Shown here in pieces: positions 1-57,666 of a stretch of 57,666 nt of DNA. Every line of letters starts with the position of its first letter. Position 1 is the first letter of the stretch. Under the pieces are notes generated by a model, which was not told the origin of the DNA, did not search any database, and saw nothing but the letters and a program-made list of their open reading frames with translations. Source of the DNA: Myxococcales bacterium (GTDB lineage Bacteria; Myxococcota_A; Polyangia; Haliangiales; Haliangiaceae); assembly GCA_016794525.1 (NCBI GenBank), contig JAEUJY010000046.1, forward strand, positions 1 to 57,666. The letters run 5' to 3'. The position numbers and the translations under genes were made by a program.

Positions 1-368
1 GGCGGCTCGGGCGGGGGCGCGGCCGCGGCGACCGCGACGGCGGGCGGCGCCGCGACCGGCGGGGCCGGGGCGCGGGCGCTCGGGCGGGCGGAGGCGATCA
101 CGACCGCCACGACGCCGAGCACCGCGACCACGCTGACCACCAGCGCGATCGCCAGCCGGCGGGCGGACGGCGGCGCCGCCGGCGACGGCTCGACGCGCCG
201 GATCGGCGGGTGCGGCGGCAGCCACGTCGACGACGGCCCGGTCAGCGCCTCGACCTCGACCACGCCGCCCGGGACCTCGAGCTCGCAGAACTCGCAGGTG
301 CGGATCGCGACGCCCGGGCGTCGCACCGGCAGGAACGCACCGCAGTTGGGGCACTTCTCGGCGAGCAT
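1..368 (-). CDS. zinc-ribbon, single-TM protein (3' end outside window)
   Basis: The reading frame starts at ATG 368 on the minus strand and runs off the left edge, so about 122 N-terminal residues are visible. Residues 6-9 (CPNC) and 24-27 (CEFC) form two CxxC knuckles typical of a zinc ribbon. They are followed by a Pro-rich linker and one hydrophobic segment at about residues 75-97, then an Ala/Pro-rich stretch presumably outside the membrane. Zinc ribbon plus one membrane helix plus a low-complexity linker is a common myxobacterial layout for envelope-anchored proteins of unknown role. No catalytic domain is visible in the part present. It is divergent from the transglutaminase-like gene. 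Confidence 0.7.
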   Translation of the reverse strand, partial: MLAEKCPNCGAFLPVRRPGVAIRTCEFCELEVPGGVVEVEALTGPSSTWLPPHPPIRRVEPSPAAPPSARRLAIALVVSVVAVLGVVAVVIASARPSARAPAPPVAAPPAVAVAAAAPPPEP

Positions 369-438
369 CGGCCCCAGCGTACACCGCCGTCGCGCGCGGC
401 CGGCCGACGCGAGTTTGCGATCCACCGCGAAGCCTGCC

Positions 439-444
439 TACGAT
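439..444 (+). promoter_or_regulatory. TACGAT -10-like element, leaderless start
   Basis: TACGAT ends 9 nt before ATG 454, inside the only AT-rich stretch of this gap. It fits the TAnnnT pattern seen before many first genes here. No convincing -35 is visible. Confidence 0.4.
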
Positions 445-453
445 CATTTTTCG

Positions 454-1692
454 ATGCGCTGCGCCTGGCCGTTCGTGCTGGCTGTCACCGCCTGTGGCCC
501 CGCCGGGGCCCGGCTCACCGCCGATCCCTTCGACGACCTCGACGTGGCGCCGGCGGCCACCAGCGCCAGCTACGACCTGCGCTGGCACGGCGCGCTGATC
601 GGCGACGCGGTCCAGCGCGACGACGGCCTGCGCCTCGAGCGCCGCGAGCGGATCGTCGTGCGCCGCGGCGCGCAGGCGGTGGTCCACGAGGTCGCGCTGG
701 CGATCGAGCGCGACGGCGCGCGGCCGATCCGGGTCGCGCTCGACGACGGCGACCGCGCCAGCGGCGTCGCGACCGCGACCGACCGCGGCTGGGCGGTCGA
801 GGTCCGCGGCGAGCCGCCGATCGAGCTGCCGTGGGCGCCGCCGTTCGAGGACGTGCTGGCCCACGCCGTCGCCGCCGGCGGCTACCGCGGCCCGGCGCTG
901 CTCGCCGGCTGGGGCTTCGCGATCGCCGACCTCACCGTCGCGCCCACCGGCGACGGCTGGCTGGCGACGCTGGCGATCGACGGCGGCGTCGTCACCGCGC
1001 GCCTGCGCTTCGGCGCCGACGGCCTGCCGACCGAGATCGACAGCGGCGACGGCGTCACCGCGACCCGCCGCCCGGCCGGGGTGCCGGCGCCGCGCTTCGA
1101 TCCGATCGAGGTCGTCGACGGCAACGCGCTGACGATCGACGGCGGCGCCGCCGCGGTGATCGACTTCCCCGACGCGCGGGTCGCGATCCCGGCGGTGCCG
1201 GGGCAGCTGGTGTGGCGCCGCCCGGGCGGCGGCTGGCGGGTCGCGATGTCGGCGGTCGCCCGCGGCGAGCTGGCGCCGGGCCCGGCCGGCCGCGATCGCA
1301 CCGGCGACATCGATCGGCTGACCGCGGCGGTCGCCGACGCGGTGGTCGACGACCTCGGCACCACGACGACGACCGTCGGCGCCGCGCGCGCCGCCACCCG
1401 CGGCGACTGCACCACCCACGCGCTGCAGCTGGTGGCGATGGCCGACGACGCCGGCATCGCCACCCGCGTCGTCACCGGGCTCCGCCTCGACGGCGACCGC
1501 CTGGTGCGCCACCGCTGGGTGGTGGCCTGGACCGGCGGCCGGTGGCGCGCGGTCGACCCCACCTACGGCGAGAGCCCGGCGTCGCCGGCGCTGATCGGCC
1601 TCGCGGTCCACGGCCCGCGCGCCGCCGACCTGGCGATGGCCGACGCGGTGGTCTTCGACGGGCTGGGCGCCCGCGCCCGCGCCGCCGAGTAG
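454..1692 (+). CDS. transglutaminase-like domain lipoprotein
   Basis: A protein of 412 residues. I chose ATG 454 because it gives a short signal peptide ending in a lipobox-like LAVTAC and lies just behind a -10-like TACGAT; the frame is open further upstream but that part reads as non-coding. The C-terminal third carries the transglutaminase/cysteine-protease-like core: Cys319 in GDCTTHA, His353 in HRWVV and Asp368 in AVDPTYGE, the expected Cys-His-Asp order and spacing. The first 300 residues look beta-rich and resemble the N-terminal part of bacterial transglutaminase-like envelope proteins. Activity could be amide hydrolysis or crosslinking; the substrate is unknown. Good confidence for the domain, low for the role. 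Confidence 0.75.
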   Translation: MRCAWPFVLAVTACGPAGARLTADPFDDLDVAPAATSASYDLRWHGALIGDAVQRDDGLRLERRERIVVRRGAQAVVHEVALAIERDGARPIRVALDDGDRASGVATATDRGWAVEVRGEPPIELPWAPPFEDVLAHAVAAGGYRGPALLAGWGFAIADLTVAPTGDGWLATLAIDGGVVTARLRFGADGLPTEIDSGDGVTATRRPAGVPAPRFDPIEVVDGNALTIDGGAAAVIDFPDARVAIPAVPGQLVWRRPGGGWRVAMSAVARGELAPGPAGRDRTGDIDRLTAAVADAVVDDLGTTTTTVGAARAATRGDCTTHALQLVAMADDAGIATRVVTGLRLDGDRLVRHRWVVAWTGGRWRAVDPTYGESPASPALIGLAVHGPRAADLAMADAVVFDGLGARARAAE

Positions 1693-1698
1693 CGACGC

Positions 1699-2496
1699 TC
1701 ACCGGCCGGCCGAGCGGCCGGTCCACGCCTCGTACTCGCCGATGCGCTTGGACAGCGCCGCGAGATCCTCGCCGGCGCGGCTGCGCTCCTCGGCGGCGAC
1801 CACCAGCAGCCCCATCGCCGCCTGCAAGAACCGACCGCCGGGCAGCGCCAGGTTGGCCCCGCGCAGCGCGTAGTCGCGGACCTCGTCGATGCGGAACCCG
1901 ACCTGGCCGATCTGCAGGAAGCCGCCGCTGACCGCGACGGTGTCCGAGCCGACCGCCAGCGCGCGATCGATCTCCTTCTTCGCGGCCCGGCCGCCGTCGC
2001 CGGCCAGCGACGCCTGCAGCCGCCGCTTGGCGTCCTCGTAGACCTCGGGCCGACCGATCGGCGCCGAGCGGGTGTACGGCGCGAGCTGATCGGCGATCCG
2101 CTTGGCGGCCTCGGGGCCGTCGGCGACGTGCAGCGCGACCTCGAGGTCGCCGAGCGCCAGCAGGAGGTCGCGGTTGCGCGAGCGGCGGCGGGCCTCGGCC
2201 AGGCGCTCGAACGCGAAGTAGCCGAGGCCGGCGACCACGAAGATGCCGCCCGGCACCACGCTCAGCGCGCTCAGCGTGGCCCCGACCGCGGCCGCGCCCG
2301 AGGTGACCGCGGCGCTGGTCGGCGAGCGGCCGATCAGCTCGATGCGGTCGAGCAGCCGCGCGTCCAGGCGGATCGCCGGGTTGCCCTGGGGCGCGATCAC
2401 GAGCTCGTAGCCCGCCACGCCGATGCCGCTGCGCGGCAACAGCGACAAGGACGGGCTCGTCGATTCGGCGGCCACGGCCGACGCCGCGGTGGACAT
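1699..2496 (-). CDS. hypothetical membrane protein, 265 aa
   Basis: I do not recognise a family. ATG 2496 sits 7 nt behind a TACACT -10-like element on the minus strand. Residues about 30-60 are polar and beta-like. A Gly/Ala-rich double hydrophobic stretch at about 85-118 could be a membrane hairpin. The C-terminal half alternates charged helices and ends in a helix around the EYEAW motif. It converges on the transglutaminase-like gene with a 6-nt gap and diverges from the thioredoxin operon. Codon use matches the neighbours, which supports it being real. Confidence 0.6.
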   Translation of the reverse strand: MSTAASAVAAESTSPSLSLLPRSGIGVAGYELVIAPQGNPAIRLDARLLDRIELIGRSPTSAAVTSGAAAVGATLSALSVVPGGIFVVAGLGYFAFERLAEARRRSRNRDLLLALGDLEVALHVADGPEAAKRIADQLAPYTRSAPIGRPEVYEDAKRRLQASLAGDGGRAAKKEIDRALAVGSDTVAVSGGFLQIGQVGFRIDEVRDYALRGANLALPGGRFLQAAMGLLVVAAEERSRAGEDLAALSKRIGEYEAWTGRSAGR

Positions 2497-2503
2497 CGTC
2501 CCG

Positions 2504-2509
2504 AGTGTA
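2504..2509 (-). promoter_or_regulatory. TACACT -10-like element
   Basis: Minus-strand TACACT, 7 nt before ATG 2496. It is the left half of a divergent promoter pair with the TACACT/TACAGT elements only about 64 nt apart. Confidence 0.4.
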
Positions 2510-2572
2510 GCAGGCGACGACGTGTCGCGGCGGCCCGCCGCGGAGGCCGCGTTGCGCCGGCCCCGGCTCTGC

Positions 2573-2578
2573 TACAGT
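2573..2578 (+). promoter_or_regulatory. TACAGT -10-like element of the TlpA operon
   Basis: TACAGT ends 6 nt before ATG 2585. A possible TTGCGC -35 lies at 2552-2557 with a short 15-nt spacer. The spacing implies a leaderless or nearly leaderless mRNA. Confidence 0.45.
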
Positions 2579-2584
2579 GGCCCC

Positions 2585-3217
<633 letters not shown>

Positions 3218-3218
3218 C

Positions 3219-3583
3219 ATGGCGCGCATCCTGGTGGTCGACGACGAGCTCGACGTGGTGCGCATGGTCGCGCGCACGCTCGAGGCGCGCGGCCACACCG
3301 TCGAGGTGGCCCGCGACGGCGAGGCCGCGCTGGCGCTGATCGCCCGCCAGGTCCCCGAGCTGCTGGTGATCGACGCCAACCTGCCGCGGCTCGACGGCGC
3401 CGAGGTGTGCCGGCGGCTGCGCGCCGACCCCGCGACCAAGGCGCTGCCGATCGTCATGATGTGCTCGGCGTACGTCAGCCTGACCGACGCCCAGGCCGAG
3501 CAAGGCCCCGACGAGCTGGTGATGAAGCCGTTCGTCCGCGAGACGCTGATCCGCAACGTCGAGCGCCTGCTCAAGCCGCGCCC

Positions 3584-3587
<4 letters not shown>
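3219..3587 (+). CDS. stand-alone response-regulator receiver (CheY-like)
   Basis: A 122-residue protein made only of a receiver domain. The acidic pocket is Asp8-Asp9, the phospho-acceptor is Asp52 in VIDANLPR, the switch Ser is Ser83 and the conserved Lys is Lys103 in MKPF. All the functional residues are present, so it should be phosphorylated. It has no output domain and must act by protein contact. It starts 1 nt after the thioredoxin stop and its own stop overlaps the CobW start (ATGA). No cognate kinase is adjacent. Confidence 0.9.
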
Positions 3588-4534
<947 letters not shown>

Positions 4535-4546
4535 GCCGCCGCCGGC

Positions 4547-7438
<2,892 letters not shown>

Positions 7439-7445
7439 CGCCGCG

Positions 7446-7458
7446 ATTGTAGTAGAGT
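7446..7458. promoter_or_regulatory. back-to-back divergent -10 elements in a 28-bp gap
   Basis: On the minus strand TACAAT (7446-7451) lies 7 nt before ATG 7438. On the plus strand TAGAGT (7453-7458) lies 8 nt before ATG 7467. The two -10 boxes are one base apart, so two polymerases could not bind together and any -35 contact would fall inside the opposite gene. Confidence 0.5.
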
Positions 7459-7466
7459 CCCGCGCC

Positions 7467-7823
7467 ATGTGGATCCTCCGCGCCCTGCCCCTCGCCCTCG
7501 TCCTCGCCGCCTGCGGCGGCAAGTCCACCCCGCCGGCCGACAAGCCGGGTGACGGCTCGGGCAGCGCGCCCCCGCCGATCACGATCGACACCAGCAAGCT
7601 CGGCAGCGCCTGCGGCGAGGGCGACGCCTGCCCCGACGGCCTGCTGTGCGCGAAGTACTACGGCATCGCCGGCCCGTCGGGCCCGGAGTTCTCGAGCTGC
7701 GAGATCGCGTGCGACACCGGCCAGGCCTGCCCCGACGGCACCGCCTGCGTCACGATCGCCGACGGCCCGGGCGCGGTGTGCCGCGTGACCGAGGGCGACG
7801 CGCCGCCGCCGGTCGCCGAGTAG
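7467..7823 (+). CDS. small Cys-rich lipoprotein
   Basis: A 118-residue protein with a clear lipobox LAAC (Cys16). After a Pro/Gly/Ser linker come eight cysteines arranged as two similar units around the repeated CPDGLLC and CPDGTAC motifs, which could give four disulfides. Such Cys-rich modules are common in secreted myxobacterial proteins; no enzymatic motif is visible. It is divergent from the metalloprotease gene across a 28-bp promoter gap, so the two may be co-regulated or mutually exclusive. Confidence 0.75.
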   Translation: MWILRALPLALVLAACGGKSTPPADKPGDGSGSAPPPITIDTSKLGSACGEGDACPDGLLCAKYYGIAGPSGPEFSSCEIACDTGQACPDGTACVTIADGPGAVCRVTEGDAPPPVAE

Positions 7824-7840
7824 CCGAGCGAGCGTAGCGA

Positions 7841-7866
7841 GCGAGGCTATCCTCCGTGAGCCTCGC
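7841..7866. terminator. hairpin between convergent genes
   Basis: GCGAGGCT (7841-7848) pairs perfectly with AGCCTCGC (7859-7866) around a 10-nt loop. It lies between the convergent lipoprotein and FHA-regulator genes, where a bidirectional terminator would be expected. No T-run follows. Confidence 0.45.
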
Positions 7867-7908
7867 GTCGCGAAGCGATCCGTGGCGAGCCTCCTCACCA
7901 AGCCGGCG

Positions 7909-7932
7909 CGGCGCGGCGCGGCGCGGCGCGGC
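7909..7932. repeat. short GCGGC-type tandem repeat
   Basis: Five to six tandem copies of the pentamer gcgcg/gcggc immediately downstream of the FHA-regulator stop codon (TAG at 7935 on the minus strand). It is probably slippage-generated low-complexity DNA. Confidence 0.5.
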
Positions 7933-7934
7933 GG

Positions 7935-9380
7935 CTACTCTTCGTCGTCGTCAGGGCCGACCGCGCCCATCGCCTCGATCTCGTACTTCTTCATCAGCTT
8001 GCGGAAGTACTTGCGATCGATGTCGGCGTCGCGCGCGGCGTGCGAGATGTTGCCGCCGTGGCGCTTGAGCAGCGAGACGATGTAGTCGCGCTCGAAGCTC
8101 GACACCCACCGCTCCTTGGCGTCCTTGAAGGTGACGCCGTCGAGCAGCTCGTCGGGCGGCCGCGGCGCCGAGGCGGTGCGCGGCTCGGCGGTGAGCGCCC
8201 GGCCGGCCGGCGGCGTGCGCACCGCGTCGCGCAGGTTGTCGGGCAGGTCGTCGACGTCGATCTGCTCGCCGTCGGCGAACGACACCGCGCGCTCGATCAC
8301 GTTGACCAGCTCGCGGACGTTGCCCGGCCAGGCGTAGCCGGCCAGCGCCAGCTGGGCCTCGCGGGTCAGGCCGCGGACGCGGGCCCGGCCGTCGGCGCCC
8401 TGGTTGTAGGGGGCGGTGTCGAGGAAGTGCTGCACCAGCGCGGCGATGTCGTCGGGGCGATCGCGCAGCGCCGGCAGCCGCAGCCGGACCACCGAGAGCC
8501 GGTAGAACAGGTCCTGGCGGAAGCGGCCGGCCCGGACCTCGTCCTCGAGGTTGCGGTTGGTCGCGGCGATGATGCGGACGTCGACCTTGGCGGTCTTGGC
8601 GCCGCCGACCCGGCGCACCTCGCGCTGCTCGAGCGCGCGCAGGAGCTTGGGCTGCAGGTCGAGCGGCAGCTCGCCGAGCTCGTCGAGGACCAGCGTGCCG
8701 CCGTCGGCCAGCTCGAACAGCCCCTGCCGGGTCATCACCGCGCCGGTGAAGCTGCCCTTCTCGTGGCCGAACAGCTCGCTCTCGATCAGGTTGGGCGGCA
8801 CGGCGCCGCAGTCGAAGACCACCAGCTCCTTGGCCGCGCGCGGCGACAGGTTGTGGATGGTCTGGGCCACGACCTCCTTGCCGGTGCCGGTCTCGCCCTC
8901 GATGACGACGGTGGTGTTGGTCGGGGCGATGCGCTCGAGGATCGAGTACATCTCGCGCATCCGCGGGTTGCCGCCGACCAGCCCGCCCAGGCGATCGGCG
9001 CGCGACGGGACGATCGACACCTCCTCCTCGCGGGCGTGGAACCGCAGCTGGCTCTGGCCGACGCCGATCGTGCACCCGGGCTTGAGGAACGCCTCGCGGA
9101 TCCGGACCTTGTTGATGAACGTGCCGTTGGTCGAGCGCAGATCGACCAGCACGTAGCCGGTGTCCTCCTGGACGATCTTGCAGTGGTAGCGCGAGACCGT
9201 CTCGTCGCGGACGACGACGTCGTTGTCGTCCATCGAGCCGATCCGGATCTCGTCCTTCTCGAACAGCCACTCCTCGTCGGTCTCGACCGCGCCCAGCACG
9301 CACTGCCGCAGGTGCAGCGTCGGGCCGCGCTCGAGGAACGCGACCTTGGTCGGCGGGACGAAGTCCGGGAACTTCTTCAT
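7935..9380 (-). CDS. FHA-domain sigma54-dependent transcriptional activator
   Basis: A 481-residue protein. The FHA domain spans about residues 40-115 with the phosphothreonine-binding signature (RIGS 46-49, SRYHC 63-67, STNGT 83-87). The AAA+ sigma54-activation domain follows: Walker A GETGTGKE 162-169, the sigma54-contact loop GSFTGA 209-214 in place of GAFTGA, and Walker [10 protein letters not shown] Fis-type helix-turn-helix is at about 430-470. There is no receiver domain, so the trigger is most likely binding to a phosphothreonine made by a Hanks-type kinase, as in characterised myxobacterial FHA activators. An acidic DDDEE tail ends the protein. Start ATG 9380 lies 11 nt behind TACCAT. 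It is divergent from a second sigma54 activator. Confidence 0.9.
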
Positions 9381-9391
9381 CGGTCGCGGTG

Positions 9392-9397
9392 ATGGTA
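9392..9397 (-). promoter_or_regulatory. TACCAT -10-like element
   Basis: Minus-strand TACCAT 11 nt before ATG 9380 of the FHA activator. It lies 31 nt from the opposing TACCGT element. Confidence 0.35.
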
Positions 9398-9428
9398 ACC
9401 GAACCCCACCACCGCCGCGCCGGTGCGA

Positions 9429-9434
9429 TACCGT
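9429..9434 (+). promoter_or_regulatory. TACCGT -10-like element
   Basis: TACCGT ends 10 nt before the GTG 9445 start of the large activator gene. A weaker element, in line with the spacing seen elsewhere. Confidence 0.35.
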
Positions 9435-9444
9435 TAGTGGCTCC

Positions 9445-13457
<4,013 letters not shown>

Positions 13458-13514
13458 ATCGTCGCAGGCGCGTGGCTCGCCGCGGCGGCGACGGCGTGCT
13501 ACCGCTCCCCAGCC

Positions 13515-13817
13515 GTGAAGGACCGCGCCTCGCCCTTCAGCCGCAAGCACCGCCGCTACTGGCTGACCACGGCGGGCGGCATGGTGGTGATCATGTCGGT
13601 GAACCTCGGCCTGGGGTTCGGCGTGATGCGGTGCAAGGTCGACCCGCCGCCCAAGCCCGACTACCGGCCGATCCCGCCGGTGGTGTTGCCGCCCGACGCG
13701 GCGCTCGACGGGCCCGACGCGGCGCTCGCCACGCCCGACGCCGGCGATCCGGCCGCCGCCGCGCTCGACGCCGCCGCCGCCCTCGACGCGCTACTCCCAG
13801 ACCACGTCGAACGGTAG
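13515..13817 (+). CDS. hypothetical single-TM small protein
   Basis: A 100-residue reading frame from GTG 13515. A basic N-terminus (KHRRYW) is followed by one hydrophobic segment at about residues 17-38 and then a Pro/Ala/Asp-rich low-complexity tail. I recognise no family. Its last 27 nt overlap the end of the convergent SppA gene at 13791. The TACCGC at 13500-13505 is a weak -10-like match. The low-complexity tail means the true C-terminus could differ. Confidence 0.45.
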   Translation: MKDRASPFSRKHRRYWLTTAGGMVVIMSVNLGLGFGVMRCKVDPPPKPDYRPIPPVVLPPDAALDGPDAALATPDAGDPAAAALDAAAALDALLPDHVER

Positions 13818-16334
13818 CCGCGCCTGGGCGCCGCCCGGCGTCACCAGCAGCGCCGGCGGCACCGCGCCCAGCGCCGCGCGCACCACCGGCAGCTCGAGCA
13901 CGCTCGGCTCGGCGGCGGCCGACACGCCGAGCAGCCGCGCCACGCTGCCGAGCAGCCCGCCGGTCTCGCGCGGCAGCTCGATCAGCCGCACCTTGGCGTC
14001 GTCGGCCAGGCCGGCCTGGCGCTTGGCGTAGGCCAGCGCGTCGGTCACGCCGCCGATCTCGTCGACCAGGCCGATCGGCTGGGCCTGGGCCCCGGTCCAC
14101 ACGTGGCCGCGGCCGATCGCGTCGACCTCGTCGGCGGTCTTGCCGCGGCCCCGGGCCACCGCGTCGGTGAACCGGCCGTAGAAGTAGCGCAGGCGATCGA
14201 GCAAGACCGCGCGCTCCTCCTCGGTGTACGGCCGGAACAGGCTCTCCATGTCGGCGCGCGCGCCGCGGCGGAAGCTCTCGGTGGTCACGCCGAGCTTGGC
14301 CAGCAGCCCCGACAGATCGAACTTGCCGTAGAAGATGCCGATCGACCCGGTCAGCGTCGTCGCGTCGGCGAAGATGCGATCGCAGCCGGCGGCCAGGAAG
14401 TAGCCGCCCGACGCCGCGACGTCGCCCATCGAGCAGACGATCGGCTTGACGCCGCGGGTCGCGAACACCTCGCGCGCCATCAGCTCGGAGGCCAGCGCGC
14501 TGCCGCCGGGCGAGTCGATGCGCAGCACGATCGCCTTGACGTCGGGGTGGGCGCGGGCCGCGGCCAGCTGCGCCGCCAGCGTCTCGCCACCGACCAGCTT
14601 GCGGCCGAGCAGCGGGATCGTGCGCGACGCGCCGTCGATGATGTCGCCGTCGGCGTAGATGATCGCGACCGCCGGCCGCTGCCAGCGATCGTCCTTGAGC
14701 CGGGGCGCGGTGCCCAGCGGCGCCAGCCCGCCCAGCTCCTTGGCGATCAGCTCGACCGCGGCGCTGGGCTCGACGACGGCGTCGACCAGGCGGTGATCGT
14801 CCTTGAGCTGGCCGGCGGTGTACGGCCCGCCGTCGACCAGCTGGCGCACGACGTCGGGGTCGAGGCCGCGCGCCGTGGCGATGCCGTCGACGAACGTCGC
14901 CCACATGCCGTCGTAGAGCGCGTCGCGCTGCGCGGCGGCGGCCGGCGTCGGCCCGCGCTCGGTGTACTGCTCGGGCGCGCTCTTGTACTCGGCGATCTTC
15001 TCGAACTGCGGCTCGACGCCGAGGTGATCGAACAGCCCGCGCAGGTACAGCGTCGTGCCGGCGAAGCCGATCAGCCGCACGCCGCCGCCGGGGTCGAGGT
15101 AGACCTTGTCGGCCGCCGACGCCAGCCAGTAGTCGCGGGCGGTCGCCGCCACCAGGTACGCGAACACCTTCTTGCCGCTGGCCCGCACCCGCGCCACCTC
15201 GCGGCGCAGCTCCTCGAGCGAGGCCCAGCCGGCGCCGACGCCGTCGATCGCGAGGATGACGCCGGCGACGTCGGGATCGCGGGCGATCGCGCGCAGCCGC
15301 AGCGCCGCACGCACGACGGCCCGGGCCGACTGCGCGCCCGAGAACTCGAGGCGCTCGAGCCGCGGCTCGCCGCCCAGCACCGACGGCGACGGCCGCTCCG
15401 ACCAGCGCGCGATGACCGTCGCGCCGGGGGCGCGCACGCCGTCGGCGATCCGCGCGCTGCCGTAGGCGCCGGCGGTGACGGTGCCGAACGACAGCGCCAG
15501 GCCGGCGGTGAAGCGCAGGTCGCGCGCGGCCTCGGCGCGGGTGTCGCCGGTGCCGGTGGTGACGATCCGGGTCAGCGCGCGGCTGGCGCCGGCCGCCTCG
15601 AGCACGACGCCGGGCGCGAGCCGGGCCGCGACCCGCAGGCCGCCGTCGAGATCGGCGCGCCGCCCGCCGGCCGGCTCGGCGACGCCGCCGCCCAGCCCGA
15701 GCTCCAGCCGATCGGTGCCGAGCGGGCGCACCACCAGCTCGGCGTCGAGGCGGCGGTGCAGCGCGGCGGCGCCGACCGCCGGGGCGTTGAGGTCGCGGCC
15801 GACCGCGCCGAACGCGAGGTGGTTGCCCCACCGGGTCGCGACGCCGACGTCGACCGACGACACGCCGGCGATCGGCCCGTCGCCGAAGCCGCGGTGCCAG
15901 GCGACGCCGACGCCCCACCCCGGCCACGGCGCGAGCGCGAGCGCGGCGGTGAGGCGCGCCGGCGTGCCGGGATCCGGCGCCAGCGCGGCGCGCGGCGGCA
16001 GGCCGACCTCGAGCCCGGCCGCCACCGCGAACCGGCGCACGAACCGCCCGCCGAGCGGCGCCGCCGCGTAGCCGCCGACCCCGGCGCCGGTCGACGCGGC
16101 GTCGGCGGGCGCGACGCCGGTGGCGGCGACGACGAGGCTCTGCCCGTCGAGGAAGTACAGGCCGCCGGGGTTGGCCACGACGGCGCGCGCGTCTTGATCG
16201 CCGGCCAGCGCGGTGGGCGGCAGGTCGATCGCGCCGGTCGGATCGTCGGCGTACGGGCCGTCGTCGGCCCGCGCCGCCGCCAGCCCCAGGCCGGCGACGA
16301 CGCCGGCGATCGTCACGACGTAGCGGGTGTGCAT
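13791..16334 (-). CDS. sppA: SppA-family signal peptide peptidase with N-terminal barrel-like extension
   Basis: An 847-residue protein with a signal peptide (about 1-22, cut near AARA). The C-terminal 550 residues are a duplicated SppA/S49 protease: Lys451 in AEYKSAPE and Ser642 in [12 protein letters not shown] form the Ser/Lys dyad, 191 residues apart as expected for the long SppA type. Residues about 23-310 are not part of SppA. They are beta-rich and start with [17 protein letters not shown], resembling the start of FadL/PorV-type outer-membrane barrels. SppA normally sits in the cytoplasmic membrane and cleaves remnant signal peptides; here the fusion suggests a location at the outer membrane. 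Start ATG 16334 follows TAACCT by 8 nt. Confidence 0.85.
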
Positions 16335-16342
16335 CGGCGCAG

Positions 16343-16348
16343 AGGTTA
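16343..16348 (-). promoter_or_regulatory. TAACCT -10-like element of sppA
   Basis: Minus-strand TAACCT, 8 nt before ATG 16334. Confidence 0.35.
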
Positions 16349-16413
16349 GGGCCCCCGAGCGGACAAGTCGATCGCTGATCGCGGCCGAGGCGCCCGGATG
16401 GCAAGGCGCCGGC

Positions 16414-16460
16414 GAGGACCGGAAGAGAGCGTCCTCGTTGGACGTGACCTGAGGACCGGA
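16414..16460 (+). repeat. GAGGACCGGA direct repeat with GTCCTC inverted partner
   Basis: GAGGACCGGA occurs at 16414-16423 and again at 16451-16460. Between them GTCCTC (16431-16436) can pair with either copy, giving mutually exclusive hairpins. It lies in the 249-bp gap between the divergent sppA and cNMP-binding genes, which otherwise holds only the two -10-like elements. Confidence 0.4.
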
Positions 16461-16571
16461 GCCGGCAACGCCGCCAGCCGGGATGGATCGGCCGCGAGAA
16501 CGACCGAGTTGTTCGCTCGGGGGCCCTTGGCGCAGGTCGACGCCGCCGCCCCGGCGCGCGCGGTTCGAGCG

Positions 16572-16577
16572 TATAGT
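16572..16577 (+). promoter_or_regulatory. TATAGT -10-like element
   Basis: TATAGT, the best -10 match in this gap, ends 6 nt before GTG 16584. This supports that start over the upstream in-frame ATG at 16398. Confidence 0.5.
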
Positions 16578-16583
16578 CCGATC

Positions 16584-17048
16584 GTGTCGACGGCGCGACT
16601 GCTCGAGCACCACCCCCTGCTGGCGCGGGTCGGCCCCGATCACCTCAACCGGATCGCCAAGGCCGGCGAGCTCGAGACCTTTCACGCCGGCGAGGTGGTG
16701 GTCACCGAGGGCAGCCTCGGCGACGCGCTCTACCTGGTGCTGACCGGCGAGGTCGAGGTGTCCAAGGCCGGCCACCCGTTGGCCCGCCTCGCCGCCGGCA
16801 ACTTCTTCGGCGAGATGGCGCTGGTCGAGCCGGCGCCGCGCTCGGCGACGGTCACCGCGGCGGCGTCGTCGTTCCTGTTCCGGCTGCCGTACCTCGAGCT
16901 GCAGCAGCTGCTGCGCCACGACCCGCGCGCCGGCAGCGCGCTGCTGGTCGAGGTGGTCAAGACGCTGTCCGAGCGGCTGCGCGAGGCCAACCGGATGGTG
17001 TCGTCGGTCGGCGAGCTGGCCGACTGGCTGGCCGGCTCGCTGGTGTGA
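16584..17048 (+). CDS. cyclic nucleotide-binding domain protein
   Basis: A 154-residue protein consisting of a single CNB (CAP_ED) domain. The phosphate-binding cassette region reads FFGEMALVEPAPRSAT, matching the conserved FGE-(x)-A-L...PRSA signature. The preceding GEVVVTEG and LTGEVEVSK strands are typical. There is no HTH, so it is a ligand-sensing regulatory subunit or adaptor, not a CRP-type transcription factor. A C-terminal helix of about 40 residues with a SERLREANRM stretch may dimerise. GTG 16584 is preferred because of the TATAGT just upstream. Ligand (cAMP, cGMP or other) unknown. Confidence 0.8.
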   Translation: MSTARLLEHHPLLARVGPDHLNRIAKAGELETFHAGEVVVTEGSLGDALYLVLTGEVEVSKAGHPLARLAAGNFFGEMALVEPAPRSATVTAAASSFLFRLPYLELQQLLRHDPRAGSALLVEVVKTLSERLREANRMVSSVGELADWLAGSLV

Positions 17049-17065
17049 GCGGCCGCGAGTTGCGG

Positions 17066-17071
17066 TAGGGT
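17066..17071 (+). promoter_or_regulatory. TAGGGT -10-like element
   Basis: TAGGGT ends 6 nt before GTG 17078, the first gene of the methyltransferase-antiporter-thioredoxin operon. Confidence 0.45.
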
Positions 17072-17077
17072 CGGCGC

Positions 17078-17791
17078 GTGAAGCGTCTCGCGATCGTCGG
17101 CGCGCTGCTGCTCACCGCCTGCGGCGGCGCGACCAAGCCTTCCGCGGCACCGCCGCCCGCGGATCACGCCGCCCACGCCGGCCACCACGGCCACCACGCC
17201 GACCACGCCGCGCACGACTTCGCCGACGCCGCGCACTGGGCGACGGTGTTCGACGACCCGGCGCGCGACGCGTGGCAGAAGCCCGACGAGGTCGTCGCGC
17301 TGCTGGCGCCCGGCCCGGGCCAGATCGTCGCCGACATCGGCGCCGGCACCGGCTACTTCGAGCGCTACCTGACCCGCGCGGTCGGCGGCGCCGGCAAGAT
17401 CCTCGCGCTCGACAGCGAGCCGGCGATGGTCGCGTACATCGCGCAGCGCGCCACCGCCGAGCTGTGGAGCAACGTCGTCGCGCAGGTGGTCACCGCCGAC
17501 GATCCCGGCCTGCCCACGGCCGGCGTCGATCGGGTGCTGATCGTCGACACCTGGCACCACCTGCCCGATCGCGCCCGCTACGCCGCCCGGCTCGCGGCGG
17601 CGCTGCGCCCGGGCGGCACGCTGGCGGTGGTCGACTTCACCCGCGACGCGCCGATGGGCCCGCCGGTCGAGGCGCGGCTCGACGCCGCCACCGTCGCGGC
17701 CGAGCTGACCGCGGCCGGGCTGACCGCGCGGATCGCCGACGAGTCGCTGCCGCACCAGTACGTCGTGCTGGCGACCAAGCCGACCCGATGA
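17078..17791 (+). CDS. lipoprotein-type SAM methyltransferase with His-rich linker
   Basis: A 237-residue protein from GTG 17078. The N-terminus is a textbook lipoprotein signal with LLTAC (Cys15). Residues about 29-46 contain eight histidines (HAGHHGHHADH), a likely metal-binding linker. Then comes a class I methyltransferase fold: motif I VADIGAGTGYFERYL, an acidic motif II near ALDSEPAM and a post-I WHHLPDR motif. Similar SAM-methyltransferase-like lipoproteins exist in deltaproteobacteria. The oddity is topology, since SAM is cytosolic. Either the enzyme uses another ligand outside, or the signal is not processed. It overlaps the antiporter gene (ATGA). Confidence 0.75.
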   Translation: MKRLAIVGALLLTACGGATKPSAAPPPADHAAHAGHHGHHADHAAHDFADAAHWATVFDDPARDAWQKPDEVVALLAPGPGQIVADIGAGTGYFERYLTRAVGGAGKILALDSEPAMVAYIAQRATAELWSNVVAQVVTADDPGLPTAGVDRVLIVDTWHHLPDRARYAARLAAALRPGGTLAVVDFTRDAPMGPPVEARLDAATVAAELTAAGLTARIADESLPHQYVVLATKPTR

Positions 17792-19077
17792 GGCGGGCGG
17801 CGCTGGCGGTGGCCGCGGTGGTGTTGCTCGGCGGCGCCGACGGCGGCGTCGACCCGCGGCTGCTGCTGGTGCTGGGCGGCCTGCTGGTCGCGGCCAAGCT
17901 CGGCGGCGAGGCGGTCACCCGGATCGGCATGCCGGCGGTGCTGGGCGAGCTGGGCGTCGGCATCCTCGCCGGCAACCTCGGCCTGCTCGGCTGGCACGGC
18001 CTCGAGTTCGCGATCACCGACGCGCAGCTGACGTTCCTCGGCGAGCTCGGCGTGATCCTGCTGCTGTTCCAGGTCGGGCTCGAGTCGAACCTCGGCCAGA
18101 TGGCCAAGGTCGGCGCGGCGGCGTTCACGGTCGCGTGCGTCGGCGTGGCGCTGCCGATGGCGCTCGGCTACGGCCTGCACGCCGCGCTGGTGCCCGAGCG
18201 CACCTGGCACACCCACCTGTTCATCGGCGCGGTCCTGACCGCGACCTCGGTCGGCATCACCGCGCGGGTGTTCAAGGACCTCGGCCGGATCGACTCGCCG
18301 ACCGGGCGGGTCGTGCTGGGCGCCGCGGTGATCGACGACGTGCTCGGGCTGATCGTGCTGGCGGTGGTGTCGGGCGTCGTCACCGGCGCCGAGCGCGGCG
18401 GCGCTCTCGACGCGCTGGCGATCCTGGCGATCGTCGGCAAGGCCACCGGGTTCCTGGCGGTCGCGATCGTCGCCGGGCCGCCGGTGTCGCGGCGCCTCTA
18501 CCGCGCGGCCAGCGCGCTGCGGGTGCGCGGCGTGCTGCTGGCGGTGTCGCTCGGGTTCTGCTTCGCGGTCGCCTACGGGGCCCACGCGGTCGGGCTGGCG
18601 CCGATCGTCGGGGCGTTCGCCGCCGGGCTCATCCTCGACGAGGTGGTCTTCCACGACCACCTGGCCAAGGGCGATCGCCCGCTCGAGGCGCAGCTCGAGC
18701 CGGTCGGGCAGATGCTGACGCCGGTGTTCTTCGTGCTCACCGGCGCCCGGGTCGACCTCGCGGCGTTCGCCGATCGCGACGCGCTGGCGCTGGCGGCCGC
18801 GCTGACCGCGGCGGCGATCGTCGGCAAGCAGGCCTGCGCGCTGGTGGCGTTCGGCGACGGCGTCCACCGCCGCTCGGTCGGGCTGGGCATGATCCCGCGC
18901 GGCGAGGTCGGCCTGATCTTCGCGGCCACCGGCGCCCACCTGATGCTGGGCGGCCAGCCGGTGATCGGCCCGACGACCTACGCCGCGATCGTGCTGGTCG
19001 TGATGATCACGACGCTGATCACCCCGCCGCTCTTGGCGTGGTCGCTCAAGGCGGCGCCGGCCGGAGGCGCGGCGTGA
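17788..19077 (+). CDS. CPA2-family Na+(K+)/H+ antiporter
   Basis: A 429-residue membrane protein with 12-13 hydrophobic segments. The ion-binding pair Asp183-Asp184 in VIDDVLGLIV marks an electrogenic NapA/NhaA-like CPA2 exchanger; the unwound-helix TATSVGITARV segment precedes it. The loop after the core (HRRSVGLGMIPRGEVGLIFA) is the conserved CPA2 PRGE motif. No TrkA-N/RCK domain is attached, unlike KefB/C. It would exchange Na+ or K+ for protons in the cytoplasmic membrane. Start ATG 17788 overlaps the methyltransferase stop and its stop overlaps the thioredoxin-like start, so all three genes form one unit. Confidence 0.88.
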   Translation: MRRAALAVAAVVLLGGADGGVDPRLLLVLGGLLVAAKLGGEAVTRIGMPAVLGELGVGILAGNLGLLGWHGLEFAITDAQLTFLGELGVILLLFQVGLESNLGQMAKVGAAAFTVACVGVALPMALGYGLHAALVPERTWHTHLFIGAVLTATSVGITARVFKDLGRIDSPTGRVVLGAAVIDDVLGLIVLAVVSGVVTGAERGGALDALAILAIVGKATGFLAVAIVAGPPVSRRLYRAASALRVRGVLLAVSLGFCFAVAYGAHAVGLAPIVGAFAAGLILDEVVFHDHLAKGDRPLEAQLEPVGQMLTPVFFVLTGARVDLAAFADRDALALAAALTAAAIVGKQACALVAFGDGVHRRSVGLGMIPRGEVGLIFAATGAHLMLGGQPVIGPTTYAAIVLVVMITTLITPPLLAWSLKAAPAGGAA

Positions 19078-19562
19078 GCCGGCGCGCGGCCCTGGCGATC
19101 GTCGCCGCGCTCGCGGGCGCGTGTGGCGGGCGCGCGCCGGCGCCGGCCGCGCCCGGCCCGGTGCTCGACGCCGCGTGGCCGGCGCTCGACGGCGGCGAGG
19201 TCCGGCTGTCCGAGCTGCGCGGCCAGATCGTCGTGCTGCACCTGTTCACGACGTGGTCGGCCGCCGCCGATCTCGAGAACGACGCGCTGGCCGCGGCCGA
19301 CGCGCGCCCCGACGTCACGGTGATCGGGCTGGCGCTCGATCCCGACGGCTACACCGTCGTCGCGCCGTGGCGCCGCGGCGCCGACGTCCACTTCCTGATC
19401 GCGCTGGCCGACGACGCGACCCGCGCCGGCGCCGGCCCGCTGGGGCGGATCGCGCAGATCCCGACCACGATCGTGCTCGACCGGTCCGGCCGCATCACGG
19501 CGCGCGCCGAGCGGCAGCTCGCGCCCGCCGAGCTCGACGCCGCGATCGCGCGCGCGCGATAG
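19074..19562 (+). CDS. thioredoxin-fold lipoprotein lacking the CxxC motif
   Basis: A 162-residue protein from GTG 19074. The lipobox is AGAC (Cys17). The body follows the TlpA/AhpC-TSA pattern: the ELRGQIVVLHLFTTW strand, a helix, VIGLALDP, and the cis-Pro segment QIPTTIVLDRSG. At the active-site position the sequence is TTWSAAAD, so both redox cysteines are gone. It therefore cannot be a disulfide oxidoreductase and may bind a partner or ligand. Third gene of the overlapping operon with the methyltransferase lipoprotein and the antiporter. Confidence 0.8.
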   Translation: MSRRAALAIVAALAGACGGRAPAPAAPGPVLDAAWPALDGGEVRLSELRGQIVVLHLFTTWSAAADLENDALAAADARPDVTVIGLALDPDGYTVVAPWRRGADVHFLIALADDATRAGAGPLGRIAQIPTTIVLDRSGRITARAERQLAPAELDAAIARAR

Positions 19563-19569
19563 CCGCGCG

Positions 19570-19599
19570 CCGGCGAGGCTATCTCCGGGTCTACGCCGG
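19570..19599 (+). terminator. hairpin after the antiporter operon
   Basis: CCGGCG (19570-19575) pairs with CGCCGG (19594-19599) across an 18-nt loop, just after the last stop codon of the operon. The loop begins with the decamer GCGAGGCTAT, also present in the hairpin at 7841. Confidence 0.3.
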
Positions 19600-19619
19600 A
19601 CGAGCCGCTGGGCGCGTGT

Positions 19620-19625
19620 TAGTGT
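19620..19625 (+). promoter_or_regulatory. TAGTGT -10-like element
   Basis: TAGTGT ends 8 nt before ATG 19634. Confidence 0.4.
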
Positions 19626-19633
19626 CGCCGCCG

Positions 19634-20551
19634 ATGCGCATCGGCGTCCTGGTGTCCGCGGCCGTGCTGGCCGCCAGCGCGGCCCCTGCCCTCGCCGGCA
19701 TCCCCGTGGCCGGGGTGTCGGTCGACGGCGCGCCTTCGCCCGAGGCCGCCGCCGCGCTGACCGACAGCGTCGTGACCGCGGCCGGCGGCGACGCCAAGCG
19801 CGCGCCCGGCACGTGCGCGACGCCGCAGTGCGCCGCGACGGTGCTGACCGGCGTGGGTGCGCCGCGCGGCCTGGTGGTCACGATCGCGGTGTCGGGCGAG
19901 TTCCACGATCGCTTCGCGGTGGCCGCGACCGTCGTCGACGATCAGGGCCGCGCGCTGCGCCGCCGCCGCGAGGACTGCGAGACCTGCACGATGGCCGAGG
20001 CCGCGGCCAAGGCCCGCGCGGTGGTGACCGCCACGCTCGACGCCGCCGACGACGATCCGGTCGCGGTCGCGATCACCACGACGCCGGTGGCGGCGGCGGT
20101 GGCGATCGACGGCGGCGCGCCGGTGCCGACCCCGTGGTCGGGGACGCTGACCGCCGGCCCGCACACGCTGGTCGCCGGCACCACGACCCAGGCGGTGTTC
20201 GTCGAGGCCAGCGCCGAGACCGTCGCGCTCGAGGTGACCGTCGCGGTCAAGGCGCGCCCCCGCTCGCTCCTGCGCTACGCGCCGTACGCGCTGGCCGGCG
20301 GCGGCGTCCTCATGATCGCTGGCGGCGCGTACCTGATCGCCGTCGACGGCGACCCGACCTGCGCCCACCCGACCTGCCCCGAGGTGCGCGACACCGGCAC
20401 CGGCGGCTGGCTGCTCACCGGCGTCGGCGTCGTCGCGCTCGGCGCGGCCGGCTACCTGTACTGGCGCGACCGCCACGCCGATCGCCCGATGCTGGCGGTG
20501 GTGCCGACCCTCGACGGCGGCGCCGCGGCGCTGGCCGTCGGCCGGTTCTGA
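19634..20551 (+). CDS. PEGA-like envelope protein with two C-terminal TM segments
   Basis: A 305-residue protein with a Sec signal peptide (ASAAPALA cut at about 21). Residues about 22-140 form an unknown domain with two Cys pairs (CATPQC, CETC). Residues about 142-205 look like a PEGA-type beta-sandwich (ITTTPVAAAVAIDG, TAGPHTLVAG). Two membrane segments follow at about 215-237 and 253-272, with a Cys pair (CAHPTC) in the loop between. Many myxobacterial PEGA proteins share this plan and probably act at the cell wall or in envelope scaffolds. No neighbours suggest a specific pathway. Confidence 0.7.
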   Translation: MRIGVLVSAAVLAASAAPALAGIPVAGVSVDGAPSPEAAAALTDSVVTAAGGDAKRAPGTCATPQCAATVLTGVGAPRGLVVTIAVSGEFHDRFAVAATVVDDQGRALRRRREDCETCTMAEAAAKARAVVTATLDAADDDPVAVAITTTPVAAAVAIDGGAPVPTPWSGTLTAGPHTLVAGTTTQAVFVEASAETVALEVTVAVKARPRSLLRYAPYALAGGGVLMIAGGAYLIAVDGDPTCAHPTCPEVRDTGTGGWLLTGVGVVALGAAGYLYWRDRHADRPMLAVVPTLDGGAAALAVGRF

Positions 20552-20580
20552 GACCTTGAGAGGGTCTTTCGCAACGACCC
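20551..20580 (+). terminator. alternative short hairpins after the PEGA-like gene
   Basis: AGACC (20551-20555) can pair with GGTCT (20563-20567), followed by TTC. Alternatively GGGTC (20562-20566) can pair with GACCC (20576-20580). Both are short stems, so this is a weak terminator call. The rest of the gap to 20693 shows no gene. Confidence 0.3.
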
Positions 20581-20693
20581 AGGTGGAGGCAGGTGGCACC
20601 CGAGGCGGCATGCCCCACCGCAGATCGCCGGGGACACCCCCCACCCGAAACGCGAGAGCCCACATCGCGGATCGGTAGGCGGGAGGCCACCCG

Positions 20694-21221
20694 CTACAGC
20701 GCGGCGGCCTCGACGCCGTCGAAGGTGACGGCGGTGCCGGCGGCGACGCCGTGGGCCTTGGCCCAGCCGGCGTTGACCTCGAGCACGTACAGCGACGGGC
20801 GGCCGACGCCGCGCGACGTGTCGTCGAGCGGCTGCATGTACTCGAGGATGCCGGCGACCTTCAGGTCCTTGGTGATGAACATGATGTCGAGCGCGATCAG
20901 CGTGTTGTGCATCCAGAAGTGGTGATCGTCCTCCTCGCCCATCAGGAACAGCATCCCGGCGTCGGGCGCGAGGAACTTGCGGTACATCAGGCCCTTCTGG
21001 ACCCGGCCGCGGGACTTCACCACCTCGGCGTGGACCACCGTCGGGCCGCTGGCGCCGGTCAGCGTGATGGTCGCGGTCGGCACGGTCACGGCGGGCACCT
21101 GCGCCGAGGATGGCGCAGGGGACGGCGCGGTGCCATGGGCCGAGCCCGGCGCGTCGGAGGAGTGCGCGGGCGCCCGCGAGCACGCGGCCGCGATCAAGAA
21201 CAGCGGCAGGACACGGAGCAT
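20694..21221 (-). CDS. DUF192 lipoprotein
   Basis: A 175-residue protein starting at ATG 21221 with lipobox IAAAC (Cys14) and a Pro/Ser/Ala linker to about residue 48. The rest is a DUF192 (COG1430) domain, recognisable from RGRVQKGLMYRKFL, GMLFLMGEEDDHHFWMHNT and the LIALDIMFIT strand. DUF192 proteins are small, often secreted, and of unknown function; the conserved WMxNT loop is intact. Start follows a TAGCTT -10-like element by 7 nt. It converges on the PEGA-like gene. Confidence 0.85.
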   Translation of the reverse strand: MLRVLPLFLIAAACSRAPAHSSDAPGSAHGTAPSPAPSSAQVPAVTVPTATITLTGASGPTVVHAEVVKSRGRVQKGLMYRKFLAPDAGMLFLMGEEDDHHFWMHNTLIALDIMFITKDLKVAGILEYMQPLDDTSRGVGRPSLYVLEVNAGWAKAHGVAAGTAVTFDGVEAAAL

Positions 21222-21228
21222 CGCGCGG

Positions 21229-21234
21229 AAGCTA
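21229..21234 (-). promoter_or_regulatory. TAGCTT -10-like element
   Basis: Minus-strand TAGCTT 7 nt before ATG 21221, lying in the 22-nt gap behind the next minus-strand gene. Confidence 0.35.
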
Positions 21235-21243
21235 CCACGGCGC

Positions 21244-21603
21244 TCACGGAGCGACGCGCGCCACCACCTCGCCGCCCAGGATCAGCTCGATCCGCTCCAC
21301 GCACGCGGTCGCCGACGCCTCCAGGCTGGGCTCGATGGCGATGACCAGCTCGCCGCCCGGGGCCGGCGTCGTGCGCAGGGTCGACGGGCCGCCCGCGCGC
21401 GCCGCGAACGAGGCCCAGCGGCCGCCGCCGGCGACCGCCACCACCACCTCGGCGCCCGGCGCGCCCGGCGCGGTCACGACCCGGACGGCGTCGTAACCAC
21501 CCGGCGCCTGCACGGTGACGTGCGCGGCCTGGTCGCAGGTCGGCGCTGCGGTCGGCGTCGCCAGGGCGATCCACGGCAGGACGAACAACGAAAGCGCGCT
21601 CAC
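21244..21603 (-). CDS. small secreted hypothetical protein
   Basis: A 119-residue protein from GTG 21603 with a Sec signal peptide (LFVLPWIALA). The mature part has two cysteines (in PTCDQA and TACVER) that could form one disulfide, and reads as a beta-sandwich. I recognise no family. It lies upstream of the DUF192 lipoprotein on the same strand with a 22-nt gap, and diverges from hemD. Confidence 0.5.
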   Translation of the reverse strand: MSALSLFVLPWIALATPTAAPTCDQAAHVTVQAPGGYDAVRVVTAPGAPGAEVVVAVAGGGRWASFAARAGGPSTLRTTPAPGGELVIAIEPSLEASATACVERIELILGGEVVARVAP

Positions 21604-21719
21604 GCTCTGAACATGAGCAAGGCGCGCGCCAGCGGCGATCGACCACGATCCGCGCGGATCCACGCGCGGGCGCTGGCTAGTCGAGCGGCCATGGCAGCCC
21701 CTGGGGTCAGTGGTCCTGG

Positions 21720-21725
21720 TACGGT
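21720..21725 (+). promoter_or_regulatory. TACGGT -10-like element of hemD-hemB
   Basis: TACGGT ends 7 nt before GTG 21733. It supports that start over the in-frame ATG at 21691. Confidence 0.45.
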
Positions 21726-21732
21726 CGTCCCC

Positions 21733-22458
21733 GTGCGGGTAGTCGCCACCCGAAACCCTGACGAGCTCGGGGCCTACGTCCGCGCGCTGGCGCCGCGGTT
21801 CGAGGTGGTGGCCCTGCCGCTGCTGGCCGAGCAGCCTCCGGAACCGACCGAGGTCATCGCGCTGTTCGAGGCGGTGTCGACGCCCGGCCTGACCGCGCTG
21901 TGGCTGGCCAGCGCCCGGGCGGTGGCGCCCGTGGTCGCCGCGTTGCAGACCCTGGGCATCGCCCCGCCCCCGGCCTACACCGTCGGGGCCCGCACCGCCG
22001 CCGCCGCCCGCGCCGCCGGCCTGGTCGCCGAGTCCGTGGGCGACGACGGGGTCGCCGCCGCCCAGGCCCTGGCCGCCCGCGGCCTGGCCGGCACGACGCT
22101 CCTGGCGCCGCGGGCCGAGGGCGGCCGCGACGACGCGCTGGCGATCCTGACCGAAGCCGGCGCGACCGTGATCCCCGCGGTCGCCTACCGCATGGCGCCC
22201 CGGGCGGCCGACGATCCCGCGGTGGCCGCCGGCCTGGCCGCGCTGCCGACCGCCGCGGCGTGCCTGGTGTTTGCGCCGTCGCAGGTGGCGGCGCTGGCCG
22301 CGTTGATCGACCTGGGCCGGGCGCCGCCGCTGGTCGCGATCGGCCCCACCACCGCCGCCGCGCTGGCGGCCCACGGGGCCCCGGCCCGGGCGGTGGCCGC
22401 CACACCCGACCCCGCGGGCATGGCGGCGGCCCTGGCGGCGGTGTATCCACCCGGGTGA
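21733..22458 (+). CDS. hemD: uroporphyrinogen-III synthase
   Basis: A 241-residue protein. It has the HemD two-lobe pattern: an N-terminal VRVVATRNPDEL strand, LWLASARAV, YTVGARTAAAA, LLAPRAEGGRD, then the second lobe VIPAVAYRMAP, LVFAPSQVAALA and the end motif VAIGPTTAAALAAHG. HemD sequences are very divergent, so the call rests on this pattern and on overlap with hemB (TGATG). The enzyme cyclises hydroxymethylbilane to uroporphyrinogen III in haem and corrin biosynthesis. GTG 21733 is preferred to ATG 21691 because typical HemD proteins begin at this strand. Confidence 0.8.
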   Translation: MRVVATRNPDELGAYVRALAPRFEVVALPLLAEQPPEPTEVIALFEAVSTPGLTALWLASARAVAPVVAALQTLGIAPPPAYTVGARTAAAARAAGLVAESVGDDGVAAAQALAARGLAGTTLLAPRAEGGRDDALAILTEAGATVIPAVAYRMAPRAADDPAVAAGLAALPTAAACLVFAPSQVAALAALIDLGRAPPLVAIGPTTAAALAAHGAPARAVAATPDPAGMAAALAAVYPPG

Positions 22459-23432
22459 TGAACTTCCCCGACTACCGTGGCCGCCGCGTCCGCCGCACCG
22501 AGGGCCTGCGCCGCATGGTGCGCGAGACCCGGCTCAGCGTCGACAACCTGTGCTACCCGCTGTTCTGCGCGCCCGGCCAGGGCGTGCAGAAGCCGATCTC
22601 GTCGATGCCCGGCCAGCACGTGTGGTCGGTCGACAAGGCGGTCGACGCCGCCGCCGCCGCCTACGACGCCGGCATCCCGTCGGTGATCCTGTTCGGCATC
22701 CCGGAGAAGAAGGACGCGGTCGGCTCCGAGGCGTGGGCCGCCAACGGCGTCGTCCAGCGCGCGATCAAGGCGATCAAGAAGCGCTGCCCCGAGCTGGTCG
22801 TGATCGCCGACGCCTGCTTCTGCGAGTACACCGACCACGGCCACTGCGGCGTCATCCACGAGCGCGAGCTCGACAACGACGCCTCGCTCGAGAACCTGGC
22901 CCGCACCGTCGTCTCGTACGCCCGCGCCGGCGTCGACATCGTCGCGCCGTCGGGCATGCTCGACGGCTTCGTCGGCGCCTGCCGCGAGTCGCTCGACGAG
23001 GAGGGCTTCACCAAGACCGCGATCATGGCGTACTCGGCCAAGTACGCGTCGGCCTACTACGGCCCGTTCCGCGACGCGGTCGACAGCGCGCCGCAGCACG
23101 GCGACCGCCGCGGCTACCAGATGGACCCGGCCAACGCCGCCGAGGCGGTGCGCGAGGTGACGATGGACGTCGGCGAGGGCGCCGACATCGTCATGGTCAA
23201 GCCGGCGCTGGCGTACCTCGACGTGATCCGGGTCGTCGCCGACGAGGTGAACCTGCCGATCGCCTGCTACAACGTCAGCGGCGAGTACGCGATGATCGAG
23301 GCCGCCGCCGCCAACGGCTGGATCGATCGCGATCGCACGGTGCTCGAGACGCTGACCGGCATGCGCCGCGCCGGCGCCGACATCCTGATCACGTACCACG
23401 CGATGCTCGCGGCCAAGCTGCTCGCGAAGTAG
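22458..23432 (+). CDS. hemB: delta-aminolevulinic acid dehydratase (porphobilinogen synthase)
   Basis: A 324-residue protein of normal family length. The zinc-type metal site is Cys120-x-Cys122...Cys130 in DACFCEYTDHGHC, and the Schiff-base lysines are Lys195 (AYSAKYASAYYGPFR) and Lys248 (MVKPALAYLD). It condenses two 5-aminolevulinate molecules to porphobilinogen in the cytosol. Its ATG overlaps the hemD stop by one base, so HemB is coupled to HemD. The Cys-rich site indicates a Zn2+-dependent and not a Mg2+-only enzyme. Confidence 0.97.
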   Translation: MNFPDYRGRRVRRTEGLRRMVRETRLSVDNLCYPLFCAPGQGVQKPISSMPGQHVWSVDKAVDAAAAAYDAGIPSVILFGIPEKKDAVGSEAWAANGVVQRAIKAIKKRCPELVVIADACFCEYTDHGHCGVIHERELDNDASLENLARTVVSYARAGVDIVAPSGMLDGFVGACRESLDEEGFTKTAIMAYSAKYASAYYGPFRDAVDSAPQHGDRRGYQMDPANAAEAVREVTMDVGEGADIVMVKPALAYLDVIRVVADEVNLPIACYNVSGEYAMIEAAAANGWIDRDRTVLETLTGMRRAGADILITYHAMLAAKLLAK

Positions 23433-23439
23433 CCCGCGC

Positions 23440-24030
23440 TCAGAAGCTCCAGCCCACGTGGAGCGCGGCGTAGGGGACCAGCGCCGCGACGTGGTAGCGC
23501 GCCGCGCCGACCGCGGTGTCGCCGGCGACCACCGCGCGCGCGCCGAGCCCGACCCACGCGGTCAGGTACAGGCCGACCGCGGCCGACGGGCGCCAGTGGT
23601 AGCCGGCGCGCGGCATCGCCAGCAGCGCGGTCGCGCGCGCCGCCCCGCCGGCCCGGGTGACCGCGAGGTGCTGCGCCGCCAGCTGCACGCCGACGAACGG
23701 CCCGCGGCCGGCGCGGCGCACGAAGCGATCGACGAACCCGCCGTAGCCGACGCGGATGCGCACACCCCAGCCGGCGTCGCGGTTGGCGGCGTCGAGGTCG
23801 ATCAGCAGCCGCGGCAGGTCGAGGGCGTACGCGCCGACGCCGACGGTCCACGCCCGGTGGCCGGGCAGCGCGGCGCGGACGTGGCCGCTCCAGCCGCCGA
23901 GCGCGAAGGTGGCGGGGTCGGTCTCGACGTAGACCGCGGGCGCGGCGGCGTCGGCGCGCGCCGGGGCGGCGGCCGCGGCGGCGGCCAGGACGAGGAGGAG
24001 CGTGGCGACGGGACGGGCGAGGTTCGACAT
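23440..24030 (-). CDS. predicted beta-barrel envelope protein
   Basis: A 196-residue protein with a Sec signal peptide (long Ala-rich core, cut near PARA at about residue 27). The mature part is alternating strands with aromatic edges ending in LHVGWSF; the terminal Phe fits the BAM recognition signal of outer-membrane barrels of about 8 strands. No family assigned. It is divergent from a LysR regulator with a 57-bp gap, the classical arrangement of a LysR target. It converges on hemB. Confidence 0.6.
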   Translation of the reverse strand: MSNLARPVATLLLVLAAAAAAAPARADAAAPAVYVETDPATFALGGWSGHVRAALPGHRAWTVGVGAYALDLPRLLIDLDAANRDAGWGVRIRVGYGGFVDRFVRRAGRGPFVGVQLAAQHLAVTRAGGAARATALLAMPRAGYHWRPSAAVGLYLTAWVGLGARAVVAGDTAVGAARYHVAALVPYAALHVGWSF

Positions 24031-24061
24031 GCCGCCACGATGGGGCTGCGCCGCGAATCCA

Positions 24062-24087
24062 TCCAATGCATGCTTGCCATGGCATTC
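24062..24087. promoter_or_regulatory. palindrome-rich LysR/target intergenic site
   Basis: The gap between the divergent genes contains the perfect palindrome TGCCATGGCA at about 24075-24084 and the GCATGC palindrome just before it. LysR regulators bind T-N11-A dyads in such gaps, so this is the expected operator position. The exact site is not resolved. Confidence 0.3.
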
Positions 24088-24996
24088 ATGCGCCTCACGC
24101 ATCTCTCGAGTCTCGACCTGAACCTGCTGCTGGCGCTGCACGCGCTGATCGAGCACGGCGCCGTCGGGCGGGCCGCGGCGGCGGTCGGGCTGAGCCAGCC
24201 GGCGATGAGCCGCGCGCTGGGGCGCCTGCGCGCGCACCTCGGCGATCCGATCCTGGTGCGCGCCGGCCGCGGCATGCGCCCGACGCCGCGCGCGCTGGCG
24301 CTGGCCGAGCCGCTGCGCGGCGCGCTGGCAGCCCTCGACGCGCTGGTCGGCGATCGCCCCGGCTTCGCGCCGGCGACCGCGCGGCGGACCTTCCGCCTGG
24401 CGACGTTCGACTACGGGGCGGCGGTGGTGATCCCGCCGCTCATCGCGCGGCTGCGCGCCGGCGCGCCGGGCGTGACCGTGCAGGTGCGGTCGGCGCGCGA
24501 GGACGTGGTCGGCGCGCTCGAGGCCGGCACCGTCGACGTCGCGGTGCTGCCGCGGCCCGCCGCCGCCGCCGGCGTCGTGTGGAGCAAGCTGTTCGACGAG
24601 CGGTTCGTGTGCGTGGTCGCCGCCGACCACGCGGCGGTCGGCCGCCGGCTCACGCTCGATCAGTACTGCGCGCTCGGCCACGTCGTCGTCGCGCCCCAGG
24701 GGCGCCCGGGCAGCCCGATCGACGACTGGCTCGCGGCGCGCGGCCGGACCCGGCAGGTGGTCGCGCAGGTGGCCGACTTCCTCGTCGCGCCGCTGGTCGC
24801 CGCGCGCTCCGATCTGATCGCCACGACGCCGGCGCGGATCGCGCGCCAGCTCGCCGACCTCGCGCTGACCACCCACGCGCCGCCGCTGCCGGTGCTTGGC
24901 TTCAGCGTCGGGCTGGCCTGGCACGAGCGCTGCCGCGCCGACGCCGGCCACGCGTGGTTCCGGCGCGAGGTCGCCGCCGCGGCGCGCGGCCGCTGA
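24088..24996 (+). CDS. LysR-type transcriptional regulator
   Basis: A 302-residue protein from ATG 24088. The N-terminal wHTH reads SLDLNLLLALHALIEHGAV followed by LSQPAMSRALGRLRAHL, close to the NodD/LinR/NahR branch of LysR regulators. The remainder is the two-lobe effector-binding domain (PPLIARLRAGAPGVTVQV, VDVAVLPRP). Upstream in-frame ATGs at 24040 and nearby would add residues outside the family start. It is divergent from the envelope protein gene, its probable target. The effector is unknown. Confidence 0.88.
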   Translation: MRLTHLSSLDLNLLLALHALIEHGAVGRAAAAVGLSQPAMSRALGRLRAHLGDPILVRAGRGMRPTPRALALAEPLRGALAALDALVGDRPGFAPATARRTFRLATFDYGAAVVIPPLIARLRAGAPGVTVQVRSAREDVVGALEAGTVDVAVLPRPAAAAGVVWSKLFDERFVCVVAADHAAVGRRLTLDQYCALGHVVVAPQGRPGSPIDDWLAARGRTRQVVAQVADFLVAPLVAARSDLIATTPARIARQLADLALTTHAPPLPVLGFSVGLAWHERCRADAGHAWFRREVAAAARGR

Positions 24997-25005
24997 TCCG
25001 CCGCG

Positions 25006-25806
25006 TCACCAGGCCAGCGCGACGCCGACGGTGGTGGCGCCGCCGGCCCGCCCGAGCACCGGCGTCGGCGCCTCGGTGCGGTGCAGCAGCCACGGCACGC
25101 CGACGCCGAAGGCCGCACCGAACGCCCAGCCGGTCGCGACGTCGGTGGCCCAGTGCCGATCCGCGGCGATCCGCAGGTAGCCGGTGGCGAACGCCAGCGG
25201 CACCGCGGTCGCCCACACCCAGCGGGCGTGGCGGTAGCCGCGCAGCGACGCGGTCGTGCCGGCCGCCACCGCCAGCGTCATCGCCAAGGTCGAGTGGCCC
25301 GAGAAGAACGACAGGTTGTTCTCCGCCGGGTCGGGCGTCATCGGCTTCTCGCCCGCGGTCAACGCGTGCACGTCGGGCCGCTCACGCCCGACCAGCGCCT
25401 TGACCGTGTAGTTCACGCCCAGCGCCAGCACCGCGGTCTCGGCGATGATGATGCCGTTGTCGATCAACTCGCCCTCGCGCCCGTCGAGGGTGGTCAACAG
25501 CGCCACCGTCCCGAACGTCGCGATCGGCACCGCGACGTACGCGCTCAGGTTCGACAGCTGATCCGCCCGGTGCGTCGCGTCCCACCGCAGCCCGTCGCGC
25601 ACGCCACGGTCGACCGGGTTGCTGACGCACCAGTGACAGCGCGCCGGCGACAGCGCGTCCTTGCCCACCGTATCCGCCAGCCCGAACGCCACGCCCCCGA
25701 TCAACGTGATCGACACGTCCCGCTTGGGCTTCACCTTCAACCGCGGCTCGGCCCCCGCCCGCCCCACCGCCAGCATCACGAGCACGATCGCAGCCGCACA
25801 GCGCAT
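25006..25806 (-). CDS. PAP2-superfamily phosphatase, membrane type
   Basis: A 266-residue protein with a cleavable or anchor N-terminus (ends GRAGA). The three acid-phosphatase motifs are present: [18 protein letters not shown] and [12 protein letters not shown] (Arg/His/His). Four to five hydrophobic segments place the active site on the outer face. The ARCHWC loop near residue 57 carries two extra cysteines. The family dephosphorylates lipid phosphates such as undecaprenyl pyrophosphate, phosphatidate or lipid A groups; the substrate here is not assigned. The gene starts just downstream of the hexanucleotide repeat tract (minus-strand sense). Confidence 0.85.
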
Positions 25807-25839
25807 CCCCCGATCATCGCAGAACCCCGCCCCGCCGTC

Positions 25840-26056
25840 GCCATCCCCGTCCCCGTCCCCGACACCGGCTCCGGTTCCGTCCCCGACTCCGGCTCCGACT
25901 CCGACTCCGGCTCCGGCTCCGGTTCCGACTCCGACACCGGTTCCGACTCCGGTTCCGGTTCCGGCTCCGGCTCCGACTCCGGTTCCGGTCGCGGTCGCGG
26001 TCACGGTCACGGTCGCGGTCGCGGTCGCCGTCGCGGTCGCGGTCGCGGTCGCCGCC
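25840..26056. repeat. hexanucleotide microsatellite, about 215 bp
   Basis: A nearly continuous tract of 6-bp units of form tCCGRY: first CCCGTC, then CCGACT/CCGGCT/CCGGTT variants to about 25990, then GCGGTC/ACGGTC/GCCGTC variants to 26056. It begins about 35 bp before the PAP2 start codon (minus sense) and ends 2 bp from the stop codon of the response regulator. Because the unit is 6 bp, every frame translates as a dipeptide repeat (Pro-Val/Pro-Thr on plus, Ala-Thr/Gly-Thr on minus). No start codon and RBS support a gene inside it. Confidence 0.85.
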
Positions 26057-26057
26057 C

Positions 26058-27451
<1,394 letters not shown>

Positions 27452-27455
<4 letters not shown>

Positions 27456-28819
27456 GCGGCGTGCCCCGCGGACAGCGCCGGGGCCAGCGCGGGCCCGGGC
27501 GCGGTCGGCAGGCGCACCGTCACCGTCGTGCCGCGGCCGGGCGTGCTGGCGTAATGGATCGTCCCGCCGTGCTGGGCCACGACCGTCGAGGCGAGCACGA
27601 CGCCGAGGCCGGTGCCGCCGTCGCGGGTGGTGAAGAACGACGTACCGAGGCGGGCCAGCTCGTCGGGCTTGATGCCGCGGCCGGTGTCGGTCACCTCGAT
27701 CACGCCGCTGCCGTCGGCGTCCTTGCGGGTGCGGACGCGGATCGCGCCGCCGCTGGGCGTCGCCTCGATCGCGTTGGCCAGCAGGTTGAGCAGCGCCTCC
27801 TTGAGCCGGCGGGCGTCGGCGACCAGCGTCACCGGCGCGGTGTCGACCTCGAGCGCCAGGCCGTGGTGCTCGGCGCGCCCGGCCACCACCGCCGCCGCGT
27901 CGCGGACGACGCCGTCGAGCGCGATCGACTCGGGCTTGAGATCCTCGAGCGGGCGCGAGAACGACAGGTACTCGCCGAGGATCGTCTCCATCCGGGCGAT
28001 CTCGCTCTGGACGACGTCGAGCCGCTCGCGGGTGCGCGGGTCACCCGCGCCGCGGGCCAAGAGCTGGGCCAGGCCCTTGACCGACGCCAGCGGGTTCTTG
28101 AGCTCGTGGGCCACCTTGGCGCCCACCGACTGCAAGCGGCACATCTGCTCGGCCGCGACCGCGACCCGCTCCTCGGACAGCGCGTCGACCGTCGAGCTGG
28201 CGAGGATCGACGCCTCGTAGACCCGGCGCACGAACGTGTTGACGATCAGCGCCACCCACACGAACGACACCACCGCGACGGTCGCGTATTGCTCGTGCGG
28301 CAGCGCCGGGCCGAGGTAGTCGCGCGGGATCGCCGCCATCGCGACGAACAGCGCGACGCTGGTGACGGTCAGCCACCGCGACACCGGGCTCGATCCGAAG
28401 AACATGATCGGCAGCGCGGTCGACACCCCGAGCACCGGCATGATCGGGCTGTACAGCCCGCCGGTGATCGTCGTGACCCCGACCATGTACAGCTGCGAGG
28501 TCAGGTGCATGAAGACGAACGGGCGATCGTCGCGGGTCCGCCGCCGCTCCGCCCAGCGCAGCACGGTGACCTGCATCGACACCATGCCGGCGAACATGAT
28601 GACCGGCACGACGATGCGCCACGTCGGATAGTGCGCGCGCCACAGGAAGAACGAGACCAGCGCCGACGCCACCACGCCGACGGCCGCGGAGAACGCGACG
28701 TTCTTGCGTCCCGTCATCAGCAGAAGCTCGTTGCGCGTGCCGCGCCACACGGCCCCGGTCCTTGCGAGGGCTGGGCCAAGCCGGGCCGGCTCGACCGGGG
28801 CAGGCGACGGGGCGGCCAT
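27452..28819 (-). CDS. membrane sensor histidine kinase
   Basis: A 455-residue protein. About six hydrophobic segments lie within residues 40-200 with almost no periplasmic domain, so the sensor is intramembrane or 7TM-like. The DHp H-box is [16 protein letters not shown], and the catalytic domain has N-box [17 protein letters not shown]1 [11 protein letters not shown] and G2 [10 protein letters not shown]. The NtrB-like H-box fits an NtrC-type partner. ATG 28819 is chosen because TACGCT lies 7 nt upstream; the frame is open further but reads as non-coding there. The stop overlaps the start of the response regulator. Confidence 0.9.
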
Positions 28820-28826
28820 GGGCCGC

Positions 28827-28832
28827 AGCGTA
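28827..28832 (-). promoter_or_regulatory. TACGCT -10-like element of the HK-RR operon
   Basis: Minus-strand TACGCT, 7 nt before ATG 28819. The two-component genes therefore seem to use a housekeeping promoter, distinct from the sigma54 promoter facing the other way. Confidence 0.45.
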
Positions 28833-28871
28833 GCAGCGACCGCTGGGGGCCGGGGATCGGCCCGGGCTGGC

Positions 28872-28906
28872 GTCGGTTCACCGTCGAAGCTGTACGGGAA
28901 CCCGAC
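28872..28906. promoter_or_regulatory. imperfect inverted repeat, candidate enhancer site
   Basis: GTCGGTTC (28872-28879) and GAACCCGAC (28898-28906) form an inverted repeat with a one-base bulge. Its centre lies about 78 bp upstream of the -24 element. That is the usual range for an NtrC-type upstream activating site. Confidence 0.4.
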
Positions 28907-28966
28907 AGCGGCGGCCGACACCCCCGGCCAGGCCCCCGCGCTGGGGCCCGCAGTTCGTGCGCAACG

Positions 28967-28982
28967 TGGCACGGTCGATGCT
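28967..28982 (+). promoter_or_regulatory. sigma54 (-24/-12) promoter of the RND efflux operon
   Basis: The sequence TGGCACGGTCGATGCT matches the sigma54 consensus TGGCACG-N4-TTGCW with 11 of 12 defined bases and has the invariant GG-N10-GC spacing (GG 28968-28969, GC 28980-28981). The start site should be about 28993, three bases before ATG 28996. It sits next to a divergent NtrC-type regulator and kinase. Confidence 0.75.
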
Positions 28983-28995
28983 TCATTACAGGGCC

Positions 28996-30384
28996 ATGCT
29001 CCGAGCCTGCCTCGTCGCGGCGACCCTGACCGCGGCGCTGTCGTCCGCAGTCGCGCAGCCCGCGACCGCACCCCCGAACGATCCCCTGGCGGCGTTCGAC
29101 GCCGAGATCGGCGCCCTGCTGGGCCGGCCCGGTGGCCTGACCGCTGCCGACGTCGCGGCGCGCGCCGCCACGCACAGCCCCGCCGCCGCCAGCAAGCGCG
29201 CGGCGGCCGACGCCGCCCGCACCACGATCGGCACCATCAAGATCGCGCTCCTGCCGATCTCGAAGCTGAGCGCGTCGTACACCCGGCTGTCGGACGTGCC
29301 CGACCTGCGCTTCGCGGCGCCGCCGGCCCCGGCGATCGAGGCCCAGCTCAACGCCTTCCACCTCGGCTACGACCTGGCGATCCCGCTGACCGATCTGATC
29401 ATGCGCCTGCCGCCGGCCAAGAAGGCCGCGGAGGATCAGGTGCGCGCCGCCGAGTTCGGCACCCAGGCCGCGGCGCTCGACGCCGGCGCCCAGGCCGAGC
29501 AGCTGTACTACGAGTGGGTGCGGGCGTCGCTGGCGACCGTGGTCGCCCGCCGCCAGGTCACCCAGGTCGAGGCCACCCGCGCGCAGCTGGCGGTGCTGGT
29601 CGAGGTGCAGCGCGCGTCGCGCGCCGATCTGCTGCAGCTCGAGGCGGGCAAGGCCCAGGCCGAGCTCGCGCTGGTGCAGCTCGAGCAGGCCAGCGCGGTG
29701 CTCGCCGATCAGCTGCGCATCCTGATCGGCGCCGCGCCCGACGAGCCGCTGACGATCGGCGACGACATCCGCGCCGCGGTCGAGGTGCCGACGCTCGACA
29801 CCGACGCCGCGATGGTCCAGGCCGCGATGAGCCGGCGCTTCGAGGCCAAGGCGCTGGCCGCGGCGACCGAGGGGCTGGCCCACCACCGCACCGACACCAA
29901 GGTCCAGCGGCTGCCCAAGGTGAACCTGTTCGGCCAGCTCAACTACGAGCAGCCCAACCAGCGCTACTTCGCGTCGCCCGACGAGTTCCACCTCAGCTGG
30001 GCGGCCGGCGTGCAGGTCACGTGGTCGCCCAACGACTTCCTCTACGCCGATCCCAACCTGGCCGAGATCGACGCGCGGGCCCGCGGCCTGGCCGAGGATC
30101 GCCGCGGCCTGGCGATGAGCATCGAGAGCCAGATCGCGTCGGCGCGCTCGGCGCTGACGCTGGCCGAGGCCGCCTACGCCACCAGCCAGCGCGGCCTCGC
30201 CGCCGCCGCCGAGAGCTACCGGGTGCGCCAGGACCTGCTCGCCAGCGAGCGCGCCACCGCCACCGAGCTGATCGTCGCGGAGGGCGCCCTGACCCAGGCG
30301 CGCCTGGCCGCGATCAACGCCCTCATCGATCGCCGGATCGCGTGGTCGCGCCTGCGCCACGCCGCCGGCCTGGACGTGCCATGA
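28996..30384 (+). CDS. TolC-family outer-membrane efflux protein (RND operon)
   Basis: A 462-residue protein with a signal peptide (AALSSAVAQ). Two repeats of long coiled-coil helices with small strand segments are typical of OEP/TolC proteins (QLNYEQPNQRYF near residue 315; repeated helical ARSALTLAEAAYATS). It forms the outer-membrane duct for the adjacent MFP and RND pump. ATG 28996 lies three bases after the predicted sigma54 start site. Its stop overlaps a possible ATG at 30381 for the next gene, but that gene has a better start at 30429. Confidence 0.85.
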   Translation: MLRACLVAATLTAALSSAVAQPATAPPNDPLAAFDAEIGALLGRPGGLTAADVAARAATHSPAAASKRAAADAARTTIGTIKIALLPISKLSASYTRLSDVPDLRFAAPPAPAIEAQLNAFHLGYDLAIPLTDLIMRLPPAKKAAEDQVRAAEFGTQAAALDAGAQAEQLYYEWVRASLATVVARRQVTQVEATRAQLAVLVEVQRASRADLLQLEAGKAQAELALVQLEQASAVLADQLRILIGAAPDEPLTIGDDIRAAVEVPTLDTDAAMVQAAMSRRFEAKALAAATEGLAHHRTDTKVQRLPKVNLFGQLNYEQPNQRYFASPDEFHLSWAAGVQVTWSPNDFLYADPNLAEIDARARGLAEDRRGLAMSIESQIASARSALTLAEAAYATSQRGLAAAAESYRVRQDLLASERATATELIVAEGALTQARLAAINALIDRRIAWSRLRHAAGLDVP

Positions 30385-30418
30385 GCCGAGCCACGATCGC
30401 CACGCGCTACCGCCTTTC

Positions 30419-30423
30419 AGGAG
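30419..30423 (+). promoter_or_regulatory. Shine-Dalgarno AGGAG of the MFP gene
   Basis: AGGAG lies 5 nt before ATG 30429. It picks this start over ATG 30381 and gives a proper lipoprotein signal. Good Shine-Dalgarno sites like this appear for internal operon genes, in contrast to the first genes. Confidence 0.6.
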
Positions 30424-30428
30424 CCTCC

Positions 30429-31511
30429 ATGTCTCGCATCGCCCTCACGCTCGCCCTCGCCGCCGCCGCCGCCTGCTCGTCCAAGTCGGCGGCGCAGGGC
30501 AAGGGCCCTGCCCCCGAGGCGCCGGTCCAGCTCGGGCTGGCGAAGGTCGAGACCGGCCCCGCGCCCGATCGCCTCACGCTGACCGGCATGATCGCCGCCG
30601 AGGAGTCGTCCGACGTCGCGGCCAGCGTGCCCGGCCGCGTCGTCGCGGTGCTGGTCGAGCGCGGCGCCAAGGTCAAGTTCGGCGACCCGCTGGTGCGGCT
30701 CGACGCCTCGAGCGCGGCGCTGTCGGCGCAGTCGGTCAAGGCCCAGCTCGGCGCCGCCCAGGCGCAGGAGCGGCTGGCCGCCGAGGAGTGCAAGCGGGCC
30801 CAGGCGCTGCTCGACAAGGGCGCGATCACCCGCTCGCAGTACGACCGCGAGATCACAAGCTGCACCGCCGCGGCCCAGACCGTCGCCGCCACCAAGGCCC
30901 AGCTCGGGCTGGTGTCGAAGTCGATCGCCGACGGCGTCGTCCGCGCGCCGTTCGCCGGCCGGGTCGACGGCCGCTGGGTGTCGCCCGGCGAGTACGTCGG
31001 CCCCGGCATGCGCCTGGTGACGCTGGTCGACGACGACCCGCTCAAGGTCGAGCTGTCGGTGCCCGAGGCCTACGTGCCGCGGATCGCGCTCGACCAGGCG
31101 GTCGACGTCACCGCGGTGGCGTTCCCCGGCAAGAGCTTCCCGGCCAAGGTCACGCGCATCGGCGCCGAGATCGGCCGGATGACCCGGTCGCTCACCGTCG
31201 AGGCGGTGCTGGCGCCCGGCGCGACGCTGACGCCCGGCATGTTCGCCGAGGCCTCGATCACCGTCGGCCAGACCCCGATGGCGATCGTCCCCGCCGCCGC
31301 GCTGATCAAGCGCGGCACCACCTGGCGCGTCTTCGCGGTGGTCAACGGCCGCCTCGAGGAGCGCGTCGTCCAGCGCGGCCCCGAGCTGCCCGGCGGCAAG
31401 GTCGCGCTGATCCGCGGCGCCACCGCCGGCGAGCAGGTCGCCAGCCCCATCGTCGACGCCAAGGGCGCCATCCTCGACCGCGTCGTCGACGGCGTCGCGG
31501 TCGCGAAGTAG
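30429..31511 (+). CDS. RND periplasmic adaptor (membrane fusion) lipoprotein
   Basis: A 360-residue protein with lipobox AAAAC (Cys16). It has the HlyD/AcrA layout: a lipoyl half-motif at GRVVAVLVERGAKVKFGDPLV, an alpha-hairpin (about 95-150), the second lipoyl half VVRAPFAGRVDG, then beta-barrel and membrane-proximal domains. It bridges the inner-membrane RND pump and the TolC protein. Second gene of the sigma54-controlled operon. Confidence 0.9.
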   Translation: MSRIALTLALAAAAACSSKSAAQGKGPAPEAPVQLGLAKVETGPAPDRLTLTGMIAAEESSDVAASVPGRVVAVLVERGAKVKFGDPLVRLDASSAALSAQSVKAQLGAAQAQERLAAEECKRAQALLDKGAITRSQYDREITSCTAAAQTVAATKAQLGLVSKSIADGVVRAPFAGRVDGRWVSPGEYVGPGMRLVTLVDDDPLKVELSVPEAYVPRIALDQAVDVTAVAFPGKSFPAKVTRIGAEIGRMTRSLTVEAVLAPGATLTPGMFAEASITVGQTPMAIVPAAALIKRGTTWRVFAVVNGRLEERVVQRGPELPGGKVALIRGATAGEQVASPIVDAKGAILDRVVDGVAVAK

Positions 31512-31530
31512 CCCGAGAAAGCCCACCCCC

Positions 31531-34779
<3,249 letters not shown>

Positions 34780-34793
34780 AACGCTCCCGCTGA

Positions 34794-36464
34794 ATGGGTC
34801 CCGCTTCGGCCCCCGCCGGCCTGCGTCTCGGCCGCTACGAGGTGGTCCGCCACCTCGCCAGCGGCGGCATGGCGGAGATCTACCTGGCCAAGCACGGCGC
34901 CGAGGAGGTGGTGGTCAAGGTCATCTCGCGCGAGCGCGGCCACGATCAGAAGTTCGTGCAGATGTTCCTCGACGAGGCCCGGGTGGCGGCGACGCTGCAC
35001 CACCCCAACATCGCCGGGATGCTCGAGGTCGGCCGCCAGGACGACACCTACTTCCTGGCGATGGAGTACGTCGACGGCGACACCGTCCGGGCGCTGCTCG
35101 AGCGCGCGGTGACGATCGGCTACAAGATCCCGCTGCCGGTGTGCGTGCACATCGTCGCGGCGGTGGCGGCCGGGCTGCACCACGCCCACGAGCGCAAGGC
35201 CGCCACCGGCGACCGCCTGGAGATCGTCCACCGCGACGTGACCCCGTCGAACATCATGGTGTCGTGGAAGGGCGACGTGAAGCTGCTCGACTTCGGCATC
35301 GCGCAGGCCAACAACCGCGCCGCCGAGACCCAGTCGGGGACGATCAAGGGCAAGTTCGCGTACATGTCCCCCGAGCAGTGCCGGGGCAAGGGCATCGATC
35401 GCCGCACCGACGTGTTCGCGCTGGGCATCGTGCTGTACGAGCTGACCACCCAGCGCCGCTGCTTCCGCACCGACAGCGACTTCGAGACGATGGATCGCAT
35501 CGTCAAGGGCAAGATCGTCAGGCCGACGTCGTTCGATCCCAGCTACCCGCCGGAGCTCGAGGCGATCTTGCTCAAGGCGATGGCGCTCGATCCCGACCAG
35601 CGCTACCTCACCGCCGAGGCGTTCCGCCAGGCGCTGGCCGCCTACGCGCCGCGGCTGGGCCCGGTGGCCACCGCCGCCGACGTCGCCGCGTGCCTGCGCG
35701 AGGTGTGGAGCGAGGGCAGCGACGAGCCCGAGGTGCGCGAGGCGACCGCCTCGGACGCCGACGCCGACGCGCCCGCGGCCGCGCTGGCCACCGCCCGCCA
35801 CCTCGAGGCGGCCGCGCTGGCGCGCAGCATCCGGCCGGTCGACGACGCCGCGACCACGACGCCGCGCCTGCCGGTCAGCCCGCCCGAGGCGTCGCCGGCC
35901 GCGACCGAGCCGTCGCCGGCCGCGACCGGGCCGATGCCGGTGATGGCCGCGCGGGTGTCGGCGTCGCTCGACGTGCCGCCGACGCCGCTCGGCGCCGCGG
36001 CGATGACCGGCCCCCACGCGCTCCTGACCGGGCCGACCACCGGGCCCCACGCCCGGGTCACGCCGACGCCGGTGCCGGGCGCCGTCGGGCCCCGCCCCGC
36101 CGCGCCACCGCGCCCGACCGGCTCGATGCCGGTGCCGACCGACGAGTGGAACACGCCGCAGAAGACCATCCTCGGCACCGGGCCGGTGGCGGTCGCGCGC
36201 GCGGTCGGCGGCATCAGCGACTCGGGGCGCCGGCCGGTCCCGGCCGAGGTGGCGGCGCCGGCGGCGGTGCCGCTGGCGATCATCTCGCCGCCGTCCGAGC
36301 CGACCCACATCCGCCGCCGCAACCGCCGCGGGCTCACGCTGGCCCTGGTCGCGGTGGTCGTCGTCGCGGCGATCGCGACCGCGGTGCTGCTGCTGGGCGG
36401 CGGTGGTGGTCGCGCGGCGTCGACCTCGGGCGCCGCCCCGCCGACGACGCCGACCACGCCGTGA
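34794..36464 (+). CDS. Hanks-type Ser/Thr protein kinase with C-terminal TM
   Basis: A 556-residue protein. The kinase domain spans residues about 14-300: G-loop [10 protein letters not shown] 21-30, ATP-Lys42 in VVVKV, catalytic loop HRDVTPSN 146-153 (myxobacterial variant of HRDLKPEN) and Mg-binding DFG 166-168, with KFAYMSPEQ as the APE-equivalent. All catalytic residues are present. A long Pro/Ala/Thr linker follows and one transmembrane helix at about 507-530 leaves a short outer tail, so the kinase is cytosolic and membrane-anchored. It lies 15 nt behind the RND gene and also has its own TTGACA promoter. It might report pump status or supply phosphothreonine for FHA proteins. Confidence 0.9.
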
Positions 36465-36487
36465 TCCCGGCGGCGCGCCCGGGGCGG

Positions 36488-37507
36488 CTACGCCGCGACC
36501 ACCAGCGCGCGGCCCAGCGCGGCCGGGATCGTCGTGCGCACCGCGGCCGGGAGGCAGAACGCCGGCGCGATGCCGTTGGCCCGTAGCTGCGCGTCGAGGT
36601 CGGCGATCAGCGCGACCAGCGCGCCGTCGGCCAGCGGCACGCGGCGGAGATCGATCTGGGCGTCGGCCAGCCCGGCGCGGCGGCAGGCGTCGACGACCGT
36701 GCGGCGGAGCGCCACGCCGTAGGCCGGCCCGACGCCGGCCGGCCCGGGGCCGGCGACCCGGACGATCTCGCCCTCGGCGATGGCGAGCGGCCGCACGTAC
36801 AGCGGGTACAGGTGCTGCTGGACGCGCGTCGGATCGGGCGGCGCCGCGAGGACGCCGTCGAGCGCGTCCCACGGGCCGTCGGGCGCCGCCTCGGCGGCGA
36901 GGGCGAAGATGCCCGCCGCCGGCGCGGCCTGCCGCACCACGCCGGCCATCGCGTCGACCTCGTCGAGCGGGAGGCCGGTGTCGAGCAGGACCAGCGACGG
37001 CGGCGCCGCCTCGACCCGATCGATCGACTCGGCCAGCGTGGCCGCGAGCTCGACGACGACGTGGGCCGGCCACGCGCCGGCCAGCGGCGTGGGGCCGCCG
37101 GGCGCGCGCTGGACCAGCACCCGGGGCGGCGGCGGCACCGCGGCTGGCGCGACCCGCAGCAGGTGCAGCGCGGTGCGCTCGACCTGCGCCGGGGTGAACG
37201 GCTTGGCCAGGTAACAGACGCCGCCGAGCTTGAGCGCGGTCGACACGGTCGCGGCGCTGGCCACCGAGGTCACCAGCACCACCGGGGTCTGGTCGCCGCG
37301 CGCGCGCAGCGCCTGCAGCGCGCCGACGCCGTCGAGGACCGGCATGACGACGTCGAGGAAGATCAGATCCCAGGCCTCGGTGGCCGCCCGCGCCAGCGCC
37401 TCCTCCCCGTCGCAGGCCTGCTCGATCTCGAAGCCGAACCGCTCGAGCGTGCCTTGCAGCGCCGCCCGCGCGATCGGCGAGTCGTCCACGATGAGGATCC
37501 TGCGCAT
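36488..37507 (-). CDS. response regulator with a receiver and a second receiver-like domain
   Basis: A 339-residue protein from ATG 37507. The first receiver is complete: Asp8-Asp9, phospho-Asp52 (FLDVVMPVLDG), Thr80 (VLVTSVAS) and Lys102 (AKPF). Residues about 128-235 repeat the receiver pattern (RVLVQRAP, LVLLDTGLPLDEVD, IFALAAEA, GVLAAPPD) but the phospho-site neighbours are degraded, so it is probably a pseudo-receiver. The last 100 residues are an unknown domain. It is divergent from a CheX-like protein with a gap of 117 bp, suggesting a regulator and its phosphatase. Confidence 0.85.
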   Translation of the reverse strand: MRRILIVDDSPIARAALQGTLERFGFEIEQACDGEEALARAATEAWDLIFLDVVMPVLDGVGALQALRARGDQTPVVLVTSVASAATVSTALKLGGVCYLAKPFTPAQVERTALHLLRVAPAAVPPPPRVLVQRAPGGPTPLAGAWPAHVVVELAATLAESIDRVEAAPPSLVLLDTGLPLDEVDAMAGVVRQAAPAAGIFALAAEAAPDGPWDALDGVLAAPPDPTRVQQHLYPLYVRPLAIAEGEIVRVAGPGPAGVGPAYGVALRRTVVDACRRAGLADAQIDLRRVPLADGALVALIADLDAQLRANGIAPAFCLPAAVRTTIPAALGRALVVAA

Positions 37508-37624
37508 GGGGGGCCCCGGGTGTGCGCGTCGCCAGCCGCGCGGCGCGCTACAGGCTGGGTCGGCCGCGGCGGGCCGGCGTCGAGGCCTCTCCGGCCGCCG
37601 CGTCCGGCCGATCCACCAGAGGCG

Positions 37625-38104
37625 ATGCCCCGGCCGCTCCGCGCCGACGTCCTGCACCGGTTCCTCGATCTCGTCGTGGGCCAGCTGCGCGACACCGTCG
37701 GGGTCGACGCCAGGCTGTCGATGCTGGCCGGCGCGGGTGAGGCCGACGACGCGATCGCCGTGGCCATGGACTTCGCGGGCGACGTGCGCGGGCCGATCAC
37801 CTGGGTGTTCCCGCGCCCGATCGCGCTCGAGCTGGTGCGCCGGATGCTGCACGATCCGGCGCCGCGCGCGGAGATCGCGCCCGACGGCGCGACCGAGCTG
37901 GCCAACATCTTGACCGGCCGCGCGGCGCTGGCGCTCGAGGACTATGGGTTTCGGTGCCGGTTCGGGGTGCCGCGGCTGCACCACGGCGCGCTCCCGGGCG
38001 GGCTGATGGTGCGGATGCAGACGGCGGCCGGGCCGATCGATCTGGTGCTGTCGATGGGGCCGGCCACGACGCAGCGCGTGCGGACGATCCCCGACCCGCG
38101 CTGA
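37625..38104 (+). CDS. CheX/CheC-like phosphatase
   Basis: A 159-residue protein. Residues 89-101 read ATELANILTGRAA, matching the CheX/CheC active-site signature ExxN (Glu91, Asn94) that hydrolyses phospho-Asp on CheY. Only one such motif is present, as in CheX. The remaining strands fit the CheX fold (PITWVFPRPIALELVRRML). It is divergent from the dual-receiver regulator, its obvious substrate. No other chemotaxis gene is near, so this may be a stand-alone phosphorelay damper. Confidence 0.75.
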   Translation: MPRPLRADVLHRFLDLVVGQLRDTVGVDARLSMLAGAGEADDAIAVAMDFAGDVRGPITWVFPRPIALELVRRMLHDPAPRAEIAPDGATELANILTGRAALALEDYGFRCRFGVPRLHHGALPGGLMVRMQTAAGPIDLVLSMGPATTQRVRTIPDPR

Positions 38105-38119
38105 CGCGGCGCCCGATCC

Positions 38120-38665
38120 TCAGCGCGGGCGGAAGCGGTCGATCCACGTCACCAGCGCGGCGCCGAACCGCGTCAGGTGCTCCTTGGTCGCCGCGTCGGT
38201 GAGCACGCCGTCGACGAAGCGATCCTGCGGCCGGGCGACGAACACCTCGGGCTGCATCATCGCCGGCGAGTCGGTGTAGACCAGGATCTGGCGCAGGTGG
38301 TACTGCGCGCGCATGCCGCCGCTCATGCCGGCGGCGGCGCTGACGATGCCGACCGGCTTGCCCCGCAGCGGCGACGTCGGCGGCGGCCGCGACGCCCAGT
38401 CGATCGCGTTCTTGAGCACGCCGGGGACGCTGTAGTTGTACTCGGGGGTGGCGATCACCAGGCCGTCGGCCGCGGCCAGCGCCGCCTTCCACGCCGCCAC
38501 CGGCTCGGGGTCCGGGTGGACGTCGGGATCGAAGGTCGGCAGCTCGGCGAGGCGCTCGAAGATCGTGAGCGTGGCGCCCGCGGGCAGGTGCTCGCCGACC
38601 GCGCGCAGGAGCGCCCGGTTGTGCGAACCCTTGCGGATGCTGCCGGCGAGGCCGAGGAGCTGCAT
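38120..38665 (-). CDS. NADPH-dependent FMN reductase family protein
   Basis: A 181-residue flavodoxin-fold protein. The phosphate-binding loop is GSIRKGSHNRALL and the flavin-contact motif is TPEYNYSVPGVLKNAIDW, both diagnostic for the NAD(P)H-quinone/chromate/azo-type FMN reductases. It reduces flavin or quinones and may protect from redox stress together with the adjacent MsrA. ATG 38665 lies 6 nt behind TATAAC, the best -10-like element here. Divergent from msrA (85-bp gap). Confidence 0.9.
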   Translation of the reverse strand: MQLLGLAGSIRKGSHNRALLRAVGEHLPAGATLTIFERLAELPTFDPDVHPDPEPVAAWKAALAAADGLVIATPEYNYSVPGVLKNAIDWASRPPPTSPLRGKPVGIVSAAAGMSGGMRAQYHLRQILVYTDSPAMMQPEVFVARPQDRFVDGVLTDAATKEHLTRFGAALVTWIDRFRPR

Positions 38666-38671
38666 CGGCGC

Positions 38672-38677
38672 GTTATA
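38672..38677 (-). promoter_or_regulatory. TATAAC -10-like element
   Basis: Minus-strand TATAAC, 6 nt before ATG 38665. Confidence 0.45.
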
Positions 38678-38737
38678 GCCGAAGCGGTCGAGCTTGGCGC
38701 CGCGCCGCCGGCTGTAACGCGGCGGCGGTTCCCGGCG

Positions 38738-38743
38738 TAGGCT
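38738..38743 (+). promoter_or_regulatory. TAGGCT -10-like element of msrA
   Basis: TAGGCT ends 7 nt before ATG 38751. It faces the TATAAC element 61 bp away. Confidence 0.4.
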
Positions 38744-38750
38744 TGGGACC

Positions 38751-39401
38751 ATGTGGACCGTCTCGCCCGCCAAGCTGCGCCTGCCCCGCCCCGACGAGGC
38801 CCTCCCCGGCCGCGCGGCCACCATGCCGGTGGCCCCCAGCCACGCCGTGCTCGGCAACCCGATGGCCCGGCCGTTCCCCGCCGGCATCGCCACCGCGATG
38901 TTCGGCCTCGGCTGCTTCTGGGGCGCCGAGCGCAAGTTCTGGCAGACCGCCGGGGTGTGGACCACCGCGGTCGGCTACGCCGGCGGGCTGACGCCCAACC
39001 CGACCTACGAGGAGGTGTGCTCGGGCAAGACCGGCCACAACGAGGTGGTGCTGGTCGGCTTCGACCCGACCCGCGTCGGCTACGAGCGCCTGCTGCAGGT
39101 GTTCTGGGACAGCCACGATCCGACCCAGGGCATGCGGCAGGGCAACGACGTCGGCACGCAGTACCGGTCGGGGATCTACGTCTTCGACGCCGCGCAGCGC
39201 GCCGCGGCCGAGGCGGCGCGGGCGGCGTTCGCGCCGCGCCTGGCCGACGCCGGCTACGGGCCGATCACCACCGAGATCGTCGACGCGCCGGCCTTCTACT
39301 ACGCCGAGGACTACCACCAGCAGTACCTGCACAAGAACCCGCGCGGCTACTGCGGCCTCGGCGGCACCGGCGTCAGCTGCCCGATCGGCACCGGCGCGTA
39401 G
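38751..39401 (+). CDS. msrA: peptide methionine (S)-S-oxide reductase
   Basis: A 216-residue protein. The catalytic Cys55 lies in GCFWGAE, the substrate region [23 protein letters not shown] is intact, and resolving Cys201 and Cys210 are in [12 protein letters not shown]. It has about 45 residues before the catalytic motif, as in the longer E. coli-type enzymes, so no truncation is apparent. It reduces methionine-S-sulfoxide in oxidised proteins, recycled by thioredoxin. Divergent from the FMN reductase, fitting an oxidative-stress pair. Confidence 0.96.
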
Positions 39402-39435
39402 CCCGCGCGTCCCAGCCCCGGAGGTCGCGGCGCAT

Positions 39436-39454
39436 CCCGCGATGAAGCGGGTTT
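39436..39454 (+). terminator. hairpin plus TTTA after msrA
   Basis: CCCGC (39436-39440) pairs with GCGGG (39447-39451) around the loop GATGAA and is followed by TTTA. A short but plausible intrinsic terminator between msrA and the ceramidase-like gene. Confidence 0.45.
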
Positions 39455-39488
39455 ACTCGCGCGGGCGCCTGCGGTACGCCCGAGGGCG

Positions 39489-41207
39489 ATGAAGGCAACG
39501 CGCGCGTTCTTGCTCGTGGTGGTGACGGGCGTGGTGATGGCCGTGGCGGCCTGCGGGGACGACGGCGGGACGCCGGCGATCGACGCCGGCCCCGACATCG
39601 ACGCCCGCCTCGAGGGCTTCGATCAGCCCGACGACCACTGCCCGGGGGCGTCGCACTGCGCGTCGGCCGGCGACGGCACGCTGGCGGTCGGCGCGGCCAA
39701 GCAGATCTTCACGCCGACGATCACCGAGACCTGGACCGACGAGGACGGCGACGGCGAGTACGACACCGGCGAGCCGTACGTCGACGCCAACGGCAACGGC
39801 GAGTTCGACGCGTTCTGGCTGTTCGGCGGCGGCCGCGCCGCCAACGGCGTGATGAGCGACCTCGAGGCGCGCGCGGTGGTGTTCGCGCAGGGCGACACCA
39901 AGGTCGCGCTGGTCTACGTCGACGCGATCGGCCTGTTGGCCGGCGACATCGACACGATCCGGAACGATCCGCGGGTGGCCGCCGCCGGCGTCGATCACGT
40001 CGTCGTCGGCTCGATCCACGCCCACGACGCGGTCGACACGATCGGCCTGTGGGGCCCGCAGGCGCTGGTCAGCGGCTACAACCCGGCGTTCAACGCCCGC
40101 CTCAACGACGCCGCCGCCCGCGCGGTGGTCGACGCCGCCGCCGCCGCGGTGCCGGCCCACCTGGTGATCGCCAAGACGCTGCTCCTCAACACGCCCGGCG
40201 ATCCGCAGAGCCGCACCGACCACTGGAACAAGGACATCCGCGATCCGGTGATCTTCGATCCGACGCTGACCGTCGCGCGGTTCGTCCGCGCCGACAGCCC
40301 GACGACGACGATCGCCACCGTCGTCAACTGGGCGGACCACCCCGAGATGTCGGCGTTCGGCCCCAACAACCTGCTGGTGTCGTCGCACTACGTCCACTAC
40401 CTGCGCGACAAGATCGAGGGCGGCGTCGGCGCGCCGTGGCTCGATCCGATCGCCGGCATCGGCGGCATCACGGTGTTCGTGCAGGGCGCGCTGGGCGGGC
40501 AGATCGGCTCGATCCGCGACGCGCCGGTGCCCGGCCCCGACGGCACGCCGATCACCGCGTCGGGCCACCCCAAGGAGGAGGCGCTGGGCACCAACCTGGC
40601 GCGCCGCTCGCTCCAGATCCTGCGCGACGAGGGCGAGACCGTCTCGGAGCTGCCGCTGTCGTACCGCACCGCGCGGTTCCACGCGCAGATCAACAACACC
40701 GGGTTCCAGGTGGCGTTCATCGTCGGGCTGCTCGCGCCGCACCCGCTGGTCGGCTACGACCCCAACCAGTCGATCGCGCCGGGCAACGAGCCGTGGATCC
40801 CGATGCGCGCGACCTACCTGCAGGTGGGGCCGCTGGCGATCATCACCTGCCCGGGCGAGCTGCACCCCGAGCTGTGGGTCGGCGGCTACGACGGCTCGTG
40901 GAGCTGGGGCTGGCCGATCATGGACACCACCAAGCCCAACACGCCCGACCTCGCCACCGCGCCGATGCCGCCGTACCTGCGCGACGTCGTGCTGGCCAAC
41001 CCCGGCGTCCGCTACCCGGTGCTGGCCGGCCTGGCGATGGACTACGTCGGCTACATCGTGCCGAAGTACAACTACGTCCTCGACGCCAACTCGCCGTACA
41101 TCGACGAGGCCGACGGCGACCACTACGAGGAGACCTACTCGCTGGGCCCCGACGTCGAGGCCCACGTGGTCGGCCCGCTCCTGCAGCTCGCCGGCTGGCG
41201 GCCGTGA
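39489..41207 (+). CDS. neutral/alkaline ceramidase-like lipoprotein
   Basis: A 572-residue protein with lipobox VAAC (Cys22). Residues about 85-110 are a Ca-binding Asp-rich insert (DEDGDGEYD, DANGNGEFD, like EF-hand/dockerin loops). The rest follows the N-terminal domain of neutral ceramidase: the metal motif near HAHD (His177, His179, in place of HTHSGPGG), NWADHPEM (His284) and a QGALGGQIGS segment where ceramidase has the nucleophile in GDVSPN. The nucleophile serine pattern is not preserved. It may hydrolyse another amide lipid. Located at the outer membrane or exported surface. It overlaps the DUF4177-like gene (GTGA). Confidence 0.7.
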   Translation: MKATRAFLLVVVTGVVMAVAACGDDGGTPAIDAGPDIDARLEGFDQPDDHCPGASHCASAGDGTLAVGAAKQIFTPTITETWTDEDGDGEYDTGEPYVDANGNGEFDAFWLFGGGRAANGVMSDLEARAVVFAQGDTKVALVYVDAIGLLAGDIDTIRNDPRVAAAGVDHVVVGSIHAHDAVDTIGLWGPQALVSGYNPAFNARLNDAAARAVVDAAAAAVPAHLVIAKTLLLNTPGDPQSRTDHWNKDIRDPVIFDPTLTVARFVRADSPTTTIATVVNWADHPEMSAFGPNNLLVSSHYVHYLRDKIEGGVGAPWLDPIAGIGGITVFVQGALGGQIGSIRDAPVPGPDGTPITASGHPKEEALGTNLARRSLQILRDEGETVSELPLSYRTARFHAQINNTGFQVAFIVGLLAPHPLVGYDPNQSIAPGNEPWIPMRATYLQVGPLAIITCPGELHPELWVGGYDGSWSWGWPIMDTTKPNTPDLATAPMPPYLRDVVLANPGVRYPVLAGLAMDYVGYIVPKYNYVLDANSPYIDEADGDHYEETYSLGPDVEAHVVGPLLQLAGWRP

Positions 41208-41416
41208 CCCGCCCGCCGCGGCGCTACAAGTTCGTCGAGGTCGCGCCGGTCACCGCCGAGACGCTCGAGGACGCGGTCAACGCCGGCGTCGCCGAGGGCT
41301 GGCAGCTCGAGGGCATCCGCTTCGTCATGACCGAGGCGTCGCGGCGCCCGGCGATGGCGTTCGTCAGCTTCGTCGCCGCCGACGCGCCGGCGCCGCCCGC
41401 GACGCCGCCGGCCTGA
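41204..41416 (+). CDS. DUF4177-like small protein
   Basis: A 70-residue protein whose GTG overlaps the stop of the ceramidase-like gene. The RYKFVEVAPV strand, the helix with ETLEDAVNAG and the EGWQLEGIRFVM strand match the DUF4177 fold, a small beta-alpha-beta unit of unknown function. Its end meets the stop of the convergent repeat-protein gene (TGATCA), so the two genes end within a few bases. Too short for further assignment. Confidence 0.6.
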   Translation: MTRPPRRYKFVEVAPVTAETLEDAVNAGVAEGWQLEGIRFVMTEASRRPAMAFVSFVAADAPAPPATPPA

Positions 41417-44179
41417 TCACGGCACGCCAGCGTCGGGGCCCTCGCCCGGCGTGGGCAGCGGCTGCGACGGCAGGCGGATCGTGATCTTCTGCTCGGCCGG
41501 CGTCGGGGTGAGCAGCGCCGGCTTACACCGCGCGATCAGCCGATCCATGTTGTCGAGCGCGCGCTCGGCGATCGTCGTGTCGCCGATCACGTTGCCGGTG
41601 ATCGGCACCGCGCACAGCGAGTAGGTGCCCGCCATCAGATCGCTCCACACCGGGATCGCGAGCGGCGGCAGCCAGAACGACTGCGCCGCCGAGCCTTCGT
41701 TGTCGGCCGGGACCGCGCCGATCGCGGCGTCGAGCAGCTGGCTGCCGGTGGTCGCGGTGAACGTGCCGCGCATCAGCATCACGAACGCCGCGTTGACCGT
41801 CGCGCCGGGCTCGGGCTCGACGCCGATCGTCAGCTTGATCTCGCCGGCCGGGATCTCGATCGACGCGTCGGTCGGCTTGCCGAGCACCACCGTCACCACC
41901 CGCGACGCGTTGATCGAGCTCATCATCACCTGGACCGCGGCCTGGATCCGGGTCGGCCCCTCGGGCACGCGATCGATCACGAAGCGGCCGTCGGGGCCGG
42001 CCTGGACGAACACCGCCTGCGCGGTCGAGCCCATCGACGTCGCGGTGATCGTCGCGTTGGGCACCGGCGCGCCCTTGCGGGTGATCGTCCCGGCCAGCGA
42101 GCCGAAGCCGCGCAACGTCAGCTCCACGTCGGCGACGTCGGCCATGCCGCGCGTCACCGGGATCGCCAGGCTGCGCCCGCGGGTCGCGTGCTCGGCGAGG
42201 ATCGAGCCGCCGCTGGGGCTCACGCCGCGCAGCGTGAAGGTCCCGTCGTCGGCGGTCTTGGCGGTGCGCATGCCGACCTGGCTGGCCTGGGCGTCGTCGT
42301 CGCCGCCCATCGCCTTGCCGTCGCCGAACAACATCCGGCCCACCATCACCCGGGCGCCGGCCACCGGCGCGCCCTTGCCGTCGACCACCCGGCCGGTGAT
42401 CGTGCGTCCCCCGCTGACGGTGATCGTGCCCAGGTCCTTGATCTGGCCAGCGACGATCTCGAGGTCGCCCTTGGTCACCTCGGCGAAGTCCGGGCCGCTG
42501 ATCTTGAGGTCGTACTTGCCGGGCGCCATCGCGCCCAGCTCGAAGGTGCCGTCGCGGGTGGTGGCGCGGTACTCCCAGCCAGCCCGCACCAGCGCCAGCT
42601 CGGGCGCGCCGCCCTTGGCCAGCACCAGCTTGCCGCGCACGCCGCCGGGCGTCGGCAGCACCAGCTTCACGTCGGTGGCGCCGGTGCGCGCGGTGGTGGC
42701 GTCCTTGCCCCACGCGGTGCGCTCGGCGTGGCCCTCGCGGGACGCCGCCAGGCGGTAGCTGCCCTCGGCGAGGCCGCGCAGCGTGAAGCGGCCGCCGCCG
42801 TCGGTGGTGGCCGCCGACGACGACGCCAGCACCAGATCGGCGGTGGCGGTCTCGCCCGACATGAAGTCGGGCACGGCGGTCACCGACGCCTCCGCCACCG
42901 GCTCGCCGGCGCTGTCGACGACGATCCCGGCGATCGCGCCGGCCTGATCGAGCACCAGCTTGACGCCGGTCTTCTCGGGGGTGTTGGTCAGATCGACGTC
43001 GACGATCTTCGAGGTCGCCAGCTCGGACTCGCCGCGCAGGCGCAGCGGCCGACGCGGCAGCGCGTCGATCACGAACTCGCCGCGGTCGTCGGCGGCGGCC
43101 TGACGGTAGACGAAGTCGTTGCTCCAGTCGGTCGACGACACCCGCACCGTCGCGTACGGCGCCGGCTGGCTGTCGGCGGTGTAGACCGTGCCGGTGATGC
43201 GCGCCGCGGCGGCCAGCACGATCTTCACGCCGGTGGCGCCGCGATCGCGATCGACGGTGACCAGCTCGCTCTGGCCGGGCGCGTGCTTCTCGTCGCTGGC
43301 CACCAGCCGGTAGCTGCCGGGCGCGACCGCCGGGATCGTGAACGCCCCGAGCGCGTCGGAGGTGACCGCGGCGCGGTCGCCCGGGCCCTCCCACGACGAC
43401 GCGTCCTTGGCCCACACCTTGGCCGCCGCCACCGGCTGCCCGCGATCGTCGACGACTACGCCGCTGACCGCGGCGCCGGCGCGCACGGTGATCGCGACCT
43501 CGACCTCGCGCTGGGTCTTGCCGATCACGGCGTTGCCGGCACCCGGCGCGAACCCAGGCGCGGCGACGGTGAGCGCGATCCAGCCGTCGCCGACGCCGTG
43601 GATCGCCGCGACCCCGGTGCCGTCGGTGACGGCGCTCGACTCGAGCGCGTCGGCCAGCGTGACCGTCGCGCCGGCCACCGGCTTGGTGGTGGCGGCGTCG
43701 GTGACCGTGACCCTGACCACCGCCCCCGGGCGCAGCCGGATCACCACCGGCTCGGCGTCGGCCGCGGCCCGGGTCGAGACCGGCCCACCGACCCGATCGC
43801 CGGCGCGCGCGCCCACCGCGTAGGTGCGGCCGAGGAGCTTGTCGAACGTGAACGTGCCGTCGGCCTCGGTCTGCATCCGCCGCGGCGGCGCCGACGACAC
43901 CCAGACGTCGGCGCCGGCGACTGGCTGGTCGCGCTCGTCGAGCACGACGCCTTCGAGCAGCATCGGCCCGGCCGGATCGCTGTCGCGCGCGAGCACCGGC
44001 CGCGGCCCGGCGGGCGCCTCGGCGCCGCCCGCGCCGCGCGGGGTCGGCGTCACCGCGGTCGCGGTGCCAGGGCCGGGCTTCGGCGTCGCGCGCTTGCCGC
44101 CGCCACGCCCGACGGCGAACCACACCGCCACCGCGACACCGATCAACGCGAGCAGGACGACGCCGAGCTTCCGGTTCAT
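41417..44179 (-). CDS. multi-domain carboxypeptidase-regulatory-like (Ig-fold) envelope protein
   Basis: A 920-residue protein. One N-terminal membrane helix (about 5-23, LGVVLLALIGVAVAVWFAV) is followed by a low-complexity linker. Then come about seven consecutive CarboxypepD_reg/TonB-like beta-sandwich repeats: each carries a GxVxDxxGxPVAGAxV pattern and a GxFxxxxLxPGxYxLxA pattern (for example VVLDERDQPVAGADVWV and VVVDDRGQPVAAAKVWA). The protein is probably an elongated rod on the periplasmic side or surface. Binding partners are unknown. It converges with the DUF4177-like gene. Confidence 0.75.
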   Translation of the reverse strand: MNRKLGVVLLALIGVAVAVWFAVGRGGGKRATPKPGPGTATAVTPTPRGAGGAEAPAGPRPVLARDSDPAGPMLLEGVVLDERDQPVAGADVWVSSAPPRRMQTEADGTFTFDKLLGRTYAVGARAGDRVGGPVSTRAAADAEPVVIRLRPGAVVRVTVTDAATTKPVAGATVTLADALESSAVTDGTGVAAIHGVGDGWIALTVAAPGFAPGAGNAVIGKTQREVEVAITVRAGAAVSGVVVDDRGQPVAAAKVWAKDASSWEGPGDRAAVTSDALGAFTIPAVAPGSYRLVASDEKHAPGQSELVTVDRDRGATGVKIVLAAAARITGTVYTADSQPAPYATVRVSSTDWSNDFVYRQAAADDRGEFVIDALPRRPLRLRGESELATSKIVDVDLTNTPEKTGVKLVLDQAGAIAGIVVDSAGEPVAEASVTAVPDFMSGETATADLVLASSSAATTDGGGRFTLRGLAEGSYRLAASREGHAERTAWGKDATTARTGATDVKLVLPTPGGVRGKLVLAKGGAPELALVRAGWEYRATTRDGTFELGAMAPGKYDLKISGPDFAEVTKGDLEIVAGQIKDLGTITVSGGRTITGRVVDGKGAPVAGARVMVGRMLFGDGKAMGGDDDAQASQVGMRTAKTADDGTFTLRGVSPSGGSILAEHATRGRSLAIPVTRGMADVADVELTLRGFGSLAGTITRKGAPVPNATITATSMGSTAQAVFVQAGPDGRFVIDRVPEGPTRIQAAVQVMMSSINASRVVTVVLGKPTDASIEIPAGEIKLTIGVEPEPGATVNAAFVMLMRGTFTATTGSQLLDAAIGAVPADNEGSAAQSFWLPPLAIPVWSDLMAGTYSLCAVPITGNVIGDTTIAERALDNMDRLIARCKPALLTPTPAEQKITIRLPSQPLPTPGEGPDAGVP

Positions 44180-44231
44180 GGCGCCCGCGAGCTAAGCACG
44201 TTCGGGACCAGCGCCCAACTGCCCACCTGGG

Positions 44232-44274
44232 CTGTCCGCGGCGGTCGGCGACCGATCGCGACGCCGCGGGACAG
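44232..44274. promoter_or_regulatory. 12-bp inverted repeat, operator or hairpin
   Basis: CTGTCCGCGGCG (44232-44243) pairs with CGCCGCGGGACAG (44262-44274, one bulged G) around an 18-nt spacer. It lies in the gap between the divergent repeat protein and exporter operon. Confidence 0.5.
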
Positions 44275-44293
44275 TCGCACGCCGGGTCGCATG

Positions 44294-44329
44294 CGACGGC
44301 GCGTAACCCGCCGCGCGGCTGCGCCGTCG
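44294..44329. promoter_or_regulatory. 9-bp perfect inverted repeat upstream of the exporter operon
   Basis: CGACGGCGC (44294-44302) and GCGCCGTCG (44321-44329) are separated by 18 nt, the same spacing as the neighbouring repeat. It ends 20 nt before ATG 44350. Confidence 0.5.
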
Positions 44330-44349
44330 AACGCCGGAGTCACCGCGTC

Positions 44350-45684
44350 ATGATCGGCCCCCACCCACGCCTCCCCGGCCACGTCGGCGTGGTCGCCCAC
44401 CCCCGCGCGCGGGCCCCGCGGGCCTGCCGCGCCGTCATCCGGGCGCTGCTGGTGCTCCTGGTCGCCGGCCCCGCGCCCGCCGCCGCGCAGGAGCTGCCGA
44501 CGCTGCTGGCCGCCGGCCGCGCGCACGGCCGCGAGCTCGCGACCGCCGCGGCGCTCGCGGAGCAGGCCGACGCCGCCGCGGCCCTGGCTCGCGCGCCGCT
44601 GTGGCCGACGCTGACCGTCGGCGCCGGCTACACCCGCAACCAGCACGCGTCGCAGGTGCCGCTCGGCGACGCGCCGCTGACGATCGTGCCGCTCGATCAG
44701 CTCGACGCGACCGCCAGCCTGACCGTGCCGCTGCTCGACCTGGCCGCGCGGCGCCGCGCGACCGCGGCCGACGCCGATCGCGCCGCCGCCGAGGCCGCCG
44801 TCGACGTGGCCGCCCGCGATGGCGACCGCGCGATCGTGCGCAGCTACTACGCGTGGATCGGCGGCGCCGCGTCGCTCGCCGCCGCCACCAGCGCCCGCGC
44901 CGCGGCGGTCGACAACCTGGCGCTGGTCGAGCGCCGGGCCGCGGCCCAGCTGGCCTCGCCGCTCGACGTCGCCCGCGCCCGCGCCGCGATCGCCGACGCC
45001 GACGCGACGATCGCCGCCGCTGAGCTGGTGGTCGCGACCGCGCGCCGCCAGCTCGCTACCGCCACCGGCCTGGCCCTCGCCGACGCCGCGCCGGCGCTGC
45101 CGACCGACACCGCCGCCGAGCCGCCGCTGGCCACCTGGCTGGCCGACGCCGGCGCGCCGCCCGAGGTCGCCGCCGCCGCGGCGCGGGTGCGGGCCGCCGG
45201 CGCGCGGCTCGCCGCCAGCCGGGCCGGCTACCTGCCGACCGTCGCCGCCACCGCGAGCGAGCGATGGACCAACGCGCCCGGCTTCGGCGAGGCGCTCAGC
45301 GGCTCGCTGGCGGTCGTCGCGACGTGGCGGTTCGGGCTGGCCACGCCGCGCCAGCTCGCGGTCGATCGCGCGACCGCCCGGGTCGAGGCCACCCGGCTGG
45401 CCACCGCCCGCCAGGCCGCCACCGATCGCGTCACCGACGCCTGGCACCAGGTCGCGGCCCGGCGCGCCGCGGTGGCGGCGGCCCAGGCCCGGGTCGACGC
45501 CGCGCGGCTGGGCGCCGCCACCGCCCGCGAGCGGTTCACCGCCGGCACCGCGACCCAGCTCGACGTGACGCTGGCCCAGCGGGACGCGCTGGCCGCCGAG
45601 CTGACGCTGGTGTCGACCCGCGCCGAGCTGGCCGCCGACCGCGCGCTCTTGCGGCTGGCCGCCGGCCGCGAGGTGGCGCCGTGA
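44350..45684 (+). CDS. TolC-family outer-membrane protein (ABC export operon)
   Basis: A 444-residue protein. A long basic N-terminus precedes the hydrophobic signal core (RALLVLLVAGPAPAAA), so the start may be later than ATG 44350. The body has the duplicated OEP coiled-coil pattern: Ala-rich helices, ERRAAAQLASPLDVARARAA, and the second repeat with TARERFTAGTATQLDVTLAQ. It should form the outer duct for the overlapping ABC genes. First of four genes overlapping by 4 nt each. Confidence 0.82.
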   Translation: MIGPHPRLPGHVGVVAHPRARAPRACRAVIRALLVLLVAGPAPAAAQELPTLLAAGRAHGRELATAAALAEQADAAAALARAPLWPTLTVGAGYTRNQHASQVPLGDAPLTIVPLDQLDATASLTVPLLDLAARRRATAADADRAAAEAAVDVAARDGDRAIVRSYYAWIGGAASLAAATSARAAAVDNLALVERRAAAQLASPLDVARARAAIADADATIAAAELVVATARRQLATATGLALADAAPALPTDTAAEPPLATWLADAGAPPEVAAAAARVRAAGARLAASRAGYLPTVAATASERWTNAPGFGEALSGSLAVVATWRFGLATPRQLAVDRATARVEATRLATARQAATDRVTDAWHQVAARRAAVAAAQARVDAARLGAATARERFTAGTATQLDVTLAQRDALAAELTLVSTRAELAADRALLRLAAGREVAP

Positions 45685-46862
45685 CCGTCGACGTCGCCGC
45701 CCGGTTGCGCGCCGCGCGCGGCGGCCGGCTGCGCCGCGCCCAGGCCACGACCGTCGTCGCGCTGCGGATGATGCTGCACGACAAGGCCAAGCTGATCGGC
45801 ACGACGCTCGGCGTGGTGTTCGCGGTCGTGCTGGCCGCGCAGCAGCTCGGCGTGCTGTTCGGCCTCTTGCAGAAGAACACGATGTTCGTCGACAACGCCG
45901 GCGCCGATCTGTGGATCGTCCCACCCGGCACCACCCAGACCGCCCCCGGCCAGCGGATGTCGACCGCGCTGCTCGACCAGGCCCGGGCCACGCCCGGCGT
46001 CGCGGTGGCCGCGCCGCTCTTGATGATCGGCACCTCGGTGACCAAGCCGGGCGGCGGCAGCGAGGCCACGACGCTGGTCGGCTTCGACCTCGACGCCGGC
46101 CTGGGCGGCCCGTGGAACATCGTCGCCGGCGACGTCGCGGCGCTGCGCGCGCCCGACGCGCTGTTCTTCGAGGACGCGCAGCGCGAGAAGTTCGGCGGCC
46201 TCAACCTCGGCAGCGTGCGCGAGGTCGGCGGACACAAGGTCCGGGTCGTCGGCTTCACCTGGGGCCTGCAGCCGTTCGGCCCGCCGTTCGCGTTCGCCGA
46301 CATCGACACGGTGCGCGACCTCGGCGCGGTGCCCGCCGATCAGCTGTCGTTCGTGCTCATCAAGCTGGCGCCCGGCGCCGATCGCGCCGCGGTCGCCGCC
46401 GACCTCGCCGCCCGCTGCCCGACCGCCCAGGTGATCGCCACGCCGACGTTCCACGCGACGATCGTCTCGACGCTCTTGCGCCAGCAGCTCGGCATCACCT
46501 TCGGCACCTCGACCGCGTTCGGGCTGATCATCGGCTTCATCATCGTCGCGCTGTCGATGTTCTCGGCGGTGCTCGACAACCTGCGCGAGTACGGGACGCT
46601 GAAGGCGATCGGCCTGACCTCGTGGGACCTCACCCGGATGCTGATCGTGCAGTCGATCGTCTACGCGCTGCTCGGCTCGCTGATCGGGCTGGGCCTGGTG
46701 GCGCTGATGTCGGCCGGCATCCGCGGCCCCAACCTGGTGGTGATCGTGCCGCGCACGCTGGTGCTGGCGACGCCGCTGATCATGAGCGCGCTGTGCATGC
46801 TGGCGTCGGTGCTGGCGCTGCGGCGGGTGCGGCGCCTCGAGCCGGGCATGGTGTTCCGGTGA
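45681..46862 (+). CDS. FtsX-type ABC permease (DevC/MacB-like)
   Basis: A 393-residue membrane protein. One TM near residues 40-65 is followed by a large periplasmic domain (about 70-270), then three C-terminal TM helices, with the FtsX-domain motif SMFSAVLDNLREYGTLKAIG. This is the DevC arrangement, where permease and periplasmic domain contact an HlyD adaptor and TolC. The start is GTG 45681, overlapping the TolC stop. It mechanically drives export of a lipid or peptide, not translocation through its own channel. Confidence 0.88.
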   Translation: MTVDVAARLRAARGGRLRRAQATTVVALRMMLHDKAKLIGTTLGVVFAVVLAAQQLGVLFGLLQKNTMFVDNAGADLWIVPPGTTQTAPGQRMSTALLDQARATPGVAVAAPLLMIGTSVTKPGGGSEATTLVGFDLDAGLGGPWNIVAGDVAALRAPDALFFEDAQREKFGGLNLGSVREVGGHKVRVVGFTWGLQPFGPPFAFADIDTVRDLGAVPADQLSFVLIKLAPGADRAAVAADLAARCPTAQVIATPTFHATIVSTLLRQQLGITFGTSTAFGLIIGFIIVALSMFSAVLDNLREYGTLKAIGLTSWDLTRMLIVQSIVYALLGSLIGLGLVALMSAGIRGPNLVVIVPRTLVLATPLIMSALCMLASVLALRRVRRLEPGMVFR

Positions 46863-47557
46863 CGCTCGCGATCGACGCCCGCGGCCTGGGCAAGGTGTTC
46901 GGCGCCGGCGCGCTCGCGTTCCGCGCGCTCGACGCCGTCGACTTCCAGGTCACCCCCGGCGAGCTGGTCATGCTGGTCGGCCCGTCGGGCTCGGGCAAGA
47001 CGACGCTGCTGTCGATCCTCGGCTGCGTGCTGACCGCCACCGAGGGCGAGCTGCGGCTGTTCGGCGAGCGGGTCAGCGGCCGGCCCGAGCGCGAGCTGCC
47101 GCTCCTGCGGCGCGCGCTGATCGGGTTCGTGTTCCAGGGCCACAACCTGATCGGCGCGCTGTCGGCGCGCGACAACGTCCGGCTGGTGCTCGAGAGCCGC
47201 GGCACCACCGCCCACGCCGCCCGGGCCGAGGCCGACGCGCTGCTGGCCGCGGTCGGGCTGGCCGACAAGCGCGACCGCCTGCCCGCCGAGCTGTCGGGCG
47301 GGCAGCGCCAGCGGGTCGCGATCGCGCGCGCGCTGGCCGGCGCCCCGCCGCTGGTGCTGGCCGACGAGCCGACCGCCGCGCTCGACGCCCACGCCGGCCT
47401 CGAGGTCACCGAGCTGCTCACCCGGATGTGCCGCGAGCGCGGCACGACCGTGGTGGTCGTCACCCACGACAACCGCATCTTCCACCTCGCCGATCGCATC
47501 GTCCACATCGAGGACGGGCGCATCGTCGATGGCCGCCTGTCCGGAGTCGCCGCATGA
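46859..47557 (+). CDS. ABC transporter ATP-binding protein (LolD/MacB/DevA type)
   Basis: A 232-residue protein. Walker A GPSGSGKTT, Q-loop FVFQGHNL, signature LSGGQRQRVAIARAL, Walker B LVLADEPT and H-loop VTHD are all present. The short length and FtsX-type partner place it in the LolD/MacB/DevA group. It supplies ATP-driven conformational change to the preceding permease, on the cytoplasmic face. GTG start overlaps the permease stop. Confidence 0.95.
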   Translation: MTLAIDARGLGKVFGAGALAFRALDAVDFQVTPGELVMLVGPSGSGKTTLLSILGCVLTATEGELRLFGERVSGRPERELPLLRRALIGFVFQGHNLIGALSARDNVRLVLESRGTTAHAARAEADALLAAVGLADKRDRLPAELSGGQRQRVAIARALAGAPPLVLADEPTAALDAHAGLEVTELLTRMCRERGTTVVVVTHDNRIFHLADRIVHIEDGRIVDGRLSGVAA

Positions 47558-48660
47558 GCCGCCTGCGCCGCCGCTGGTACCTGCCGCTGGTCGCGGCGTT
47601 CCTCGGGCTGATGACGTGGAACGTCGGCAAGCTCCTGGGGCAGCCGCCCCCGACCGCGCCCACCGCCGCCGACAAGGCCCACGCCGGCCGCGTCGCCAAG
47701 CCGCCGCCCGGGCAGGCCGACGAGCGCGAGGCGCCCGGCCCCGCCGGCACGGTCGCGGGCAACGGCGTCGTCGAGCCGGCCCAGCCCGAGACCCGGGTCG
47801 GCGCGCCGCTGCCCGGCCGGATCGCGCGGGTCGCGGTCGCCGAGGGCGCGCAGCTCGCCGCCGGCGACGTGCTGGTCGAGTTCGATCAGGAGGTCGAGCG
47901 CGCCGCGCTGGCCGCCGCCGAGGCCGAGGTGGTCGGCGCCGCCGCCCAGCTGAGCCGCGCGGTGCGCGGCAGCCGCAGCGAGGACGTCAAGGCCGCGCTG
48001 GCCGACGCCGACAGCGCCGTGGCCCGCGCCGCGCTGTCCCGCGGCGTGGCCGAGCGCCTGACCCAGGCCGGCGCCGGCGGCGCCGCCACCGCCGACGAGG
48101 TCGAGCGCGCCGCGCGCCAGGCCGACATCGACGCCGCCGCCGCCCGCGCCGCCGAGGCCCGCCGCGCCGCGGTGGTGGCCGGCTCGCGCCGCGAGGACGT
48201 GCAGCTGGCCCGGGCCCAGCTGGCCGCCGCCGAGGCCCGCCGCGCCCAGGCCCGGGCCGCGCTCGATCGCCTCACCGTGCGATCGCCGATCGCCGGCGAG
48301 GTGCTGCAGGTGAAGTACCGCGCCGGCGAGTACTACCAGCCGGGCGCCGATCCGCTGGTCGTGCTCGGCGACACCCGCGCGCTGCGGGTGCGGATGGACG
48401 TCGACGAGCGCGACGTCGCGCGGGTCGCGGTCGGCGACGTGGCGACGCTGCGGGTCAGCGCGATGCCGCGCAAGGACTTCACCGGCAAGGTGGTCGAGCT
48501 CGGCCGCCGGATGGGCCGCAAGAACGTGCGCACCGACGACCCCGCCGAGCGCAACGACACCAAGATCCTCGAGGTCGTGATCGCGGTCGACGCGCCCGCC
48601 GGCCTGGTCGTCGGCCAGCGGGTGGTCTGCTACCTGGCCAGCGGCGCCGCGCCGCGGTGA
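47554..48660 (+). CDS. HlyD-type membrane fusion protein (DevB-like)
   Basis: A 368-residue protein. One N-terminal membrane helix (about 8-26) anchors it in the inner membrane. It has the split lipoyl domain (GRIARVAVAEGAQLAAGDVLVEF and SPIAGEVLQVKYRAGEYYQPG) and a long Ala/Arg-rich coiled coil between (about 100-245), longer than in RND adaptors, plus the beta-barrel domain. It connects the ABC permease to TolC. Last gene of the four-gene exporter; ends 4 nt from the convergent P5C dehydrogenase stop. Confidence 0.88.
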   Translation: MSRLRRRWYLPLVAAFLGLMTWNVGKLLGQPPPTAPTAADKAHAGRVAKPPPGQADEREAPGPAGTVAGNGVVEPAQPETRVGAPLPGRIARVAVAEGAQLAAGDVLVEFDQEVERAALAAAEAEVVGAAAQLSRAVRGSRSEDVKAALADADSAVARAALSRGVAERLTQAGAGGAATADEVERAARQADIDAAAARAAEARRAAVVAGSRREDVQLARAQLAAAEARRAQARAALDRLTVRSPIAGEVLQVKYRAGEYYQPGADPLVVLGDTRALRVRMDVDERDVARVAVGDVATLRVSAMPRKDFTGKVVELGRRMGRKNVRTDDPAERNDTKILEVVIAVDAPAGLVVGQRVVCYLASGAAPR

Positions 48661-48664
48661 CCGC

Positions 48665-50290
48665 TCAGCCCAGGAACGGGTAGCGGTAGTCGGTCGGCGG
48701 CACGAAGGTCTCCTTGATCGTGCGCGCGGCGGTGAAGCGCAGCAGGTTCATCGCCGAGCCGGCCTTGTCGTCGGTGCCCGACGCCCGGGCGCCGCCGAAC
48801 GGCTGCTGGCCGACGACGGCGCCGGTCGGCTTGTCGTTCAGGTAGAAGTTGCCGGCGGCGTGGCGCAGCCGGGTCGTGGCCTCGACCAGCGCGGTGCGCT
48901 CGCGCGCGAACACCGCGCCGGTCAGCGCGTACGGCGACGTGCGATCGACCAGCGTCAGCACGTCGTCCCACGCGTGGTCGGGGTAGACGTGGACCGTCAC
49001 GATCGGCCCGAAGAACTCGTCCTGCATGTGCCGCACCATCGGGTCGTCGGTGGTGAGGATCGTCGGCCGCACGAACCAGCCCTCGCGGTCGTCGCACTGG
49101 CCGCCGGCGATGACGCGCATGCCGGGCGTGCCGCGGGCCTCCTCGATCGCCGCGCGGTGGCGATCGAACGCCGCCTGCTTGATCACCGCGCCCATGAAGT
49201 TGCCGAAGTCGCGCACGTCGCCGACCTTGAGCCCCTCGGTGTCGGCGACCAGCCGCTCGTCGATCGCGTGCCACACGCTCTGCGGGACGTAGACCCGCGA
49301 CGCCGCCGAGCACTTCTGGCCCTGGTACTCGAAGCCGCCGCGCAGGATCGCGGTGGCGACCGCCGCCGGATCGGCCGACGGGTGGGCGACGATGAAGTCC
49401 TTGCCGCCGGTCTCGCCGACCAGCCGCGGGTAGCTCTTGTAGTGCTCGAGGTTGCCGGCGACCTGCTTCCACAGCGAGCGGAAGATCTCGGTCGAGCCGG
49501 TGAAGTGGATCGCGCCGAGGTCGCGGTGGCCGACCGCGGCCGGGGCCAGCTCGTGGCCGAAGCCGGGCACCAGGTTGATCACGCCCGGCGGCAGGCCGGC
49601 CTCCTCGAGGAGCAGCATCGTGTGCCACGCCGCCAGCATCTGGCTCTCGGACGGCTTCCACACCACCGTGTTGCCCATCAGCGCCGGCGCGCACGGCAGG
49701 TTGCCGGCGATCGCGGTGAAGTTGAACGGCGTCAGCGCGAAGGTGAAGCCCTCGAGCGGCCGCAGCTCGGTCTGGTTCCACATGCCGGGCCCCGACACCG
49801 GCTGCTCGGCGTACAGCTTGCTCGCGAAGTGGACGTTCCAGCGGAAGAAGTCGATCAGCTCGCACGCCGCGTCGATCTCCGCCTGGTGGCAGGTCTTGCT
49901 CTGGCCGAGCATCGTCGCGGCGTTGATGCGCATGCGCCACGGCCCGGCCAGCAGCTCGGCCGCGCGCAGGAACACCGCGGCGCGCGCCTCCCAGCGCATC
50001 GACTCCCACTCGCGGCGGGCGTCGGCCGCGGCGGCGATCGCGTGGACGACGTGGCCGCCGTCGCAGGCGTGGAACCGGGCCACGACGTGGCGGTGGGCGT
50101 GGGGCATGACCACGTCGACCAGCCGGCCGGTGGTGACGCGCTGACCGCCGATCACCGCCGGCACCTCGGGGCACTCACCGGCCAGCTGATCGAGCGCCTT
50201 GGTCAGGCGCGTGCGCTCGGGGCTGCCCGGCGCGTAGCCGAGCACGGGTTCGTTGCCGGGGTGCGGGACCGTGACCGTGCCGTCGTGCAT
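48665..50290 (-). CDS. L-glutamate gamma-semialdehyde (delta-1-pyrroline-5-carboxylate) dehydrogenase
   Basis: A 541-residue aldehyde dehydrogenase of the ALDH4 type, stand-alone and not fused to proline dehydrogenase. Catalytic Cys327 lies in YQGQKCSAASR, the NAD-binding WKPSES and the FTGSTEIF motif are present, and the general-base Glu is in GETGGKDF. It oxidises glutamate semialdehyde to glutamate in proline or ornithine catabolism, in the cytosol. Length and motifs resemble the long ALDH4A1-like P5CDHs. No proline dehydrogenase is adjacent. The name pruA/putA depends on lineage so no symbol is given. Confidence 0.9.
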   Translation of the reverse strand: MHDGTVTVPHPGNEPVLGYAPGSPERTRLTKALDQLAGECPEVPAVIGGQRVTTGRLVDVVMPHAHRHVVARFHACDGGHVVHAIAAAADARREWESMRWEARAAVFLRAAELLAGPWRMRINAATMLGQSKTCHQAEIDAACELIDFFRWNVHFASKLYAEQPVSGPGMWNQTELRPLEGFTFALTPFNFTAIAGNLPCAPALMGNTVVWKPSESQMLAAWHTMLLLEEAGLPPGVINLVPGFGHELAPAAVGHRDLGAIHFTGSTEIFRSLWKQVAGNLEHYKSYPRLVGETGGKDFIVAHPSADPAAVATAILRGGFEYQGQKCSAASRVYVPQSVWHAIDERLVADTEGLKVGDVRDFGNFMGAVIKQAAFDRHRAAIEEARGTPGMRVIAGGQCDDREGWFVRPTILTTDDPMVRHMQDEFFGPIVTVHVYPDHAWDDVLTLVDRTSPYALTGAVFARERTALVEATTRLRHAAGNFYLNDKPTGAVVGQQPFGGARASGTDDKAGSAMNLLRFTAARTIKETFVPPTDYRYPFLG

Positions 50291-50345
50291 GGGCGGACTG
50301 TGCCACCAGCCGCCCGCGCGGTCAGCCCCCCGAGGCGATCGCCGC

Positions 50346-50351
50346 TATCAT
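50346..50351 (+). promoter_or_regulatory. TATCAT -10-like element
   Basis: TATCAT ends 6 nt before ATG 50358, and the gap to the divergent P5CDH gene is only 67 bp. Confidence 0.45.
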
Positions 50352-50357
50352 CGCGCG

Positions 50358-50666
50358 ATGCCCTACCGCGACGACGCCGCCGCGCTGTTCGCCCGGGTCC
50401 AGGCGCTCGAGGCCGAGCTGGCCCGCGCCCGCGACGCCCGGCCCGATCCGGCTCCCGCCGAGCGCGGCCCGCTGGCGGCGTCGACGCCGCGCACCGCCGG
50501 CTGGATCACGACGCTGGTCGAGCGCCTGCCGGCCGCCGAGCAGGCGCTGGTCGGCGAGCTGGTGACGCTGTTCGTGACCCGGCGCGACTACCCCAGCCTC
50601 GACGCGGTCTCGGCCGCCGCGCTCGAGCCGCTGATCGCCCGGCTGCGCGCGGCGCTGAGCTCCTGA
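50358..50666 (+). CDS. hypothetical small helical protein
   Basis: A 102-residue protein from ATG 50358. A helix with heptad-like Ala/Leu spacing (about 5-28, ALFARVQALEAELARARDA) suggests a coiled coil, followed by a Pro-rich turn and two more helices. I recognise no family. It is soluble and has no Cys. The upstream TATCAT element supports expression. Confidence 0.5.
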   Translation: MPYRDDAAALFARVQALEAELARARDARPDPAPAERGPLAASTPRTAGWITTLVERLPAAEQALVGELVTLFVTRRDYPSLDAVSAAALEPLIARLRAALSS

Positions 50667-50681
50667 GAGGGCGCGTCGCCA

Positions 50682-50698
50682 CGCCGGACCGCCCGGCG
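50682..50698. terminator. hairpin between convergent genes
   Basis: CGCCGG (50682-50687) pairs with CCGGCG (50693-50698) around a 5-nt loop. It lies exactly in the 35-bp gap between the convergent small-protein and TSUP genes. Confidence 0.45.
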
Positions 50699-50701
50699 CG
50701 G

Positions 50702-51445
50702 CTACGCCAGCCCGAGCTGCCGCGCGAACATGTACGCCGCGATCGCGAAGCCGATCGCCAGCACCGCGCGCCGCACCCACGCCCGCGGCACCCGCTGCGC
50801 GAGCCGCGCGCCGAGGTAGCCGCCGACGATCGCCGCCGCCGCCATCACCAGCGCCGGTCGCCACGCGACCCGGCCGTTGGCGACGAAGGTCAGCGTCGCG
50901 ACGCCGTTGATCGCCGCCGCGCACACGTTCTTGCGGCTGTTGGCCACGTGGATGTCGGCGACGCCGAGCAGGCCCTGCCCGGCCAGCATCAGGATGCCCA
51001 TGCCGGCGCCGAAGAACCCGCCGTACACCGCGATCACCAGCTGCAGCGCCGCGACAGCCGGCAGCCCGACGGTGCGGCCGCCGCGCGGCGCCAGCCGTTG
51101 CTGCAGCGCGAACAGGAGCGTCGCCCCCAGCACCAGCCACGGCACCAGGTGGCCGAACAGCCGATCGCCGGTGACCATCGCCAGCGCCGCGCCGACGCCG
51201 CCGCCGACCAGGCTGGGCGCGACCAGCGCCAGCAGCGTGCGGCGATCGCGCTCGACGCCGCGGTAGCCCCACCACGCCGCCAGCGAGCCGGGCACCAGCG
51301 ACACCGAGCTGGTGGCGTTGGCGGTGACCGGCGGCAGCCCGCCAGCCAGCAGCGCCGGGAACGTGAGCAGCGTGCCGCCGCCCGCGATCGCGTTGATCAC
51401 GCCGGCCAGGATCGCCGGCGGGATCAGCGGCGCGAGCGCGGTCAT
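50702..51445 (-). CDS. TauE/SafE (TSUP) family membrane permease
   Basis: A 247-residue protein with 7-8 hydrophobic segments. The signature regions INAIAGGGTLLTFPALL near the start and the repeat half AVYGGFFGAGMGIL are diagnostic for TSUP/TauE-SafE. Members export or import sulfite, sulfoacetate or other organic anions. It lies 13 nt after speA on the same strand and is probably co-transcribed, though a link to polyamines is not established. Confidence 0.88.
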   Translation of the reverse strand: MTALAPLIPPAILAGVINAIAGGGTLLTFPALLAGGLPPVTANATSSVSLVPGSLAAWWGYRGVERDRRTLLALVAPSLVGGGVGAALAMVTGDRLFGHLVPWLVLGATLLFALQQRLAPRGGRTVGLPAVAALQLVIAVYGGFFGAGMGILMLAGQGLLGVADIHVANSRKNVCAAAINGVATLTFVANGRVAWRPALVMAAAAIVGGYLGARLAQRVPRAWVRRAVLAIGFAIAAYMFARQLGLA

Positions 51446-51458
51446 CGGCGGCGCCGCC

Positions 51459-53396
<1,938 letters not shown>

Positions 53397-53404
53397 GGTT
53401 CGAT

Positions 53405-53433
53405 CTGTTACGGCCTATTGCCCCCCCACGCAA
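53405..53433 (-). promoter_or_regulatory. TTGCGT-N17-TAACAG promoter of speA
   Basis: On the minus strand TTGCGT (53428-53433) and TAACAG (53405-53410) are separated by the optimal 17 nt, and TAACAG ends 8 nt before ATG 53396. This is the best -35/-10 pair in the window after that at 34756. Confidence 0.5.
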
Positions 53434-53520
53434 TGCCGGAATGCAGCCGATCTCGTCGGAACTCGTCGGGCGCGGTGACGCGACGGTGACGCGCGACGGC
53501 CCGACGCGGCGCCCGGCGGC

Positions 53521-54132
53521 TCAACCGACCGGGTGCGCGCGCTTGCCGTGCTCGGCCAGGAGCGCCGCGAACCGCTGGTTGGCGCGAACCGTCGCGAACT
53601 GGGCGGACACGAACTTGAGGCGCGGCAACGCCAGGAGCGGCACCAGCTCGTCGGGCGTGTGCGGCGTCGCCACCAGCCGCAGGCGCGCGAGCCGCGGCGC
53701 TCGCAGCAGCGGCGCGAGGTCGCGCAAGCGCTTGCAGTTCCACACCAGCACCTCGGTCAGGCGCCGGCACCCCGCCAGGTCGGGCAGCGCGGTCAGCGTG
53801 TGCAGGTTGGCGAGCCCGAGGTTGGTCAGCTGCGGCAGCGCGCTCACCTGCGCCAGCCGCGCCGGGTCCTTGACGCCGTTGACGAACAGCCGCCGCAGCG
53901 TCCGGCACCGTGCCAGCGCGCCCCAGTCGTCGATCCGGGTCGCGTAGAGCTCGACGCTCGCCAGCGCCGGGAGCCGCGTGACGCACTCGAGGTCGGCGAT
54001 GGCCAGCGCCCGGAGGCTCAGCTGCGTGCAGGCCCGATAGCGGCCGAGCCGCGCCAGCTCGGGCGGGCCCAGCCCGCCCTCGACGAGCACCTTGTCGGTC
54101 TCGGTCGCCTTGCGCACGCTCGGCGTGGGCAT
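53521..54132 (-). CDS. leucine-rich-repeat protein
   Basis: A 203-residue protein from ATG 54132. From residue 40 on there are about six repeats of LxxLxLxxxx type (LSLRALAIADLECVTRL, LASVELYATRIDDWGAL, LTNLGLANLHTLTAL, LTEVLVWNCKRLRDL). It has no signal peptide and looks cytosolic. It follows HelD-like helicase with a 17-nt gap on the same strand, so the two are probably one operon. Function unknown; an LRR suggests protein binding. Confidence 0.75.
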   Translation of the reverse strand: MPTPSVRKATETDKVLVEGGLGPPELARLGRYRACTQLSLRALAIADLECVTRLPALASVELYATRIDDWGALARCRTLRRLFVNGVKDPARLAQVSALPQLTNLGLANLHTLTALPDLAGCRRLTEVLVWNCKRLRDLAPLLRAPRLARLRLVATPHTPDELVPLLALPRLKFVSAQFATVRANQRFAALLAEHGKRAHPVG

Positions 54133-54149
54133 CGGTCGCGCGGCGCCGG

Positions 54150-56525
<2,376 letters not shown>

Positions 56526-56595
56526 GGGGACCGGCACTCATATCAGAACCGCCGGCTGGCGCAAGGCCGCGCGCCAGGAGCCGGCCTCAGGCCTG

Positions 56596-56733
56596 TCAGG
56601 GGCCCGGGCTCAGCTGCGCCGTCCAGGCCGACAGCACCGCGAGGTCGACGCCGTCGAAGGTGTGCTCGTCGAAGCGGGCCTCGAGCTCGGCGCCGCGCAC
56701 CGTGACCCGCAGGCGCGCCAGCGCCGTGACCAC
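56596..56733 (-). CDS. possible small protein, start uncertain
   Basis: A reading frame ending at TGA 56596 whose last 70 codons look protein-like (AALAAERLRAGAWG, ELEARFDEHTFDGVDLAVL). The first acceptable start is GTG 56733, giving 45 residues; the coding-like composition extends to about 56810 but has no ATG or GTG. It may be a remnant or begin at a rare start. It precedes the HelD gene on the same strand. Confidence 0.3.
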   Translation of the reverse strand: MVTALARLRVTVRGAELEARFDEHTFDGVDLAVLSAWTAQLSPGP

Positions 56734-56834
56734 CTCCGGCGGGGGCGCCAGCCGCGAGCCCCAGGCGCCCGCGCGCAGCCGCTCGGCGGCCAGCGCCGCG
56801 GCCTCGTCCTGGGGCAGCGCGGGATGCGGGCGAG

Positions 56835-56916
56835 TGTCCGGGGCCGGACAGGCGCGGCTGTCCGGTGGACGGCCGGAAGCCGGACGAAACCGGACGTCGT
56901 GTCCGAGATTCGGACA
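56835..56916. promoter_or_regulatory. cluster of TGTCCGG/CCGGACA palindromes
   Basis: TGTCCGG-GG-CCGGACA (56835-56850) is a perfect palindrome with 7-bp arms. TGTCCGG at 56859-56865 and CCGGAC at 56880-56885 form a second, spaced pair. TGTCCGA-GAT-TCGGACA (56900-56916) is a third with 7-bp arms, overlapping CGGAC-N5-GTCCG (56891-56905). This many matching half-sites within about 80 bp suggests an operator array for a dimeric regulator. Confidence 0.5.
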
Positions 56917-56973
56917 TCCGGCGCGTCGCGTCGCGGGGTTGCGGCTGGCGCGCGGCTTGCTGGGGTGCGGGGC

Positions 56974-57666
56974 ATGCTGGACGGTGGTGAGGGCGGAGAG
57001 AAGGCGGGGGCGGTCGCGCCCGCGGGCGGGACGGCGGGGGATGACTGGCGCGAGGTCGACCGGACGCTGCGCGGCCTGGCGCGGCGGCGGGCGGCGCTCG
57101 ACGTCGAGGAGGCCGGGTGGCTGCGGCGCGCGCGGGCGGCCGGCGTGCATCGCCACCTGGGTTTCGCGACGTTCTTCGAGTACGTCGAGCGGGTGCTGGG
57201 CTACGCGCCGGGGGCGGCGCGGGAGCGGCTGCGGGTCGCTGACGCGCTGGCGGTGTTGCCGAAGCTGCGCGCGGCGATGACCGCCGGCGACGTCGCGTAC
57301 AGCGCGGCGCGCGAGTTGACCCGGGTCGCGACCGTCGACACCGAGGCGGCGTGGCTGGCGGCGGCGGCGAACCACACCGTGCGCGACATCGAGGACATGG
57401 TGAGCGGGCGGCGGCCGGGCGACGGGCCGGATACCCCGCCGGACCCTGCCGCGCGGCTGCACGAGCTGCGGCTGCTGGTGACCGCGGCGACGCTGGGGAA
57501 GTTCACCGCGACGCGGCGGGCCGAGGAGGCGGCGTGCGGGCACCCGCTGACCGACGACGACGTGCTGGCGATGCTGTGCGAGGACCGGCTCGCGGGCTCC
57601 CACGTGGGAGATCCGGCGGCGCAGCGGCCGCTGCATCAGATCGCGATCACGCGGTGCACGGACTGC
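56974..57666 (+). CDS. 13E12/DUF222-type HNH-endonuclease-family protein (3' end outside window)
   Basis: A frame from ATG 56974 runs off the right edge; 231 residues are visible. The N-terminus has the REVDRTLRGLARRRAALDVEEA and YVERVLGYAPGAARERLRVADAL helices, the ATLGKFTA segment and HQIAITRCTDC near the edge. These match the repeat-like DUF222/13E12 proteins common in high-GC deltaproteobacteria, which usually end in an HNH nuclease domain; that part is outside the window. GGG and GCG codons are more frequent than in neighbouring genes, which prefer GGC and GCC, so base use differs and transfer or recent expansion is possible. Confidence 0.65.
   Translation, partial: MLDGGEGGEKAGAVAPAGGTAGDDWREVDRTLRGLARRRAALDVEEAGWLRRARAAGVHRHLGFATFFEYVERVLGYAPGAARERLRVADALAVLPKLRAAMTAGDVAYSAARELTRVATVDTEAAWLAAAANHTVRDIEDMVSGRRPGDGPDTPPDPAARLHELRLLVTAATLGKFTATRRAEEAACGHPLTDDDVLAMLCEDRLAGSHVGDPAAQRPLHQIAITRCTDC

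Follow-up and report, generated by a model that had tools for sequence, protein, structure and literature searches.

A LexA-independent DNA-damage response of Myxococcus xanthus was reportedly described by Campoy in 2003. According to excerpts of two later papers, repair genes are induced there without LexA (PMC12288472; PMC9705874), as they would be in the regulon proposed here. The SOS box of M. xanthus is given as CTRHAMRYBYGTTCAGS, and recA1, uvrA and recN are described in the available text as having no such box (PMC9705874). In the proteomics of a lexA mutant, part of a second report, RecA1 was up 3.4-fold, so LexA does reach RecA1 in M. xanthus (PMC12288472). The excerpts of that report refer to further LexA- and DdiA-independent regulators as "yet to be identified", and its main text lacks the words sigma54, enhancer and palindrom (PMC12288472). 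A second point of comparison is the QstR/TfoX competence regulon of Vibrio cholerae, where, in the text available, full induction of comM requires QstR, whereas no significant effect on radC expression is seen and the RadC protein is not required (PMC6237807). Arrays of the kind described below lie at both comM and radC in our source genome; the V. cholerae regulator is given in these excerpts as LuxR-type with an unknown site (PMC6237807), and here sigma-54 and an FHA protein are proposed.

The layout of FHA, AAA+ and helix-turn-helix domains of this candidate protein is not in itself new. NtrC-type enhancer-binding proteins with an FHA domain are known in myxobacteria and have the same layout, whereas the predicted targets are here recombination genes, among them those for RadC, RecA and ComM/YifB, which we take to be COG2003, COG0468 and COG0606, respectively. 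COG2003 is among the enriched repair COGs in excerpts of a survey of sigma-54 regulons, and COG0468 and COG0606 are absent from its main text (PMC12316311). RtcR is likewise a sigma-54 activator, in its case of RNA repair, but the available description gives it a CARF domain where our candidate has FHA (PMC7790460). We found no description of the array site or of the regulon in the open-licence PMC literature searched, part of which consisted of partial texts.

The window, i.e. the whole stretch of 57,666 bp that was analysed, contained the array in an intergenic region with a UvrD-like helicase gene on one side and an HNH-family gene on the other (Table 1). Its palindromes were confirmed. On direct reading, the proximal one had 7-bp arms around a 3-nt centre, and the distal one, which the original prediction had called a perfect 16-mer, had perfectly matched 7-bp arms but an asymmetric 2-nt GG centre. 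Promoters of HNH paralogues, like many recA and comM promoters, had half-sites similar to those in the middle of the array. Three features add to what had been listed for this locus before: CCGGAC half-sites in the interval separating the palindromes, the element GCGGGGTT and the sigma-54-type promoter. Five of the 12 TGTCCGR matches in the window fell inside the 82-bp array, while the window as a whole was poorer in this motif than its shuffled versions (mean 20.6; 97 of 100 shuffles had at least 12). The predicted excess of the cluster over chance was thus borne out, also by the 36 genome-wide palindromes against 0 in the control. An origin by chance in GC-rich DNA was ruled out by the clustering, by this genome-wide count and by a low half-site background.

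Table 1. Features of the window and further genes of the source genome with an array and promoter (C, contig; G000, source genome)
Feature	Position	Strand	Remarks
UvrD-like helicase gene	starts 56537, runs left	minus	
Array, whole	56835-56916		
Distal palindrome TGTCCGGGGCCGGACA (TGTCCGG-GG-CCGGACA)	56835-56850	no strand	proposed activator site 1
Middle half-sites	TGTCCGG 56859-56865; GGCCGG 56871-56876; CCGGAC 56880-56885 and 56890-56895	no strand	
Proximal palindrome TGTCCGAGATTCGGACA (TGTCCGA-GAT-TCGGACA)	56900-56916	no strand	proposed activator site 2
GCGGGGTT, conserved element in array-promoter interval	56933-56940	+	pattern search
Sigma-54-type -24/-12 promoter TGGCGCGCGGCTTGCT (TGGCGCG-CGGC-TTGCT)	56946-56961	+	sequence
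5' part of multicopy HNH-family gene, truncated by contig end	56974-57666 (ATG 56974)	+	target gene
recA	C162		array and promoter
comM/yifB	C134		array and promoter; TIGR00368 E=1.4e-160
radC	C128		array and promoter; NF000642 E=4.4e-56
Uma2-like protein	C37		array and promoter; weak, E=0.004 (counterpart in G006 E=1.2e-15)
REP-transposase-like proteins	C109, C142, C177, C157:38023, C37:7598		array and promoter
138-aa protein	C79		array and promoter
99-aa secreted-looking protein	C49		array and promoter
Large protein with LTD domain	C140		array and promoter
FHA/sigma-54 activator	G000:C22:11453-12895		array and promoter

Downstream of the arrays we found GCGGGGTT and then TGGC-N7-(T/G)TGCT. 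In the window, the GG at 56947-56948 and the GC at 56959-56960 are 10 nt apart, which is the sigma-54 signature, and promoters of the same type were present at the HNH paralogues, radC, the Uma2-like gene, comM and recA. The -12 GC was missing in some of them (GT in recA of the source genome). GCGGGGTT together with the promoter matched 25 times in the source genome against once for the control; upon reading of the loci, 22 of the 25 had arrays and the remaining three (C83, C137 and C162:27668) were set aside. The original prediction had the array controlling either side. The promoter pointed to the HNH gene, and nothing was found towards the helicase. The further suggestion that the array marks the edge of a regulatory island received no support from the sequence.

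The distance between array and promoter deserves separate mention. From the CGGAC of the proximal palindrome to the -24 element there were 30 nt in the window, and among 48 selected promoters (18 of 30 recA, 20 of 27 comM and 10 of 12 activator promoters) the distance between CGGAC and the T of the -24 element was exactly 30 in 24 cases and 31 in 5, a peak that holds for half-site-bearing promoters, since chiefly these had been chosen. Several comM promoters had a spacing of 29 or of 31-34. Conservation of promoter columns within the 48 is circular, and a few of the best-scoring promoters lay implausibly far from their gene. CGGAC-N30-YGGC alone was only mildly enriched in the source genome (21 matches vs 13 for the reversed control) and not at all in 11 relatives (55 vs 102), and for this reason we put the weight on the identities of the downstream genes and on half-site counts. 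Sigma-54 enhancers are usually placed less rigidly; array and promoter would resemble an NtrC-type enhancer with its sigma-54 promoter, at unusually rigid spacing. Of the 20 comM promoters scored, 18 had the beginning of the -24 element 28-30 nt ahead of the start codon; in the window this distance was 28 nt. This places the predicted transcription start at about the start codon, and the HNH and comM transcripts would probably be leaderless. The recA leader was longer and, in several genomes, contained a GGAGG-like site.

In the 9.8-Mb source genome, TGTCCGRN{2,3}YCGGACA occurred at 36 places, whereas the reversed pattern did not occur. With up to two mismatches, and for the 17-mer form only, 233 matches faced 105 in the control. 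Pairs of exact palindromes, 65-77 bp apart from start to start, were present on seven contigs (C37, C59, which is the contig of the window, C110, C113, C114, C117 and C128). According to our reading of the loci, 30 of the 36 exact palindromes belonged to arrays that precede genes: HNH copies account for 21, among them one at a contig end (C30) recognised only from its first residues, and 9 lie elsewhere. The other six (C13, C50, C89, C91, C113:196461 and C172) were isolated, without half-site clusters and, as it appeared to us, mostly within reading frames; they were excluded from regulon membership. At 22 one-mismatch loci (L076, L077 and L406-L425), drawn among the matches listed, at least five half-site tokens in 120 bp were found twice, at C37:7598 (REP-transposase-like) and at C78:165306 (secreted, VWA-like by eye), so that the total of array-bearing one-mismatch sites is at least 2.

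The source genome had 31 matches to the HNH protein, 30 of them with a locus and 19 of these including the start. An array preceded 18 of the 19 (exception C113:62414), and paralogues hence share it; its absence there would have spoken against the original prediction. The assembly breaks repeatedly inside HNH copies (e.g. C4, C7, C59, C88, C113 and C114), which makes their true number uncertain. The copy in the window is cut off by the contig end short of its HNH domain and yielded a chance-level domain match only; a full-length paralogue (L031) matched PF01844 HNH with E=7.4e-5 and resembled the HNH part of IscB below cut-off (34.2 bits vs 175). The REP13E12 family is defined by DUF222 plus HNH domains. 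A scan of three paralogues, with E values of up to 10 allowed, gave HNH-family matches in all, one of them above Pfam's cut-off, and DUF222 in none, and the label "13E12-type" under which the gene had been introduced is therefore unsupported. The REP-transposase-like proteins of Table 1 were assigned from NF047646 in two cases (E=2.6e-14 and 1.6e-5, both below cut-off) and by eye in the other three; Pfam had no match for the three tested. A small cysteine-containing, secreted-looking protein of about 100 aa was a target in the source genome (L038:4635-4931), in G002 and in G001 (L267, L277); in L038 a gene that looked ferredoxin-like by eye lies opposite. A second recA of the source genome (G000:C5:65641-66408, L426) showed no dense array and no close match to the SOS box.

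The arrays were conserved in relatives. Among 36 genomes, the source included, 24 had at least one exact palindrome and 12 had none; all six genomes of the same genus had 6-27 each against 0 in the control. Three or more upstream half-sites were found for 10/12 activator genes (four genera), 17/30 recA and 18/27 comM genes (14/18 and 11/17 within the family), vs 0/19 lexA genes. Fewer than three were counted for 13/30 recA and 9/27 comM genes and for the two array-less activator orthologues (G006, G017). Taking the activator, recA and comM together, 45 of 69 genes had 3-8 half-sites upstream, whereas background means in the same loci were 0 to 1.2 per 230 bp; the motif was thus not equally dense in its surroundings, an outcome that would have spoken against the original prediction. 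These counts refer to upstream regions of 236 bp for recA, comM and lexA, of 275 bp for the activator, where the start is uncertain, and of 230 bp for the background. For comM they exclude G002, G013 and G019, where the best match is without the N-terminus (the N-terminal half of the G002 comM bears an array), for the activator G020 (contig edge), and for lexA one of 20 chosen genomes, G024, where the start was not located. Beyond the family, comM arrays were present in G024 and G026 of the same order and in G027 and G028 of the same class, and absent e.g. in G008 and G033.

The 55 matches to CGGAC-N30-YGGC in relatives included 23 promoter-like ones that were read and 2 more that were activator promoters. 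The 23 comprised recA (3), comM (4), radC (1, in G006), Uma2 (1), a nuclease-like family (7), the secreted-looking protein of about 100 aa (2) and others (5, two of them without array); the DNA-uptake genes comEA, comEC and dprA were not among them. The recA, comM and radC loci of relatives had similar arrays and, where read, the promoter too. The array is therefore operator-like, far above background, common to paralogues and linked to recombination genes. A multicopy family of about 300 aa with a GIVVEVQ-like motif shared the promoter type (L271-L273 in G004, L264 and L268 in G002, L275 and L278 in G001). By eye it is possibly a PD-(D/E)XK nuclease; the one member tested had no informative Pfam or NCBIfam match.

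We consider it probable, judging from sequence, that the array serves a sigma-54 promoter as its enhancer, or upstream activating sequence, and that through this promoter an FHA-domain activator drives an autoregulated, LexA-independent recombination regulon serving damage or competence. The protein encoded on C22, with FHA, AAA+ and Fis-type helix-turn-helix domains, would bind the TGTCCG(G/A)-N2-3-(T/C)CGGACA dyads and remodel a sigma-54 RNA polymerase sitting about 30 nt downstream. Remodelling would turn on the HNH gene in the window and, elsewhere, recA, comM, radC, the activator's own gene and several nuclease- or transposase-like genes. Such a programme would be positively autoregulated and independent of LexA, with DNA damage or entry into competence as the putative inducer. 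The set of recA, comM and radC would suit either role, and we regard the two as about equally probable.

What singles out the C22 protein as the best candidate is the array at its own gene, although activator signature and arrays did not co-occur significantly over 28 genomes. It has 481 aa with FHA (E=1.6e-19) and Sigma54_activat (PF00158, E=9.8e-60) domains and a weak HTH_50 match below cut-off; GAFTGA and Walker A motifs were intact, as in an NtrC-type enhancer-binding domain. The RtcR model scored 259.7 at a cut-off of 650, and no NCBIfam model reached cut-off among the 25 of 36 activator matches listed. The best matches in 12 relatives were 53-73% identical and the following ones at most 48%; the exceptions were partial matches, one of 58% in G012 and others of up to 49%. 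Orthology is supported by an aconitase-like gene, recognised by eye, that lay near the activator in 6/6 loci inspected (downstream in five, upstream in G011). FHA domains that read phosphothreonine have SR(x)H, NG and the arginine of a GR motif in common. This arginine was replaced by K, Q, S or G in the 13 closest sequences, while NG and S..H were retained, which renders a phosphothreonine input doubtful. In named genomes, 80 loci matched with best segments of at most 56% identity, the best including Kofleriaceae, Polyangium and Myxococcales besides many Gammaproteobacteria. We judged these to be paralogues, and the regulon is accordingly tied to no named species. Along with the GTTCAG element of the lexA promoters, the taxa among these matches suggest that the source organism belongs to the Myxococcota.

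A different assignment, in which sigma-54 promoters and activator arrays are correct but another enhancer-binding protein acts on them and the FHA protein is one target among others, appears unlikely to us. The source genome does have at least 47 matches to the activator, itself included (47 scored of 175 candidates), two orthologues are without an array, and co-occurrence of activator signature and array over 28 genomes was not significant (p=0.21, counts 17/3/5/3; among the five genomes with arrays alone are G003, 75% complete, and G001, in 1770 contigs). Against this stand the array before 10/12 orthologues in four genera and a KSTFAD-type recognition helix that is similar among them, for which autoregulation would be the economical reading.

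The original prediction had suggested a repressor or SOS-like switch. Its link to regulation and recombination stood, LexA did not, and repression is probably wrong. An XRE, TetR or LexA-like repressor with the array as its operator over an ordinary promoter would be in keeping with the dyad symmetry and the multiple copies, which also suit repressors, and with the array at recA, a classical SOS gene. We nevertheless hold it to be improbable. The arrays lie upstream of the core promoter and not over it, at a preferred, activator-like distance, and one of them precedes the gene of a sigma-54 activator. As to LexA, its gene was present in 20/20 genomes searched. None of the 19 located lexA promoters had three half-sites; by eye they shared GTTCAG elements instead, which resemble the M. 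xanthus SOS box as given in the text available (PMC9705874). Scored against the M. xanthus consensus, the best match was 6 mismatches away in the array described here, 4 at recA and 3 at lexA of the source genome; the background averaged 4.7, and 6.5% of the background segments came within 3 mismatches. This scoring is weak because lexA itself is 3 mismatches away.

Alternatively, the HNH or REP-transposase-like families could use the arrays as recognition or end sequences and have spread them, with regulation only incidental. This would fit the 21/36 exact palindromes at HNH copies and the multicopy nature of these families with many copies broken at contig ends, but is very improbable, since relatives have arrays of a similar kind at recA, comM and radC, accompanied by the promoter wherever the locus was read.

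The activator reading bears on the LexA-free induction of repair proteins in M. xanthus, an acknowledged open question in the excerpts of the DdiA paper (PMC12288472). In bacteria that are probably related, it puts forward a candidate activator, the site and promoter geometry that go with it, and a set of targets, one of them a recA that has no close match to the SOS box. Tentatively, one may go further and suppose that much of the family and parts of the class possess a second recombination switch, independent of LexA, with recA, comM and the activator gene as its core. Its promoter would then have been captured by selfish multicopy families (HNH, REP-transposase-like, Uma2-like and another nuclease-like one), whose production would coincide exactly with recombination or DNA uptake by the cell. 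If so, this timing would aid the copying or spread of the nuclease- and transposase-like families, and multicopy nuclease families would be found sharing a recombination switch of their host.

Another observation concerned a second palindrome, TCCCACGTGGGA, present in the window at 57598-57609 and encoding SHVG in the HNH proteins. It was absent from all five REP-transposase-like loci. In 38 loci of the source genome (311 kb, a non-random sample) it occurred 66 times, against 0.03 expected from base composition. This highly iterated palindrome, often in tandem arrays of about 25 bp, was noted in L019:9052-9706, L037:4773-4953 and 9479-9676, L038:3773-4104 and L043:7480-8119.
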